The notes under the pieces were generated by a model. It saw only the letters and a program-made list of their open reading frames with translations. It was not told the origin of the DNA and did no database searches. From assembly GCF_014197055.1 (NCBI RefSeq), contig NZ_JACIEW010000003.1, positions 62,001-126,000 on the forward strand: a stretch of DNA of 64,000 nt, read 5' to 3'. This DNA is from Devosia subaequoris. Lineage in GTDB: Bacteria; Pseudomonadota; Alphaproteobacteria; Rhizobiales; Devosiaceae. Below are positions 1 to 64,000 of the stretch, one piece after another (position 1 is the first letter of the stretch; the number at the start of each line of letters is the position of its first letter). The translations under genes and the position numbers were made by a program.

Positions 1-82
1 CGATATTTCGATATCAACTAGGCTCTGGCCGGGTGCACGGCCAGGACCGCACCAGCAGCGAATGCACGAGGGAACGCGCGAC

Positions 83-292
83 ATGGCAACTGGCACCGTT
101 AAATGGTTCAACGGCCAAAAAGGTTATGGCTTCATTCAGCCCGACGAAGGCGGGGCGGACGTGTTCGTCCATATTTCCGCTGTCCAGCGCTCGGGCCTGA
201 ATGGCCTGGATGAGGGCCAGAAGGTGAGCTACGAGATCGTCAAGGACAAGCGGACCGGCAAATCCGCCGCCGACAATCTGACACCGTCCTGA
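83..292 (+). CDS. cspA: Cold-shock protein, CspA family
   Basis: A 69-residue single cold-shock domain, an RNA-binding beta barrel thought to melt mRNA structure. The RNP1 motif KGYGFIQP and the RNP2-like VFVHIS are both present. I chose ATG 83 over ATG 62 because GAGGGAA lies upstream at good distance and the protein then begins [10 protein letters not shown] as the family does. The 5' leader holds a CTGGCCG/CGGCCAG hairpin (25-44), which may be the end of an upstream unit or a cspA leader structure. Whether this copy is cold-induced cannot be told from sequence. Confidence 0.95.
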
Positions 293-313
293 TCGACTGA
301 TCGGAGACAGATT

Positions 314-350
314 GGGGCGTGCCTGAAATCAGGCGCGCCCCTCTTTTTTT
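314..350 (+). terminator. Intrinsic terminator of cspA
   Basis: A GC-rich stem (GGGGCGTGCCTGA pairing TCAGGCGCGCCCC) with a two-base loop is followed by a T tract at 343-350. It sits 22 bases after the cspA stop. Confidence 0.9.
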
Positions 351-352
351 GC

Positions 353-1486
353 CTAGGATTCCTCCGGCGTTATACGGATCAATCGCCCTTTTCCGGCATC
401 GGTGATCAGGTAGATCGCGCCATCTGGCCCAGTTGTCACATCGCGAATACGCCCGAGCACACCTTGAAATAGCCGCTCTTCGTCCACCACCTCATTGCCA
501 TCCATGTCGAGCCGCACCAGCAATGTGCCGCTCAGCCCTCCCAGCAGCAGATCCCCCTCCCAGTCCGGGAACAGCGCACCCTCGTAGAAATCGAGTCCCG
601 ATGGCGAGATCGAGGGATCCCAATAGTGCAGCGGTTGTTCCATGCCCGGCTGTGTCTCGCCCACACCGATTTGGCTGCCGTCATAATTGGTGCCGTAGGC
701 GATCTCCGGCCAGCCATAATTCTTGCCGGCCTCCACCAGATTGACCTCGTCGCCCCCGCGCGCGCCATGCTCGACCGCGAACAGCGCGCCATCGCTTTCG
801 CGCAGCGTCGCACCCTGTGGATTGCGATGCCCGATGCTCCAGAATTCCGGCGCCCAGCCCTCCAGTTGCGGATTGTCCTCGGGCACGGACCCATCGGGCG
901 CGATGCGCACGACGCCGCCGGCCAGATCGCCCGGATCTTGCGCCCTGTCCTGACTACCCCGTTCACCCAGCGTAATGAACAGATTGCCGTCATTGCCGAC
1001 GACGATGCGCGAGCCGAAATGTCGGGTCGACCCATCGAAATTGTTCATCCGAAAAATCACCGCCTGGTCGACCAGCCGCCCGCTATTCCCCTCCAACTCC
1101 AGCCGCGCCGACATCACCGCCGTGCCGGTGCCGCCGTCACCTGGTTCGGCATAGCTGAGATAGAGCTGCCCGGTGTCGGCAAAATCGGGGTCCAGCGTCA
1201 CATCGAGCAGGCCGCCCTGCCCGCGCGCCACCACCTCAGGCACCCCCTTGATGGGTTCGCCCACCACGCCATCGGTTATCACCCGCAACCGACCAGGTCG
1301 CTCGGTCACCAGAAACTGCCCGTCGGACAACACCGACAATGCCCAGGGATGTTCGAGCCCATCGGCAATCGTTGTGGCCATCAGCGTCCCGGCGCTGCTC
1401 TGGCTGGTTTCCTGTGCGACCACCGGTAGCCCGGTGACCACGCTGGCCAGCACCACGCCCGAAAAAAGTCTGATTCGATCCCGCAT
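353..1486 (-). CDS. Secreted PQQ-dependent aldose sugar dehydrogenase-like protein
   Basis: A 377-residue protein of the YliI/soluble aldose sugar dehydrogenase family, a six-bladed beta propeller that oxidises sugars with PQQ in the periplasm. The conserved stretches SIGHRNPQGA and EHGARGGDEVNLVEAGKNYG are intact. An earlier frame start exists at 1642, but ATG 1486 is preceded by CAGGGAGATCGTTT and gives a clean signal peptide (MRDRIRLFSGVVLASVV...VVAQ). Whether the cell makes PQQ is not shown here, and the physiological substrate is unknown. Confidence 0.88.
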   Translation of the reverse strand: MRDRIRLFSGVVLASVVTGLPVVAQETSQSSAGTLMATTIADGLEHPWALSVLSDGQFLVTERPGRLRVITDGVVGEPIKGVPEVVARGQGGLLDVTLDPDFADTGQLYLSYAEPGDGGTGTAVMSARLELEGNSGRLVDQAVIFRMNNFDGSTRHFGSRIVVGNDGNLFITLGERGSQDRAQDPGDLAGGVVRIAPDGSVPEDNPQLEGWAPEFWSIGHRNPQGATLRESDGALFAVEHGARGGDEVNLVEAGKNYGWPEIAYGTNYDGSQIGVGETQPGMEQPLHYWDPSISPSGLDFYEGALFPDWEGDLLLGGLSGTLLVRLDMDGNEVVDEERLFQGVLGRIRDVTTGPDGAIYLITDAGKGRLIRITPEES

Positions 1487-1812
1487 AAACGATCTCCCTG
1501 CATCGATATTTGGTCGATCCGCCCGCAACAGCATCCAGGCCCGGTCACCGCAAGCTGCCAGCTTGTGCACACGCATCATGCGCTTGAAACACACCGGCTT
1601 GACCGGAACGCGGCGGTTGGGCAAGCTGGTGTCATCTCCCACTTAAACTTGTCGTGAAGCATTGGCCGAACGAAGTCTGGCTGGGGGACACCTTGCCGGG
1701 CGGCGGAAGCGCCCCCGGGCAGGGCCAACATCATTTGTTAGCCTGTCGCGGACCGGAAATTCGGTCGCGCGGCGGCTATTGTTATGCCGAGCCGACTGGA
1801 GGCAGCACGATT

Positions 1813-2286
1813 ATGGACAAGGTTCCAATGACGGTTCAGGGCCACAAAGCCCTTTCTGCTGAGTTCGAACACCGCACCAGCAATGAACGCCGTCGTATCA
1901 TCGACGCCATTGCCGAAGCCCGCGCCCACGGCGATCTGTCTGAAAACGCAGAATATTCCGCCGCCAAGGAGCAGCAGAGCCTCAACGAGGGCCGCATCAA
2001 GGAGCTCGAAACGCTTCTGGCCCTGGCCGACATCATCGATGTCAGCAAGCTGAGCGGCAAAACCGTCAAGTTTGGCGCGACCGTGACCTTCATTGACGAG
2101 GACACCGAGGAAGAAAAGACCTATCAGGTCGTAGGCGATCCCGAGGCCGATGCCTCGGCTGGCCGTATTTCGATTTCCTCGCCCATTTCCCGCGCCATGA
2201 TCGGCAAGGAAGAGGGCGATTCGTTCGAGGTCGCCGCTCCCGGCGGCGCCAGGAGCTACGAGATCGTCAAGATCCGCTATGTCTGA
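1813..2286 (+). CDS. greA: Transcription elongation factor GreA
   Basis: A 157-residue GreA, which enters the RNA polymerase secondary channel and stimulates cleavage of backtracked RNA. It has an N-terminal coiled coil whose tip carries the acidic signature [10 protein letters not shown] (the residues that place Mg2+), then an FKBP-like C domain with [20 protein letters not shown]. Start ATG 1813 is chosen for the GGAGG at 1798-1802; the frame runs open to 1654 but that part looks non-coding. It is a single-gene unit followed by a hairpin. Confidence 0.96.
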
Positions 2287-2332
2287 CGCCTAATCTTTAG
2301 GCACCAACTAAAATTCCTGTGTTTTTTCTGTC

Positions 2333-2363
2333 CACTCCCGCAGGCATCTCGCCTGCGGGAGTG
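2333..2363 (+). terminator. Hairpin after greA
   Basis: A perfect 13-bp stem, CACTCCCGCAGGC with GCCTGCGGGAGTG, has a five-base loop. The run of T after it is poor (GAGTTTGCC), so termination would be weak or factor-assisted. Confidence 0.6.
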
Positions 2364-2442
2364 AGTTTGCCTTGAAACCTTGCTCCTTCGCCTCTTAAGT
2401 AGGGACGAGGGAGTTTTCCTGACCTATTGGAGAGGCGTCGCG

Positions 2443-3393
2443 ATGCACGCGAAAGTCGTCATTATTGGCTCCGGCCCGGCCGGCTATACTGCCGCGATCT
2501 ATGCCGCCCGCGCCATGCTCGAGCCCGTGATGATCCAGGGCCTGCAACCGGGCGGCCAGCTCACCATCACCACCGATGTCGAGAACTATCCCGGCTTTGC
2601 CGACGTCATCCAGGGCCCATGGCTGATGGACCAGATGAAGGCGCAGGCCGAACATGTCGGCACCCGCATGGTCAACGACATCATCACCTCGGTTGACCTG
2701 GACCAACGCCCCTTCGTGCTGCATGGCGACAGCGGTGATACCTACACCGCCGACAGCCTGATTATCGCCACCGGCGCCCAGGCCAAATGGCTTGGCTTGC
2801 CTTCCGAACAGCAGTTCCAGGGCTTTGGCGTCTCAGCCTGCGCCACCTGCGATGGCTTTTTCTACCGAGGCAAGCAGGTGCTGGTCGTCGGCGGCGGCAA
2901 TACGGCCGTTGAAGAAGCACTGTTCCTGACCAATTTCGCCGAAAAGGTCATTGTGGTGCACCGCCGCGACGAGTTCCGCGCCGAACGCATCCTGCAGGAC
3001 CGCCTGTTCAAAAATCCCAAGATTGAAGTGCGCTGGAATACCGAGGTCGCCGAAGTCGGCGGCACGTCGATGCCGCCCTCGGTCAATTCGGTCACCCTGC
3101 GCAACACGCAGTCCGGCGAGACCTATGAGCAACCGATTGACGGCGTCTTCGTGGCCATTGGCCACGCCCCGGCAACCTCCATTTTCGCCGGCAAGCTCGA
3201 CATGAAGCCTGGCGGCTATCTGCAGGTAAAGCCCGGCACCTCCGAAACCAATGTGCCCGGTGTTTTTGCTGCGGGCGATGTCACCGACGACATCTACCGC
3301 CAGGCCGTGACCGCGGCTGGCATGGGCTGCATGGCGGCGCTCGACGCCGAGCGTTTTCTGGCCGAGCACGAACTGGCCGAGGCTGCAGAATAG
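2443..3393 (+). CDS. trxB: Thioredoxin-disulfide reductase
   Basis: A 316-residue flavoprotein that passes electrons from NADPH to thioredoxin in the cytoplasm. It has the FAD-binding GSGPAGYTAAIYAAR near the N terminus, the redox-active CATC at residues 133-136, an NADPH-binding VVGGGNTAVEEA near 150-160 and the second FAD motif GVFAAGDVTD. Start ATG 2443 follows GGAGAGGCG. The next gene downstream is the LysR gene at 3510, the same order as trxB-lsrB in Sinorhizobium. Confidence 0.97.
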   Translation: MHAKVVIIGSGPAGYTAAIYAARAMLEPVMIQGLQPGGQLTITTDVENYPGFADVIQGPWLMDQMKAQAEHVGTRMVNDIITSVDLDQRPFVLHGDSGDTYTADSLIIATGAQAKWLGLPSEQQFQGFGVSACATCDGFFYRGKQVLVVGGGNTAVEEALFLTNFAEKVIVVHRRDEFRAERILQDRLFKNPKIEVRWNTEVAEVGGTSMPPSVNSVTLRNTQSGETYEQPIDGVFVAIGHAPATSIFAGKLDMKPGGYLQVKPGTSETNVPGVFAAGDVTDDIYRQAVTAAGMGCMAALDAERFLAEHELAEAAE

Positions 3394-3509
3394 TGGTGCA
3401 TATCTCCTGCGATAGTCACGCTGCCGTCACAATATTTGCGCCTCCCTCGCCGCTGGCGAGGGTCGCGGTCCGACCTGGCTGAGAACACACAAAAGAAAGC
3501 GTCACAAAC

Positions 3510-4403
3510 ATGCTCGACTGGGACAAGCTACGGATTTTCCACACCGCCGCCGAGTCGGGCAGTTTCACCCACGCGGCGGAAAAGCTGGGCATGAGCCAGT
3601 CGGCGGTCAGCCGGCAGATTTCCGCGCTTGAAGACGATCTGGGCCTCAAGCTCTTCATTCGCCATGCGCGCGGCCTGGTGCTCACCGAAGTGGGCGAACA
3701 ACTCTTCCGCACCGCCCACCGCATGCATTGGGAGCTGCAGCAGGTCGAGACGCAGATGTCCGAAAGTCAGGACGTCCCTACCGGACCACTGATTGTCACC
3801 ACCACCGTGGGTATCGGCTCCACCTGGCTCTCCTCGCGGCTAGACGAATTCCTCAAGCTCTATCCGCTCATCCAGCTCGAAATCCGCCTTAACGACGCCG
3901 AACTCGACCTCGCCATGCGTGAGGCCGACGTGGCCATCCGTCTGCACCGCCCCAATCAGTCCGAAATGATCCAGCGCAAGCTGTTCACGGTGCACAACCA
4001 CTTCTACGCCGCCAATACCTATATCGACGAACACGGCATGCCGCATAAGCCTGAGGATCTGGACGACCACCGGATTATCAGCTTCGGCGAGCCGGTCCCC
4101 TCCTATCTGGGCGACATCAACTATCTCGAACGCATGGGCCGCGCCGATTCCAGCCCGCGCCGCGCCGCGCTGCGCGTCAATGCCATCTACGGCATGATGC
4201 AGGCCTGCCGCGCCGGCATTGGCATCGCCATGCTGCCCGATTATGTAACGGAAAAGGAAGACGGCCTGGTCCAGATCCTGCCCGAGATCGAATTGCCGGC
4301 CTATGAGGCCTATTTCGTCTATCCGCCGGCGCTGAAGAACTCCAAGCGCGTCGGTGTCTTCCGCGACTTCCTGGTCTCCAAAGCTCGGGAGTGGTCGTTC
4401 TAG
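3510..4403 (+). CDS. lsrB: LysR-type regulator, LsrB/VtlR-like
   Basis: A 297-residue LysR regulator. Its N-terminal winged helix has FTHAAEKLGMSQSAVSRQIS, followed by a substrate-binding-type effector domain. Its place directly after trxB and its opening MLDWDKLRIFHTAAESGSFT match the rhizobial LsrB / Brucella VtlR group, known to act in redox and envelope control and, in Brucella, on small-RNA genes. LsrB senses oxidation through cysteines; here only one cysteine (C233) is present, so that mechanism would have to differ. The assignment rests on synteny and overall look, not on a search. A CCCTCGCC/GGCGAGGG hairpin lies in the 116-base gap upstream. Confidence 0.8.
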   Translation: MLDWDKLRIFHTAAESGSFTHAAEKLGMSQSAVSRQISALEDDLGLKLFIRHARGLVLTEVGEQLFRTAHRMHWELQQVETQMSESQDVPTGPLIVTTTVGIGSTWLSSRLDEFLKLYPLIQLEIRLNDAELDLAMREADVAIRLHRPNQSEMIQRKLFTVHNHFYAANTYIDEHGMPHKPEDLDDHRIISFGEPVPSYLGDINYLERMGRADSSPRRAALRVNAIYGMMQACRAGIGIAMLPDYVTEKEDGLVQILPEIELPAYEAYFVYPPALKNSKRVGVFRDFLVSKAREWSF

Positions 4404-4478
4404 CTTCGCGGCCATGCCGCCGAAGCAGATGGGCGGCTCCGGTAGCGAAACAACCAAATGCCGACCGGAAGTTGGGAA

Positions 4479-5195
4479 ATGCCCCGCATCACCACCATCG
4501 CCCTCGATGCTGATGACACGCTCTGGCAGAACGAGCAGTTCTTTCGCCTGACCGAACAGCGCTTCGCCGATCTGCTCCGCGACTACAGCGACGCTCCGGA
4601 TCTGACCGAGCGCCTCATCTCGGCAACCGCCCGCAATCTCCAATTCTACGGCTTCGGCGCCAAGAGCTTTACGCTCTCCATGCTCGAAACGGCGCTGGAG
4701 ATCACCGAGCATCGGGTTCCCGGCACCGTCATTGCTGAAATTCTCGCCGCCGGTCGCGAACTTCTCGATTATCCGCTCGAAACCCTGCCCTATGTCGATG
4801 CCGCCCTTGAGCACCTGCAACAAAATTATCGCCTGATCCTGATCACCAAGGGCGACCTGCTCGATCAGGAACGCAAGCTGGCCGCCTCCGGTTTGGCCGA
4901 ATATTTCGCAGCCGTCGAAGTGGTTTCCGACAAGACCGAAGCGGTCTATCGCCGCATTTTCGAGCGCCACACCGAGGGCGCCGAACACACCATCATGGCC
5001 GGCAACTCGCTCAAATCCGATATACTGCCCGCTCTGGCCGCCGGCGCCTTCGCCGCCTATGTGCCGCATGACCTGACCTGGTCCTATGAGCACGCCGAAG
5101 AACCGGTCACCGAACCCCGCTACGCGCGCATCGCACATCTGGGCGAACTGCAGCAGGTCATCGACCAGTTCGTATCCGACCATATGGGCCGGTGA
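4479..5195 (+). CDS. HAD-superfamily hydrolase
   Basis: A 238-residue haloacid-dehalogenase-like phosphatase. Motif I is DADDTLW (nucleophile and acid/base Asp), motif II the Thr in LILITKGD, and motif IV the acidic stretch in AGNSLKSDILPA. The cap inserted after motif I is helical, as in subfamily IA. I prefer ATG 4479, which has GGAAG seven bases upstream, over ATG 4458. The substrate cannot be read from sequence. It is on the same strand as the LysR gene, 75 bases on. Confidence 0.85.
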   Translation: MPRITTIALDADDTLWQNEQFFRLTEQRFADLLRDYSDAPDLTERLISATARNLQFYGFGAKSFTLSMLETALEITEHRVPGTVIAEILAAGRELLDYPLETLPYVDAALEHLQQNYRLILITKGDLLDQERKLAASGLAEYFAAVEVVSDKTEAVYRRIFERHTEGAEHTIMAGNSLKSDILPALAAGAFAAYVPHDLTWSYEHAEEPVTEPRYARIAHLGELQQVIDQFVSDHMGR

Positions 5196-5398
5196 GGAAT
5201 CGCACCGCGCTGAACCGTTTCCACGCTTAAAAAACGCTCAACGCCTGCTCCAATCTCTGGCATCGCGCCTGAATTTCAGCCGAAAAGCGGCTTGTATCGC
5301 CGCGACAGGCCGCCGCACCCTCGCCCCCTGCCATTGATTTTATTAGCTTTTTTCCATCTCCATGCAAGTTTTGCATAGCTGGCATAACCGTTAGTGGA

Positions 5399-5427
5399 TT
5401 GGCGCGACCCAGCGGCACCCCTATATG
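5399..5427 (+). promoter_or_regulatory. Promoter-like site for small RNA unit 1
   Basis: TTGGCG, a 17-base spacer, then TATATG. The same TTG...-N17-...TAT arrangement precedes the other units of the array. The CCCCTATATG around the -10 also resembles an RpoH-type -10, which would fit a stress-induced RNA; that is inference. Confidence 0.5.
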
Positions 5428-5432
5428 CCCAC

Positions 5433-5549
5433 CCATCACAGCGGGTGTTTCTCCTCCCTCCCTTGCGCCCGCTGCGTTCCCTCCTGACAGGTTCCTGACC
5501 TGTCCTCCTTAGGGCCCTGCTCTCCCCTCGAGCGGGGCCTTTCTTTTTT
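5433..5549 (+). ncRNA. Anti-SD small RNA, unit 1 of the array (cuckoo/CcsR/ar14-like)
   Basis: No protein frame here is credible. An 8-bp stem (AGCGGGTG 5440-5447 with CGCCCGCT 5466-5473) exposes a loop with CTCCTCCCTCCC, complementary to ribosome-binding sites. A second stem, GACAGGT 5486-5492 with ACCTGTC 5498-5504, is flanked on both sides by CTCCT. The unit ends in a 10-bp terminator stem (5513-5539) and a T-rich tail to 5549. It is the most divergent of the clear units. The 5' end is set from the promoter-like site and is approximate. Confidence 0.65.
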
Positions 5550-5604
5550 CCGAACGCACAGCCATCCCTCGCAAAAACGCATGGCTGACATGTCGGTTTC
5601 GGGA

Positions 5605-5633
5605 TTGTCTATCAGATCAGTAGAGTTCATATA
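5605..5633 (+). promoter_or_regulatory. Promoter-like site for small RNA unit 2
   Basis: TTGTCT, 17 bases, CATATA. A start about seven bases on would place the first anti-SD hairpin some 15 bases into the transcript. Confidence 0.5.
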
Positions 5634-5639
5634 GCACCC

Positions 5640-5833
5640 ATCGCTGAGGCGCGCTCCGATCTCCTCCTCCCTTCGGACCCCGCATCGCGATACCGAACTT
5701 AGGATCATTTCCTCCTCCCTTGATCCGAGGTTCATGGCAGAGCGGCATACTCCTCCTCCCTTGCTCTCTGCCCCACTTTCGATTTGGCTTCGGCCCTATC
5801 ATCAGGCCCCATCTTCGGATGGGGCCTTTTTTT
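5640..5833 (+). ncRNA. Anti-SD small RNA, unit 2 of the array (cuckoo/CcsR/ar14-like)
   Basis: Three hairpins each hold CTCCTCCCT in the loop: TCCGA/TCGGA (5655-5677), GGATCA/TGATCC (5702-5726), and GGCAGAG...GCA/TGC...CTCTGCC (5736-5772). They are followed by a 28-base stretch with a GGC-TTCG-GCC mini-hairpin (5780-5807) that is identical in unit 3, and a terminator stem GGCCCCATC-TTCG-GATGGGGCC with seven T. The terminator stem differs from that of unit 3 by paired changes on both arms, which supports selection on RNA structure. Published alphaproteobacterial CCUCCUCCC RNAs (CcsR, cuckoo, ar14) usually show two such loops; three is richer. Confidence 0.8.
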
Positions 5834-5931
5834 GGTCCCTGGACGGAACCTGTCACCAGCCTGTCGAGTTGCCTGTTTAATGGACAGAATGTCGCTGTGC
5901 CTAATGCATGGCAGTTATGACGCCAAATGCA

Positions 5932-5960
5932 TTGCTGACCAAAAGGTCAAAACCTATATT
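5932..5960 (+). promoter_or_regulatory. Promoter-like site for small RNA unit 3
   Basis: TTGCTG, 17 bases, TATATT; the best -10 match of the series. Confidence 0.55.
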
Positions 5961-5966
5961 GGTCCT

Positions 5967-6161
5967 GTCGCTGGTGAAGCCGCTCCGTATCCTCCTCCCT
6001 CGGACCCGCTTCTTGCGACATCGGATCGAAACCGCATCCTCCTCCCGCGGCGACGATCCACCGGTCTGGTGCAAATCCTCCTCCCTTGCACAGGACCATC
6101 ACTTGCGATTTGGCTTCGGCCCTATCATCAGGCTCCAACTTCGGTTGGAGCCTCTTTTTTT
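5967..6161 (+). ncRNA. Anti-SD small RNA, unit 3 of the array (cuckoo/CcsR/ar14-like)
   Basis: Same plan as unit 2. Three hairpins present CCTCCTCCC: TCCG/CGGA (5984-6004), GGATCG...CCGC/GCGG...CGATCC (6023-6059), and GTGCAA/TTGCAC (6069-6091), the last extendable outward by GGTC/GACC. The shared 28-base linker is at 6106-6133 and the terminator is GGCTCCAAC-TTCG-GTTGGAGCC plus T tract (6131-6161). The stem sequences differ from unit 2 while loops and pairing are kept, so these are diverged paralogous RNAs rather than a simple recent repeat. Confidence 0.8.
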
Positions 6162-6222
6162 GCGTCTGCCCTATCTGGTCGTCATCTCGATTCCACACGA
6201 ATCTGCATGGCAGCATTTCCGA

Positions 6223-6259
6223 TTGTGCGTTTGTGCCGCAGGCGCCGATATCCGATATT
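6223..6259 (+). promoter_or_regulatory. Possible promoter for small RNA unit 4
   Basis: Two overlapping candidates, TTGTGC-N17-CGATAT (6223-6251) and TTGTGC-N17-GATATT (6231-6259). Both are weaker than those of units 2 and 3. Confidence 0.3.
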
Positions 6260-6261
6260 GC

Positions 6262-6360
6262 GTTCAACGGCAGGGTTCGTGGTGACCCGGCCTCCTCCAA
6301 GGTCAGCGGCTCCGGCCAAAGACCGAACGGCCCCGCCCATCCCCTCGGGCGGGGCCTTTT
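6262..6360 (+). ncRNA. Possible degenerate unit 4 of the anti-SD small RNA array
   Basis: One short hairpin, TGACC 6283-6287 with GGTCA 6301-6305, carries CCTCCTCC in its loop. A strong terminator stem GGCCCCGCCC/GGGCGGGGCC (6329-6356) with TTTT follows. The 28-base linker and the other hairpins are missing, so this is either a shortened family member or a remnant. The terminator lies 30 bases from the 3' end of the converging aminotransferase gene. Confidence 0.45.
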
Positions 6361-6390
6361 CGCCTTTCAGGGTCCAGCCGGACTGCTCGA

Positions 6391-8087
<1,697 letters not shown>

Positions 8088-8231
8088 GGTCTATCTCCCG
8101 TTTTCGGGCAGGCCCAACCCGCCACAGTTCTGCCCTCAAATGGTCCCGAGCCGACCCCCATTGGTTCATAGTCGAACCGCTTTTCGCTGCTTTTCTCTCA
8201 GCATCGGAAGCGAGGAAGAGACGTCGATCCC

Positions 8232-8537
8232 ATGCATAAATCTACGTCGCCCAGGCGCAAAAGTTTCAGGTTCCTGGCCGTTTTCGGCGCCATTGGCTCC
8301 GCGCTGAGCGCTGCGGTACTGATAATGGGTGTCACCCCCGCCCGGGCCGCCAGTTTCGCCGCCCAGCCTGATACCCAGATTGCGGTGTTTATGGTGCCGC
8401 TCACGCTTTTGGTTCTGGCCCTGCTTTTCGAGGTTGCGCGCTTTGCCTGGCGCGCGCCCCTGCCCGCTCAAGCCCCCGCCCGCATCAGACGCCGGCCGGA
8501 CTGGTCGACGCCGGGCGAAGGTGCACCGAACCCCTGA
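8232..8537 (+). CDS. Small two-helix membrane protein
   Basis: A 101-residue hypothetical protein. A basic N terminus is followed by two hydrophobic segments, about residues 14-38 and 50-68, then a Pro/Arg-rich soluble tail. GAGGAAGAG upstream could serve as a distant ribosome site. A terminator starts 21 bases after the stop. No family recognised. Confidence 0.55.
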   Translation: MHKSTSPRRKSFRFLAVFGAIGSALSAAVLIMGVTPARAASFAAQPDTQIAVFMVPLTLLVLALLFEVARFAWRAPLPAQAPARIRRRPDWSTPGEGAPNP

Positions 8538-8558
8538 TATTGTTCCCCCTGACGACAC

Positions 8559-8586
8559 TGGCCGGCCCTGCGCCGGCCATTTTTTT
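8559..8586 (+). terminator. Intrinsic terminator
   Basis: Stem TGGCCGGC/GCCGGCCA with a five-base loop and seven T (8580-8586). It ends the 8232 gene before the CBS gene. Confidence 0.9.
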
Positions 8587-8656
8587 GACTTTTCGCCTAT
8601 TGCCGAGCGCCCGAGGCAGGTTCAAACTCAAGTCCTCTTACAGGAGGACTGACCCT

Positions 8657-9085
8657 ATGCATGTCGATACCATCCTGCAGACCAAGGGCGTCGTGGTTCA
8701 TACCCTGCCCAAAACCGGCACGTTGACCGACGCCGTCACCCTGCTCAACACCCACAACATAGGCGCCGTCGTCATCACCGATGACAACCAGCAGATCGTC
8801 GGCATACTCTCCGAGCGCGACATCGTGCGCCAGCTTGGCAAGAACCCCACCGGCGCCCTGGCCCTTTCTATCGCCGATTGCATGACCACCGGCGTCGTCA
8901 CCGCCGAGCGCACCACCACCATCGACGATGTCATGGAATCCATGACCAGGCGGCGCATCCGTCACATGCCAATTGCCGAAGACGGCAAGCTGGTCGGGAT
9001 TATCTCCATCGGCGACGTGGTCAAGCTCAAGATCGCCGAAGTCGAGCACGAGGCCGAAGTCCTGCGCGAATACATCGCCAGCTGA
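8657..9085 (+). CDS. CBS-domain pair protein
   Basis: A 142-residue protein made of two CBS motifs in tandem, roughly residues 10-63 and 76-132 (SIADCMTTGVVTAERTTTID then RIRHMPIAEDGKLVGIISIG). Such stand-alone CBS pairs bind adenine nucleotides and act as energy or ligand sensors; in related proteins some bind AMP or NADH. Start 8657 follows AGGAGG. No fused effector domain, so its partner is unknown. Confidence 0.88.
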   Translation: MHVDTILQTKGVVVHTLPKTGTLTDAVTLLNTHNIGAVVITDDNQQIVGILSERDIVRQLGKNPTGALALSIADCMTTGVVTAERTTTIDDVMESMTRRRIRHMPIAEDGKLVGIISIGDVVKLKIAEVEHEAEVLREYIAS

Positions 9086-9087
9086 TC

Positions 9088-9477
9088 TCAAGGCGACAGC
9101 CGCATCAATCCCGCCGCTGTCGGCCCGAAGCCGCATGCGCGGTAAAACCCTTCCAGATGCGGCTCGAAATCGACATGCAGCCATTGCATTTGCTGCCCCC
9201 GCGCCAGTTCAGCGCCGCGCCGCACCAATTCGCTCGCAATGCCGCGCCGGCGGTAGGCGACATCGACCGCCGTATCGAGAATGAAGGCGTGCACCCCGCC
9301 ATCCCAGGCGATGTTGACGAAACCGATCAGCCGGCCCCCATCCATCGCCCCTAGATGGGCCAGGCTCCGCTTGAGCACTTGGTCATAATTGTCTAGCGGC
9401 GGCCCGCCCCAGGCCCGGCGCCAGAAATCATCCAGCACCCCCGCCTCCGGAAACGGATTAACGACATACGCGATCAA
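9088..9477 (-). CDS. GNAT-family N-acetyltransferase
   Basis: A 129-residue acetyl-CoA-dependent transferase. The acetyl-CoA pyrophosphate loop is YRRRGIASELVRRGAELA, with LDTAVDVAYRRRGIA marking beta4 and the loop. The C-terminal FYRACGFGPTAAG is also typical. It converges on the CBS gene with only two bases between stops. Substrate unknown. Confidence 0.85.
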   Translation of the reverse strand: MIAYVVNPFPEAGVLDDFWRRAWGGPPLDNYDQVLKRSLAHLGAMDGGRLIGFVNIAWDGGVHAFILDTAVDVAYRRRGIASELVRRGAELARGQQMQWLHVDFEPHLEGFYRACGFGPTAAGLMRLSP

Positions 9478-9604
9478 GAAGGGCCCTTCACCTTACCAAC
9501 CTCTCCAACTCTTCATCCATCCGCAAGGTCGCCAAGAGTTGGCCCGTCCTATGGTCTCACCTGTGCCGGTTACCGGCGATGTCCCATGCAAAGGATGAAC
9601 CACC

Positions 9605-10237
9605 ATGAAGACGATTTCCACCACCGCCATCGTGGCCCTGATGACCACCGCCATCGGCCTGGGCGCTATTGCCCCCGTCGCGGCTCAGGAAACCACCGCC
9701 CCTGCGACCACCCAATCCCAGCCTGCCGACCCCGCTTCCGGTGACGAACGCGGCTTCCGCAAGGGCCCGGGCATGCGCCATGGCGGCGGAGCCGGTGGCT
9801 TGCTCAACATCGAGCGCGGCGCCGTGGCCATCGAGATCGCCATTGTGCGCCTCAGCCATGCTGTCGAAATGACCGATGAGCAGACCGTTTTGCTCGAAGC
9901 GCTCAAGACCGACGCTCTGGCCGCTGCCGCCGCTTTCGAGGCCGCAACCGACGGCTTGCGCCCGACCCCGCCGGCTGAAGGGGAATCCTCTGAACGCCCG
10001 GACATTTCTGAGCGTTTCGACAACCGCATCGCCTTTGAATCAGCCCGGCTCGACGCACTCGAAGCCGTTCAGCCAGCCTTTACCGCTTTCTTCGACAGCC
10101 TGACCGACGAGCAGAAGGCAGACCTCGTTCCCGAACGCGGCGACCGCCAGAACCATATGGGCAAGCAGGGCCACAAGGGCGGCCATCGCGATGGTCATCA
10201 TGGTGGCCAGCGCCCCATGGGTCCGGGCAACCGCTAA
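9605..10237 (+). CDS. Periplasmic Spy/CpxP-like protein with His/Gly-rich tail
   Basis: A 210-residue protein with a signal peptide (cleavage after APVAAQ), a Gln/Thr/Pro linker, and a helical core with two LTxxQ-like motifs, MTDEQTVLLEALKTDA and LTDEQKADL, as in Spy/CpxP chaperones and metal-responsive periplasmic proteins. The last 35 residues are rich in His, Gly and Lys and could bind metal. GATGAACCACC precedes the ATG. Role in envelope stress is inferred only. Confidence 0.7.
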   Translation: MKTISTTAIVALMTTAIGLGAIAPVAAQETTAPATTQSQPADPASGDERGFRKGPGMRHGGGAGGLLNIERGAVAIEIAIVRLSHAVEMTDEQTVLLEALKTDALAAAAAFEAATDGLRPTPPAEGESSERPDISERFDNRIAFESARLDALEAVQPAFTAFFDSLTDEQKADLVPERGDRQNHMGKQGHKGGHRDGHHGGQRPMGPGNR

Positions 10238-10340
10238 GGTCGGCCCGGCGCCGAACCTCCAGACCCGATCTGCCGCGCTCCTTCGTCGGCAGGTCGGCCC
10301 AGCGGCTCCTGCAGGCCCCAAGCCATTGCAGGCGCCGCCG

Positions 10341-10373
10341 AACCCCGGCTCTCAACAGCCGGGGTTTGCTTTT
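10341..10373 (+). terminator. Intrinsic terminator
   Basis: Stem AACCCCGGCT/AGCCGGGGTT with a six-base loop and TTGCTTTT, downstream of the Spy-like gene. Confidence 0.85.
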
Positions 10374-10421
10374 GTCCTCGGCTCGATTACCAGTGAGACC
10401 GTAATCTGTTGCGGGCAATCC

Positions 10422-11657
10422 ATGACCACTCTTCCCCTCGATCCGGCGCGCATCCGCGCCCTGTTCCCGGCCTTTGCCGAACCGAGCCTCAATGGTCAGG
10501 CTTTCTTCGAAAACGCGGGGGGCTCCTACACGGCCCAGGCGACGCTCGACATTCTCGATCATTATTATCGCGCCACCAAGGTGCAGCCCTATGGTGTCTA
10601 TGCCGCCTCCGAGGCCGCGGGACAGGCCATGGACCGCGCCTATGAACGCCTTGCCCAGGCGCTCAACGTGGCCACCGACTGGATCCATATCGGCCCCTCA
10701 AGCTCCGCCAACACCTATGTACTGGGCAAGGCCTTCGCCGACTGGCTCAAGCCCGGCGACGTCATCATCGTCACCAATCAGGACCACGAGGCCAATACCG
10801 GCAATTGGCGCCGCCTGGCTGAGCGCGGCATCGAAGTGCGTGAATGGCAGGTCGATCTCGAAACCGCCCGCCTTTCGCTCGATAGCCTCGACACCCTGCT
10901 CGACGAGAAGGTCAAGCTGGTCGCCGCGCCGCATTGTTCCAACATCGTTGGTGATATCAACCCGGTGGCCGAGATCGCCGCCCGCGCCCATGCGGTCGGC
11001 GCCGTGCTCGCCATTGACGGCGTCAGCTACGCCCCCCACGGTCTGCCCGATCTCGCCGCCCTTGGCGCCGATATCTATTTCTTTTCCGCCTACAAGACCT
11101 ATGGCCCGCATCAGGGCGTCATGGCCATCCGGCCCGACCTTGCCCGTGCCCTCCCCAATCAGGGGCATTTTTTCAATGATGCCAAGCTGCGCTACCGCCT
11201 GACCCCGGCCGGCCCCGACCACGCCCAGATCGCCGCCACCGCCGGCATTGTGGACTATCTCGATCAGGTCGCGGCGCTGGCCCCCGCATCGGTCGAGGGC
11301 GCCGATCCATACCGCCGTGCCCATGCCGCCATGCGCGCTCAAGAGGTGACGCTGGCCGCGCCCCTGCTCGACTATCTGCGCAGCCGCAACGACCTCCGCC
11401 TCATCGGCCCTGCCGACCCCGCAACCCGCGCCCCCACCATTGCCGTGCTGGCAAAGGAGCCGGGCATCGACATCGCCCGGCGCCTCGCCCGCCACGGCGT
11501 CATGGCTGCGGGAGGCAATTTCTATGCGGTTCGCCTTCTCGAAGCCCTCGGTATCGACCCGCACAATCACGGCGTCCTCCGCCTCTCCTTCGTGCACTAC
11601 ACCACACCTGAAGAGATCCAGCAGTTGATCGCCGCGCTCGATGCCGAACTGAGATAG
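10422..11657 (+). CDS. Class V aminotransferase, cysteine desulfurase-like
   Basis: A 411-residue PLP enzyme of the NifS/SufS-like fold. It has FFENAGGSYTAQATLD at the start, the region HCSNIVGDINPVAEIAARAH, and the PLP lysine in DIYFFSAYKTYGPHQGVMAI. It fits the cysteine desulfurase-like (VC1184-type) branch, whose substrates are poorly known. No suf or isc genes are nearby, so a general Fe-S role is not supported. The frame is open back to 10191 but ATG 10422 lies after the terminator and gives the family-like N terminus. Confidence 0.82.
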   Translation: MTTLPLDPARIRALFPAFAEPSLNGQAFFENAGGSYTAQATLDILDHYYRATKVQPYGVYAASEAAGQAMDRAYERLAQALNVATDWIHIGPSSSANTYVLGKAFADWLKPGDVIIVTNQDHEANTGNWRRLAERGIEVREWQVDLETARLSLDSLDTLLDEKVKLVAAPHCSNIVGDINPVAEIAARAHAVGAVLAIDGVSYAPHGLPDLAALGADIYFFSAYKTYGPHQGVMAIRPDLARALPNQGHFFNDAKLRYRLTPAGPDHAQIAATAGIVDYLDQVAALAPASVEGADPYRRAHAAMRAQEVTLAAPLLDYLRSRNDLRLIGPADPATRAPTIAVLAKEPGIDIARRLARHGVMAAGGNFYAVRLLEALGIDPHNHGVLRLSFVHYTTPEEIQQLIAALDAELR

Positions 11658-11715
11658 GCCCCTTATCCGGCGCGACGCGCCACCGTCTCCCGCTAGGGTG
11701 AGTATAAGCACTGTG

Positions 11716-11785
11716 CCCCCTTGTTCCTCTCCCCGTCGGGGAGAGGGTGGATCGCCCGGAGGGCGAGACGGGTGAGGGGGAATCC
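11716..11785. repeat. Intergenic palindromic repeat, CTCTCCCCGTCGGGGAGAGG type
   Basis: A perfect palindromic core followed by GGTGGATCGCCC and GAGACGGGTGAGGGGG. This form is common between genes in Hyphomicrobiales genomes. It lies between the class V aminotransferase and the exporter gene, so it may also act as a weak transcription barrier. Confidence 0.6.
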
Positions 11786-11805
11786 ATCCACGAGATACAC
11801 ACAAT

Positions 11806-12711
11806 ATGTCCCGCCCCCTCGCCTCCCTCCTGCTTCTGCTCTGCACCATGTTCTGGGGCTTTGCCTTCATCGCCCAGAAAACGGCAATGGACGCCATGGG
11901 GCCGCTGACCTTTGCCGGTGTCCGCTTCCTTATCGGCGGACTGCTGATCCTGCCCCTGGCCCTGCATGAGCTGCGGCGCAAGGCCGTCAAGCTCACCAGC
12001 ACCCACTGGTTCTTCATCATGGCGATGAGCACCGTGTTCTTTCTCGGCTCCTGGATGCAGCAGGCTGGTCTGCTCACCACCACCGCCACCAATGGCGGCT
12101 TCCTCACCGGCCTCTATGTCTTCTTCGTGCCATTGCTCGGGTTCATCCTGTTTCGCACCCGACCACATCCGATTGTGTTCGTCGGCGTCCCCCTCGCCCT
12201 TGTCGGCATCTACTTTCTGAACGGCGGTGGCCTCGACAGCTTCAACACCGGCGACTGGATCATCATCGCCAGCGCCATCTTCTGGGGGTTGCATGTGCTG
12301 CTGCTCGGGCATGTCGCCAAGATGACCGGCCTGCCCATCTTCGTGTCGTCGGTGAGTTTCCTGTTCGCCGGCATCGCCGCCAGCGCCATCGCCCTGCCCA
12401 CCGAAGCCCCCACCCTGGCTGGCATTTCAGCCGGTTGGGTCGAGATCGCTTATGCCGCCGTGCTCTCCACGGCGGTCGGCTTCACCTTGCAGGCCATCGG
12501 TCAGCAACACGTGCCCTCGGCCAATGCTGCCATTATTCTCTCGGCCGAGAGCCTGTTTGCAGCATTGGGTGCGGCCGTGGTGCTGGGCGAGCGCCTGCCC
12601 CCGATCGGCTATGCCGGCGCGGCGTTGATCTTTGCGGCCATCCTGCTCGTCGAAGCGATCCCGCCGCTCTGGGCTCGCCGCAAGGTGCATGTCCCCCGAA
12701 CGGTGAACTAA
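11806..12711 (+). CDS. EamA/DMT-family transporter
   Basis: A 301-residue integral membrane protein with ten predicted hydrophobic helices arranged as two five-helix EamA repeats; AIILSAESLFAALGAAVVLGE in the second half is the classic signature. These carriers export amino acids, metabolites or drugs, but the substrate is not deducible. The ribosome site is weak (GAGATACACACAAT). Confidence 0.88.
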   Translation: MSRPLASLLLLLCTMFWGFAFIAQKTAMDAMGPLTFAGVRFLIGGLLILPLALHELRRKAVKLTSTHWFFIMAMSTVFFLGSWMQQAGLLTTTATNGGFLTGLYVFFVPLLGFILFRTRPHPIVFVGVPLALVGIYFLNGGGLDSFNTGDWIIIASAIFWGLHVLLLGHVAKMTGLPIFVSSVSFLFAGIAASAIALPTEAPTLAGISAGWVEIAYAAVLSTAVGFTLQAIGQQHVPSANAAIILSAESLFAALGAAVVLGERLPPIGYAGAALIFAAILLVEAIPPLWARRKVHVPRTVN

Positions 12712-12717
12712 GGTTCC

Positions 12718-13098
12718 CTATTCACCATAGCGGTACATCTGGTAGCTCTTGCAGATCACAAGGGCGACGCACCCCCGGAGCGTGATCTGGTCTTCGCTGA
12801 CCTGGGTAATGGTCCCGGCCGCGCTCTGCCCATAAATGTGCAACTCGCCCTTCCACTCGCCCGGCCCGGTCTGCACCGCATGGTCGATCAGCATGGTGTT
12901 GAGATAGGGAAGATTCTCCGCACTGTCTGCGCCATTGCCCAGCCAGATCAGCTCGGCACAAAGCTGGGTGCCGTCGCCGCATAGGGTCACGTCATAGCGC
13001 GAATCCCGCATCTCGATTTCCCACACCCCGACCGGCGAAGCCAGGGTCGGCGCCACCGCGATCAGCGCGAACAAAGATGCCAAGATCGCCCGCATCAT
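12718..13098 (-). CDS. Secreted DUF2147-like protein (second of a tandem pair)
   Basis: A 126-residue secreted protein: signal peptide, then SPVGVWEIEMRDSRYDVTLCG and the GTITQVSEDQITLRGC region. It is a clear paralogue of the gene just upstream, sharing the blocks LCGDGTQLC, TGPGEWKG and CKSYQMYR/CKTYQMYR. The start overlaps the upstream stop (ATGATG with TGA inside), so translation is probably coupled. Four cysteines are shared by the pair and probably form disulfides. Function unknown; DUF2147 folds as a lipocalin-like barrel. Confidence 0.78.
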   Translation of the reverse strand: MMRAILASLFALIAVAPTLASPVGVWEIEMRDSRYDVTLCGDGTQLCAELIWLGNGADSAENLPYLNTMLIDHAVQTGPGEWKGELHIYGQSAAGTITQVSEDQITLRGCVALVICKSYQMYRYGE

Positions 13099-13484
13099 GG
13101 CGTGTGCCGATACATCTGATAGGTCTTGCAGACCACTAGGAATGCGCAGCCGGACAGCGTCATGTGGTTCTCGCTGTGCTGGGTAATTGTCCCGCTCATC
13201 CGGTGACCGAAAAGATGCAGCGTCCCTTTCCACTCGCCCGGACCGGTCTGTTTCAGCGCCTGTGCCATGGGCTTATTGAGATAGGGCTTGTACTGATCAT
13301 TGTAATCGGCATCCGATAACCAGACCAGTTCGCCACAAAGCTGCGTGCCGTCGCCACACAGATCCAGCCCGAACCGCGTGTCGCGCGTTTCCAGCTCCCA
13401 AACGCCCGCGGGTGAAGCAAACGCCGGCACAGCCGCGGCGCAGGACAGGACAAGGGCTGCAAGCAGACGCGAAAATCTCGGCAT
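13095..13484 (-). CDS. Secreted DUF2147-like protein (first of a tandem pair)
   Basis: A 129-residue secreted protein with signal peptide MPRFSRLLAALVLSC...PAFA and a mature part beginning SPAGVWELETRDTRFGLDLC. It shares about the whole length with its downstream neighbour, pointing to a local tandem duplication. Start 13484 is favoured over 13505 by AGAGGATTACC just upstream. Likely a two-gene operon with its promoter in 13485-13700. Confidence 0.78.
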   Translation of the reverse strand: MPRFSRLLAALVLSCAAAVPAFASPAGVWELETRDTRFGLDLCGDGTQLCGELVWLSDADYNDQYKPYLNKPMAQALKQTGPGEWKGTLHLFGHRMSGTITQHSENHMTLSGCAFLVVCKTYQMYRHTP

Positions 13485-13841
13485 GGTAATCCTCTGGAAG
13501 TTCAATGCTTTAAAAACTGGCCTCCATCACCTGAACCGAAGCTGAACAAGCACGGCGGTGACAATGGAACAAACGACACGATTGCGCCGTCACGGCCCTG
13601 TCATCTTGGCCCCATAGGGTCCCCATGTCCCGGCTCCCCCCATTGGCCAGGATTGCCGGCCCCGCGTCCCCAACGCCGCGCCGGCATCGGAGGGCCCGGA
13701 CCGCCAACCCCCGGCCTTCCCGACCGACAAGATCGGTCCTGGCCGCCTCAGGGCGGCCTTTTTTTTGTGGACCGCGCCGCATTTTGCCTCGCACCGGCCT
13801 CGTCCCTGCGCCACAACAAAAGCCCCGTTTCAGGCGCGACC
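13485..13841. other. Non-coding gap with an orphan terminator
   Basis: 357 bases between the divergent DUF2147-like pair and tdk. It must hold promoters for both. No credible protein frame was found. A strong plus-strand terminator at 13741-13766 has no gene before it on that strand, so either a short RNA or a tdk leader ends there. Confidence 0.6.
13741..13766 (+). terminator. Strong intrinsic terminator without an upstream gene
   Basis: Stem GGCCGCC/GGCGGCC, loop TCAG, then eight T. It lies 76 bases before the tdk start on the same strand. Confidence 0.85.
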
Positions 13842-14438
13842 ATGGCCAAGCTCTATTTTTCTTATGCGGCGATGAATGCCGGCAAGTCGACCTTGCTGCT
13901 GCAGGCGGCCCATAACTACCGTGAGCGCGGCATGCGCCCCCTGCTCTACACCTCCGCGCTCTATGCCGAGGAAGGGGTTGGCCTGATCACCTCCCGCATC
14001 GGCATCGCTGAGGAAGCCGATCTCTATGCTGCGGGCGATGATCTCTACCAGTCCATTCGTGACTATGACGAGGAATCCAAGGTCGATTGCGTCTTCATAG
14101 ACGAAGCCCAGTTCCTCAACCGCGAGCAGGTCTGGCAACTGGCCCGCGTGGCGGACCGGCTCAATATTCCGATCATGTGCTATGGTCTGCGGACCGATTT
14201 TCAGGGCAAGCTGTTCCCTGGCGCAATGGAGCTGCTGGCGATCGCCGATACGCTGCGCGAAATCCGCACCATCTGCACCTGCGGCGCCAAGGCCACCATG
14301 GTGGTTCGTCAGGACATGTCAGGGCGCGTCCTCACCGATGGCGACCAGGTGTCTATCGAGAAGTCCGTCTACCTGTCCCTGTGCCGCAAACATTGGGAAG
14401 AAGCCGTGGGCCGCTGGCCCGTCAAGCGACCAGAATAG
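13842..14438 (+). CDS. tdk: Thymidine kinase (type II)
   Basis: A 198-residue thymidine kinase that phosphorylates thymidine with ATP in nucleotide salvage. The P-loop is MNAGKST at residues 11-17, the Mg-binding VFIDEAQF in the middle, and the lasso with a zinc site uses CTCGAKA and a later SLCRKH. ATG 13842 starts MAKLYFSYAAMNAGK as in the family; the upstream open frame is not coding. It is 12 bases before yciA, so the two are probably co-transcribed. Confidence 0.95.
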   Translation: MAKLYFSYAAMNAGKSTLLLQAAHNYRERGMRPLLYTSALYAEEGVGLITSRIGIAEEADLYAAGDDLYQSIRDYDEESKVDCVFIDEAQFLNREQVWQLARVADRLNIPIMCYGLRTDFQGKLFPGAMELLAIADTLREIRTICTCGAKATMVVRQDMSGRVLTDGDQVSIEKSVYLSLCRKHWEEAVGRWPVKRPE

Positions 14439-14450
14439 GAGCCTCCGACC

Positions 14451-14873
14451 ATGCTGTCCGATGCAACCGAACCGACAGGTGCCCTCATCATCCGCACCCT
14501 GGCCATGCCGGCCGACACCAATCCGGCCGGCGACATTTTTGGCGGCTGGGTGATGAGCCAGATGGACATTGCCGGCGCCATCGCCGCCGTCGAACAGGTC
14601 AAGGGTCGCGTGGTTACTGTGGCGGTGGAAGCCATGACCTTCATCGCCCCGGTCAAGGTTGGCGACGTGCTCTGCGTCTATGCCGATATCGAACGTATCG
14701 GCACCACCTCCATTACCGTCGGCCTTGAAGCCTGGGTCCGCCGCAACCGCCTCGATGAACGCAGCAAGGTCACCGAAGCGCGCTTCGTCTATGTCTCGCT
14801 CGACGACACCGGCAAAAAGCGCCCAATTCCGGTGCAAGAAGACGGCCAACCCGTTCAGACTGTGTTCAGCTAG
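14451..14873 (+). CDS. yciA: Acyl-CoA thioesterase, YciA type
   Basis: A 140-residue hotdog-fold thioesterase that hydrolyses acyl-CoA esters in the cytoplasm. The family signature MPADTNPAGDIFGGWVMSQ and the helix-following VTVAVEAMTFIAPVKVGD are intact. AGGAGCC lies before the ATG. It sits directly after tdk on the same strand; the two have no obvious pathway link. Confidence 0.9.
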   Translation: MLSDATEPTGALIIRTLAMPADTNPAGDIFGGWVMSQMDIAGAIAAVEQVKGRVVTVAVEAMTFIAPVKVGDVLCVYADIERIGTTSITVGLEAWVRRNRLDERSKVTEARFVYVSLDDTGKKRPIPVQEDGQPVQTVFS

Positions 14874-15064
14874 ACTTTGCTCAATTGTCACCCGGCGCTC
14901 CGACAGTGCCCCGGGATATTCACCATCTGAATACTCTCTCCGACTCTGCCGGAACTCTTTGCGCCAGCAATTCGTTTCTGAAGTCATAAACAATTGGCGA
15001 GGTCGCCAAAACGCGTCATCCTGGAAATCCGGGACCGGAAAGACCGAGCCGGAGGGAGCATGTC

Positions 15065-15727
15065 ATGCATCGTCAGACCCGCAGGAATCTTCTGAATCTG
15101 GCCACCGGCGTCGCCGTGGCCGCCGCTGCCGTGGTGGTTTTCTTGCCCGCAGCGCAAGCCGCGCCCGGCACGGCCACCAGCAACGTCAATGTACGCTCCG
15201 GACCCGGCACCGGATATGCCGTGGTCGACACGCTGCGTCGCGGCGAACAGGTTGACGTCCAGCGCTGCCAGTCTTCCTGGTGCTATGTTGTCAAACCCGG
15301 CCCCGATGGCTGGGTCTCGGCCAGCTATCTCAGCGCCGGCGGCCGCCCGGTCAATCCGTCCAATCCCGGCATTTCCTTCGGCTTCACCATTGGTGGCCCT
15401 GATGGTCCGCAGATCAGCATCGGGGTAGGCAATGGCAACAATCCCCAGCCCCGTCCGCCGCGCCCGCCGGTCGTGCAGCCCGTATATGACGAAGTGTGCT
15501 TCTTCGACCGCACCCGTTTCCGCGGTGACAGCTTCTGCTTGGAAGAAGGCGAGTCCATCCGTGACCTGCGTGGCTGGACCGATCGCATTTCCTCCTTCGA
15601 CAATCCCGCAGGCCTCAACGTGCAGGTCTGCTCGCAGGAGAATTTCCGTTCCTGCCGCACCTACACGACGGGCGCTTCTTCGCTCGGCGATTACGACGAC
15701 TACATCGCCTCCGTCCGCGTGCGCTAA
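15065..15727 (+). CDS. Secreted SH3b plus beta/gamma-crystallin-like protein
   Basis: A 220-residue exported protein. After a signal peptide (to about residue 33) an SH3b domain runs from residue 37 to 92 with NVNVRSGPGTGYAVVDTLRRG and GWVSASYL. A Gly/Pro/Asn-rich linker follows, then a C-terminal crystallin-like domain (VCFFDRTRFRGDSFCLEEGE...) with paired cysteines. SH3b domains bind cell-wall peptides; the crystallin-like part may bind calcium. GGAGGGAGC precedes the start. Paralogues are at 15836, 31123 and 35916. Confidence 0.8.
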   Translation: MHRQTRRNLLNLATGVAVAAAAVVVFLPAAQAAPGTATSNVNVRSGPGTGYAVVDTLRRGEQVDVQRCQSSWCYVVKPGPDGWVSASYLSAGGRPVNPSNPGISFGFTIGGPDGPQISIGVGNGNNPQPRPPRPPVVQPVYDEVCFFDRTRFRGDSFCLEEGESIRDLRGWTDRISSFDNPAGLNVQVCSQENFRSCRTYTTGASSLGDYDDYIASVRVR

Positions 15728-15749
15728 TACTAACCGACAACATCTTCCT

Positions 15750-15780
15750 GCGCCGCCCCGAAAGGGCGGCGCTTTGCTTT
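15750..15780 (+). terminator. Intrinsic terminator
   Basis: Stem GCGCCGCCC/GGGCGGCGC with a five-base loop and TTTGCTTT, after the 15065 gene. Confidence 0.85.
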
Positions 15781-15835
15781 GCAACATCTGACGCGGCAGG
15801 CTAATCTCCCGGCGTACACATAGATGGATATTGCC

Positions 15836-16408
15836 ATGCGCTCGCTTTTCGCCCTCGCACTTGCCCTTGCCGTCTCGCTTATGCCCAGCCTTCCCGCCCT
15901 GTCCGCTTCTGCCTCCGGCAGCCACGGCTGGAGCCGCGCGGACCTCGTCCTGCGCGCCGGCCCCGGCGTTGCCTATGACATTACCGGCGAGATTGCCGGG
16001 GAACAGGCCATCAAGATTCTGCGCTGCCAGAAGCTCTGGTGCAATGTCGATGGCCCCGGCGGTCGCGGCTGGACCGGCAAGGCCGCCATCGACTTCGGCA
16101 AGGATCCGCACTGGCCGATCCTCGATCCCGACAATAATTGGCCGGACCTGGCTGGCGGCGAGATGTGCTTTTACGAAGGCACGCATTACACCGGTCGCGC
16201 CTTCTGCGCCGATTCCGGTGATGTCTTTCAGGATCTCGCCACCTGGGGCTGGGACAACACCATCTCCTCAGTCCGGGTGATCACCCCGACCAGCGCCGCC
16301 ATCTGCCGCGACCGTTTCTTCCAGTCCTATTGCGAGCGCATCGCCACCAGCCAGCCAGTGCTGCACCAATATCTGCGCGACAACCTCTCCTCGATCCGGC
16401 TGTACTGA
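15836..16408 (+). CDS. Secreted SH3b plus crystallin-like protein (paralogue)
   Basis: A 190-residue exported protein with signal peptide MRSLFALALALAVSLMPSL, an SH3b-like domain (DLVLRAGPGVAYDITGEIAG...GRGWTGKAAI) and a C-terminal crystallin-like domain (EMCFYEGTHYTGRAFCADSGD). It has the same architecture as the neighbour upstream with a shorter linker, so a tandem duplication is likely. ATG 15824, four codons earlier, is an alternative start. Function unknown; a wall- or surface-associated role is inferred. Confidence 0.75.
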   Translation: MRSLFALALALAVSLMPSLPALSASASGSHGWSRADLVLRAGPGVAYDITGEIAGEQAIKILRCQKLWCNVDGPGGRGWTGKAAIDFGKDPHWPILDPDNNWPDLAGGEMCFYEGTHYTGRAFCADSGDVFQDLATWGWDNTISSVRVITPTSAAICRDRFFQSYCERIATSQPVLHQYLRDNLSSIRLY

Positions 16409-16628
16409 CACCACACCACCTGGGGCAACAACACGCCCGTGCGACACTGTTCCCTGGGTGGCGCGCTAGCGTCCGCCGCGCCGTTCTTTTGCCCGCGGCA
16501 AAGGGGTTCGCGACGTGACAGGTTGATCGGCTCGCCAATCCGTGCAGACTGGCGAGCGAACGGCGCAAGAGTCTTCGATGCACTCCTGCGTTACGTAAAT
16601 CAAATCGAGCATCGAAAGGGAGAACATC

Positions 16629-17654
16629 GTGACTTTTTCCAAGTTTGTTGCCAGCACCACCGCTTCAGCGGTCGCGGCCTTGATGCTTTGCGGCGCAGCT
16701 ATGGCTCAGGAATATAGCTGGACGTTCCAGACCTCTGAAACCGCCGGTGAACCGGGGTTCATCAACAAGCAGAAATGGGCCGATAGCGTCACCGAGCTGT
16801 CCGGCGGCCGCATCGAGATCGAACTGCTGCCGATTGGCGCAGTGGTTCCGCATACCGATACGCTTGAAGCCGTCGGCGCCGGCATTCTTCAGGGCCACCT
16901 CACCGACCCGAGCTATTTTGCCGGCAAGGATCCCGCCTTTGCCATGATGGGCAATCTGGTGGGCGCCTGGAGTGACCCGTTCGAACTGCTCGGCTTCATG
17001 AAATCAGGCGGCGGCAACGAACTTTATGCCGAGCTGGTCGAGCCCTACGGCGTACAGTTGATCGGCACGGCCGCGACTGAGCCGGAAGCCTTCGTGGCCT
17101 CGATTCCCCTGCGTGGCGTGGAGGACCTTGAAGGTCTCAAGCTGCGCGCCCCCGAAGGCATGGTCTACGAAATCTTCTCCAAGGCCGGTGCCGCTCCTGT
17201 GGCTCTGCCGGGCTCCGAAGTGTTCACCGCGCTGGACAAGGGCGTGATCGACGCGGCCGACTACACCGTGTTCGCGGCCAATCAGGGCCAGGGCATGAAC
17301 GACATTGCCAACTATCCGCTCTATCCCGGCTTCCACTCGCTGCCGCTGATCGACATCTCGATGAACAAGGAAACCTGGGACGGGCTGCCCGATGACCTCA
17401 AGGCCATCCTGCGCGCTTCTGTCGACCAGTTCATCTTCCAGCATGTCTATTCGGTGCGCCAGCAGGACGCCGAGGCAGTGGCCGAAGCCAAGCAGAACCC
17501 GGATATCGAGATCATCAACTGGTCCGGTGACGAACGCGCCAAGTTCCGCCGTATCGCTCAGGACGAGTGGCAGACCTGGGCCGAAAAGAGCGAAATGACC
17601 CAGCGCTACTACGACACCGTCATCGACTATCTCGAAGGCCGTAACCTGCTCTAG
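16629..17654 (+). CDS. dctP: TRAP transporter substrate-binding protein (DctP family)
   Basis: A 341-residue periplasmic solute-binding protein. Start codon is GTG with AAGGGAG upstream, followed by a signal peptide ending AMA. The conserved LKLRAPEGMVYEIFSKAGAAP holds the Arg that binds the substrate carboxylate. The C-terminal half (PLYPGFHSLPLIDISMN) recalls the TakP/LctP-like branch that binds 2-oxo or hydroxy acids, but the ligand is inference. First gene of an operon with the two permease genes. Confidence 0.9.
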   Translation: MTFSKFVASTTASAVAALMLCGAAMAQEYSWTFQTSETAGEPGFINKQKWADSVTELSGGRIEIELLPIGAVVPHTDTLEAVGAGILQGHLTDPSYFAGKDPAFAMMGNLVGAWSDPFELLGFMKSGGGNELYAELVEPYGVQLIGTAATEPEAFVASIPLRGVEDLEGLKLRAPEGMVYEIFSKAGAAPVALPGSEVFTALDKGVIDAADYTVFAANQGQGMNDIANYPLYPGFHSLPLIDISMNKETWDGLPDDLKAILRASVDQFIFQHVYSVRQQDAEAVAEAKQNPDIEIINWSGDERAKFRRIAQDEWQTWAEKSEMTQRYYDTVIDYLEGRNLL

Positions 17655-17731
17655 GCCGGTCGTCTGCAAAAAGAAATGCGCCCGGGGGAGAACTCCGCCG
17701 GGCGCAAATTTGTCGCCACAGGAGAGAATAG

Positions 17732-18310
17732 ATGGCCGACGAGGTCGACATTCCGGCGGTCGCCGATGGGGGCGAAGCCGAGATCCGGTCCCCGCTTGAC
17801 CGGGCGGTAGCCGGTATCAGCAAAGCACTGGCCTGGGCGATATTCCTCGCTTTTGCCGTGACGGTCTTCGAGGTGATCTCGCGCTATGTCTTTGATAGCC
17901 CCACCTTCTGGGCGCATGAGACGACCACTTTCCTGATCGCCGCGATCTTCCTTGTGGGCGGGCCGATCGCCCTGGCCCGCGACAAGCATATTCGCGTCCG
18001 CATGATTTACGACGCCGTATCCCCTAAGGGGCGGCGCATCCTCGACATTATCAACTCCCTGATTGCCATGGTCTTCTTCGCGGGCCTGGCTTATGCGGGC
18101 TGGATCATGTCCTGGAAGGCCACCCACACCCCGACCGGAGAATTCCGTCTTGAAGGCACGGGCACCTCGTGGAATCCGCCGACCCCAGCGCTGCTCAAGA
18201 TGCTGGTGCTGGTCTGTGTCGTCCTGATGTTCGTGCAGACCCTACTGCATCTTATCGAAGCCATCCGCCGCGACGTGTCCACGCCGGCCAAGCCTGCCGG
18301 GGAGAAGTAA
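17732..18310 (+). CDS. dctQ: TRAP transporter small permease (DctQ)
   Basis: A 192-residue four-helix membrane protein of the DctQ family, which pairs with the large permease for Na+-driven uptake of the acid delivered by the binding protein. The conserved TFWAHETTTFLIAAIFLVGG and ARDKHIRVRM region is present. AGGAGAG precedes the ATG. It is the second gene of the operon and ends two bases before dctM. Confidence 0.9.
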   Translation: MADEVDIPAVADGGEAEIRSPLDRAVAGISKALAWAIFLAFAVTVFEVISRYVFDSPTFWAHETTTFLIAAIFLVGGPIALARDKHIRVRMIYDAVSPKGRRILDIINSLIAMVFFAGLAYAGWIMSWKATHTPTGEFRLEGTGTSWNPPTPALLKMLVLVCVVLMFVQTLLHLIEAIRRDVSTPAKPAGEK

Positions 18311-18312
18311 CG

Positions 18313-19626
18313 ATGGGCTTGAGCGCTCTTGGAATTGAATACGGCTCCTACATTCTTGTCGGCTGCATCTTCCTGCTGCTGCTGACCGGCCAGCCGCTCG
18401 CCTGGGTCACCGGGCTGGTCGCACTGGCTTTCACCTTTGGCTGGTTCGGCACCAACTCCCTGCCGCTCGTAACCTCGCGCATCTTCGGGTTCATCACCGA
18501 ATATTCCCTGGTGGCCATCCCGATGTTCATTCTCATGGCGGCGATCCTCGACCGCTCCGGCATCGCCAAGGACCTGTTTAATGGCATGCGGGTGCTGGCC
18601 GGCCGTCTGCCCGGCGGCGTGGCAGTGCAGACCTTGATCGTGGCCATTCTCATGGCAGCGATGTCAGGCGTCATCGGCGGCGAGATCGTGCTGCTCGGCA
18701 TTCTGGCGCTGCCGCAAATGCTGCGCCTGGGTTATGATCGCAGCCTCTCGATCGGCGTCGTCTGCGCCGGCGGTTCGCTCGGGACCATGATGCCGCCCTC
18801 GATCGTGCTGATCATCTATGGACTGGTCGCCAGCGTCTCCATTGCCGACCTGTTCGTTGCAGCCATCACCCCGGCCCTGCTGCTGCTGGCGTTCTACGTG
18901 GCCTATGTGCTGTTCATCTGCATTCGCAATCCGCAGATGGGCCCGCCCATGTCCAATGAAGAAATGGCCAAGGAGTCGGTTGGCAGCGCCCTCAAATCTG
19001 TCGCCGCACCGCTGTTTATCGTGCTGGTGGTGCTCGGCTCGATCTATGGCGGCATCGCCTCGATCACCGAAGCTGCGGCTCTGGGCGTCTCCGCCGTGCT
19101 GCTGGTCTCGCTGATCCGGCGCGAAATGACTTTCAAGATGCTGCAGGACAGTCTGGTCCACACCCTTGAAACCTGCGGCATGATCATCTGGATCGGTATT
19201 GCCGCTGCCGTGCTTGTCGGCGTCTACAACCTCATGGGCGGCAACCGCTTCGTTTCCGGAGCCATTCTCGGGCTCGACGCTCCGCCGGTGGTGCTCATCA
19301 TGGTGATGATGCTGATCCTGCTGGTGCTGGGCATGTTCCTCGACTGGATCGGCATTGCCCTGCTGACCCTGCCGATCTTCGTGCCCATCGTCATCCAGCT
19401 TGGCTACGATCCGATCTGGTTCGGCATCCTGTTCGCGGTAAACATGCAGGTGTCATACCTGACTCCGCCCTTCGGACCCGCCGCCTTCTATCTCAAGAGC
19501 GTCGCGCCAAAGGAGATCACCCTCAAGCACATCTATACCGCGCTGCTGCCATTCATTGCCCTGCAGCTGGTGGTGCTCGGGACCATCCTCTTCTTCCCGC
19601 CCATCGCCACCTGGGCGATCAGCTAG
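18313..19626 (+). CDS. dctM: TRAP transporter large permease (DctM)
   Basis: A 437-residue integral membrane protein with about 11-12 hydrophobic helices, the transport subunit of the tripartite carrier. Family motifs include GGSLGTMMPPSIVLIIYG and NMQVSYLTPPFGPAAFYL. ATG 18313 follows GGGGAGAAG; the frame open further upstream overlaps dctQ and is not coding. The operon closes with a terminator at 19634. Confidence 0.95.
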   Translation: MGLSALGIEYGSYILVGCIFLLLLTGQPLAWVTGLVALAFTFGWFGTNSLPLVTSRIFGFITEYSLVAIPMFILMAAILDRSGIAKDLFNGMRVLAGRLPGGVAVQTLIVAILMAAMSGVIGGEIVLLGILALPQMLRLGYDRSLSIGVVCAGGSLGTMMPPSIVLIIYGLVASVSIADLFVAAITPALLLLAFYVAYVLFICIRNPQMGPPMSNEEMAKESVGSALKSVAAPLFIVLVVLGSIYGGIASITEAAALGVSAVLLVSLIRREMTFKMLQDSLVHTLETCGMIIWIGIAAAVLVGVYNLMGGNRFVSGAILGLDAPPVVLIMVMMLILLVLGMFLDWIGIALLTLPIFVPIVIQLGYDPIWFGILFAVNMQVSYLTPPFGPAAFYLKSVAPKEITLKHIYTALLPFIALQLVVLGTILFFPPIATWAIS

Positions 19627-19633
19627 CACAAGA

Positions 19634-19667
19634 AAAGAGCCGGGCATCGCCCGGCTCTTTTCATTTT
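19634..19667 (+). terminator. Terminator of the TRAP operon
   Basis: Stem AAAGAGCCGGGC/GCCCGGCTCTTT, three-base loop, then TCATTTT. Being A-rich on its left side it can also serve the converging DoxX gene. Confidence 0.9.
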
Positions 19668-20038
19668 CACCGCAGCAGCGGAAACACCGCCCTGACCTTG
19701 CCCTCGCGCAGCCACAGCGCCACCCACACCGCGACCCCGAGATAAATTGAAAACAGCGTGTGGCTGAACAGCGGATTATCCACCCGCAAATTTGCCGCCA
19801 GCGTCGCGCCCAGCAACCCCGTGGTCAGCACAGCCCCCAGCAACGCCGTGCGCGGAACGAGAAACAGCACTACACACACCACCTCGATTGCGCCGATCAG
19901 CACCATATATTTCACCGGCCATCCCACCACCATCATGGCATCGGTGGCCGCCTCGATCCCCAAAAACTTCGGCGCCGCCGACGCGACCGCTAGAAACAGC
20001 CCGATCAAAACGCTCAATACCCAGCCCGCAATCCTCAT
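19667..20038 (-). CDS. DoxX-family membrane protein
   Basis: A 123-residue protein with four hydrophobic helices. The pattern KFLGIEAATDAMMVVGWP followed by LIGAIEVVCVVLFLVPRTALLGAVL is that of DoxX-like proteins. Some relatives assist redox or thiosulfate metabolism, but most are uncharacterised. Divergent from the PadR operon. Confidence 0.8.
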   Translation of the reverse strand: MRIAGWVLSVLIGLFLAVASAAPKFLGIEAATDAMMVVGWPVKYMVLIGAIEVVCVVLFLVPRTALLGAVLTTGLLGATLAANLRVDNPLFSHTLFSIYLGVAVWVALWLREGKVRAVFPLLR

Positions 20039-20131
20039 TTTCGTCCCCTGTAAAAACCCCGCAGCATCACGCTGCTCCTAAGCCAACGACGATGATGCAG
20101 CGGAAATTTCGACACGGCTACGGCATACCGC

Positions 20132-20180
20132 TTGCATTACCTATTAACTCTAGGCATTATACCTAGAGTTAATAGGTAAT
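20132..20180 (+). promoter_or_regulatory. Promoter and perfect inverted-repeat operator of the PadR operon
   Basis: A 19-bp perfect inverted repeat (20136-20154 and 20162-20180; left arm begins ATTACCTATTAACTCTAGG) with a seven-base centre. TTGCAT-N17-CATTAT (20132-20160) overlays it, so the left arm is the promoter spacer. A protein bound here would block RNA polymerase; the PadR gene starts seven bases later, so auto-repression is likely. Confidence 0.75.
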
Positions 20181-20186
20181 AGATTC

Positions 20187-20525
20187 ATGCCCACTACGAC
20201 CTCCCAATTTCTCAATGGCGTCCCCGAGCTCCTTGTCCTGCGCCTGCTGCGCGACAAGGAGATGTACGGATATGAACTGGTCGAAGCCATTCGCGCCGCG
20301 AGCAACGACAATCTCAGCTTCGCCGAAGGCGTCATCTATCCTGTCCTGCATTCCCTGGAGCGCGATGGCGCACTGTCTACCCGACGCCAGACAGTCAATG
20401 GTCGCAGCCGCGTCTATTATTCCGTCACCCCCACGGGCAAAGACCGGTTCAACGACCTGCTTGCCCATTGGCAACAGCTGCAAAGCACCATCGCAACGAT
20501 TGTTAAGGCGCCCCACCATGCCTGA
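20187..20525 (+). CDS. PadR-family transcriptional regulator
   Basis: A 112-residue winged-helix regulator. The PadR pattern is clear: ELLVLRLLRDKEMYGYELVEAI, then SFAEGVIYPVLHSLERDGAL and a wing with RRQTVNGRSRVYYSVTPTGK. It likely represses its own operon through the inverted repeat directly upstream. The next gene starts inside its stop region (overlap of eight bases), so PadR and its membrane partner are made together. Confidence 0.92.
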   Translation: MPTTTSQFLNGVPELLVLRLLRDKEMYGYELVEAIRAASNDNLSFAEGVIYPVLHSLERDGALSTRRQTVNGRSRVYYSVTPTGKDRFNDLLAHWQQLQSTIATIVKAPHHA

Positions 20526-21147
20526 CCGTCTGGAAATCATGCGTGAGGATCTGCTCAAGGCAGGGCTCTCGCCCGCTCATGTTCAACGCTATCTGCGCGA
20601 ACTGGCCGAACACCGCGATGATATCGTCGCTTATCTGATCGCCGAAGGTGTCGCACCACAGGTCGCTCAGACAGAGGCGGATCGCCGCCTGGGCAGCAAC
20701 GATGCCCTGCTGCTGCCCATGCTGGCCAATCGCCGCTTCCGCAGCCTGGCGGCGCGCTGGCCGGCTCTGGTCTATCTGGCAATCCCCGTGTGCTGCCAAT
20801 TCGTGCTGCTGGCACTGGGACTATGCTTGCTCCTCCTCGCTACCGGCACGCCGCTCCGTGCAAGCGTCCTGGATCTCGGCAATGGTCTGAAACTCCTCTC
20901 CTATGCCGCACCGGTGCTCATTGGCATGTTGATGCTGGCTTTTGCCCATCGGCGCCGCGCCACAAACGCCTGGCCCATTGCCGGTGCCCTGTCGAGCGCT
21001 GTCCTGGCCGCCATGGTGAGCATCAGCGTGCTGCCCTCCCTGCCAGGCCAAGCTGGCGAAATCAGCGTCGCCGTCGGGTTCCCAAGCCTGCTGCCGCTTC
21101 TGATTACCGGCACGCTCGTCCTGCTCCCAGTCGCCATTCGCCGCTAA
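20518..21147 (+). CDS. Membrane protein with HAAS/permease-prefix-like N domain
   Basis: A 209-residue protein. Residues 1-65 are a soluble helical region (LLKAGLSPAHVQRYLRELAE HRDD pattern) like the HAAS or permease-prefix domains often encoded next to PadR. Four to five hydrophobic helices follow from about residue 82. Partner genes of PadR of this type are thought to modulate membrane or antibiotic responses, but function is not established. It overlaps the PadR gene by eight bases. Confidence 0.7.
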   Translation: MPDRLEIMREDLLKAGLSPAHVQRYLRELAEHRDDIVAYLIAEGVAPQVAQTEADRRLGSNDALLLPMLANRRFRSLAARWPALVYLAIPVCCQFVLLALGLCLLLLATGTPLRASVLDLGNGLKLLSYAAPVLIGMLMLAFAHRRRATNAWPIAGALSSAVLAAMVSISVLPSLPGQAGEISVAVGFPSLLPLLITGTLVLLPVAIRR

Positions 21148-21159
21148 CGGACCAATACA

Positions 21160-22062
21160 ATGCTAAACCGCTTTAACGCGCTCGCCGCGCTGACTTTGCT
21201 CGCCCTGCCTCAGGCCCACGCCATCGACTATCGCCAAGTCAGTCGGGCCGACGGCACCACCGTTCACTACACGCTCGACACCCCCGCAGGTGACACCTCG
21301 GGCTTGCTCGTTCTCAGTCAAGGGTCCGGCTGCGCCCGCGCCGCCACCAGCCCCAACCTGGCCACCGTGCGGGCCGCTTTTCCAGACTATGCCGCCCTGA
21401 TCGTGGAAAAGATCGGCATCACTCCAGACGTCGAAATTGCCGATCCGTTCAGCGACTGCCCGGCGCAGTTCTACGACAATTACACCGTCAGCCAGCGCGT
21501 CTCGGACTATCGCACCGTCCTCGATGCGTTGGCCGCAGATCCGGCCGTAAACAACGCCAATACGATACTATTCGGCGGTTCGGAGGGCGGCCTGGCCATG
21601 GCAATGCTGGCCGAACTGGTCCCTGTCAACGCGACGATCCTGCTCTCTACGGCCACCGGGGAAACCTTTGGCGACATGGTCCTGTCAACCGTACCACCCG
21701 AGGCACGGCAGCAGGTCCAGTCCGGCTTTGAAATGGCGCGCAATAATCCGCAAAGTTCGGAACGTCTCGGCGGCTCGACCTACCGTTTCTGGGCCGACGG
21801 TCTGGACCTGCGCCCACTCGACCATATGCAAAGAGCGACCGCTCCCATTCTGCTCATTCAGGGCGGTCTGGACGGATCCGCGCCCGTTGCGGCGTCTCGC
21901 ACTACCCTGGCCGCCTTCGCCGAACAGGGACTTTGTAACCTCACCTATTGGGAATTTCCGGCTCTCGACCACGGCCTCACCGACCCGACGGGCACATCGC
22001 ATCTCCCGGCCATTGCCAGATTGGCCGCCGCCTGGACGCAAGCACCCATTCCCGCCTGCTGA
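21160..22062 (+). CDS. Secreted alpha/beta hydrolase
   Basis: A 300-residue exported alpha/beta-hydrolase-fold enzyme. A signal peptide ends near AHA (residue 21). The nucleophile elbow is FGGSEGGLAM, the late Asp lies in LIQGGLDGSAP and the His in ALDHGLTDP, giving a full Ser-Asp-His triad. The cysteine pattern (SGC, DCP, LC) suggests disulfides. It starts 12 bases after the membrane-protein gene, so it is probably the third gene of the PadR operon. Confidence 0.8.
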   Translation: MLNRFNALAALTLLALPQAHAIDYRQVSRADGTTVHYTLDTPAGDTSGLLVLSQGSGCARAATSPNLATVRAAFPDYAALIVEKIGITPDVEIADPFSDCPAQFYDNYTVSQRVSDYRTVLDALAADPAVNNANTILFGGSEGGLAMAMLAELVPVNATILLSTATGETFGDMVLSTVPPEARQQVQSGFEMARNNPQSSERLGGSTYRFWADGLDLRPLDHMQRATAPILLIQGGLDGSAPVAASRTTLAAFAEQGLCNLTYWEFPALDHGLTDPTGTSHLPAIARLAAAWTQAPIPAC

Positions 22063-22266
22063 ACGGACCAGCGACGGGCCGGCGCAAGGCCAACGCCCTG
22101 GTCCAATTGTCGGGTTTCTCTACCCCTGACCAGCACGAATAGCGTCAGGTCGCGCGGCCATTCGCGCGGCCTGCAAGGCGGCATCAGCAATCGTCGGCAC
22201 TTGCCGTTCGCACAAGCGGCCTGCTACGGCACAGGCAACCCCACGCCACCGCCGACAGGACCCCCG

Positions 22267-22941
22267 ATGATTCCCTGGCAAAAACTTGGCGAGACCACCA
22301 TGCCCGGCGGTGGCCCGATGACGCTGATGCAGCGCGGCACCGAATTCTCCGTCATGTCCGGTACTGTTACGCTGATGAACAGCCGCATGAGCAATTCCGA
22401 AGAACAGCTCGCTACTATCTCCGCCTCCCGCCTCGGATCGCGCCCCGGAGCGCGCATCCTCATCGGTGGCCTGGGCCTCGGCTTTACCCTGCGTGCGGCC
22501 CTCAAGTGCTTTGCAGCCGACAGCGAAATAACCGTTGCCGAACTTGTTCCCGAAATCGTGGAATGGGCGCGTGGGCCCCTCCAGCCACTGCATGGCGACA
22601 GCCTCGACGATCCCCGCGTCCGCATTCACCTCGGCGATGTGTCGACGGCCATCACCGCCGCAAAACCCTTCGACGCCATCCTGCTCGATGTCGACAACGG
22701 CCCTGACGGCCTGTTCCGACCCGCCAATGACCGGCTCTACAATGCCGCTGGCCTCGCTGCCGCCAAGGCCGCCGTGACACCGGGCGGCCACCTGGCCATC
22801 TGGTCCTCCCATCCCGACGAGCGCTTCACCAGACGTCTGAGGCAAACCGGCATGCAGGTGGATCAAGTCACTGTCCGCGCCCGCGACAACGGCAAGGGCG
22901 ACCGCCACACCCTCTGGTTCGCCACCAAACCGGGCCGCTGA
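22267..22941 (+). CDS. Spermidine synthase-like methyltransferase-fold protein
   Basis: A 224-residue Rossmann-fold protein of the spermine/spermidine synthase-like group. The nucleotide-binding loop is ILIGGLGLGFTLRAAL, the acidic residue after beta2 in VAELVPEIVEWARG, and ILLDVDNGPDGLF follows. It lacks the N-terminal tetramer domain of true SpeE and could be a methyltransferase; the substrate is unknown. ATG 22267 has ACAGGA upstream and is preferred over 22201. Confidence 0.75.
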   Translation: MIPWQKLGETTMPGGGPMTLMQRGTEFSVMSGTVTLMNSRMSNSEEQLATISASRLGSRPGARILIGGLGLGFTLRAALKCFAADSEITVAELVPEIVEWARGPLQPLHGDSLDDPRVRIHLGDVSTAITAAKPFDAILLDVDNGPDGLFRPANDRLYNAAGLAAAKAAVTPGGHLAIWSSHPDERFTRRLRQTGMQVDQVTVRARDNGKGDRHTLWFATKPGR

Positions 22942-22992
22942 CGGGCCCAGGCGCCTGAGGACTGCTGCCCGCCACGGTTCGCGCCTTCTCGA

Positions 22993-23793
22993 CTATGCGA
23001 CCATGGCCGGCGCGGCGGTCGAGCTATCGATCAGCGCCATCAACGCCGCCACCTCCGCAGCCTCATATGGCAAGGGTTGTTGTCCCGCCGGGGATCTGGC
23101 CGCAGCCATCAAACGCCTTGCCGACGCCTCGGGACTGCTGAAGAGGAAGCGAAACAGTCTGAAGGGCAGCGGCAGGGCCGGTGACGTCGCCATTCCGGTC
23201 TTTGTCGGGGCCAGATCAACCACGTGCAGGCCAATATCGTCCTCGGCATAGCGGTCGCGCAGCGCGGAAAACGCCACCGTAACCGCCTGCTTGGATTGCG
23301 CATAGGCGGTCATCCCGCCTTGACCGGCACTCTGCGCCGTCTCGGTCGAGATGAGCTTGCGCGCCATTTTGCGCGCGGCAGACCCGGCGACCACCACCTG
23401 CCCTTCCGCCGCCCGCAATGGGCTGCGCAACAGCCGCACCAGCAGCAGCGGGGCGATGCAGTTGACCGCAAAATGCATTTCCAGCCCATCGGCAGACACC
23501 TGCCCTCTATCGGACAGCGCTCCGGCGACCAGATAGGCCTCATCGATTGCGTCATGTGCTGCGCCGATCTGCTGCGCTGCCGCCCGTATCGCGTCCTGAT
23601 CGGCAAAGTCGGCCTGATACATGTCGATTGTCGCGTCGGGAAAACGCTGCAGCAGCGACTCGACCTGCGATTGCGTCTTGATCATGTCGCGATTGAGCAG
23701 AACCAGGTCGTGCCCGTTCTGCAACAATTGCCGGCACAGCGCCTGCCCGATGCCTGAAGTGGAGCCGGTCACCAGCGACAGTGTTCGTGTCAT
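22993..23793 (-). CDS. Short-chain dehydrogenase/reductase
   Basis: A 266-residue SDR. The cofactor motif TGSTSGIGQAL and catalytic YAQSK (Tyr and Lys) are present, and the Ser is in VVAGSAARKM. Start 23793 follows AAGGAATGTGAT. The SDR lies downstream of a MarR gene and carries the same operator-like 14-mer ahead of its start, so it is a likely target of that regulator. Substrate unknown. Confidence 0.85.
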   Translation of the reverse strand: MTRTLSLVTGSTSGIGQALCRQLLQNGHDLVLLNRDMIKTQSQVESLLQRFPDATIDMYQADFADQDAIRAAAQQIGAAHDAIDEAYLVAGALSDRGQVSADGLEMHFAVNCIAPLLLVRLLRSPLRAAEGQVVVAGSAARKMARKLISTETAQSAGQGGMTAYAQSKQAVTVAFSALRDRYAEDDIGLHVVDLAPTKTGMATSPALPLPFRLFRFLFSSPEASARRLMAAARSPAGQQPLPYEAAEVAALMALIDSSTAAPAMVA

Positions 23794-23810
23794 ATCACAT
23801 TCCTTGAGTG

Positions 23811-23830
23811 TATATTCCATGGATTATAAT
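23811..23830. promoter_or_regulatory. MarR operator-like site before the SDR gene
   Basis: TCCATGGATTATAA at 23816-23829 is identical to the site in front of the MarR gene (24305-24318). Here the left half of the palindrome is less well kept. Confidence 0.6.
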
Positions 23831-23860
23831 CGCGCGCAGAAGATCTCGCTTGGCGCGAGC

Positions 23861-24295
23861 TCAGCCGCGCAGTCGATCAAGTAGATCCGCCAGGGTTTCG
23901 GCTTCCGCGGCGGTCAGGCGCGACCAGACGGCTTCTTCCGCCGTCAGGGCCTGCTGCGCCCGCTCACAGGCGTCACGGCCCTGCGGCGTCAGTTGAATAC
24001 GCACCACCCGTTGATCGTCACTTTGACGGACCTTGGCGATGTGCCCCTTGTCCATCAGCTTGTTCAGCAGGCGCGAAATATTGGAGTTCGGGTCCGTCAT
24101 GCCCTCGCGCAGTTCGCCAACGGTCAGCCCCTCGTCCCCCTTTGCAACCAGCATGGACAGGACGCGCACCTGTTGCGCGCTCAGATCATGGGGGCGCAGC
24201 CGGATATCAAAGACGCTCTCCAGCCAGCCGGCAGTTCGAAACAGGCTGACGCTGGCACGGCGGTGGGCGGAAGGAAGCTTTACGGTCATACGCAT
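23861..24295 (-). CDS. MarR-family regulator
   Basis: A 144-residue winged-helix regulator: LSAQQVRVLSMLVAKGDEG, recognition region DPNSNISRLLNKLMDKGHI and the wing RQSDDQRVVRIQLTPQG. A near-perfect palindrome lies directly before its start and a second copy of the half plus centre lies before the SDR gene, so it probably controls itself and the SDR. Inducer unknown. Confidence 0.88.
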   Translation of the reverse strand: MRMTVKLPSAHRRASVSLFRTAGWLESVFDIRLRPHDLSAQQVRVLSMLVAKGDEGLTVGELREGMTDPNSNISRLLNKLMDKGHIAKVRQSDDQRVVRIQLTPQGRDACERAQQALTAEEAVWSRLTAAEAETLADLLDRLRG

Positions 24296-24298
24296 CGT

Positions 24299-24318
24299 TT
24301 ATAGTCCATGGATTATAA
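24299..24318. promoter_or_regulatory. MarR auto-operator, 20-bp palindrome
   Basis: TTATAGTCCATGGATTATAA, palindromic except for one pair, begins four bases upstream of the MarR start codon. Confidence 0.65.
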
Positions 24319-24470
24319 GGTCAAGGTTTGAAACTATTGCGGCTACCCCGTTCCCATTTCGTTCGCACCGTGTTACCAGACGTGATCCATTTCCCTGCTG
24401 ACATTGCGTGACAGAGCCCCCATCTATGGGTTCATCTGTCTACCCTCCTGTTGCTGATCTCGTGAGCGCC

Positions 24471-27101
<2,631 letters not shown>

Positions 27102-27316
27102 TCACCTCGCCCCTCCGGGAAGAGGTCGGCGCGCACAGCGCCAAGTGGGTGCAGCCGGCTCCGAGATGCTGTCGAATTTCCGTGAGGCAATTAAACCGTG
27201 GGCCACAAGGCACTTTTTGTCGTGAAGAATTGCACTTACGCCGATATCATCTAGGCCGAACTTGCGCTAGCATGCCTGGCAATTCGAAGGTTACCCTAGC
27301 CTTATCATGAGGGAAT
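27102..27316. other. Left border of the AT-richer cassette
   Basis: The first 50 bases after uvrB are a GC-rich dispersed repeat (CTCGCCCCTCCGGGAAGAGG). From about 27170 base composition falls and codon use changes in the genes that follow. No attachment-site repeat or integrase was seen. Confidence 0.5.
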
Positions 27317-27538
27317 ATGACTTCAGTACCGCCCCTCACCTTCGTCTATCGAAACCATCGAGGCGTTACGGACAGGCGTCGCGTTAGGCCACTTCGTGTG
27401 GAATATAAGACCTCGGAATGGCACGTTGGCGAACAGTGGATACTCGTAGCATACGACCTGGATAAGCAGGCCGAGCGCGACTTTGCGATGATCGATATCA
27501 TTGACTTGTCTCCGGACGGTCAGCGCACGCAATCATGA
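27317..27538 (+). CDS. Small WYL-like domain protein
   Basis: A 73-residue protein. The order Y-N-x-x-G..R.V.P..V.Y....WH....W.L.A.D.....R.FA resembles the ligand-sensing core of WYL domains without any HTH (FVYRNHRGVTDRRRVRPLRV, then HVGEQWILVAYDLDKQ). GAGGGAAT precedes the ATG. The stop overlaps the next start (ATGA), so the three genes of the cassette are one unit. Function unknown; WYL domains are common sensors in phage-defence islands. Confidence 0.65.
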   Translation: MTSVPPLTFVYRNHRGVTDRRRVRPLRVEYKTSEWHVGEQWILVAYDLDKQAERDFAMIDIIDLSPDGQRTQS

Positions 27539-28446
27539 GTTCATATCTAGATATAGCTCAAGCTATTTTGGACCTTGAAAAAAAACCGATGTCAGCGCGC
27601 CAAATTATGAGGCGCGCGTTTGAGTTTCGGTTAGTTCCAAGTGGCTTGTACGGTCGTACCCAGCATAAGACGCTCCAAGCACGGCTGAGCGAGGACATTC
27701 TACTTCGGAAGGATCGGAGTGATTTTTTCCGCACAAAGCCAGGACAATTCTTCCTACGAAAGTACATCACTGACGCTACGTTACCAGTAAGCTACCGGAC
27801 GCCCATAGCAGCGCGCAGACGTGTAAGAGAGCTGGTTAATGGCCGCGTACTTACTTTCCGGCGCAGCGATGTAGACGAATTACTCGGACAGAGCGACACA
27901 AGCACAGCAAAGGAATTCTTAGGAAGCTCGATAGGCCAAAAGTTTTTGTACCGACATTTTTCGACGATCCCGGAGGATGAAGTAGCCGTCTGGTCCCTAG
28001 CCGTGATGATGCGCGACCAGAGCGTTCTAGGTTACAGAATTGGCCGATATCGAGACGGCCGTGATGACTTTCAGTTGAAAAGGACGTTTGTATTCTCGTC
28101 AGCAGTGACGGAAGAGGACTTGAACTTGTTCAACTTCAACGACCTTGGGATCGTAGACAGCGCGGTAACAGCCATAGCAACAGACCTTGATATTCCTGTT
28201 GGTCAGGATGACAACCTTAATAACGTGTTTGAAGCGCAATTAGACACTGTCTTATACGATCATGGACGCCATAGCGCGCTTATAATGTTGGTAAAGATTG
28301 ACTGCCCCGAATGGTTTGAACCAACTAGCCGAAGGCTTTCTCTCAACAACTTGCACTGGATTGATTTGAGCCAGAAGATCAATAATGTTGCAGATTTTGA
28401 CCCGTGGTCTCAAAGGATTCTGCATACGTTGCAATCAACATACTAG
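27535..28446 (+). CDS. HARE-HTH protein with Nudix-like C-terminal half
   Basis: A 303-residue protein. Residues 1-75 match a HARE winged helix (YLDIAQAILDLEKKPMSARQ...HKTLQARLSEDILLRKD...FFRTKPGQFFLRKY), a DNA-reading module shared by restriction enzymes and ASXL proteins. Residues about 145-290 recall a Nudix-type fold of the group with SYRxGxx and EEDLxLF, but the helix that should be the Nudix box (DSAVTAIATDLDI) lacks the catalytic Glu residues, so it may bind rather than cleave nucleotides. That fold call is tentative. AT-rich codons mark transfer. Confidence 0.6.
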   Translation: MSSYLDIAQAILDLEKKPMSARQIMRRAFEFRLVPSGLYGRTQHKTLQARLSEDILLRKDRSDFFRTKPGQFFLRKYITDATLPVSYRTPIAARRRVRELVNGRVLTFRRSDVDELLGQSDTSTAKEFLGSSIGQKFLYRHFSTIPEDEVAVWSLAVMMRDQSVLGYRIGRYRDGRDDFQLKRTFVFSSAVTEEDLNLFNFNDLGIVDSAVTAIATDLDIPVGQDDNLNNVFEAQLDTVLYDHGRHSALIMLVKIDCPEWFEPTSRRLSLNNLHWIDLSQKINNVADFDPWSQRILHTLQSTY

Positions 28447-28466
28447 CGGAAGGCGACCGGGGGGCC

Positions 28467-29915
28467 GTGCGCAATTTCAACACTCTTGAGATAAACTACA
28501 GTCGGCACGAACTAGAGTCTGGCGACGCCAGACGTCAGAAACTAGCGCTTCAACAGCTCAGCAGGGCGTCTAAGGCGGGCTTCCGAGTTCCGCCGAACCT
28601 AGCCTATGGCTTCTTTCATCTAGTTGGTAGCTTGGTGCTGACCAGTTCTGACGTAAAGGTCGTTAGGTGGTCTCTCAATTACCTCGCCCTAGCCGGACCT
28701 CGCAATATTTCTATCCCCACCGCAAATCTGGCTATTTCAAAATGGGATAAGCAACCGGATGTAATTGGTTCCGCCGCTGCGCTGTTAGTAAAGCACGATC
28801 CAGTTCAGTTCGCAAAAATTCTCTCTGGAGGAAATTTCTCTCGCGAATTACTGGTACTCTCTGCCCTCAGAACCGCAAATATATCGCTGGCGGGACCTGC
28901 AGATATAAAAATTGATATAAATATTGCCGACCCTGAAGTTCTGAAGGTAGCTTTATTAGCAGTGGGGCTAAAGAAAGCACCACCAAATGTTTTTGATCCA
29001 AAATTTAGTAATAGAGAAATAGTACGCGCACTCGGATCACATGACGACCCAATTGTCTCTCAGTACTCTGTATGGGCGATTGCAGAGAATGACGACCTAT
29101 CGCTGTCCGATTTGGGAGTGTCATTGAATGATATCGAACAATTGCCGACCAACGTACAGGGTTGGGTTTATCGACTGTTCGGATCGGACGTGACAGGCCA
29201 CCGCCTACGCCACGACATGATCGCTCAAGGGTCGGCCTGCCCGGAGTTGGAGGTTCGACGAGAATTAGCAACGGGTCTTCGCGACAATTACTACGACGGC
29301 CTGGATACAGTCGTCAGACAGTGGTATTTCGACGAAGCCGAAGAAGAAGTAAGGTTACTTCTGCTTGAACATATGTCAAATCTATCAGAAAATTGTCCAT
29401 ACTATAAAGATCTTGCACTTGAGATCTATGCGGCAGAAAACAAGGGCTCATTAGTAAGAGAACGGATGGAGCTGGCAGCTAGCAGAACTCCATTGTACGG
29501 TGAGTTCCAGCGGCTCTTGGCAGAAACTGATGCACCCCTTCTCAACTACTCGGAGGTGAATTTCGTGACGAACAACAACATTAAGAATGTTCAGGCTGGC
29601 GCATTTTCTGTGAGTGGCACCGCCACAAACAACGGGAACTTTAACAACCTGCTGTCCCAAGAAATGGCAACGAAGGCCATCGAATATCTCGACATGGCTG
29701 CTGAGACAGTTGAAAATCTGCCAGTGAATGCCGCCACTAAAACTCAGGCTCAAAAAGCGATCGCCGAAGCCAAAGACAATCCCACGAAAGAGCGCCTTGG
29801 TGTGGTTGCCAGCTCCTTAAAGTCTATTGAGGGCATGTTGGGCTCGGTGGCCGGCTCCGGTGAACATGTAGTGAAAATAGCGGGTTACGCAGCGCTTATT
29901 CTGGCGCTTTTGTAG
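28467..29915 (+). CDS. Helical-repeat protein with Asn/Gly-rich segment and C-terminal membrane helix
   Basis: A 482-residue protein of no family I can name. Residues 1 to about 365 read as amphipathic helical repeats (HEAT-like). An Asn/Gly-rich stretch follows (NNNIKNVQAGAFSV, then TNNGNFNNL), then a helix and a terminal hydrophobic segment (IAGYAALILALL). This layout, sensor-like repeats ending in a membrane helix, is common in membrane-disrupting effectors, which is inference. GTG 28467 follows GGAAGG; an earlier GTG at 28404 would overlap the upstream gene by 43 bases. Base use is AT-rich. Confidence 0.65.
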   Translation: MRNFNTLEINYSRHELESGDARRQKLALQQLSRASKAGFRVPPNLAYGFFHLVGSLVLTSSDVKVVRWSLNYLALAGPRNISIPTANLAISKWDKQPDVIGSAAALLVKHDPVQFAKILSGGNFSRELLVLSALRTANISLAGPADIKIDINIADPEVLKVALLAVGLKKAPPNVFDPKFSNREIVRALGSHDDPIVSQYSVWAIAENDDLSLSDLGVSLNDIEQLPTNVQGWVYRLFGSDVTGHRLRHDMIAQGSACPELEVRRELATGLRDNYYDGLDTVVRQWYFDEAEEEVRLLLLEHMSNLSENCPYYKDLALEIYAAENKGSLVRERMELAASRTPLYGEFQRLLAETDAPLLNYSEVNFVTNNNIKNVQAGAFSVSGTATNNGNFNNLLSQEMATKAIEYLDMAAETVENLPVNAATKTQAQKAIAEAKDNPTKERLGVVASSLKSIEGMLGSVAGSGEHVVKIAGYAALILALL

Positions 29916-29959
29916 GGAACCCGTCGAAGGTGACTGGCCCGGTGTACAGGTAGGAAGCG

Positions 29960-30118
29960 TGCCTTCGACGCGCCTTATGACATTGCAAAGCTCCGCGCCC
30001 AGCGCGCCGCCGTAGTCGGGCTGGCCGACGAGGAATATGGGCTCGAAATCCTCAACGTGGGCGGTACCTGACGCGGAGCGCATCGCGCAGATAGTGGCGA
30101 AGCGCGGGGTGCGGTACT
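29960..30118 (+). pseudogene. Decayed gene tail beside the cassette
   Basis: Two short coding-like stretches in different frames join into one C-terminal piece: AFDAPYDIAKLRAQRAAVVG...LADEEYGLEILNVGG, stop at 30069-30071, then in another frame VPDAERIAQIVAKRGVRY and a stop at 30116-30118. Base use is GC-rich and alpha-like, unlike the cassette. No start codon or family could be recognised. It may be what remains of the gene once present at this site. Confidence 0.4.
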
Positions 30119-30125
30119 AGGAAAG

Positions 30126-30297
30126 GCACCCCCACCCGGCCTCCCCCTGAAGAAGGGGGAGGAGAAGGGGCCGAGCCTTTGCCGAAGATCGCGCCTCACC
30201 TCGATGCGCTCCTCCCTATCAGGGCTCCGACCCGTCCCGAAGGGCCAATGGCTCCAGTGGAGCCATTCGAGGCGAGGAGGCTGGGTGGGGGTATCCA
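30126..30297. repeat. Composite inverted dispersed repeat (copy A)
   Basis: Begins CACCCCCACCCGGCCTCCCC and ends GGTGGGGGTATCCAA, the two ends being roughly inverted. The same ends bound copy B at 42670-42800. It lies between the decayed gene tail and the 30694 gene. Confidence 0.55.
30247..30267. repeat. Palindrome of the CTCC-GTGGAG type
   Basis: AATGGCTCCA-G-TGGAGCCATT, perfect. Two relatives with a GGT centre lie at 31518-31540 and 31582-31606. Confidence 0.6.
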
Positions 30298-30693
30298 AGA
30301 AAAAGCGGTCAAGCCCAAGGGTAACGATCGGGAAAAGTGCAAAATCTTATCCCCGCCCCCTGCCCCGCCCCTATCCTCCCCCCATCCCCGCCGTTACGCG
30401 ACCCCCACGCAGGGTCGGGTGGGGAGGCCGGGAAGAGGGGCGCCTCTTTACGCGGGTAGAAGCTCGGCAGCCGGACCTGCAATAACGGTACCGCCTGAAT
30501 CCGGACCCGTGGAAAATCCGTGTTTCCGTAGCGGGCGGCCTTTGGCTCCCATTGTAGTAAACAGGATAGAGCCCAAGGCCGCCCGTTACCGTAGCCCCAA
30601 GGGGCAAGTGCAAGCGCAAGCCGCAAGGCCGGGCGCTTATCCCCACTGGCGGCGCCGGGCGTAGACTGTCTCCACCACCCACAGGAGACACAG
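30298..30693. other. Non-coding stretch with an imperfect inverted repeat
   Basis: No credible gene. It holds GC-rich repeat fragments (ACCCCCACGCAGGGTCGGGT) and a 21-base inverted repeat, 30528-30548 with 30569-30589 (core GGGCGGCC), separated by 20 AT-richer bases. The ribosome site of the next gene, CAGGAGAC, is at the end. Confidence 0.5.
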
Positions 30694-31044
30694 ATGAGCC
30701 CTACCCCGCCCCTCGGCCCCCGCGCCCTTGCCAGCTATCGCCGCCTCGAGATTGAAGTCACCGCCCTCCAGACGGCGCTGCATTCGAGCCGTCTCACCGG
30801 CCCGGTCACCGCGCCCACCGTCGACGCGCTGGAAGCCGTCCGCCGCCGCGCCAACAAGCTGTTCTGCCGCCACGCCGAACTCCCCTTTTTCCCGCCGCTG
30901 GCCTATAGCGGGCCGCTCTCGCAGACCGATCTCGCCGTCCACGTGCATCGCCTCGCCGCCGCCGCGCGCCAGTTCGGCGCATACCATGCCGACCAATTGG
31001 GAGAAGAGGATTGGGACGCGATTGACGATCCGGCCGGCGACTGA
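30694..31044 (+). CDS. Hypothetical protein
   Basis: A 116-residue, Ala/Leu-rich, mostly helical soluble protein. It has no signal peptide or membrane helix. Conserved-looking features are the aromatic-Pro patch AELPFFPPLAYSG and an acidic end (EEDWDAIDDPAGD). GGAGACACAG before ATG and GC-rich codon use like the chromosome support it being real. No family recognised. Confidence 0.6.
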   Translation: MSPTPPLGPRALASYRRLEIEVTALQTALHSSRLTGPVTAPTVDALEAVRRRANKLFCRHAELPFFPPLAYSGPLSQTDLAVHVHRLAAAARQFGAYHADQLGEEDWDAIDDPAGD

Positions 31045-31122
31045 GCCGCGCCCGTGCGGCAAGATGTCATGAACTCGCCACAGCCTGCGCGCATGGAGAG
31101 GACAACACAAATGGAGGCCGCC

Positions 31123-31491
31123 ATGCGCCCCTTTCATGCAATGATCCTCGCCGCGCTCGCCGCCCTCGCCCTCAGCGCGCCGGCCCAGGCGCTGACCATC
31201 ACCGCCCGTGTCACCGGCGGCAATATTGCCGTGCATGAGGGGCCCGATGCGCGCTTTGCCATTATCGGCCAGCTGCGCGACGGCCAGGAAATCCCGGTCG
31301 ATTATTGCACCCAGACCGACAGCGACAGCCGTTCCGGCTCATGGATCGGCGATGCCGGCCACACCCTCTGGCCCAACGGCGCCACCACCTGGTGCCGCAT
31401 TCCCGATTATGGCTGGGTCCAGCGCAGCTATCTCACCGGCCGGGGCCTCGTCAACGTCACCCCGCCCGATTTCGTCGGGCCGGGGTGGTAG
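31123..31491 (+). CDS. Secreted SH3b-like protein
   Basis: A 122-residue exported protein: signal peptide ending SAPAQA, then one SH3b-like domain (ITARVTGGNIAVHEGPDARF AIIG region, later WCRIPDYGWVQRSYLTGRG). It has a Cys in DYCTQ and one in TWCRI, probably paired. GGAGG lies five bases before ATG 31123; ATG 31054 is an alternative that would spoil the signal peptide. Third of four SH3b proteins in the window. Confidence 0.75.
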   Translation: MRPFHAMILAALAALALSAPAQALTITARVTGGNIAVHEGPDARFAIIGQLRDGQEIPVDYCTQTDSDSRSGSWIGDAGHTLWPNGATTWCRIPDYGWVQRSYLTGRGLVNVTPPDFVGPGW

Positions 31492-31517
31492 CTTCGCAGG
31501 CGGTGTGCGCAGCACAT

Positions 31518-31540
31518 GAAAGGCTCCGGTGGAGCCTTTC
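31518..31540. repeat. Palindrome of the CTCC-GTGGAG type
   Basis: GAAAGGCTCC-GGT-GGAGCCTTTC, ten-base perfect arms. It sits 27 bases after the SH3b gene and may end transcription from either side. Confidence 0.65.
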
Positions 31541-31581
31541 AAGCCAAGAAGGCCATGAGAGCTTGGAGCGCCCCATAGGGG

Positions 31582-31606
31582 CAAATCTCTCCGGTGGAGA
31601 GATTTG
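31582..31606. repeat. Palindrome of the CTCC-GTGGAG type
   Basis: CAAATCTCTCC with GGAGAGATTTG around a GGT centre. The core CTCCGGTGGAG equals that of the copy at 31518 while the outer arms differ and co-vary. Confidence 0.65.
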
Positions 31607-31629
31607 AGCGAACAAGGCTCGAATGGCGG

Positions 31630-32652
31630 TCAAAGCCACCCGCCCAGCTCGCGCCGCACCATGGCTTCGATCTGGTCCATGCTGCCCGGCGAGGCATTGA
31701 GGCACGGGATATAGGCAAACTTCTCCCCGCCCGCCTCAAGGAAGGTATCCTTGCCGCCCATGGCGATCTCTTCCAGCGTCTCGATGCAGTCGGCATGGAA
31801 GGCCGGAGCCAGAATGGCCACCTTCTTGATCCCCTTGCCCGGCAGCGCTTCGAGCGTCTTGTCGGTATAGGGCTGCAGCCATTCGGTCGGCCCGAACCGG
31901 CTCTGGAAGGTGACCATCAGCTTGTCCGCGTCCCAGCCGAGATACTCGCGCACCAGCCGCGTGGTCTTGAAGCACTGGCAGTGGTACGGGTCGCCCTTTT
32001 GCAGATACTCCACCGGCATGCCGTGATAGGAGGTGATCACTAGGTCGGGCTCGAAATCGAGCTTGGCCACCCCGTCGCGGATCGAATTGCCCAGCGCCGC
32101 GATATAATCGGGGTCCTCGAAATAGGCCGGCGCCGTGCGCACTGCCGGCTGCCAGCGCATATGCTTGAGCGCCTCGAACGCCTTGTCATTGGCCGTCGCC
32201 GTGGTGGTCGCCGAATATTGCGGATAAAGCGGCACCAGCAGGATCTTCTGGCACCCGGCCGACTGCAGCTTTTCCAGCACCGAGCGGGTCGAGGGATTGC
32301 CATAGCGCATGGCAAAATCCACCACGATATCCTCGCCCTTGAGCCGCTGTGCTAGACTTTCCGTCTGCTCTCTGGTGATCACCCGCAGCGGGCTCTCATC
32401 CTTCTCCTTGTCCCAGATCTGGGCATAGGCATGCCCGCTCTTTTGCGGACGGAAGGAGAGGATGACGAAATTGAGGATCGGCCACCACAGCCATTTGGGC
32501 GTTTCGATCACCCGCGGGTCGGAGAGAAACTCCTTGAGATAGCGCCGCACGCTCCAGTAATCGGTGCCGTCTGGCGTCCCGAGATTGAGCAGCAGCACCC
32601 CAATCTTCTGCTTGGGCACGGGCGGGTGGTTCGGTGGAAGATGCGAGGACAT
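31630..32652 (-). CDS. hemH: Ferrochelatase
   Basis: A 340-residue ferrochelatase, the final haem synthesis enzyme that inserts Fe2+ into protoporphyrin IX at the membrane face. Motifs: GVLLLNLGTPD near the N terminus, LVPLYPQYSATTTA, the catalytic His in TSYHGMPVEYLQKGDPY, SRFGPTEWLQPYT and the Glu in CIETLEEI. Length is normal. It stands alone on the minus strand, 100 bases after the metal exporter gene. Confidence 0.96.
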   Translation of the reverse strand: MSSHLPPNHPPVPKQKIGVLLLNLGTPDGTDYWSVRRYLKEFLSDPRVIETPKWLWWPILNFVILSFRPQKSGHAYAQIWDKEKDESPLRVITREQTESLAQRLKGEDIVVDFAMRYGNPSTRSVLEKLQSAGCQKILLVPLYPQYSATTTATANDKAFEALKHMRWQPAVRTAPAYFEDPDYIAALGNSIRDGVAKLDFEPDLVITSYHGMPVEYLQKGDPYHCQCFKTTRLVREYLGWDADKLMVTFQSRFGPTEWLQPYTDKTLEALPGKGIKKVAILAPAFHADCIETLEEIAMGGKDTFLEAGGEKFAYIPCLNASPGSMDQIEAMVRRELGGWL

Positions 32653-32752
32653 CGGGGGCCAGTTTGGAAATGTTCCAGAATTGGCCGCACCATACGCATT
32701 TCGCTCCCCGGCGCAAAGCGGCTATGGGTCGCGCTGACTGCAGTGATCCGGC

Positions 32753-34333
32753 TTAGACACTGGCCATCAGCAACAGCACGCCAAAGCCGAGCACGCTCAG
32801 CGCACCCACCAGTTCCGCCCACCAGACGATCACGCCGGCCAGGGCGCTGTCCGCCCCGCCAATGCGCGCCGCCAGTCCCTTGGCCGTCACCGCCAGCGTC
32901 GCCAATGTCGCCACGGTTATCGCCGTGCCCAGCCCCATCAGCAGCGCCGCCGCAATGCCCGCCGCCAGCAATCCCTGCGACAGTGCAAACACCAGCACCA
33001 CCAGCGCCCCCGAACAGGGCCGTAATCCCACCGCCAGCACCACGCCCAGCTGCTCCCGCCAATTGCCGCGGATATCACCTGGTGCAATCGCATGATGCAT
33101 ACTGTGCCCATGCTCATGGTGGTCATGATGGTGGTGGTCATGGTGCTGATGGCCGTCGTGGTCGTGAGAGTGGCCCCAACCAAAAATCTTGCGCAGCACC
33201 AGCCATGCACCCAGCAGCGCCACCATGGCATAGGAAACCACGCCTACCCAATGCGCCGCATCGCCCAGCGCCGTGCTGGTCAGGTTCAAGGCGCCCGCCA
33301 GCACCAACACAAAGCCGATGGCCACCAGGGACTGCAACAGGGCCGACAGCCCGCTCAGTGCAATCCCGCGCCGCAACTGGCTCTCATTGGCCAGCACATA
33401 GGACGAGATCACCACCTTGCCATGCCCCGGCCCGGCCGCATGGAATATGCCATAAAGAAAGCTCAGCCCGCCCAGCACCCAGAACGCGGTCCAGTCCGTG
33501 CGCAGCGCATCGAGTGAAGCGGTCAGCGCCGCATAAAATTCCCGCTGCTGGTTCTGTAGCCAGCCGAAAAACCCGCTGCGCGGCAGGTTGATCCCCACCT
33601 CCGGCGGCGGCCCGCCGAATGGAGCAGCCGGCCGGGCTCGGGCCACATCCTCGGTCGCCTCCAGCGCCGTTGTCGCCACCGCGGCCGCACCGCACGACAC
33701 CACGACCTGCCCCTGGGTTCCGCGCATGGCAGCAGCCAGGTCGGGCGGCAGTTCCAGCACTTCGGGCCCCAGCGAATAGAGCCGCTCCTCCACCTCTGGC
33801 GGCATCGGCTTTGGCGGCTCGAGACGCACGGCGCAATCGCCCGGCGCATTCTCCAGCGTCACGTCGGCAGCGTCGTTCACCGTAATGGCCACGTAATATT
33901 CGGGATCATAGATCCCCAACTCAAACCGCTCGCCAACCGGCTGCGGGTCAATGGCCGAGATGGAGTAGCCCAGCGTGACGCGATTGTTCTCGTAAACCAT
34001 GCGCTGGTCGCCGACGGCCACAAAGTCCATCTCATCGCCGGCGTAGGTGTAAAAACCATAGTCGGCCAGCCCGAGCATATTCTCGTCCGCCAGCTCCTGC
34101 ATTTCGGCCGAACTGACTGTGCCATCACCATCAGAATCGAGCCCTTGCACCATCCACACCGAAAACGCCGTGTCGAAAGTCCAGCTATGGTGCAGCCCGG
34201 CCACGCGCCCCTGATCATCAAACCGGATCGTAGCCTTGGCATCGATCATGATGTGAGGATGGGCGACCACCGGTTGCGCAAAAAACACTGCTGCCAGTGC
34301 GGCCAGAACCGCCTGCCCCCAACGACCCGACAA
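32753..34333 (-). CDS. DUF1007-NicO fusion, nickel/cobalt exporter-like
   Basis: A 526-residue fusion. A signal peptide ends at AHPHIMI. Residues 25-225 are a DUF1007 periplasmic domain with an EF-hand-like DSDGDGTVSSAE (67-78). Residues 280-526 are a NicO/RcnA-type permease with HAAGPGHGKVV and GLRPCSGALVVLVFAL. A cytoplasmic His-rich loop (388-414) would bind Ni2+ or Co2+. In many genomes these two parts are separate genes. It starts ten bases after the LysR gene, which may regulate it. Confidence 0.88.
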   Translation of the reverse strand: MSGRWGQAVLAALAAVFFAQPVVAHPHIMIDAKATIRFDDQGRVAGLHHSWTFDTAFSVWMVQGLDSDGDGTVSSAEMQELADENMLGLADYGFYTYAGDEMDFVAVGDQRMVYENNRVTLGYSISAIDPQPVGERFELGIYDPEYYVAITVNDAADVTLENAPGDCAVRLEPPKPMPPEVEERLYSLGPEVLELPPDLAAAMRGTQGQVVVSCGAAAVATTALEATEDVARARPAAPFGGPPPEVGINLPRSGFFGWLQNQQREFYAALTASLDALRTDWTAFWVLGGLSFLYGIFHAAGPGHGKVVISSYVLANESQLRRGIALSGLSALLQSLVAIGFVLVLAGALNLTSTALGDAAHWVGVVSYAMVALLGAWLVLRKIFGWGHSHDHDGHQHHDHHHHDHHEHGHSMHHAIAPGDIRGNWREQLGVVLAVGLRPCSGALVVLVFALSQGLLAAGIAAALLMGLGTAITVATLATLAVTAKGLAARIGGADSALAGVIVWWAELVGALSVLGFGVLLLMASV

Positions 34334-34343
34334 AGCAAAACCC

Positions 34344-35243
34344 CTAATGGATGGGATGGGTGGCGAACCACTCCACCAGATGATCGATCAACGCCCGCAC
34401 CTTGCCTGCCAGATGCCGCCGATGCGGATAAACGGCCTGCAAGGTCTGCCCGGTCGGCAGGAAATCGGCCAGCACTGGCACCAGCTCGCCCTTCTGCACG
34501 CTCGGCTCGGCCAGATAGGACGGCAATACGACAAAACCGAGGCCCATGGTCGCCGCGGTCCGCGCCGCCAGCGGCGAATTGACCCGCAACGGGCCATTTA
34601 TCGGCACCGAAAGCGTCTTGCCCTCTTCGGTGAACCGCCAGTTCGACTGCCCCTGCAGGTTCACATCGACTATGCAGGGCAGATGCCGCAGATCTTCGGG
34701 ATGCTTGGGCGTTCCGACCTGATCGATCAGCCGCGGCGCACCGCCGACCACCACATGCATATCGGCAATCTTGCGCGCGATCAGCGAGGAGTCGGCCAGG
34801 GTCGAAATGCGCAATGCGACATCGATCCCTTCATCGACCAGATCGACATAGCGATCCTCCAGTCGCAGGTCGAGTGTCACCTTGGGAAACTTCTTCAGAT
34901 ACGCAAAGATCGCCGGCGCCAGCGTGCTTTCGCCGAAATTGCGCGGGGCCGAAACGCGCAAGAGGCCCCGCGGCTCGGCCGTCTGATCGGCGATATTGGC
35001 ATCGAGTTCATCGAGCTGCTGCAACAGCCCCGAAGCCTCGCGATAATACGCTTCCCCGGCCTCGGTCAGGCTCAGCTTGCGCGTCGTGCGGTTCATCAGC
35101 CGGACGCCCAGATAATCCTCGAGATCGGTAACATATTTGCTCAAGAGCGCCTTGGAACGCCCATGCTGCCGTGCGGCGGCGGAAAATCCGCCCGCATCGA
35201 AGACCTGCACAAAGGCGCGGATGCGGGAAAGGTCCTGCGACAT
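34344..35243 (-). CDS. LysR-family regulator
   Basis: A 299-residue LysR regulator: winged helix with FSAAARQHGRSKALLSKYVTD and an effector domain with LLRVSAPRNFGESTLAPAIF. The type is close to the many LysR proteins governing oxidoreductase genes. It is followed after ten bases by the NicO exporter gene in the same direction, so the two share a transcript, unusual for a metal exporter. Effector unknown. Confidence 0.88.
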   Translation of the reverse strand: MSQDLSRIRAFVQVFDAGGFSAAARQHGRSKALLSKYVTDLEDYLGVRLMNRTTRKLSLTEAGEAYYREASGLLQQLDELDANIADQTAEPRGLLRVSAPRNFGESTLAPAIFAYLKKFPKVTLDLRLEDRYVDLVDEGIDVALRISTLADSSLIARKIADMHVVVGGAPRLIDQVGTPKHPEDLRHLPCIVDVNLQGQSNWRFTEEGKTLSVPINGPLRVNSPLAARTAATMGLGFVVLPSYLAEPSVQKGELVPVLADFLPTGQTLQAVYPHRRHLAGKVRALIDHLVEWFATHPIH

Positions 35244-35346
35244 GGGACGTGTCCGTTCACTCGGAGATGGTCAATGGACGCATAACTCATCTGCGTGGGG
35301 TGAACAATAACGCCCCTTGGTCGTTGAGCGATTAACGATAGGATAG

Positions 35347-35814
35347 ATGCCCAATCGACGGCGACAAGGAGATCGGATTATTTTCCCGCCTATGGCCAGA
35401 CCTTCCTCCCGCTCCGCGCTCTACCGGCTCATCGAAGCCGGCCAACTCGCGCACAAGGCGCTGCTCTTGCCGCTGGTCGAGAAAGGTCTCGAGCCGGGCG
35501 ACGATGCCATATTATTCGTGCTGGGCCGTGCAGGGATAACTGAGGCAGACCTGGCCCACGAACTCGGGCTCACCACCGACATGCTCGCCACAAGGCTTGA
35601 GCGCCTCGCCAGTCGCGATTTCATCACCCGCCAGGCCGTTGGCCCGGAGCTCGAACCGGGTCTGGCCCTCACCGAGCGCGGACTGCGCATCCGCAATGTC
35701 CTTGCCGATCACTGGGCTCAGCTCGAAGAGGCGCTGATGGGTGAGCTCAAGACCAAACAGCGCAAGAAATTCTCCGACGCTCTGGGGCGCTTCGTCGATC
35801 TGCTGCGCCTCTGA
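35347..35814 (+). CDS. MarR-like winged-helix regulator
   Basis: A 155-residue protein with a MarR-type helix-turn-helix: ITEADLAHELGLTTDMLATRLERLASRDFI followed by LALTERGLRIRNVLADHW. AGGA just before ATG 35347 supports that start; ATG 35392 (MARPSSRSALY) is an alternative since the stronger AAGGAG at 35368 is 20 bases from it. It is divergent from the LysR gene. Confidence 0.7.
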   Translation: MPNRRRQGDRIIFPPMARPSSRSALYRLIEAGQLAHKALLLPLVEKGLEPGDDAILFVLGRAGITEADLAHELGLTTDMLATRLERLASRDFITRQAVGPELEPGLALTERGLRIRNVLADHWAQLEEALMGELKTKQRKKFSDALGRFVDLLRL

Positions 35815-35915
35815 CGGCGCGCTCTGGTCTGTTATCCGTTCAGCTTGGGTTCAGGGGCAATGGGTTTGGATGGCATCCAGGCTTGATCGCCTCCCTTTTT
35901 GGAAGGAGTCCCAGT

Positions 35916-36368
35916 ATGACCTTCAAGACCAAACTGATCGCCGCGGGCATCGCTACTATGGCCGTCATGGCCACCAGCGTGGCCGCCTTCGCCGCTCCCG
36001 CTGTCGCGACTGGCAATGTGAACGTGCGCACTGGCCCGAGCACCGGCTATCGCGTCATCGACACGCTGCGGCGCGGAGAACACGTGGACATCCAGTATTG
36101 CCGAGGCAGTTGGTGCTTTGTCGAAAAGCGCGGCCCCGATGGCTGGGTTTCGGCCAATTATCTGCGCAGCGGACGTCCCGGCTGGGGCAATGATTGGGAT
36201 GACGACTATTGGGAACGCCCGCGTCCCCCGCGTTGGGATCGTCCCCACTATCCGCGTCGGCCGCACTGGAACCCGCGCCCACCGCGCCCGCAACCCATCT
36301 ATCCGAGCCATCCAAGTGCCAGCATGTGCTTCAATGGTCCCAACGGCTATTTCTGTATCGGCACCTGA
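35916..36368 (+). CDS. Secreted SH3b protein with Pro/Arg/Trp-rich tail
   Basis: A 150-residue exported protein. Signal peptide to about residue 30, then an SH3b domain (GNVNVRTGPSTGYRVIDTLR through GPDGWVSANYLRSGR) very close to that at 15065, then a low-complexity tail with many Pro, Arg and Trp and two late cysteines (MCFNGPNGYFCIGT). GGAAGGAG lies before ATG 35916. The tail replaces the crystallin-like domain of its relatives. Confidence 0.8.
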   Translation: MTFKTKLIAAGIATMAVMATSVAAFAAPAVATGNVNVRTGPSTGYRVIDTLRRGEHVDIQYCRGSWCFVEKRGPDGWVSANYLRSGRPGWGNDWDDDYWERPRPPRWDRPHYPRRPHWNPRPPRPQPIYPSHPSASMCFNGPNGYFCIGT

Positions 36369-36388
36369 TCCCGCATCAACGAACACTA

Positions 36389-36415
36389 GCGCCGCCCTCA
36401 TCCGGGGCGGCGTTT
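36389..36415 (+). terminator. Terminator-like hairpin
   Basis: GCGCCGCCC pairing GGGGCGGCG with a short loop and TTT; modest T tract. It ends the 35916 gene and faces the converging 36426 gene. Confidence 0.55.
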
Positions 36416-36425
36416 GCATGCTGGT

Positions 36426-36866
36426 TTACTCCACCATCAACCGGTCGATCTCAATGCCGCGTTTTTCCAGTGGCGCCCGCATCCGCCGCGTCAGAAACTC
36501 ACTGGTGCCATAGGTCACTATGGCGCCAATGGCAGCGACCGCGCCAAAAGCCAGCCATCCCTCCTCGTTGCCGACGACCGAAGCAATCAGCAGCGTCGCA
36601 ATGCCCATGCCGAAAATGATCCATTGCTTGCGCTGCTCGGCAATCTTGAGGTTGCGCGCGCCCGAATGGAGCAGATCGCGCAATTCCATGTCGGTCATGG
36701 CCGCCAACTCGGGCGAACGGCGCTCCCGCCGAATGGTCTCGATATAGGCATCCACCCGCCGCATGGTCAGCGCATCGCGCTTGTCGCTCTGTCGCCCGCG
36801 CGTCAACATCGTCCAGCCGCCGCCAAGCAGCAACAGCACCAGAGCAATTTCGATAAGCCAGATCAT
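36426..36866 (-). CDS. Three-helix membrane protein of unknown function
   Basis: A 146-residue protein. An N-terminal helix (IWLIEIALVLLLLGGGW) is followed by a charged soluble region rich in Arg and Glu (residues 20-75) and two more helices (about 83-98 and 102-122). AAGGAGGCCCGCA precedes ATG 36866. No recognised family; its position gives no clue. Confidence 0.7.
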   Translation of the reverse strand: MIWLIEIALVLLLLGGGWTMLTRGRQSDKRDALTMRRVDAYIETIRRERRSPELAAMTDMELRDLLHSGARNLKIAEQRKQWIIFGMGIATLLIASVVGNEEGWLAFGAVAAIGAIVTYGTSEFLTRRMRAPLEKRGIEIDRLMVE

Positions 36867-36990
36867 TGCGGGCCTCCTTGGCTGAAGACATGCCCTCTCA
36901 ACTGGCCAAGTGCAAGACCAGAGCCCTGAGCGAAAAAGCGAAATTGACTTCCGCACGTTCTTGCCCAATCGCGTCATCCGGCGCTCGCGC

Positions 36991-37022
36991 AAAAGAAAGC
37001 CCCGCAGCAACTGCTGCGGGGC
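36991..37022 (-). terminator. Intrinsic terminator of the 37044 gene
   Basis: On the minus strand GCCCCGCAGCA/TGCTGCGGGGC with a two-base loop, followed by TTTCTTTT. Confidence 0.85.
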
Positions 37023-37043
37023 GTCAATGCGTGTTGCAAAAAT

Positions 37044-37364
37044 TCAGGCCCTGGCCATGGCCGACTTGATAATGCCGGCAATCGCGGTCAGCAGGCCGCC
37101 ACCGACCAGGCCGGTCGCGCCCTGTCCTGCCAGGGCACCAAAATGCAGCCCGCCTGCCGTTCCTGCCGCGCCGGCGGCTGCACCCACCAGCGCATCAAGG
37201 CCCGGTATCATGCCGGCCAACCAGGTTCCGGCGAGTCCGCCAATGGCTCCAACGATAGAATTGCCTGCAGTGCCGAGATTGAGCTGTTTCGCCAATTGCC
37301 CGATGACATTGCCGCCGGCACCGCCAGCGATCAGTTGCACCAGGATAGGCACGATGACTTCCAT
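37044..37364 (-). CDS. Small Gly/Ala-rich hydrophobic protein
   Basis: A 106-residue protein, very rich in Gly, Ala, Leu and Ile, with three or four hydrophobic stretches containing many GxxxG-like steps (IAGGAGGNVIGQ, GAAAGAAGTAGG). It likely resides in or at the membrane. AGAGGGGGAT lies before ATG 37364, and a terminator follows. Similar small proteins in rhizobia are uncharacterised. Confidence 0.7.
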   Translation of the reverse strand: MEVIVPILVQLIAGGAGGNVIGQLAKQLNLGTAGNSIVGAIGGLAGTWLAGMIPGLDALVGAAAGAAGTAGGLHFGALAGQGATGLVGGGLLTAIAGIIKSAMARA

Positions 37365-37509
37365 GCAGATCCCCCTCTGTGATTGCGCAGAGCCTCCCGC
37401 CCTGCAACACAATCACGCTACGCCTGTTCTGAATTCGGGCAAAGTTTAAACCCTGCTGCCAGAGTTTGACCTGAAGCCACTTTACCGCCACGGCACGACA
37501 CTTGACCGA

Positions 37510-38334
37510 TTGATGAGCCCAGCCTTCCCCCCTATGGTCCGCCCGATGTCCAGTTCACCATTTTCCGTCCCGAATCAGGATCAGGCGGTCGCTCTTGTGA
37601 CCGGCGCCGGCGACCGCATCGGTGCCGCCATCGCCACCACCTTGGCGGATTCGGGTCACACCGTGATCATCCATTTCCGCTCTGACCGGGCCGGCGCCAG
37701 CGCCGTGCGCGACCGCATCGTCGAGGCTGGTGGACGCGCCGAAATTATCCAGGCCGATCTGGCCAATCGCGACGAGCGCGCAGCCCTGGTCGAGAAAGCC
37801 GCCGGCCTGTTCGGCCCACTGACCCTGCTGGTCAACAACGCTTCGGCCTTTGAGCCAGACAGCGCCAGGGATGTCGAGGAAACCCTGTGGGACACACATT
37901 TCGCGGTGCACGCCGAAGCCCCGGTATTTCTCGCCCGCGATTTTGCCGCGCAATTGCCCGATGGTATTGAGGGCAACATCATCAACCTTGTCGATGAGCG
38001 CGTGCTGCAGCCCAGCCCGGCATTCTTCAGCTATTTCCTGTCCAAATCCGTGCTTTGGACCGCTACGCAGACCCTGGCGCAGTCGCTGGCGCCGGCCATT
38101 CGTGTCAACGCCATTGGCCCCGGCCCGGTGCTGCCCAATGCACATCAGACCAAGGCCGACTTCGAACAATCGGTGGCCAGCCTGCCGCTGGAGCGCAATG
38201 CCGGCCCCGAAGCCATTGCCCAGGGCGTTTTGGCCATCCTCTCAATGCGATCCTTTACCGGCCAGATGCTGGCCCTTGATGGCGGCCAGCATTTGAGCTT
38301 CCCCGCCCGCCGGGGCCCCACCCCACGACCATGA
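37510..38334 (+). CDS. SDR-family oxidoreductase (pteridine reductase-like)
   Basis: An SDR of up to 274 residues. The cofactor motif [12 protein letters not shown] followed by HFRSDRAGA and [11 protein letters not shown] and the catalytic YFLSK fit the FolM/pteridine-reductase-like branch that prefers NADPH. Starts at 37510, 37513 or 37546 are possible; 37546 (MSSSPFSV) is closer to the usual length. The stop overlaps the uvrC start by four bases (ATGA), so the two are coupled, as seen in other rhizobia. Confidence 0.82.
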
Positions 38335-40223
38335 CCGACGGTTCCGCCACCCCTGCCCCGCCGCCCTCCGGCCCGGAGGTAATCCGCGCTTTTGTCCGCA
38401 CACTGCCGGCAGCTCCGGGCGTCTATCGCATGCTCGATGCCGATGGGGCCGTCATCTATGTCGGCAAGGCGCGGAGCCTGAAATCCCGCGTGACCAATTA
38501 CACGCGCCCCGAGGGCCTGCCGGTGCGTATTCAGCGCATGATTGCGGCCACGGTCTCGATGGAATTCGTTCGCACCGAGACTGAATCCGAAGCCCTGCTG
38601 CTTGAAGCCAATCTCATCAAGCGCTTGCGTCCCCGCTTCAACGTGCTGCTGCGCGACGACAAGAGCTTTCCCTATATCCTGATTACTGGCGATCACGAGG
38701 CGCCCGAACTGACCAAGCATCGCGGCTCGCGGCGTCGCAAGGGGCACTACTTCGGCCCCTTTGCCTCGGCCGTCGCTGTCAGCCGCACCATTGCCAGCCT
38801 GCAAAAGGCCTTCCTGCTGCGCAATTGCTCGGACAGTTTCTACGCCGCCCGCACCCGCCCGTGCCTGCAATATCAGATCAAGCGCTGTGCCGGCCCCTGC
38901 ACTCGCGAGATCAGCCTCGAAGGCTATGCCGAGCTGGTGGAGGACGCCCGCCAGTTCCTCTCCGGCAAATCCGACGCGGTGCGCAACCACCTGCAAGCCG
39001 ATATGAACAAGGCTGCTGAGGATCTCGATTTCGAGCGCGCCGCCCTCATCCGCGACCGTCTGTCAGCCCTGGCGCTCATCCAGTCGCAGGGCGATGCCAC
39101 CGCGCGTTCCGTCGAAGAAGCAGATGTCTTCGCCATCCACCATGAAGGCGGCCAGTTCTGCGTGCAGGTCTTCTTCTTCCGCGCCTTCCAGAACTGGGGC
39201 AACCACGCTTTCCGCCCTAAGGCCGATGTCAGCCTGACCGACGCCGAAGTGCTCGAAGCCTTCATCGTCCAGTTCTACGAAGATCGCACGCCGCCAAAAC
39301 TGGTCCTGCTCAGCCACGACATGGCTGAACCCGCTCTGATCGAGGAGGCGCTGACCTCCCGCGCCGGCCGCAAGGTGCGCATCGAAACCCCGCAGCGCGG
39401 CGAGAAGCGCGATCTGGTCAATCACGCTCTCAACAATGCCCGTGAGGCCCTGGGCCGCCAATTGGCCGAAGGCGCCTCCAACCGGACCCTGCTCGAGGGC
39501 GTTGCCGAAACCTTCGGCCTTGAGCAAACCCCGCGCCGCATCGAGGTTTACGACAATTCCCACATCTCCGGCACCAATGCCGTCGGCGGCATGATTGTCG
39601 CGGGTGAAGAAGGCTTTTCCAAAAAGCACTACCGGACCTTCAATATCAAATCGACCGACATCACCCCCGGCGACGACTTCGGCATGATGCGCGAAGTGCT
39701 CACCCGCCGCTTTTCCCGCCTGGCCAGCGAAAGCGAGACCGACGCCGAGGACGAGAATACCGGCATGCCCGATTGGCCCGACGTGGTGTTCATCGACGGT
39801 GGCGCCGGTCAGCTCAACGCGGTGCGCGAGGTCATCGCCGAGCTCAACCTGCCCCGCGAAGTCGTCTTCATTGGCATTGCCAAGGGCGAAGAGCGCGATG
39901 CCGGTCGGGAAAAATTCTTCATCGAGGGCCGCGACGCCTTCATGCTGCCGCATCGCGATCCGGTGCTCTATTATGTCCAGCGTCTGCGCGACGAAGCCCA
40001 CCGCTTTGCCATCGGCACCCACCGCGCCCGCCGCAAGAAAGACGTGGTCAAGAACCCGCTCGATGAAATCGACGGCATCGGCCCCGCCCGCAAACGCGCT
40101 CTGCTCAACCACTTCGGCTCCGCCAAAGCCGTCTCCCGCGCTTCACTCACCGATCTCGAAGCCGTACCGACGATCTCGAAGGCCATGGCACATTTGATCT
40201 ACGACCACTTCAACCGGACCTGA
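38331..40223 (+). CDS. uvrC: UvrABC excinuclease subunit C
   Basis: A 630-residue UvrC, which makes both incisions in nucleotide excision repair. In order: GIY-YIG domain ([20 protein letters not shown]), a Cys-containing middle region ([15 protein letters not shown]), UVR domain that binds UvrB ([16 protein letters not shown]), RNase H-like endonuclease with [10 protein letters not shown] and [11 protein letters not shown], and a C-terminal helix-hairpin-helix pair. Full length; no changed key residue seen. Confidence 0.97.
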
Positions 40224-40301
40224 ACGCCCGCCAGCGAGCGCTTCAGGGGAACGGTCCCGCCGGTTCTCCATTAGCTAAGAACAAGCAATGGAGAAATCTG
40301 C

Positions 40302-40730
40302 ATGGACATCGTTCTGGCCACCCTGATCAGCCTGGCCGCGATGGCTGTGTCGGTGCTGTTGCACTACCAATCCATGCTGATCGCGCGGAACATTCTCCAG
40401 GGCAGCGGATTATCGCGGCGAACCGGCGTGATTGTCGGCATGGCCAGCGTCACCGTCGCGCAAATCCTCAGCGTGCTCCTTTACGCGGTGATCTACTACT
40501 TGATGACCCTGCGCCCCTTCTTTGGATCCTTGAACGGAGAAATCGAAGGCGGCTTCCTCGACCCGCTCTACTTCTCGCTGATGAGCTACACCACCCTGGG
40601 CGTGGGCGACATCTTCCCCCTGGGTGCCTTGCGCATCGTGTCCGGCATCGAAGCTTTGAACGGCTTCGCGCTGATCGGCTGGACAGCGTCCTTCGCCTAT
40701 ACGCTCATGCGTCAGGGCTGGTCCGACTGA
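40302..40730 (+). CDS. Two-helix potassium-channel-like protein
   Basis: A 142-residue membrane protein with an extra N-terminal helix, then a two-helix pore module: LLYAVIYYLM, pore helix LYFSLMSYTTLGVGDIFP, and a last helix. The filter reads TTLGVGD where K+ channels have TVGYGD; TxGxGD-like variants occur in ion channel 2 proteins, so ion selectivity is uncertain. No regulatory domain is fused. ATGGAGAAATCTGC precedes the start. Confidence 0.78.
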   Translation: MDIVLATLISLAAMAVSVLLHYQSMLIARNILQGSGLSRRTGVIVGMASVTVAQILSVLLYAVIYYLMTLRPFFGSLNGEIEGGFLDPLYFSLMSYTTLGVGDIFPLGALRIVSGIEALNGFALIGWTASFAYTLMRQGWSD

Positions 40731-40809
40731 GGCGCTCCAGCTCTCGGTCTCGTCTTCGGCAACCCTTGTTCCTCTGGCTCGTTGCTTCCGCAGCAATGGA
40801 GCACCAGAC

Positions 40810-41313
40810 ATGACCGAACAGCACAGCGACACACTTTCTCCCCAGGAAGCCATCGATCGCATCTGGGAATTGGCGGACAAGATCGACATCTGCATGCTGA
40901 CCACTTGGGACGGCAAACAACAGCGCAGCCGCCCGATGGCCTCTCGCGTTCGCCGCGAAGAAAGCGCCATCTATTTCCTCACCGATATCGAGGGACACAA
41001 GCTCACAGAGATCGAAAAATTCCCCCACGTCTCGCTCGCCTGGGCGGACAATGGCGGCCACAAATATGTGGTGATCGCGGGTGAGGCTGAGGTCTCCAAC
41101 GACCGTGCCAAGATCGAGGAGCTTTGGACCAAGTTCGACAAGGCTTGGTGGGACGACGCCAAGGACCCGCAAATTCGCCTGCTCAAGGTCACGCCCGAAG
41201 ATGGCGAGGTCTGGGACAGTCCCAATATGGTGGTGACCGGTGCCAAGATGCTAGCTGCTGCCGCAACTGGTTCCAAGCCCGACCTGGGCGAGACCGGCAA
41301 GGCGAAGCTGTAG
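40810..41313 (+). CDS. Pyridoxamine 5'-phosphate oxidase-like general stress protein
   Basis: A 167-residue split-barrel flavin-binding protein of the general stress protein 26 type. KIDICMLTTWDGKQQRSRPM opens the fold and IYFLTDIEGHKLTEIEKFPHVSLAWAD follows, as in that family. It likely binds FMN or F420-type cofactors; true PdxH activity is not expected since the substrate-binding end is absent. It is a separate unit from aroG downstream. Confidence 0.85.
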   Translation: MTEQHSDTLSPQEAIDRIWELADKIDICMLTTWDGKQQRSRPMASRVRREESAIYFLTDIEGHKLTEIEKFPHVSLAWADNGGHKYVVIAGEAEVSNDRAKIEELWTKFDKAWWDDAKDPQIRLLKVTPEDGEVWDSPNMVVTGAKMLAAAATGSKPDLGETGKAKL

Positions 41314-41385
41314 CAGCCATCCCCATCCCTGGCTAGCAGGGCGGAACCAGAGGCAAGATCGTCGAGCCCCTACCAAAGTCGGGAC

Positions 41386-41414
41386 TCGACAAGCTTCCGA
41401 CTCGCCGCTACCTT
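41386..41414 (+). promoter_or_regulatory. Candidate promoter of the aroG leader
   Basis: TCGACA, 17 bases, TACCTT. The leader ATG begins eight bases after the -10, so the transcript could start at or next to the A of the start codon, giving a leaderless message as known for rhizobial trpL. A GTCGAG/CTCGAC inverted repeat (41361-41366, 41385-41390) overlaps the -35. Confidence 0.4.
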
Positions 41415-41421
41415 CCCGCCC

Positions 41422-41496
41422 ATGATCAACACCGCGACCTTCTTTTGGTATTTTAGCTATCCGCTCCCGGCGGAGGCTATTGCGCGCGTGATCTGA
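41422..41496 (+). CDS. Aromatic leader peptide of aroG
   Basis: A 24-codon frame, too short to be seen as a gene without context: MINTATFFWYFSYPLP and ten more residues. Six of seven consecutive codons (41440-41460) code for Phe, Phe, Trp, Tyr, Phe and Tyr. It lies 98 bases before aroG, the first step of aromatic amino-acid synthesis, and is followed by an antiterminator/terminator pair. A ribosome short of charged aromatic tRNA would stall here. No Shine-Dalgarno is visible, so it may be translated leaderlessly. Confidence 0.8.
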   Translation: MINTATFFWYFSYPLPAEAIARVI

Positions 41497-41532
41497 CCCC
41501 AGAAAAGACCACCAAATCGCAAGCCAGCCGCC
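41469..41532 (+). promoter_or_regulatory. Antiterminator pairing in the aroG leader
   Basis: GGCGG 41469-41473 pairs CCGCC 41528-41532 and GGCT 41475-41478 pairs AGCC 41522-41525. The second strand is the left arm of the terminator, so the two folds exclude each other. A ribosome stalled on the aromatic codons leaves 41469-41478 free; one that runs to the stop at 41494 covers it. Confidence 0.65.
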
Positions 41533-41554
41533 CGACTTCCGAGGCGGCTTTTTT
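41526..41554 (+). terminator. Attenuator terminator of aroG
   Basis: AGCCGCC/GGCGGCT stem with ten-base loop and a run of six T at 41549-41554, upstream of the aroG ribosome site. Confidence 0.85.
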
Positions 41555-41593
41555 ATTGGCCCCTCCGGATCATCTCCCAGAGGACCACATAAA

Positions 41594-42667
41594 ATGCTCA
41601 AATCCACTGACGACCTGCGCATCACCGAAATCAAGCCGCTGACCACGCCAATTGAGGTCATGCACCAACATCCGCGTACCGACGCCGCCACCCGCACCGT
41701 GATTGCCGCGCGCCACGCCTTCCACAACATCCTCTCAGGCAAAGACGATCGGCTGGCCGTTATTGTTGGTCCCTGCTCCATCCACGATCCTCAGGCCGCC
41801 ATAGAATACGCCAACCGTCTCGCGCCCCTGCGTGAAAAGCTCGGCGACCGGCTCGAAATCATCATGCGCGTCTATTTCGAGAAGCCCCGCACCACCGTGG
41901 GCTGGAAGGGTCTCATCAACGACCCCGAGCTTGATGGCAGCTTCAACATAGATCATGGCCTGCACACGGCGCGTGCCCTGCTGCTCGACATTGCTAATCT
42001 CGGCTTGCCGGCCGCTTGCGAATTTCTCGACATGACCACCCCGCAATATCTGGTCGATCTGGTCACCTGGGCCGCCATCGGCGCGCGCACCACCGAAAGC
42101 CAGATACACCGCGAGCTGGCCTCTGGTCTCTCTTGCCCGGTCGGTTTCAAGAACGGCACCGACGGCAATATCAAGATAGCGCTCGACGCCGTGCTTTCGG
42201 CTTCCCAGCCGCATCATTTCATGGCTGTCACCAAGGACGGACGCTCGGCCATTGCCGCTACCACCGGCAACCAGGATTGCCACATCATCCTGCGCGGCGG
42301 CAAAATCCCCAACTACGATGCCAACAGCGTCGATGCTACCGCCAGCGCAGCACAAAAGGTTGGCCTCAACCCGGCAATCATGATCGACGCCAGCCATGCC
42401 AATTCGTCCAAAAAACACGAGAACCAGCCTTCGGTCCTTGGCGATATCGGCACTCAGCTGGCCGCCGGCGAAAGCCGCATTATCGGCGTCATGGTTGAAT
42501 CCAACCTGGTCGCCGGCCGCCAGGACCTGGTTCCCGGCCAGCCCCTCAACTACGGCCAGTCCATCACCGATGGCTGCATCGACTGGGACACCACAGTCGC
42601 CGCCCTCGAAGCCCTCGCGGAAGCCGTCGAGAAGCGTCGGGCGGTGAGCAAGAAGGCCGTGGCGTAG
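41594..42667 (+). CDS. aroG: 3-deoxy-7-phosphoheptulonate synthase (class I)
   Basis: A 357-residue DAHP synthase that condenses phosphoenolpyruvate and erythrose 4-phosphate, the entry to aromatic biosynthesis. It is of the AroFGH type: IVGPCSIHDPQAAIEYA, TTVGWKGLINDPELDGSFNI, GFKNGTDGNI and MIDASHANSSKKHENQ carry metal and substrate residues. Expression is probably controlled by the aromatic leader peptide and attenuator just upstream, in addition to any feedback inhibition. GAGGACC precedes the ATG. Confidence 0.96.
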   Translation: MLKSTDDLRITEIKPLTTPIEVMHQHPRTDAATRTVIAARHAFHNILSGKDDRLAVIVGPCSIHDPQAAIEYANRLAPLREKLGDRLEIIMRVYFEKPRTTVGWKGLINDPELDGSFNIDHGLHTARALLLDIANLGLPAACEFLDMTTPQYLVDLVTWAAIGARTTESQIHRELASGLSCPVGFKNGTDGNIKIALDAVLSASQPHHFMAVTKDGRSAIAATTGNQDCHIILRGGKIPNYDANSVDATASAAQKVGLNPAIMIDASHANSSKKHENQPSVLGDIGTQLAAGESRIIGVMVESNLVAGRQDLVPGQPLNYGQSITDGCIDWDTTVAALEALAEAVEKRRAVSKKAVA

Positions 42668-42669
42668 CG

Positions 42670-42800
42670 CACCCCACCCGGCCTCCCCTGATAAGGGGAG
42701 GAGCCAGCCGTGGCAGCGCTTAGCCTCATTCCCGCCCTCCTCAACAGACTCGATCAATCCCTCCCCCTATCAGGGGGAGGTTCGGTGGGGGTATCCAATC
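42670..42800. repeat. Composite inverted dispersed repeat (copy B)
   Basis: Begins CACCCCACCCGGCCTCCCCT and ends GGTGGGGGTATCCAA, the latter 15 bases identical to the end of copy A (30126-30297). The middle differs. It lies between aroG and pgsA. Confidence 0.6.
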
Positions 42801-42851
42801 AAGAGACACATCCGCCTTGACCGCTCCCCCGCCATCCTGTTCTCTCCCGCC

Positions 42852-43418
42852 ATGAACCGGAACCCGCTTTTCCTCGTCCCCAATATCATCACCATCGCCC
42901 GCATCGCGGCGATCATCCCCATCGCCGCACTGGTGATGTCGGGCGACACCACGGCCCGCGCCATCGCGCTGTTCCTCTACATCGCCGCTGCCGTGAGCGA
43001 TTGGTTCGATGGCTATCTGGCCCGCGCCTGGGATCAGTATTCTGACTTGGGCCGCATGCTCGACCCCATTGCTGACAAGATGCTGGTCGCCATCCTCATC
43101 GCTGTGCTGGCCTGGGACCGCAGCCTCTCCGGCCTCGATATGATCCCGGCCATCGCCATTCTGTTCCGGGAGACTTTCATCCCCGGCCTGCGCGAATTCC
43201 TTGGAAACAAGACCGTGGTCCTGCCGGTCAGCCAACTCGCCAAGTGGAAGACCACCATTCAGCTTGTTGCCCTGGCCGTCGTGCTGGCCGTGCCGCTCAT
43301 TCCCGGATTCACCCTGCTAGCCAGCCTTGTCCTTTGGGTGGCGGGCATCATCACCCTTTGGACCGGTTGGCAGTATTTGCGCGCCTCCTGGCCGCATCTG
43401 TCGGGTATCGGCAAGTGA
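42852..43418 (+). CDS. pgsA: CDP-diacylglycerol-glycerol-3-phosphate 3-phosphatidyltransferase
   Basis: A 188-residue membrane enzyme that makes phosphatidylglycerol phosphate. The CDP-alcohol phosphotransferase signature is complete: SDWFDGYLARAWDQYSDLGR then MLDPIADK, with all four metal-binding Asp. It has about four to five membrane helices. In related genomes it follows uvrC directly; here ion channel, PPOX and aroG genes lie between. It overlaps moaD. Confidence 0.95.
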   Translation: MNRNPLFLVPNIITIARIAAIIPIAALVMSGDTTARAIALFLYIAAAVSDWFDGYLARAWDQYSDLGRMLDPIADKMLVAILIAVLAWDRSLSGLDMIPAIAILFRETFIPGLREFLGNKTVVLPVSQLAKWKTTIQLVALAVVLAVPLIPGFTLLASLVLWVAGIITLWTGWQYLRASWPHLSGIGK

Positions 43419-43666
43419 AGGTGCTCTATTTTGCCTGGCTACGTGAGCGCCTCAACCGCGCCAGCGACGAAGTCTCCCCGCCGCCCGAAGTGGTCACCCT
43501 GGCCGATCTCGTCGCATGGTTGCGCGCCCAGGATGAAGTGCTCGACCACGCGATGACCAACCCGGCCATCTTCAAACTCTCCCGCGACGCCCGCATCGTG
43601 CCCTGGGACACCCCTATCGACGGCGCCCGTGAAATCGCCATTCTCCCGCCCATGACCGGCGGCTAA
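43415..43666 (+). CDS. moaD: Molybdopterin synthase sulfur-carrier subunit
   Basis: An 83-residue ubiquitin-like protein. It ends in PPMTGG, the Gly-Gly tail that is activated and thiocarboxylated for molybdopterin synthesis. GTG 43415 overlaps the pgsA stop (GTGA), so translation is coupled. Starts VKVLYFAWLRERLNRASDEV, in line with the family. Confidence 0.93.
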   Translation: MKVLYFAWLRERLNRASDEVSPPPEVVTLADLVAWLRAQDEVLDHAMTNPAIFKLSRDARIVPWDTPIDGAREIAILPPMTGG

Positions 43667-43667
43667 A

Positions 43668-44114
43668 ATGATCCGCGTCACCGAAAAAACCTTCGATCCC
43701 GGCGCCGAACTCAACGCCTTCCAGGCAGCCCACACCGAAGCCGGTGCCTTGGTGAGCTTCACCGGCATCGTCCGCTCAAAGCCCGATGACCCGATTTCCG
43801 CGCTGATCCTGGAATGCTATCCGGAACTGGCCGAGAACGAACTGGCCACCATCCGGCAAACCGCCATAGAGCGCTTTTCGCTCATCGACGCCGCCATCAT
43901 CCACCGTCATGGCCGTCTGGTCCCCGGCGAAACCATTATGATGGTGCTGGCTCTCGCCCCGCATCGCCGGGCTGCGTTCGATGGCGCGCAATTCCTCATG
44001 GACTATCTCAAGACTGACGCGCCCTTCTGGAAACAGGAAGAGACCGCCACCGGCCTGCGTTGGGTCGAGGCCAAGCCCGAAGACGACGACGCGCGCGCGC
44101 GCTGGGCCCGTTAA
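43668..44114 (+). CDS. moaE: Molybdopterin synthase catalytic subunit
   Basis: A 148-residue MoaE that joins MoaD to convert cyclic pyranopterin monophosphate to molybdopterin. Visible motifs are GALVSFTGIVR, HRHGRLVPGE and the catalytic-lysine region YLKTDAPFWKQE. It starts one base after the moaD stop. Length is usual. Confidence 0.95.
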   Translation: MIRVTEKTFDPGAELNAFQAAHTEAGALVSFTGIVRSKPDDPISALILECYPELAENELATIRQTAIERFSLIDAAIIHRHGRLVPGETIMMVLALAPHRRAAFDGAQFLMDYLKTDAPFWKQEETATGLRWVEAKPEDDDARARWAR

Positions 44115-44245
44115 CCCCATTCTCAAAGGATTCGTTCCGGCCTCAATTCCTGTGTTAATCTTGCATTAACCATGGAGCGTTTCCAGCGAAAGTGGAACCG
44201 GTGTTGCGGTTCGGAAACGCGACGAAACAAGGACTTAGGCCAGCC

Positions 44246-45181
44246 ATGTCGTCGCAAGCCTATATCGACGCCGCCACGGTCAAGCGCCTCTCCGTACTGC
44301 AGACCTGGCGCACCGCCCTTGCGATCCTGTTCGATTGGGGCGTCATCTTTGCGGCCATCGCCGTCTCGCAATGGGCGCAGGATCCGCTGGTTTATCTCCT
44401 CGCCGTGGCCGTCATTGGGGGTCGCATGCATGGCTTTGGCGTCTTGCTGCACGATTTCGCTCATTACCGCTTCATCTCCGGCAACAAGGCGCTAAGCGAC
44501 TGGATCTGCGATCTGCTGCTCGCCTGGCCGGTGCTCACAACCGTGGCCAGCTATCGCAGCAATCACCTTGCCCATCACCGCTACACGAATACCGACAAGG
44601 ACCCCGACTGGGTGTTCAAGCTGGGCAACCGCCGCTTCACCTTCCCCAAGGCCTGGCAGGAAGGAGCGCTGGACTTGCTGAGCTATCTGGTGGTCGTGGG
44701 CTCGATCATCGATATTTTCGGCATGCTGCACCGCCTCAAGGCCGCTGAAAAACCACCGCTAACCTACCGGCTGGCGCGACTCGGCTTCTACATCGCCTGC
44801 GCCATTCTGTTCACCTGGTTCGGCATCTGGACCGACGTGCTGCTCTATTGGTTCGTGCCCTATTTCACAGCCTTCTTCCTGCTCATGCATGTGCGCAGCG
44901 TCGCTGAGCATTTCGGCTCAATGGACTATAGTCACGAACTGGGCGGCACCCGTTCAGTGCTGCCCTATTTCTGGGAGCGAGCCTTCTTTGCCCCCCATCA
45001 TGTGAATTTCCACCTGGAACACCACCTCTACCCCAGCGTGCCCTTCTACAACCTGCCCAAATTGCACGCCGCCCTGATGGCCAATCCCGACTATGCCGCC
45101 CGCGCGCACAACACCCGCGGCTACACCACGGGCCTGGTGCGCGAAACCGTGTTCGGTACCAGTTCCATCCCTGCCAGTTAG
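44246..45181 (+). CDS. Membrane fatty acid desaturase family protein
   Basis: A 311-residue di-iron membrane protein. Three histidine boxes are present, HDFAHY, HLAHHRYTNTDKDPDW and HLEHHLYP, which bind the two iron atoms. Four or so hydrophobic segments surround them. The substrate could be a fatty acyl lipid or a carotenoid; the exact reaction is not decided. ATG 44246 is preferred over 44192, whose extra residues do not look coding. Confidence 0.85.
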   Translation: MSSQAYIDAATVKRLSVLQTWRTALAILFDWGVIFAAIAVSQWAQDPLVYLLAVAVIGGRMHGFGVLLHDFAHYRFISGNKALSDWICDLLLAWPVLTTVASYRSNHLAHHRYTNTDKDPDWVFKLGNRRFTFPKAWQEGALDLLSYLVVVGSIIDIFGMLHRLKAAEKPPLTYRLARLGFYIACAILFTWFGIWTDVLLYWFVPYFTAFFLLMHVRSVAEHFGSMDYSHELGGTRSVLPYFWERAFFAPHHVNFHLEHHLYPSVPFYNLPKLHAALMANPDYAARAHNTRGYTTGLVRETVFGTSSIPAS

Positions 45182-45184
45182 CGA

Positions 45185-45245
45185 AGGACCATTCTTCTCC
45201 GAAGAAGGCGGCGCTCAGCGCCGGGTGAGGGCTTCGCGCCGCCCG
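45185..45245. repeat. Dispersed GC-rich repeat
   Basis: TTCTCCGAAGAAGGCGGCGC and CGCCGGGTGAGGGCTTCGCG resemble the fragment directly after uvrB (27102-27150). It lies between the converging desaturase and ilvE genes. Confidence 0.4.
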
Positions 45246-45278
45246 GAGTGCTACCTGTAGCTTGAATGGTTTCACAAA

Positions 45279-45306
45279 CAGAAGAAGCCGGACGTTTCCG
45301 CCCGGC
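45279..45306 (-). terminator. Terminator-like hairpin of ilvE
   Basis: On the minus strand GCCGGGCG-GAAA-CGTCCGGC followed by TTCTTCT, 27 bases after the ilvE stop. Confidence 0.6.
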
Positions 45307-45333
45307 CCTTTCCAAGTCCAAAATCTTGAAAAT

Positions 45334-46227
45334 CTACTCCGCGGCAGCCTTCTTCGGCTGCACCGCCTGCGTATAGGCATCAATCAGCGTGCGGCAGGCC
45401 TCGCCCGGGGTAAACCGGTACTCCCCGATTTCCGAAACCGGCGTCACTTCTGCGGCAGTCCCGGTCAGGAAGCACTCATCGAACTGGCCCAGTTCCTCGG
45501 GCTTGATATGCCGCTCGGTCACGGTAAACCCATGCTCCTTGGCAAGACCAATCAGCGTCTGGCGGGTAATGCCGTTCAGGATGCAATCGGGCGTCGGCGT
45601 CGTGATCTCCTTGCCCTCGATAAAGAACACGTTCGCGCCCGTGGCTTCCGCCACATAGCCGCGATAATCCAGCATCAGCGCATCGGCATAACCGTTGGCC
45701 ATGGCCGCGTCTTTCGACAGCGTACAGATCATGTAGAGCCCAGCCGCCTTGGCCGAACACGGAATAGTTTCCGGACTCGGGCGTTTCCACTTGCTCCATT
45801 CCAGGCGAATGCCCTTGAGCTTCTCCTCAACCGAAAAATAGCTCGGCCACACCCAGGCCGCGATCGCCACATGGATGGTGTTGTTGCGCGCCGGCACCGA
45901 GAGTTCTTCCGAACCGCGCCAGGCCACGGGCCGCACATAGGCGTCGACCAGGTTGTTCTTTTCCAGCACGAGCTGCTTGGCCGCTTCGATCTCCTCGACC
46001 GAATAGGGGAAAGGCTTCATATCCAGTGTGGCGGCAGAGCGGATCAGACGCTCGGTGTGCTCGCGCGATTTGAAAATTTCCCCGCCATAGGCGCGCTCAC
46101 CTTCGAATACGGAGCTGGCATAGTGCAGACCATGCGTCAGCACGTGCACCTTCGCGTCCTTCCAGGGTTTGAGTTCGCCATCAAACCAGATCCAGCCATC
46201 ACGCTGGTCCATAGGCAGGCCTGCCAT
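45334..46227 (-). CDS. ilvE: Branched-chain amino acid aminotransferase
   Basis: A 297-residue fold-type IV PLP enzyme that interconverts branched-chain amino and keto acids. The opening LPMDQRDGWIWFDGELKPW, HYASSVFEGERAYGG, the PLP lysine in PCSAKAAGLYM and AEATGANVFFIEG are all as expected. It is divergent from a MarR gene whose product may control it, by position only. Confidence 0.93.
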   Translation of the reverse strand: MAGLPMDQRDGWIWFDGELKPWKDAKVHVLTHGLHYASSVFEGERAYGGEIFKSREHTERLIRSAATLDMKPFPYSVEEIEAAKQLVLEKNNLVDAYVRPVAWRGSEELSVPARNNTIHVAIAAWVWPSYFSVEEKLKGIRLEWSKWKRPSPETIPCSAKAAGLYMICTLSKDAAMANGYADALMLDYRGYVAEATGANVFFIEGKEITTPTPDCILNGITRQTLIGLAKEHGFTVTERHIKPEELGQFDECFLTGTAAEVTPVSEIGEYRFTPGEACRTLIDAYTQAVQPKKAAAE

Positions 46228-46363
46228 TGTTCCTCTCCGAAAAATAAGACTCGCGCCGTTCTTCCTGAACGCGCCTTTTGCTCAATCATGCATCAGGGTC
46301 AAACCCTTGGCAAACCGGAACGGCTCTGGAATAAGTCAAAGCTGTGGTGCCGATGGAGGAACA

Positions 46364-46879
46364 ATGCCAGCGGATCGAAAAAATGTCAACAAGGCTGACA
46401 TAAATTCTCTGGCCGATCAGGCACACTTGCCGCTCGACATCATGGGGCTATTTTTCTTTGCCTATCGCGACTTCACCGGCGATGCCGATGCCCTGCTCGA
46501 ACGTCAGGGTTTTGGCCGCGCCCATCACCGCGTGCTTTATTTCGTCAATCTCCGCCCCGGCATGCCGGTGGCCGACCTGCTCGACATCCTGAAAATCACC
46601 AAGCAGAGCCTGGCGCGCGTGCTGCGCCAATTGATCGACAATGGCTATATCGAGCAGCGCACCGGCCATTCAGACCGGCGCCAGCGCCTGCTACACGCCA
46701 CTGACAAGGGCCGCGAATTCTTCGCGAAGCTGTCTGAAACCCAGGCCAGCCGGATCGACGCCTCGATCAACGCTCTGTCCCCTGAAGCCGCCAATATGGT
46801 CCGCCGCTTTCTCGTCGGCATGGTCGATCCCACCGACCGCGCTGTGCTCGATCGGCTCAATCTCACCAGAAAACTCTAG
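46364..46879 (+). CDS. MarR-family regulator, possibly PetP-like
   Basis: A 171-residue winged-helix regulator: MPVADLLDILKITKQSLARVLRQLIDNGYIEQ and the wing RTGHSDRRQRLLHATDKG. Location next to ilvE recalls petP of Rhodobacter, which is near ilvE together with petR; no response-regulator gene follows here. GGAGGAACA precedes ATG 46364. The frame open to 46169 is antisense to ilvE and not coding. Confidence 0.8.
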   Translation: MPADRKNVNKADINSLADQAHLPLDIMGLFFFAYRDFTGDADALLERQGFGRAHHRVLYFVNLRPGMPVADLLDILKITKQSLARVLRQLIDNGYIEQRTGHSDRRQRLLHATDKGREFFAKLSETQASRIDASINALSPEAANMVRRFLVGMVDPTDRAVLDRLNLTRKL

Positions 46880-46888
46880 AAACAGGCG

Positions 46889-47713
46889 TCAGCCGCGCCC
46901 CAGCTCTTCGCTGCGCTTACGGGCGGCATCGACGGCTTTCTCCATCAGCGGCGTCAGTCCGTCATCAGCCATCAGCACGGCCAGCGCCGCCGCCGTCGTG
47001 CCATTGGGCGAGGTTACGTTCTGCCGCAACACGCCCGCCGGGGCCGGATCGGCTTCCATCAGCGCTGCCGCGCCGATCACCGTCTGCCGTGCCAATTGCA
47101 TGGCCACATGTTCGGGCAGCCCCTGCTTGACGCCGGCCGCTGCCAGCGCCTCGACCAGATTGAACACATAGGCCGGGCCCGAACCGGATACCGCCGTTAC
47201 CGCGTCGAGGTCGCTTTCGGCGTCAAACCAGGCCACCTGCCCCGCCCCCGACAGCAACGCATCGGCCGCCCCACGATCGTCCGTACCCACCTCCGGGCCG
47301 GCCACGGCGCCGGTCACGCCCTTGCCGATCTGCGCCGGCGTATTGGGCATGGTGCGCACCACCCGCCCCGTTTCCAGCCCCGCCGACAGCGTCGCAATTG
47401 AAATACCCGCCGCAATGGAGAGCACCAGCGTCTGCGGTCCAACGGCCTGCTTGAGCCCGTCCATCACTTCGCCGATGATCTGTGGTTTGACCGCCAGCAC
47501 CAGCACATTGGGCTCCAGCCCCACGGCCTCGGCGTGAATGGTCAGATCATAGTCGGATGCCAGCGCCTTGGCCGCATCGCTCGGCGCCGGATCGACCAGC
47601 ACCAGATTGCTCCCCGGCAGCCCGGCTTCGAGCCAGCCGCGCGCCATCGCCATGCCCATCTTGCCGGCGCCAACCAGCATGACGGGACCCAAAGTCCGCA
47701 GATTTGCGCTCAT
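46889..47713 (-). CDS. proC: Pyrroline-5-carboxylate reductase
   Basis: A 274-residue enzyme that makes proline from pyrroline-5-carboxylate with NAD(P)H. Rossmann motif VMLVGAGKMGMAMARGW, the TMPNTPAQIGKGVTG stretch and SGSGPAYVFNLVEALA are all clear. The start overlaps the YbjN gene stop by one base (TAATG), so translation is coupled. Confidence 0.95.
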   Translation of the reverse strand: MSANLRTLGPVMLVGAGKMGMAMARGWLEAGLPGSNLVLVDPAPSDAAKALASDYDLTIHAEAVGLEPNVLVLAVKPQIIGEVMDGLKQAVGPQTLVLSIAAGISIATLSAGLETGRVVRTMPNTPAQIGKGVTGAVAGPEVGTDDRGAADALLSGAGQVAWFDAESDLDAVTAVSGSGPAYVFNLVEALAAAGVKQGLPEHVAMQLARQTVIGAAALMEADPAPAGVLRQNVTSPNGTTAAALAVLMADDGLTPLMEKAVDAARKRSEELGRG

Positions 47714-48213
47714 TATGCTTCGCCTACTGTCTCGAACATCACATGGCTCAGTGCATCGGCGGCCGACTTCCCGGCCCACACGACGAACTGGAACGCCTGA
47801 TAGTAGAGATCGCAACTATCGGTAGCGGAACGCAGCAGCGCCTCACATTGTTGCGGCGAAACATCGGCCCCGCCCGTCAGCAGGTGCGAATTGCGGAACA
47901 GGACCACGCCTTCCTTCTGCCAGATGTCGAAATGGCCGATCCAGAGCTGCTCATTGATCAGGCTGATCAGTTGCTTGATTTCGGCCCGCCGCCCCTCTGG
48001 CGCCTTGAGATCGAAAGCGCAGGCGATATGCAGGCTTTCCAGATCTTCCATCCAGTTGAACGAGACGTGATAATCGCTCCACCCCCCGCGCACGGAAATG
48101 GAAATCTCGTCGGCATCCTGCCGCTCGAAATTCCAGTCGTTGATCGAGGCGATGTGCTCGACAAGGTCCACCGGATGGGAGACGCGGTCGGGCTCATATT
48201 CAATCAGGGACAT
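47713..48213 (-). CDS. YbjN-domain protein
   Basis: A 166-residue protein of the YbjN fold, related to type III secretion chaperones. Conserved features are VSFNWMEDLESLHIACAFD and EQLWIGHFDIWQKEGVVLFRNS. The role is unclear; in Enterobacteria YbjN affects stress and motility. Start 48213 follows AAGGACGGAC. It precedes proC, as in other rhizobia. Confidence 0.88.
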   Translation of the reverse strand: MSLIEYEPDRVSHPVDLVEHIASINDWNFERQDADEISISVRGGWSDYHVSFNWMEDLESLHIACAFDLKAPEGRRAEIKQLISLINEQLWIGHFDIWQKEGVVLFRNSHLLTGGADVSPQQCEALLRSATDSCDLYYQAFQFVVWAGKSAADALSHVMFETVGEA

Positions 48214-48512
48214 ATAGATCGTCCGTCCTTGGAAGGCGTTTTCGTCCACGCAGCCCTTGGGCCACCACTCTTGGGGTACGCTTGGAGAACAACACCGCCA
48301 ACGCGACGGCCTCAAGAATCGTCCTCCATGTCTGAACCCTACACTGCGTCTCTGATTCAGGGGACGCGACGGGATCGGAGAACACCATTCTCTTGTGGAT
48401 GATGATCGGACCGTTATGGTTAACGAGCCGTTAAAACGCCCGGCCAGCCTGTCTCGAAACGGTGCTTTTCAACAAGCACAAGCCGCGCCGCAGCAAAGCG
48501 AGGAACGAGCCC

Positions 48513-49238
48513 CTACCCCAGGCTCTCCGGCCCCGCCCAGCCGAACCGGATCGCATCGCCCCAGCCGGCAAAACCATTCTCCTTGGCCAGCCGCGCGGCG
48601 GCCTCGGTGTCGTAGGGCACCGAAATCAGCGCCGTCTGCCACTTGCCCAGCCGCCGCTCGACAATGGCGTAATGCGCGTCGGGTGAACCGCGCACCATCT
48701 GCATCCCCACCGATCCGGGATTGACCAGCAACCGCCCGTCACTCAGCCGCAGTGTGCGCGCAATATGGGTGTGCCCGCACAGGATCACCGGCTGGTCCAG
48801 CCCCACAGCCTCGCGCTCCACCTCGGCCTCCGAGGGCAAAACCGTGTTCCGTCCATCAAAGAAATTGTCGAGCCAGGGCTTTTCGTCACTGCTCGGCGTG
48901 CCGTGGCACATGAACACCGCATCGCCCAGCTTGGCCGTCGCCGGCAGGCCCGCCAGCCACCCCATCTGGTGCGCGCTCATTTGGGCTCGCGCAAATTCGT
49001 CCACCGACCACGGCTCGTGCCGCAGCGAGGGGTCCACCACCCAGCGATCATGATTGCCGCGAATGGCGGTGGCGCCGAGCGCCATCACCCGCTCGGCCGC
49101 CCCCGCCGGATCGATCGGTCCGCTCACATGGTCGCCCAGGCACACAATCGCCTCGACCCCATGCCGCTCGATATCCTGCAGCACGGCGTCCAGCGCCGGC
49201 ACATTGCCATGAATATCGGAAAGAACCGCGATCCGCAT
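48513..49238 (-). CDS. Metallophosphoesterase
   Basis: A 241-residue calcineurin-like phosphoesterase: metal-binding DIHGN (residues 8-12), GDHVSG, GNHDRW, the His in MCHGTPS and GHTHIA, then VNPGSVG. All motifs are intact, so activity is likely. The YfcE/MJ0936-like form acts on cyclic or phospho-diesters in vitro; the natural substrate is unknown. Confidence 0.9.
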   Translation of the reverse strand: MRIAVLSDIHGNVPALDAVLQDIERHGVEAIVCLGDHVSGPIDPAGAAERVMALGATAIRGNHDRWVVDPSLRHEPWSVDEFARAQMSAHQMGWLAGLPATAKLGDAVFMCHGTPSSDEKPWLDNFFDGRNTVLPSEAEVEREAVGLDQPVILCGHTHIARTLRLSDGRLLVNPGSVGMQMVRGSPDAHYAIVERRLGKWQTALISVPYDTEAAARLAKENGFAGWGDAIRFGWAGPESLG

Positions 49239-49250
49239 CGCCTGGCCCGC

Positions 49251-49502
49251 CTAGCTGGCCGGCTTATCGCCACGCAGCGCCGCCAGCTCCTTGCGCAGCG
49301 CCTCGATTTCCTCGCCCTGCACCTGCACCAGCTCGCGCAGCGCATCGAAATCCTCGCGCTTGACCAGGTCCATGTCATTGACGATCCGCGTCGCCTGGGA
49401 TTTGACGACGGTCTCCACCTCCCGCCGCACCCCATCGGCCACCCCGGCCGCCTCATTCATCACCCGGCCCAACCCGTCAAAAATCTTGTTGTTCTGGTTC
49501 AT
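49251..49502 (-). CDS. ubiK: Ubiquinone biosynthesis accessory factor UbiK family
   Basis: An 83-residue coiled-coil protein (BMFP/YqiC family) with MNEAAGVADGVRREVETVVK and VKREDFDALRELVQVQGEE. UbiK assists the UbiJ/lipid step of ubiquinone synthesis. It lies 12 bases before the phosphoesterase gene on the same strand. In related genomes it stands near lgt; here the inserted reductase/merA remnant separates them. Confidence 0.88.
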   Translation of the reverse strand: MNQNNKIFDGLGRVMNEAAGVADGVRREVETVVKSQATRIVNDMDLVKREDFDALRELVQVQGEEIEALRKELAALRGDKPAS

Positions 49503-49819
49503 GGCACGGCTCCGTGTCGTGGAAAATTCCTGTTCCCCGATATGTAAGCGATGGACCGGGGAATGACCAGTGCGGCGGATTGGTGCGGGGAGGATTGGGG
49601 TGGTTTTCTGATGGTCTACTACTTAAGCCGCCAGCCAGGAAAGCAGACATCCTGCGGTTGGCGAATTCAGGGCCATCAGCGGTCCGACCGTTTAAGATGT
49701 CACCGTGCCGAGGACCGAACCCGTCTACCTTTGGGGCGGCATAGGGTCCGCGCTCAGTCTATTTTTTTGACAATGGGTTGCGACGAGCGCGCCTTCGCGC
49801 TGCTCTAGTGGGAAGTCTG
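49503..49819. other. Non-coding border of the inserted reductase segment
   Basis: 317 bases with no credible gene. Codon use and base composition are mixed. It contains the ubiK promoter region and, at 49787-49804, a GAGCGCGC/GCGCTGCTC hairpin just after the reductase stop, without a T tract. No insertion-sequence ends were found. Confidence 0.5.
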
Positions 49820-51166
49820 TCAAAGCGTCGACGAGATGTCAGACGCCCCGGTGGGATAGGCGAACATCGTGTCCTTGAGTTGGTCCGCCGTCAGCCCGTG
49901 CCGCACGGCCAAGGTGAAGACATTGATGACCTCGTCGGCGTGCGGTCCTAGCAGGTGCGCGCCCAGGACGCGCTCGCTGCCTTCCTCCACCAGAACCTTG
50001 TAACCCGAGACGGATTCCGCCTGTTGGCGCGTCGAAAACCAGCCGGGCGTCCGATTACACTGCACGCGGAACTTCAGCCCCCGTTCATGAGCTTCGGATT
50101 CGTCCAGCCCAACTCGGGCAAGGGGCGGCAGGGTGAACGCGACCGAAGGAACGCCCTTGTAGTTCGGCGTGCTGTGATTGCCTTCCAGCAGGTTCGCCAC
50201 AACCACCTTGCCGTCGTGATTGGACACGGGGGTAAGCGGCGGGCCCATCTGGGCAGTGTCGCCAGCGGCATAGACGGCCGGGTTCGACGTGCTTTGCAGG
50301 TATTCGTTGAGGGCCAGCTTGCCGTCCCGCAGTTCTACCCCACCAGCCTCAAGGTCGAGCGGCTCGAAGTTGGGCTTCCGGCCAGCGGCATGCACAACCA
50401 TGTCCGCTTCGAAGGTCTCAGAGCCGCCGCCGCTGGCTGCAGTGATGCGAAAGGTATCGCCGGTCTTCTCGATACGCTTGACCTCGGTGCCGGTGTGCAG
50501 GGTCACGCCGATCTCTTCGTACTTCTCCATCAGCCATCCGACCAGGTCCGGATCGAAGCCCTTGAGCATCCGGTCGCCGTGCTGGAGGATCGTGACCTCG
50601 GCCCCGGCTCGCGCGGCGATATGGGAGAACTCGGCGGCGATGTAGCCTCCGCCGACCAGTATGATCCGGCGCGGCAGGTCTTCCATTTCAAGGAAGCCCT
50701 CGTTGTCGATCAGGTGCTCCTCGCCGGGGATGCCCAGCTTCATCGGCTCTGCCCCGGTCGCCAGAACGATGTGCCTGGCCTCCAGTGTTTCGCCATCGAC
50801 CTCAACAGCATTCGAGCCAACGAACCGGGCCCGCCCGTGGAAGGTCGCGATGCCGCTGTCGGAGAAGCTCTTCTCCTTCTTGTCCGGCACTGGGTCTGTG
50901 AAGCCGCGCTTGAACTCCAGCAGTTCGCGCCAGTCGATCCGCACGTCGCCCTCGACTCCCTTGCCGTGCATCCGGCGGGCGTGGTCGGCGGCAGAGGTGC
51001 CCCCGATCAGCATCTTCTTGGGATCGCAGCCGCGAAGCGCACAGGTGCCGCCATAGGGTCGGAAATCGGTTACCGCAACGCTTCGGCCCGTGGCGCTGAC
51101 GCGCTTTGCCACGGTGGTCGCAGCGGTTCCGCTGCCGATGACGATCACGTCGTAAGTTTTGGCCAT
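49820..51166 (-). CDS. Flavin disulfide reductase, mercuric reductase/lipoamide dehydrogenase type
   Basis: A 448-residue class I pyridine nucleotide-disulfide oxidoreductase. It has IVIGSGTAATTVAKRVSATG, the redox-active GGTCALRGCDPKK (Cys-x4-Cys), NAD-binding ILVGGGYIAAEFSHIAARAG and VYAAGDTAQMG. The usual C-terminal HPT-E pair is altered to YPTGASD, so the active-site base that classical members use is missing. It lacks the MerA C-terminal Cys pair. A merA-like fragment on the same strand just upstream suggests descent from a mercury-resistance region. Confidence 0.85.
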   Translation of the reverse strand: MAKTYDVIVIGSGTAATTVAKRVSATGRSVAVTDFRPYGGTCALRGCDPKKMLIGGTSAADHARRMHGKGVEGDVRIDWRELLEFKRGFTDPVPDKKEKSFSDSGIATFHGRARFVGSNAVEVDGETLEARHIVLATGAEPMKLGIPGEEHLIDNEGFLEMEDLPRRIILVGGGYIAAEFSHIAARAGAEVTILQHGDRMLKGFDPDLVGWLMEKYEEIGVTLHTGTEVKRIEKTGDTFRITAASGGGSETFEADMVVHAAGRKPNFEPLDLEAGGVELRDGKLALNEYLQSTSNPAVYAAGDTAQMGPPLTPVSNHDGKVVVANLLEGNHSTPNYKGVPSVAFTLPPLARVGLDESEAHERGLKFRVQCNRTPGWFSTRQQAESVSGYKVLVEEGSERVLGAHLLGPHADEVINVFTLAVRHGLTADQLKDTMFAYPTGASDISSTL

Positions 51167-51299
51167 TAGAATCCCTGAACCCGGCCGCCCTCACAAAAAG
51201 CTTTCGCCTCCTGTCTCTCCAGACAGATAGCTACAATTCCGAGAGGGCGCCGCCGGCTTGATTTAGTTCTGTGCTGTTCATCGAACGACATTATGTCCC

Positions 51300-51520
51300 G
51301 CAGGTTCCGTAGCGCCCAAGGCATTGAGGTATTGTCGTAGCACTCGTTGCCGTTAGCGACAGCGTTGCGGGCCGCGATCTTGGCGCAGTTGCAGCCATGA
51401 AACAAACTGCTCGCGGTCGGTGACGTCACTCGCGACATAGACGCCGTCGCGCGAGGTCTGCATGTCCCGCCCTACGAAGATCCTGCCACGTCCGTAGACG
51501 CACGCGCCTCGGGACACGTC
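51300..51520 (-). pseudogene. Broken merA-like fragment
   Basis: On the minus strand one frame reads GRIFVGRDMQTSRDGVYVAS and DVTDREQFV, then a frameshift near 51405 and continues AKIAARNAVANGNECYDNTS followed by MPWA. This is the end of the NAD/FAD domain and start of the dimerisation domain of a MerA-type reductase (expected: AGDVTD.EQFV...AA.NA..G....YDNT.MP). An in-frame stop lies just upstream of it, and the C-terminal rest is gone. Confidence 0.6.
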
Positions 51521-51744
51521 CTATGCAAAACCGCAGGTCACCAGGACCGTCCGGCCCTTCGGCATCCCCGACGCATCGCGGAACGCTCTTTGATTTTGTC
51601 GCGGAACCGAAAACGGTCCTTCCCGTCCATCAGCCCACCCCCTCCGTCCATACGCGCCTTGAACCGCCGCCCGCATCGGGTTACGGCACTCACGGTGCTG
51701 CCATAATCGAACGGCATGCCGGTCGGCCTCACGGAGACAGAGCC

Positions 51745-52569
51745 TTGCCCTTCCCCAATATCGACCCCATTGCCATTGCCATCGGCCCTATCGCCATTCG
51801 CTGGTATGCGCTGGCCTATTTGTTCGGGGTCATTCTGGGCGCGGGCTATGGCTATCTGCTGTTGCGCAATCAGCGCCTCTGGCATCGCGGCGCGCCGCCC
51901 TTCAAGGCCAGCGACATCTGGGATTTCGCCTTCTGGGCCATGCTCGCCATCGTCATCGGCGGGCGCGTCGGCTATGTGCTGTTCTACAACCTGCCCTATT
52001 ATCTGGAAAATCCGGCCCAGATCATCAACACGCTCGATGGCGGCATGTCCTATCATGGCGGCATGCTCGGCCTGATGCTGGCGGCGATACTGTTTACCCG
52101 CTCCAAGGACGGCAACTGGCTCTCCAGCCTCGACCTGCTCGGCGCCGTCGCCACCATCGGCATCCTGCTCGGGCGCCTGGCCAATTTCATCAATGCCGAG
52201 CTCTATGGCGCCCCTACTACCGTGCCCTGGGGCGTGGTCTTCCCCACCGATCCACTGCAATTGGCCCGGCATCCCAGCCAGCTCTACGAAGCCGCGCTCG
52301 AGGGCCTCTTGCTCTTCCTCGTTATTCGCGTCGCCACTCATGTGTTCTACGCGCTGCGCAAGCCCGGTCTGGTCGCCGGCATCTTCGCCATCGGCTACGC
52401 GCTCTCGCGTATTGCCGTCGAATTCGTCCGCCTGCCCGATGCGCAGCTTGGCTATCTTTATGGCGGCTGGCTCACCATGGGCCAGGTGCTCAGCCTCCCC
52501 ATACTCCTCGGCGGCCTGATCCTTGTCATCTATGCGGCCACCCGCCGCGAAAACCCGTTGCGTCCATGA
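51745..52569 (+). CDS. lgt: Prolipoprotein diacylglyceryl transferase
   Basis: A 274-residue membrane enzyme that adds diacylglycerol to the lipobox Cys of lipoproteins. Signature GRLANFINAELYG, with SYHGGMLGLML and the final REN region, and about seven membrane helices. The start is probably TTG 51745 with GGAG eight bases upstream; the long frame back to 51523 runs through the mer remnant. It overlaps the next gene by four bases. Confidence 0.92.
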   Translation: MPFPNIDPIAIAIGPIAIRWYALAYLFGVILGAGYGYLLLRNQRLWHRGAPPFKASDIWDFAFWAMLAIVIGGRVGYVLFYNLPYYLENPAQIINTLDGGMSYHGGMLGLMLAAILFTRSKDGNWLSSLDLLGAVATIGILLGRLANFINAELYGAPTTVPWGVVFPTDPLQLARHPSQLYEAALEGLLLFLVIRVATHVFYALRKPGLVAGIFAIGYALSRIAVEFVRLPDAQLGYLYGGWLTMGQVLSLPILLGGLILVIYAATRRENPLRP

Positions 52570-53669
52570 TTGAAAAACCCACCCAAACCAAGCTCGACAG
52601 CCTGACGCTGGAACAGCAGATCGATTTGCAGATCGCCACTTCCGGCCCGATCTCGGTCGCCACCTATATGGGCCTCTGCCTTACCCACCCGTCCAAGGGC
52701 TATTACCGCGCTACCGAACCGCTCGGCGCCAAGGGCGATTTCGTCACCGCCCCGGAAATCAGCCAGATGTTCGGCGAATTGATCGGCTTCTGGCTGGTCA
52801 ATCTCTGGCAGCAGATGGACGAGCCCAAAAGCTTCACCCTGCTCGAACTCGGTCCCGGCCGCGGCACGCTGATGGCCGATATCCTGCGCGTCGCCTGCCG
52901 CGCCCCCGGCTTTCGCGACGCCTTGCAGCTTCGCCTCTTTGAAACCAGCCCGGTGCTGATGGCCGAGCAAAAGGCCAGGCTCGAAGTCTATGACCCGAAA
53001 TGGCTGCAGGATTTCGAGACCTTCGACGAGGGCCCGGTGCTCGTCGTCGCCAATGAGTTTTTCGATGCCCTGCCCATCCGCCAGTTCATCCGCAAGGAAA
53101 ACGGCTGGCACGAGCGCCAAGTGGGCCTCAAGGACGGCAAGCGCGCCTTTGGCCTCTCACCCACGCCCATTCCACCCGCCTCCATGCCCGATGCGGTCGC
53201 CAATGCCGCGCCAGATACCATGCTCGAAGTCTGTTTTGCCGCAGCCGAAGTCCTCACGCGCCTGGGCAAGGTGATCGCCAAGCAGGGCGGGGCCCTGCTC
53301 GCCATCGACTATGGCTATGGCACCACCCAAACAGGCGACACCCTCCAGGCCGTCCGCCGCCACGCTTATGCCGATGTGCTCGAAGCCCCCGGCGAAACCG
53401 ATATTTCCGCCCATGTCGATTTCGGCGCCCTGGGCAATGTCGCCCGCGCCGCCGGTCTCGCCACCCAGCCTTTGGCCACGCAGGGCGAATTCCTCACCCG
53501 TCTCGGCATTGGCGAGCGCGCCGCCGCGCTTTCCGGCGCCAATCCCGGCTCGGCCAGTGACATCCGCACCGCCCATGATCGGCTGGTGGGCTCCGACCAG
53601 ATGGGCACCCTGTTCAAGGCGTTCTGCGCCCACAGCCCCGGCCTGCAACCACCCGGTTTTACCGCATGA
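52566..53669 (+). CDS. Class I SAM-dependent methyltransferase, MidA/NDUFAF7 family
   Basis: A 367-residue protein of the family of mitochondrial NDUFAF7, an arginine methyltransferase for complex I assembly. SAM motif FTLLELGPGRGTLMADIL, then the family block GDFVTAPEISQMFGELIGFW, and VVANEFFDALPIRQF. It starts inside the lgt stop (ATGA) and overlaps pgeF. In bacteria the target protein is unknown. Confidence 0.9.
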   Translation: MIEKPTQTKLDSLTLEQQIDLQIATSGPISVATYMGLCLTHPSKGYYRATEPLGAKGDFVTAPEISQMFGELIGFWLVNLWQQMDEPKSFTLLELGPGRGTLMADILRVACRAPGFRDALQLRLFETSPVLMAEQKARLEVYDPKWLQDFETFDEGPVLVVANEFFDALPIRQFIRKENGWHERQVGLKDGKRAFGLSPTPIPPASMPDAVANAAPDTMLEVCFAAAEVLTRLGKVIAKQGGALLAIDYGYGTTQTGDTLQAVRRHAYADVLEAPGETDISAHVDFGALGNVARAAGLATQPLATQGEFLTRLGIGERAAALSGANPGSASDIRTAHDRLVGSDQMGTLFKAFCAHSPGLQPPGFTA

Positions 53670-54427
53670 ATGTGCCCCACGAACGGACCCCGGCCCTTGC
53701 CGCCATCCCGACGATCCGCCACGGCTTCTTCGGCCGCGCCGGCGGCGTCTCCACCGGCGAACACGCCGGGCTCAATGTCTCGCTCGCCATGGGGGACGAA
53801 CCGGCCCATGTCGAGGCCAATCGCCAGATTGTCGCCGATACCATCGGCCTTGGTCCGCTCAATATTTTGAAGCAGACCCACTCCACCCGCGTCCAGACCC
53901 TCACCGGCCCCATTGCCCCTGGCAGCATCGATGCCGACGCCATGGTCACCGCCACGCCCGGTATAGCGCTGGGCATTCTTACCGCTGACTGCACGCCGAT
54001 CCTGTTTGCCGACCCCGACGCCGGTGTCATCGGCGCCGCCCATGCCGGCTGGCGTGGTGCGGCCGAAGGCATTGCCCTCAACACCATCGCCGCAATGGTC
54101 TCCCTGGGCGCCGAGCCGGCCCGCATCCGCGCCGCCATCGGCCCCACTATCTCCGGCCCCAATTATGAAGTGGGCGACCAGTTCCGGGCCGACCTCCTCG
54201 CCATCAACCCCGACGGCGAACCCTTCTTCACCACGCCCGCAGGCGGCAAGCCGCATTTCGACCTGCCCGGTTTTGTTGAAGCGCAATTGCGCGCGGCGGG
54301 CATCGGTGCGGTGGAGAAACTGGGCATTTGCACCTACGCCGCCCCCGACCGCTATTTCTCGCACCGCTACGCCACCCATCGGCAGACGAAAACCGGCCGC
54401 CAGATCGCTGTCATCGCAATGACATGA
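53666..54427 (+). CDS. pgeF: Peptidoglycan editing factor / polyphenol oxidase-like
   Basis: A 253-residue YfiH/DUF152 (copper- or zinc-binding) protein with HGFFGRAGGVSTGEHAGLNV, LKQTHSTRV, LTADCTPILFAD and AAHAGWRGAAEG, giving the His and Cys metal ligands. Related enzymes hydrolyse misincorporated residues in peptidoglycan precursors or act as purine nucleoside enzymes. It overlaps the methyltransferase gene and closes the lgt operon. Confidence 0.92.
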   Translation: MNVPHERTPALAAIPTIRHGFFGRAGGVSTGEHAGLNVSLAMGDEPAHVEANRQIVADTIGLGPLNILKQTHSTRVQTLTGPIAPGSIDADAMVTATPGIALGILTADCTPILFADPDAGVIGAAHAGWRGAAEGIALNTIAAMVSLGAEPARIRAAIGPTISGPNYEVGDQFRADLLAINPDGEPFFTTPAGGKPHFDLPGFVEAQLRAAGIGAVEKLGICTYAAPDRYFSHRYATHRQTKTGRQIAVIAMT

Positions 54428-54545
54428 GGTTTATTTACCCCTTAGCCCAATGTGGCGTTGTCACGCCGGACACTTGTCGCTAAAGCTGCCCGCGAAACTG
54501 GAAGGTCCCATTCCCTGCGGGACCGGTTGAGACAGGATCGCGCCC

Positions 54546-55478
54546 ATGAAGCTGGTGACCGGCAATTCCAACCGACCTCTGGCCCAGGCCGTCGCCAGCT
54601 ACCTCGAACTTCCCCTGACTGATTGCACGGTGAAGCGCTTCGCCGACAAGGAAGTCTATGTCGAGGTGCACGAGAACGTCCGCGGCGAGGATGTGTTCAT
54701 CCTCCAGTCCACCAGCTACCCGGCCAACGACAATCTGATGGAGCTGCTCATCATCACCGATGCGCTGCGCCGCTCCTCCGCCCGTCGCATTACTGCCGTG
54801 CTGCCCTATTTCGGCTATGCCCGGCAGGACCGTAAGTCGGCCCCCCGCACCCCCATTTCGGCCAAGCTGGTCTCCAATCTCATCACCGAAGCCGGTGCCA
54901 ACCGCGTGTTGACGCTCGACCTGCACGCCGCCCAGATCCAGGGCTTTTTCGACATCCCCACCGACAATCTTACCGCTGCGCCCGTCATGGTGCGCGACAT
55001 TCGCGACAATTACGACGTCAAGAACGTCATGGTGGTTTCGCCTGACGTCGGCGGTGTGGTGCGCGCCCGCAACGTCGCCAGCCGCATTGGAGCGAGCCTG
55101 GCGATCGTCGACAAGCGTCGCCCCCGCGCCGGTGTTTCCGAAGTGATGAACATCATCGGTGAAGTCGAAGGCCGGACCTGCATCATGATCGACGATATCG
55201 TGGATTCTGGTGGGACCCTGGTCAACGCGGCCGAAGCCCTGCTCAAAGCTGGTGCCAAGGAAGTTTCGGCCTATATCACCCACGGCGTACTCTCCGAAGG
55301 CGCTGCCGAACGCATCGCCGCCTCCAAGCTCAAGGAACTGGTCGTCACCGATTCCATCCTTGAGACCGATGCCACCAAGGCCGCCGCCAATATCCGTCGC
55401 ATGTCGATCGATGCGCTGATTGGCGAAGCCATCGCGCGTACCGCCAGCGAGCAGAGCGTTTCGAGCCTTTTCGACTAG
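54546..55478 (+). CDS. prs: Ribose-phosphate pyrophosphokinase
   Basis: A 310-residue PRPP synthetase. It has the ATP loop region [17 protein letters not shown], the signature [30 protein letters not shown] and the PRPP-binding [20 protein letters not shown]. Full length. Classical position before rplY-pth. Confidence 0.97.
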
Positions 55479-55521
55479 CATCAGGCCCATAAAACTAATT
55501 GCCGGGACCCAAATGGGGCTA

Positions 55522-55547
55522 TCCTGTGCTCACCAGCACAGGAGGAG
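55522..55547 (+). promoter_or_regulatory. Hairpin that covers the ribosome site of the YciI gene
   Basis: TCCTGTGCT (55522-55530) pairs AGCACAGGA (55535-55543) around CACC. The Shine-Dalgarno AGGAGGAG (55540-55547) lies half in the stem. ATG follows at 55554. Confidence 0.5.
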
Positions 55548-55553
55548 CCGATT

Positions 55554-55910
55554 ATGCCCCGCTTTCTCGCCCTCTACATGGGCACGCAGAATTCCGAAGT
55601 GCAAAAGGCCTGGGATAGTCTCCCCGAGGCGGAAAAGGCCGAGCGCAGCCAGCGCGCCATGACGGAATGGGGCCAATGGGCTGAGCGGCACAGCCACGTG
55701 ATCGTGGATATTGGCGCGCCACTGGGCAAGACCTTGCTGGCCTCCCCCGAGGGTGTAACACCTGCCCGAAACCCCATCACAGCCTATGTCATTGTGGAAG
55801 CAGAAACCCACGAAGAGGCCGCGCAGATGTTCAAGGACCACCCACACTTTGCGATTTTTCCGGGAACGGGCGTCAAGATCATGCCCTGTCTCCCCATGCC
55901 GAGCCTGTAA
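55554..55910 (+). CDS. YciI-like protein
   Basis: A 118-residue protein of the YCII/DGPF-like alpha-beta fold: RFLALYMGTQNS, later HSHVIVDIGAPLGKTLL and ITAYVIVEAETHEEAAQMFK. Such small proteins are putative enzymes or sigma-factor partners; nothing here fixes a function. The Shine-Dalgarno is partly within a hairpin. Confidence 0.75.
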   Translation: MPRFLALYMGTQNSEVQKAWDSLPEAEKAERSQRAMTEWGQWAERHSHVIVDIGAPLGKTLLASPEGVTPARNPITAYVIVEAETHEEAAQMFKDHPHFAIFPGTGVKIMPCLPMPSL

Positions 55911-56053
55911 GGGACAGCAGACCGCGGGAATCTGTTGCCCAGTGACCTCTTATCCTTTATAGCCCAGCGCCATGAAGCGCTCGTCACCCCTGGAGGACGG
56001 GCGCGTATGTTGTTGTAGGAACGACATACACCAACCCAGAATGGATGATTTCC

Positions 56054-56689
56054 ATGGCTGCCAACAAGGTGCTCAAGGCACAGGCGCGTGAGGGAGTGGG
56101 CAAGGGGGCCGCTCGTGAGCTGCGTCGTCAGGGACGTGTTCCCGCTGTTATTTATGGTGACAAGAAGCCCCCCGTCACCGTTTCCGTCGCATTCAAGGAT
56201 GCGCTGAAGTCGATCTACTCGGGCGGTTTCAAATCGCACGTTCTCGACCTCGATGTCGACGGCACCGTGCACAAGGTGATCCCGCGCGATTATCAGCTTG
56301 ACGTCGTCATGGACCAGCCGGTCCACATCGACTTCCTGCGCGTCTCGGGTAGCTCCAAGATCCACGTTGAAGTGCATGTCAACTTCATCAACGAAGAAAA
56401 GAGCCCCGGCCTCAAGCGCGGCGGCACCCTCAACGTGGTTCGCCACACGATTGAGTTGATCGCGCCGGCCAACGCGATTCCCGAAGAGATTACTGTTGAT
56501 CTCTCCGGTACCGAAATTGGCGATTCCCTGCACATTTCGGCCGTTACTCTGCCCAAGAACGTGACGGCTGCAATCACTGACCGCGACTTCACTATCGCGA
56601 CCCTGGTTGCTCCCTCGGGCCTTAAGTCAGCTGATGCTGCTGGCGGCGCCGAAGAAGCCGAGGACACTACCGAGAGCGAAGAGGAGTAA
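56054..56689 (+). CDS. rplY: 50S ribosomal protein L25/general stress protein Ctc
   Basis: A 211-residue long-form L25, binding 5S rRNA in the large subunit. It begins [20 protein letters not shown] and shows [12 protein letters not shown], then the TL5/Ctc C-terminal beta domain and an acidic tail. ATG 56054 gives the family start; ATG 56045 is an alternative. It lies upstream of pth, as usual. Confidence 0.93.
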
Positions 56690-56715
56690 TCCTCTCACTC
56701 CGGAGCATTGTGCAG

Positions 56716-56738
56716 TGAGGCGGCCCATGGCCGCCTCA
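56716..56738 (+). terminator. Hairpin between rplY and pth
   Basis: TGAGGCGGCC/GGCCGCCTCA with a three-base loop followed by TTCATTT; probably partial termination as both genes are usually co-transcribed. Confidence 0.55.
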
Positions 56739-56760
56739 TTCATTTGCAAAGGCTGGCTTG

Positions 56761-57471
56761 ATGAAATTGCTTGTTGGACTGGGCAATCCCGGCGCCCAAT
56801 ATGCGGGCAACCGCCACAATATCGGCTTCATGGCCATTGATGCCATCGCCGCTGCCAGTGGCGTGTCCAATTGGAAATCCAAGCATTCTGGCCACATCGC
56901 CGAAGCCAGCATTGGTGGCGAGCGGGCAATCCTGCTTAAGCCGCAGACCTTCATGAACAAGTCCGGCGACAGCGTCCAGCAGGTCGCACGCTTCTACAAG
57001 ATCGAGAATGCCGACATCATCGTCTTCTATGACGAACTCGATCTGGCCCCTGGCAAGGTGCGGGTGAAGGTAGGCGGCGGCAATGGCGGCCACAATGGCC
57101 TCAGGTCCATCGACCCGCAGATTGGTCTGGACTACAAGCGCGTGCGCCTGGGCATCGGTCATCCTGGCAAGGAGTTCGTCACCCATCATGTGCTGGGCGA
57201 CTTCGCCAAGGCTGATCAGGCCTGGCTCACGCCTTTGCTCGACGAAATCGCCCGCCAGGCACCACTTCTGCTAAGGGGCGACGACAGCGGCTTTATGAAC
57301 AAGCTCGCTTTGGCCGTGAAGGGCGATGAACCGAAAAAGGACGACAAGCCGGCCGCCCCCAAGGGACAGAGTCACATTCGCCAGGCCCGCCCGACAAAAA
57401 CGCAAACCGAACTGCCCAAGTCCGGCCCCATGGCCGACATGCTGAGCAAACTCTTCGGCAAGCGCGACTAG
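56761..57471 (+). CDS. pth: Peptidyl-tRNA hydrolase
   Basis: A 236-residue enzyme that recycles peptidyl-tRNA. It has VGLGNPGAQYAGNRHNIGF with catalytic His, KPQTFMNKSGDSV, FYDELDLAPGKVRVK and GGNGGHNGLRS. A Lys/Pro-rich tail of about 40 residues extends beyond the usual end. AAGG precedes ATG 56761. Confidence 0.96.
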   Translation: MKLLVGLGNPGAQYAGNRHNIGFMAIDAIAAASGVSNWKSKHSGHIAEASIGGERAILLKPQTFMNKSGDSVQQVARFYKIENADIIVFYDELDLAPGKVRVKVGGGNGGHNGLRSIDPQIGLDYKRVRLGIGHPGKEFVTHHVLGDFAKADQAWLTPLLDEIARQAPLLLRGDDSGFMNKLALAVKGDEPKKDDKPAAPKGQSHIRQARPTKTQTELPKSGPMADMLSKLFGKRD

Positions 57472-57559
57472 TTCCCGCGTCGGTCGTCTGTCCTCGCGCC
57501 CAGATCACGAATGTCTCGCGCAGCTTGCTCCCGCACCACCGGCTTGCCAATATTGCGGC

Positions 57560-58474
57560 ATGCCACTCAAAGCCAGTCGAGCCTTGCTGACCGCGCTGCT
57601 GTTCCTGTTCCAGTTCTGGGCACCTCAGGGTGCGGCCCAGGAGCGGGAGGTCCGAACCTGCCATGCGTTGGAAGAACGAGAAATTTGCATCGCAGAGCAC
57701 AGTTACAAGGCCGACGTGTGCGCCGCCATCGCGGTTTTTGCCGAGCATTGGAGCCTACCGGCGGATTACTTTGCCCGGCTTATCTGGCAGGAGAGCCGTT
57801 TCAATCCGGCGGCCGTCAGCCCTGCTGGAGCACAGGGAATAGCGCAATTCATGCCATCAACTGCCCGCCTGCGCGGCTTGGTTAATCCGTTCGACGCTGC
57901 TGAATCAATGGCGCGCTCGGCCGAGTATCTGCGCTTCCTCGAACTCAAGTTTGGCAATCTCGGACTTGCTGCTGCTGCCTACAATGGCGGCGAAGGCAGG
58001 ATAGGGCGTTACGTTGCCAATAGCGGCGGCGCTCTGCCCGCAGAAACGCGCGACTACGTTACGATCGTCACCGGCCATTCCATTGACCAGTGGCTCATCA
58101 ACGCCGTTGGCGAGGTCGACTACACGTTGGACGAGACCAGTGACTTTCGCACAGCCTGTGTCGCCATGGCCGAGACGATGCGCCCTCCCAGCCTCACGAC
58201 TACGTCCGCCCAATGGCAACCCTGGGGTGTCTTGCTGGCCCAGGATGCTTCCGCCGACCGGGCCCGGAGCCGCTTCCTTGAGACCCAGACACGGTTCAGC
58301 AGCCTGCTGGCAAACGAGCAACCGATGCTGATCAGCGTTCGCAATCCAAGATTTGGCAATCAACTGCGCTTCTCGGCGATGGTCGGTCGCCCGAACCGGC
58401 AAGAAGCCGAAGAACTGTGTCAGCGTCTTCTCGCTATGGGCGGCAACTGCATCGTGCAAAAGAACGCCCCTTGA
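57560..58474 (+). CDS. Secreted lytic transglycosylase with C-terminal SPOR-like region
   Basis: A 304-residue periplasmic protein. After a signal peptide, an SLT domain runs from about residue 65 to 150 with IWQESRFNPAAVSPAGAQGI (catalytic Glu), AQFMPSTARLRG and LAAAAYNGGEGRI. It cleaves the peptidoglycan glycan backbone. The last 80 residues resemble a SPOR-type domain (NEQPMLISVRNPRFGNQLRF), which would bind denuded glycan. Stands between pth and the GH4 gene. Confidence 0.85.
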   Translation: MPLKASRALLTALLFLFQFWAPQGAAQEREVRTCHALEEREICIAEHSYKADVCAAIAVFAEHWSLPADYFARLIWQESRFNPAAVSPAGAQGIAQFMPSTARLRGLVNPFDAAESMARSAEYLRFLELKFGNLGLAAAAYNGGEGRIGRYVANSGGALPAETRDYVTIVTGHSIDQWLINAVGEVDYTLDETSDFRTACVAMAETMRPPSLTTTSAQWQPWGVLLAQDASADRARSRFLETQTRFSSLLANEQPMLISVRNPRFGNQLRFSAMVGRPNRQEAEELCQRLLAMGGNCIVQKNAP

Positions 58475-58492
58475 GGCATCCAAACGACTGAA

Positions 58493-58532
58493 GCACTTCC
58501 CGGCCCGGGCCGGGAAGTGCTTTGCAAATTTT
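58493..58532. terminator. Bidirectional terminator
   Basis: A perfect 32-base palindrome, AAGCACTTCCCGGCCC with its complement, followed by TGCAAATTTTTG on the plus strand. It separates the converging transglycosylase and GH4 genes. Confidence 0.8.
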
Positions 58533-58536
58533 TGAT

Positions 58537-59904
58537 CTATGCAACAGCCGCCTTGCGTGGCCCCCGCGCCCATTCCGGCAACCATTCGCCATGCCCCTCG
58601 ATGAGATCGTCAACGACGTTCCAGATCTGATCCAGATCGAGTTCGGCAGCGGTGTGTGGGTCCATCATGGCGGCATGATAGATATGCTCGCGCTTTTCTT
58701 CGACCAGCGCCCGCACGGTGAGCTCCTGCACATTGATATTGGTGCGCATCAACGCTGTAAGCTGGGGCGGCAATTCGCCGATATAGGTCGGCTGCAAACC
58801 ATTGTCGTCGACCAGGCACGGCACTTCCACGGCCGCATTGTTCGGCAGTGAAGTGATGACCCCATTATTGCGCAAATTGCCGTAGATCACCGAAGGCTCG
58901 CCAGTCCACACCGAATTGACGATCGAACTGGCATATTCCTTGGACTTGGCCACTTCGATGCGATCGGCGTTGCGATAGTCTTCCGAAGTCTTCTTCCACT
59001 TGGCAATCTGCTCGACGCAGCGCTTGGGATATTCATCGAGCGGAATGCCGAATTTTTCGATAATGTCCTCGCGCCCCTCCTTGATGAAATAGGGCGTGTA
59101 CTCGGCAAAGTGCTCCGAGCTTTCGGTGACGAAATAGCCCAGCCGGGTCATCATTTCATAGCGCACCTTGTTGGGGCAACGCGGATTCCAGCCCGGCTTG
59201 GGCGCCCGGCCCTCGGCATAGGCACGATGCAGCTCGGGATAAAGGTCCTTATATGTTCCGTCCGGCTGGCGATGCTCAAACTTGAGGTAGAAGGCCATGT
59301 GGTTGATGCCGGCCGAGCGATAGCGGATTTCCTCGTAGGGAATGTCGAGATCGTGCGCCAGCTCCATGGCGGTGCCCTGCACCGAGTGGCACAGACCAAC
59401 CTGCTTGATAGACGGGTACTTTTCCGCGATCGCCCAGGTATTGATGGCCATCGGGTTCACATATTGCAGCATCACCGCATCAGGCGCGACCTGCATCATG
59501 TCTTCGCAAATGCTCCACAGATGCGGCACGGTCCGCAGGCCCCGCATGATGCCACCGACGCCCAGCGTATCGGCGATGGTCTGGCGGAGGTTGTACTTCT
59601 TGGGCACCTCGAAATCGACCACCGTGGAAGGCTCATAGCCTCCGATCTGGAAGCAAACGACCACGAAATTGGTGCCATCCAGCGCCTCACGCTGGTTGGA
59701 ATAGGTGCTGACTGTGGCCGGCACGCCGAGCGTCTTGACCAGCTTGCCGGCGATGATTGCGCTCTCTTCCAGGCGCGTCGGATTGATGTCCATCAGCCGG
59801 ATTTCCGCACCCGCCAGGGCAGGACGTTGCAGAATGTCGCCGACAATGTTCTTCATGAACACGGATGAGCCAGCACCGATAAAGGTGATTTTGGGGTTTG
59901 CCAT
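58537..59904 (-). CDS. melA: Family 4 glycosyl hydrolase, alpha-galactosidase-like
   Basis: A 455-residue GH4 enzyme using NAD+ and a divalent metal. It begins with a Rossmann motif ITFIGAGSSVFMKNIVGDIL, has YVNPMAINTWAI, the metal ligands in GLCHSVQGTAMELAHDL and AGINHMAFYL, and the family end MDPHTAAELDLDQIW. It can act on alpha-galactosides (melibiose) or glucosides; MelA is the closest in look. Start 59904 is inferred from the Rossmann start. Divergent control by the AraC gene upstream is likely. Confidence 0.88.
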   Translation of the reverse strand: MANPKITFIGAGSSVFMKNIVGDILQRPALAGAEIRLMDINPTRLEESAIIAGKLVKTLGVPATVSTYSNQREALDGTNFVVVCFQIGGYEPSTVVDFEVPKKYNLRQTIADTLGVGGIMRGLRTVPHLWSICEDMMQVAPDAVMLQYVNPMAINTWAIAEKYPSIKQVGLCHSVQGTAMELAHDLDIPYEEIRYRSAGINHMAFYLKFEHRQPDGTYKDLYPELHRAYAEGRAPKPGWNPRCPNKVRYEMMTRLGYFVTESSEHFAEYTPYFIKEGREDIIEKFGIPLDEYPKRCVEQIAKWKKTSEDYRNADRIEVAKSKEYASSIVNSVWTGEPSVIYGNLRNNGVITSLPNNAAVEVPCLVDDNGLQPTYIGELPPQLTALMRTNINVQELTVRALVEEKREHIYHAAMMDPHTAAELDLDQIWNVVDDLIEGHGEWLPEWARGPRKAAVA

Positions 59905-60021
59905 TGGGGATGCTCCGTAGTGGGCCGGGACCGGCCTGCGGCTCCTCCTGCCGCGTTGTCCATATGCTATCGCCCAATGCCGATGATGCAATCCGGGATA
60001 GAATGCCTTTATTCCGGCTTT

Positions 60022-60879
60022 CTAAGAATCCTGCTCGGCGGCGCTACGGGGCTGCCAGCTCCGGCGACGGAAGGCCTGCGGACTGCATCCCGTCGCCCGG
60101 GTAAATCTCCGAGAAAAATAAAATTGGCTCTCAAAGCCCACTTCAGCCGCGATCAGCTTGATTGGAAAACTGGTGCGCTGCAACAGGTCACTGGCCCGCC
60201 GCAATCGCACCCCTTCGAGATAGCCCTGCACGCTCTGGCCGGTCTCCGTGCGGAACAGATGCGACAGACGTGACGGCGATAACCCTACCCCCCGGCCCAC
60301 GTCCTCAACGCTCACGCGCTCGCCCAGATGGGCTTCCATGAACGCCATGGCCCGTTGCACCCGCCCGTCCAGACCATTTGTGTCAGGCGGATTATGCATG
60401 TCGCATTGCAGCAGAAGCGCTTCCAGCGCATTCATCGCCAGCGCTTCCGCCCTGCGCTGACCACTGCCGAGCAGGTCATGCACGCGCAGGAATTGTGCAA
60501 CCAGCGCGCCTTGGTCTCTGTCGGGGCGCAACACTCTTAGCCCGCTATGCAGGCGCGGCCACCGCAACCACTCGTGCCAGTCCGCACGCGGTCGGAAATG
60601 CGCCCAGACCAATTGCCATCGCTCGGCATCCTCGGCCACCCCGTAATCATGTGGTGTTCCAGGCGGCAGCAACACCCAGTCTCCGGCCTCGGCGCGATAG
60701 CTGCCGTTCCGATGTCCGAACCGCCCGACACCGGAAAGCGTTAGAATGAGCAGCCAATCTCCCACCCCCTTCGGCCGATAGGCCCTATAGCCTGCAGCTT
60801 CGTCGAAATGTCCCGTCAACAGGCGCAGGACATCGTCATGCGGGGTTTCATCAGTCGTATCCATAGCAGGATAATACAT
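60022..60879 (-). CDS. AraC-family regulator
   Basis: A 285-residue regulator with an N-terminal cupin-like sensor (LLILTLSGVGRFGHRNGSYR and GDWVLLPPGTPHDYG) and two C-terminal helix-turn-helix motifs (VSVEDVGRGVGLSPSRLSHLF and IAAEVGFESQFYFSRRF). It lies just upstream of the GH4 gene on the same strand and is divergent from the PhyH gene, so it may control either. ATG 60864 is an alternative start. Confidence 0.88.
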   Translation of the reverse strand: MYYPAMDTTDETPHDDVLRLLTGHFDEAAGYRAYRPKGVGDWLLILTLSGVGRFGHRNGSYRAEAGDWVLLPPGTPHDYGVAEDAERWQLVWAHFRPRADWHEWLRWPRLHSGLRVLRPDRDQGALVAQFLRVHDLLGSGQRRAEALAMNALEALLLQCDMHNPPDTNGLDGRVQRAMAFMEAHLGERVSVEDVGRGVGLSPSRLSHLFRTETGQSVQGYLEGVRLRRASDLLQRTSFPIKLIAAEVGFESQFYFSRRFTRATGCSPQAFRRRSWQPRSAAEQDS

Positions 60880-60947
60880 GTCTTCAGCACATCAGACCAT
60901 GGCGCCGGCACATACGCCTGATAGTCTCGAACTCAGGAGGATTACCC

Positions 60948-61763
60948 ATGACCCTTTCGACAGAACAGCGCACTGCCTATGCGCAGGATGGCTTCCTGGC
61001 CCTGCGCGGCCTGATTGCCCCCGACGAAATCGCTCTGATCCGCGACACCTTCATGGCGCAGGCCAGTGACGGACCCGTCCCGGGACTATCCGACATGCGC
61101 AGCGGCAGCCCCGCCGGCAACGACCCTTTGGCGCGCTATCCGCGCATGATGCACCCACACAAGCATAACGATAAACCGGTTGGCCCGCTTGCCCGCCGCT
61201 ACATGCTCGACGCCCGCCTCGAACCAATTCTGGCCGAACTCTTCGATGAAGCCCCCTATGCCTGCCAGTCCATGTTCTATTTCAAGCCACCCGGCGCCCG
61301 TGGACAGGATTTGCATCAGGACAATTTCTATCTGCGCGTGAAGCCGGGCACCTGCCTGGCCGCCTGGATCGCAATCGACGATGCCGACGAGGGCAATGGC
61401 GGCATGATGTGTGTGCCCCAAACCAACGGCCTCGACATTGCCTGTCCCGAACCTTCCGATCCGTCACTGTTCTTCACCTCCGACCACGTCGAGCCTCCGC
61501 CCGGACATGAGCCACGCATGATGAACCTAAAGGCAGGCGATGTGCTGTTTTTCAATGGCAGCGTCATCCACGGCTCGACACCCAATACCAGCGCAGACCG
61601 TTTCCGCCGCTCGCTGATCTTCCACTACGTGCCAGCCAGCACCGTCGAGATCAGTCACTGGTATGAGGCGATCAGCTTTGCCGGAGAAACAGTGGATATT
61701 GCCATCAACACGGATGGCGGTCCTTGCGGCACCGCCCAACCCATTCCGACCGGCCCGCACTAG
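60948..61763 (+). CDS. Phytanoyl-CoA dioxygenase-family protein
   Basis: A 271-residue Fe(II)/2-oxoglutarate-dependent dioxygenase. The iron ligands HxD lie in DLHQDNFYL and the distal His in GSVIHGSTPNT, with a following Arg (RFRRSLIFHY) for 2-oxoglutarate. PhyH relatives hydroxylate small substrates; the substrate is unknown. CAGGAGGATTACC precedes the ATG. Divergent from the AraC gene. Confidence 0.88.
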   Translation: MTLSTEQRTAYAQDGFLALRGLIAPDEIALIRDTFMAQASDGPVPGLSDMRSGSPAGNDPLARYPRMMHPHKHNDKPVGPLARRYMLDARLEPILAELFDEAPYACQSMFYFKPPGARGQDLHQDNFYLRVKPGTCLAAWIAIDDADEGNGGMMCVPQTNGLDIACPEPSDPSLFFTSDHVEPPPGHEPRMMNLKAGDVLFFNGSVIHGSTPNTSADRFRRSLIFHYVPASTVEISHWYEAISFAGETVDIAINTDGGPCGTAQPIPTGPH

Positions 61764-61846
61764 CTGCCAGCGGATTTTCCCTTATGGCCGGAATAGGCCG
61801 CTCGTAACCGCACCGGATCAGACTCGCATGGCAATCGGAGCGCGCC

Positions 61847-62170
61847 ATGCGGGACAGATATTATCGTCTGGAGGATGCGGAAGACCTGCCGCTTCAGGCT
61901 GTGCTGGTGCGTATCCGGCAGGATAACGGTGCCCTGCTTGCCTCTATCCTGACCGATGCTGAGGAAGTCGAAAGTGCGCCGGACCTGGTGCTTTTCCGCG
62001 CAGCCCTGTTGCGCCTGCAACAGGACCTTTCGGCCATCTTCATTCTATTGGACGACCCGGCGCACTGGCAGGCCGACTGGGGGGATCTGGTCGACTACCG
62101 TGTCACGCAAAAAAACGGGAAGCCGGCGCTGCGATTTGCGCAGCCACCGGCTTCCCCTCAATGCATTTGA
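61847..62170 (+). CDS. Hypothetical protein whose end overlaps the ychF terminator
   Basis: A 107-residue soluble protein with no recognised family (RYYRLEDAEDLPLQAVLVRI, then a helical middle and a basic end). GGAG lies before the ATG. The last 18 codons run through the palindrome that terminates ychF on the other strand, so the C terminus is either recently extended or unconstrained. Confidence 0.55.
   Translation: MRDRYYRLEDAEDLPLQAVLVRIRQDNGALLASILTDAEEVESAPDLVLFRAALLRLQQDLSAIFILLDDPAHWQADWGDLVDYRVTQKNGKPALRFAQPPASPQCI
62109..62156 (-). terminator. Terminator of ychF inside the converging gene
   Basis: On the minus strand GGGAAGCCGG/CCGGCTTCCC with an inner GCTGCG/CGCAGC pairing and then GTTTTTTT. 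It lies within the coding end of the 61847 gene. Confidence 0.85.
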
Positions 62171-62182
62171 TCGCCAACCGGA

Positions 62183-63280
62183 TCAGACGTTGAACTTGAA
62201 CAGCATCACGTCCCCGTCCTTGACGACATAGTCCTTGCCTTCGTCGCGCGCCTTGCCCGCTTCCTTGGCCGGCACTTCGCCACCCAGGGTCACGAAGTCC
62301 TCGTAACCAATGGTCTGGGCGCGGATGAAGCCGCGCTCGAAATCGGTATGGATCACGCCGGCCGCCTGCGGGGCCTTGTCTCCGCGGTGAATGGTCCAGG
62401 CGCGCGTTTCCTTGGGGCCAACGGTAAAATAGGTCTGCAAGTGCAGCAGATCATAGGCCGACCGGATCAGGCGATCGAGGCCGGGTTGCTCGAGCCCGAG
62501 CGATTCCAGATATTCCGCCTGCTCTTCATCAGCAAGCTGGGCAAGTTGGCTCTCGATCTCAGCGGAGATAATGACGACGCCCGCTTCATTGGCGGCGGCA
62601 TAGTCTTCCACCTGCTTGGAATATTCATTGCCAGTCGCCGCCGAGCCTTCATCGACATTGCAGACATAGAGCACCGGCTTGCTGGTCAGAAGCTGTAGCT
62701 CGTTAAATGCCTTTTCCTCTTCGGCATCACGCTTGACGAACCGAGCCGACTTACCCTCGCGCAGCACGGCCAGCGAGCGATCGATCAGCTCCAGCGCAAC
62801 CTTGGCTTCCTTGTCGTTCTGTTTGACCTTCTTCTCGACACCGGGCCGGCGCTTTTCGAGACTTTCCAAGTCTGCCAACATCAGCTCGGTTTCGACCACC
62901 TCGGCATCGGCGAGTGGGTCGACCTTGTTGGAAACGTGAATGACATTGTTGTCTTCGAAACAGCGCAGCACATAGGCAATGGCGTCGGTCTCACGAATGT
63001 TGGCCAAGAATTGGTTGCCCAGCCCTTCCCCTTGCGAGGCGCCCTTAACCAGGCCCGCAATGTCCACAAAGCTCATGCGCGCCGGCAGGATCTGTGCCGA
63101 CTTGCCAATAGCCGCCAGCTTTTCCAGCCGCGGGTCGGGTACAGAGACCTCGCCCACATTGGGTTCAATGGTGCAGAACGGGAAATTGGCCGCCTGCGCA
63201 GCCGCGGTGCGGGTCAATGCGTTGAAAAGCGTCGACTTGCCGACATTCGGCAGGCCGACAATGCCCATCTTGAAGCCCAT
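62183..63280 (-). CDS. ychF: Redox-regulated ATPase YchF
   Basis: A 365-residue Obg-family P-loop protein that binds ATP rather than GTP. P-loop GLPNVGKST, switch region [24 protein letters not shown]-like NVDEG, coiled coil and C-terminal TGS domain ([20 protein letters not shown]). Start 63280 follows GGAGATACCC. It modulates stress responses in bacteria; its position before MaoC genes is typical. Confidence 0.95.
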
Positions 63281-63453
63281 GGGTATCTCCGGGGAAAATG
63301 TTGGGCTCCACTTGGGTCGGATCGACGCCGATGTCAATGTTTGCGGCTCACTCAAAGCCCCAAGCGGGGTTTGCGAACCTCACGCCAACCACGTAGGTCT
63401 TGCCCCGGCTGCTCCACCATGTCAAAAGCACGGTTGACGTATAGGGCAATTAA

Positions 63454-63933
63454 ATGACCAATCCTGTCACCAAAAATCGGCGCCACTTCGAGGACCTCAC
63501 CGTCGGCGAAGTCATCGACCTGGGACGTGCCGCCGTCTCCAAGGAGATGATCGTCACCTTCGCGCGCGAGTTCGACCCCTTTCCCTTTCACCTGGACGAA
63601 GCTGCGGCCAAAGCGAGCCTGCTAGGCGGCCTCGCCTCCAGCGGCTGGCAGACCGGCGCACTGAGCCTCAGAATGCTGGTCGACAGCTTTCTCTCAACCA
63701 TCGCGTCCTGTGGCGGCCTGGGCTTCCGCGATCTCAAGTGGAAGACGCCGGTCATGGTCGGCGACACCATTGGCGGCAAAGTCACGATTGCCGAATTGCG
63801 CCGCTCCGAGAGCCACCCGCAATGGGGCATTGTCACTCTCGATTTTGATGTGCGCAATCAGAAGGACAAGCCGGTGATGACCATGCGCCTGGCCAATCTG
63901 GTCGAATGCCGCAATGCAGAGGCCCAGGCATGA
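63454..63933 (+). CDS. MaoC-type hotdog dehydratase
   Basis: A 159-residue hotdog protein: FEDLTVGEVIDLGRAAVSKE, then the hydratase 2 motif EFDPFPFHLDEAAAK with active-site Asp and His, and GFRDLKWKTPVMVGDTI. It probably hydrates 2-enoyl-CoA substrates. It overlaps the next gene (ATGA), giving a MaoC pair. Confidence 0.88.
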   Translation: MTNPVTKNRRHFEDLTVGEVIDLGRAAVSKEMIVTFAREFDPFPFHLDEAAAKASLLGGLASSGWQTGALSLRMLVDSFLSTIASCGGLGFRDLKWKTPVMVGDTIGGKVTIAELRRSESHPQWGIVTLDFDVRNQKDKPVMTMRLANLVECRNAEAQA

Positions 63934-64000
63934 CCCGCTGGTTCGAAGACATCGCCATCAATGAAGCCTTCCCGCTCGGCGACCACACTTTCTCCGCCGA
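63930..64000 (+). CDS. Second MaoC-type protein, cut by window end
   Basis: The frame starts at ATG 63930 inside the stop of the preceding gene and reads MTRWFEDIAINEAFPLGDHT, as in MaoC proteins, until the window ends. Only the first 23 residues can be seen. Confidence 0.7.
   Translation, partial: MTRWFEDIAINEAFPLGDHTFSA

Follow-up and report, generated by a model that had tools for sequence, protein, structure and literature searches.

An aromatic leader peptide and a probable ribosome-mediated attenuator upstream of the accessory DAHP synthase gene aroG in Devosia and other Proteobacteria

What governs the transcription of aroG in Devosia subaequoris, where a short reading frame rich in codons for aromatic amino acids, followed by a terminator, lies 5' of the gene? 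The window considered here, the whole 64-kb stretch of DNA that was analyzed, spans positions 62001 to 126000 of contig C3 in the 3.8-Mb genome of this organism. In its sequence the preceding gene ends at 41313 and is followed, in order, by the leader ORF, the terminator, and aroG. A preliminary description of the region had singled out a 24-codon aromatic leader, a terminator, a competing strand at 41469-41478, a missing Shine-Dalgarno sequence, and a -10 box seven bases before the ATG, and all of these are borne out by the sequence. Taking the findings below together, we propose that the arrangement is, very probably, a ribosome-mediated transcription attenuator of aroG, which encodes an accessory type I DAHP synthase. 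Its parts are the following:

41385-41390, + strand: putative -35 hexamer CTCGAC (conserved form CTCGACAA / GTGACAA), whose spacing to the leader ATG is constant in aligned related loci
41409-41414, + strand: putative -10 hexamer TACCTT, with its 3' end 7 nt before the leader ATG
41422-41496, + strand: leader ORF, MINTATFFWYFSYPLPAEAIARVI and stop, 24 codons, probably leaderless, kept in all genus and order loci
41440-41460, + strand: control codons F7 F8 W9 Y10 F11 S12 Y13, from the sequence and the stall simulation
41454-41465, + strand: strand 1 (TAGCTATCCGCT), partner of strand 2 when there is no stalled translation, from RNAfold of the terminated transcript
41469-41479, + strand: strand 2 (GGCGGAGGCTA), common to the 1:2 and 2:3 helices, with its core sequence GGCGG-A-GGCT at 41469-41478 near-invariant in alpha-, beta-, and gammaproteobacterial loci
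41522-41532, + strand: strand 3 (AGCCAGCCGCC), partner of strand 2 (antiterminator) or of strand 4 (terminator)
41526-41554, + strand: intrinsic terminator AGCCGCC-cgacttccga-GGCGGCT-TTTTT, with arms at 41526-41532 and 41543-41549 (the latter being strand 4), a 10-nt loop, and a T5 tract; compensatory changes in 13 cells
41557-41569, + strand: strand 5 (TGGCCCCTCCGGA), which in read-through RNA pairs with the loop and 3' arm of the terminator, from a pairing-energy permutation test
41580-41584, + strand: aroG Shine-Dalgarno sequence GAGGA
41594-42667, + strand: aroG, type I DAHP synthase, 357 aa (TIGR00034, 526 bits, cut-off 173)

A generic promoter and terminator scanner made no call at the leader region of the window, because the -35 and -10 hexamers, separated by 18 nt, match their consensus poorly and the terminator has a 10-nt loop; as far as the sequences go, the case is one of conservation rather than of consensus score. 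Between aroG and the next gene (42685-42776) there is also an imperfect inverted repeat, with arms of 17 nt (CCCCTGATAAGGGGAGG and CCTCCCCCTATCAGGGG) that are 94% complementary and spaced 58 nt apart.

The leader is widely conserved. When it was defined as a reading frame with four or more aromatic residues within eight, accompanied by a terminator, it was found in 153 of 175 aroG upstream regions and in none of 568 control regions taken from those loci. The aromatic run and terminator, on whose presence in close relatives the preliminary description had staked its reading, recur in all 57 other loci of the genus and in all 25 order-wide loci, most of which come from other families. That description had looked to Hyphomicrobiales for further aroG leaders; they are indeed present in the loci read across the order, and their range extends far beyond it. 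Among named alpha-, beta-, and gammaproteobacterial genomes, leaders precede aroG in Bradyrhizobium, Mesorhizobium, Methylosinus, Rhizobium tropici, Phenylobacterium, Caulobacter radicis, and Leisingera, as they do in Xanthomonas, Stenotrophomonas, Dyella, Rhodanobacter, Bordetella, Burkholderia, and Massilia. None was found before aroG in the Pantoea, Erwinia, Photobacterium, Enterovibrio, Chitinimonas, and Chitinilyticum loci examined. The leader tracks AroG phylogeny: mapped on the AroG tree, its presence requires 3 changes as against 10.7 for shuffled labels, and in the branch uniting alphaproteobacteria and xanthomonads it occurs in 74 of 74 rows. A covariance model of the element (R1), searched against 289 genomes of the class, gave strong matches (>60 bits) that all lie 5' of a type I aroG; in one genome (G538) the leader and aroG sit on two contig ends. 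Weaker matches in the class, at about 27-34 bits, mostly covered the terminator half only, and three that were inspected had no comparable leader. Two side observations concern single loci: a metagenome-assembled genome labeled Anaerolineae (L138), whose bin assignment may be wrong, has an aromatic leader-like ORF (MSRYFSFFSWYGYFAAG...) 5' of aroG, and in the class-level search output the aroG genes of two loci of one genus (L173 and L174, g151) each contain one in-frame stop (TAG and TGA, respectively).

The gene served by the leader is one of two kinds of DAHP synthase gene in these bacteria. A full-length type I aroG is encoded in 39 of 297 genomes of the order (43 rows at E<=0.001, including 4 weak ones), and a type II DAHP synthase was found in 59 of 61 genomes; D. 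subaequoris has one gene of each type. Since an aromatic leader precedes none of the 30 type II genes examined, the attenuator belongs to the accessory isozyme. The near-universal occurrence of type II and the optional occurrence of the attenuated type I in the examined Hyphomicrobiales suggest that the latter is an emergency isozyme, switched on by way of tRNA charging.

In its architecture the region combines a short reading frame, placed 5' of a biosynthetic gene and full of codons for the amino acids that the pathway yields, with an intrinsic terminator between leader and aroG and an antiterminator strand, within or beside the leader, whose pairing excludes the terminator. The terminator covaries, with 13 cells changed on both sides and none of 500 shuffles scoring as high. 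The alternative helix joins GGCGG (41469-73) to CCGCC (41528-32) and GGCT (41475-78) to AGCC (41522-25); across loci strands 2 and 3 pair in 88% of cells, as against 19-61% when one is slid along the other. Covariation lends this antiterminator weak support beyond one flanking position, because its GGCGG:CCGCC core is nearly invariant; at that flanking position 48 of 71 are paired where 38.6 would be expected, a value reached in none of 2,000 shuffles. One core pair is changed on both sides in the alignment in R. tropici (L107), for which a free duplex search did not rank the 2:3 helix above shuffles. Eight loci have no GGCGG strand 2, and several of these remain complementary to strand 3 once the register is shifted; in two of the eight (L160 and L087) this complementarity is not clearly above shuffles.

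The two halves of the leader are kept in different ways. Among 27 Devosia leaders of one type, the codons before TTT-AGC-TAT show synonymous changes (TTC/TTT and TAT/TAC), and codon 8 may be Phe or Tyr, next to a fixed Trp9. No nucleotide differs between the TTT of Phe11 and the end of strand 2, and strand 1 is invariant with its third positions included. Further, the RNA of strand 2 is retained despite a change of frame at that point in three loci (L053, L057, and L126), in two of which (L053 and L057) the shifted frame reads PLRRRLTRA and PHRRRLARA over an unchanged RNA strand. Because the codons vary as codons and the changes of frame spare strand 2, the first half is maintained as codons and the second as RNA.

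These parts suggest how the element might work. Transcription would begin at the leader ATG or within a base or two of it, so that ribosomes would load on a leaderless end. With charged tRNA-Phe, tRNA-Tyr, and tRNA-Trp in ample supply, the ribosome would pass the aromatic codons and cross strand 2, leaving strands 3 and 4 to form the terminator, at which RNA polymerase would stop near 41554. With a cognate charged tRNA scarce, the ribosome would instead wait at codons 7-11 and mask strand 1; strand 2 would then capture strand 3, no terminator would form, and aroG would be transcribed, its expression thereby responding to aromatic amino acid limitation. Following read-through, strand 5 would pair with strand 4. 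In a simulation of stalling, in which the transcript up to strand 4 was folded repeatedly, the bases under a ribosome footprint being masked at one codon after another (equilibrium folding and the footprint being assumptions), the predicted probability of the 2:3 helix in the window is 0.90 at Phe7, 0.87 at Phe8, 0.85 at Trp9, 0.95 at Tyr10, 0.95 at Phe11, and 0.93 at Ser12, falling to 0.02 at Tyr13; in the ribosome-free RNA it is 0.16. The earlier proposal that stalling at the aromatic codons forms the antiterminator thus stands in the model for F7 to F11 and for S12, and fails for Tyr13, the last Tyr codon, which is predicted to lie past the decision point. In most of 15 loci tested the probability likewise falls steeply close to where the aromatic run ends, one locus (L048) giving a probability of zero throughout. 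In Devosia it is strand 1 that leaves termination as the predicted default. The Bradyrhizobium, Bordetella, Xanthomonas, and Burkholderia examples already favor the 2:3 helix without a ribosome, so default states may differ between clades; the ribosome-free leaders of L061, L072, L081, L101, L105, and L111 favor the antiterminator in the model, where Devosia favors termination.

Just 3' of the U-tract lies strand 5, so placed that its helix with strand 4 is possible only in read-through RNA. This helix covaries: in 92 nonredundant alphaproteobacterial pairs, with kinship ignored, the true pairing energy averages -18.8 kcal/mol as against -15.6 for permuted partners, with none of 2,000 permutations as low. 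The z score is -2.8 in Devosia and -4.1 in other Hyphomicrobiales; the pairing is weaker in other alphaproteobacteria and xanthomonads and absent in betaproteobacteria. One possible role is translational control through masking of the aroG Shine-Dalgarno sequence, for which folding predictions are mixed across clades: that sequence is better exposed in the 2:3 state in 27 of 58 Devosia and 14 of 34 other Hyphomicrobiales loci, and the relation is reversed in other alphaproteobacteria and in betaproteobacteria. A wider conjecture, to which we would give about one chance in three, is that of a proteobacterial attenuator family in which one leaderless leader integrates Phe, Tyr, and Trp, and to which Alphaproteobacteria have added strand 5 as a second switch, locking the RNA open after read-through and perhaps determining how well aroG is translated or how stable its mRNA is.

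Read alone, one genome could give the same picture if a plain terminator merely happened to follow a chance ORF; the comparative data refute this to near certainty, both through the contrast of 153 of 175 aroG upstream regions with none of the 568 controls and through the spacing and order of parts, which are kept across three proteobacterial classes. It is also very improbable, if a little less so, that the RNA structure alone is regulatory, as a metabolite riboswitch or a protein-bound leader, and the frame incidental. The strong conservation of the RNA from codon 11 to strand 2 and the survival of strand 2 through changes of frame would suit such an RNA; it would leave unexplained, however, an aromatic run preserved at the codon level, with synonymous changes, and a mean Devosia leader content of 2.4 Phe, 2.2 Tyr, and 1.0 Trp. 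Moreover, at the gathering threshold no Rfam family, riboswitches included, lies over the leader, whether in the window or in 20 related loci. One weak Rfam match, to ncS025, is to an unrelated Burkholderia sRNA.

Two further alternatives accept attenuation and differ on how the leader is started and what it senses. In one, the leader lies on a conventional transcript with a 5' untranslated region that starts further upstream. The weak consensus matches of the window hexamers are compatible with this, as are Burkholderia and Oxalobacteraceae, where by eye the -10-like box lies well upstream of the ATG, pointing to a short untranslated region, and where a Shine-Dalgarno sequence is likewise lacking. 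Against it, in 77 of the 82 alphaproteobacterial loci whose upstream sequence was long enough, the -10 box of the best-scoring -35/-10 pair ends 6-7 nt 5' of the leader ATG, where shuffled sequence does so in 7.7%, and a Shine-Dalgarno-like 4-mer precedes the leader in just 4 of the 82, as against 68 for aroG; in Xanthomonas and Bordetella the placement of the -10 box looks similar by eye. We consider the conventional transcript unlikely. Given the fixed distance from -10 box to ATG and the lack of a Shine-Dalgarno sequence, seen also 5' of 41422 in the window, the leader is probably leaderless, with its start site at or next to 41422, and the leaderless reading put forward at the outset gains from this. 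In the other alternative, limitation of Phe and Tyr alone is sensed in practice and the lone Trp codon counts for little. In other alphaproteobacteria 40% of the leaders have no Trp, as do 45% of those of betaproteobacteria or unplaced lineages, and the Corynebacterium glutamicum AroR peptide (Phe-Tyr-Phe) is reported to respond to limitation of Phe and not of Tyr despite having codons for both (PMC11802643). On the other side, a Trp9 stall is predicted by the simulation to antiterminate, and Trp persists in 61 of 61 Devosia leaders and 37 of 38 from other Hyphomicrobiales while adjacent Phe and Tyr swap. Sensing of Phe and Tyr alone has a real chance of being right, if somewhat less than an even one. 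Joint sensing of Phe, Tyr, and Trp, as originally envisaged, is plausible for Hyphomicrobiales because codons for all three are kept there, in every Devosia leader and in 97% of the other loci of the order.

The attenuator proposed here would give rhizobia, Devosia, relatives of Caulobacter, xanthomonads, and Burkholderia a concrete and testable point of control over entry into the shikimate pathway; it would extend leaderless attenuator ORFs beyond trpL, and the family is absent from Rfam. Ribosome-mediated attenuation is itself already known, including that of a DAHP synthase gene in C. glutamicum; what is new is the breadth of the family, a probable leaderless start in a leader other than trpL, and a conserved strand beyond the terminator that pairs with its loop and 3' arm. 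We found no paper on a proteobacterial aroG leader in the open-access literature searched.

Several known systems provide parallels. In E. coli, aroF, aroG, and aroH are under TyrR and TrpR, so that the same enzymatic step is controlled there by DNA-binding repressors. The pheL leader of E. coli (Phe_leader, RF01859), with its Phe codons and alternative terminator and antiterminator, resembles the present element in those alternative structures and differs in controlling pheA; its model scores 15.8 bits with the window, below the cut-off of 55, and the gene here is aroG. The rnTrpL RNA of Sinorhizobium meliloti, which we take to be the same RNA as RcsR1 of Rfam (RF02552), belongs to a model that gives 18.8 bits with the window, below its 60-bit cut-off. 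A search with that model for trpL in the D. subaequoris genome yielded nothing over the cut-off, the best match lying beside ATP synthase genes. The S. meliloti trpL is a leaderless attenuator ORF at the transcription start (PMC7298713, PMC10117765); the aroG leader, to judge from its promoter geometry, probably starts in this way as well, and its terminated transcript could likewise persist as a small RNA, whereas the rhizobial leader has Trp codons and controls trpE(G). For Shewanella, an aroF attenuator sensing Tyr-tRNA has been predicted, with reference to older E. coli literature (PMC2659441). The nearest precedent is the C. glutamicum aroR leader 5' of aroF, for which ribosome-mediated attenuation was reported (Neshat et al. 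2014, as described in PMC11802643; PMC4046766): it is an aromatic leader peptide attenuating a DAHP synthase gene and resembles the present element in layout, differing in that it belongs to an actinobacterium and has a shorter aromatic run.
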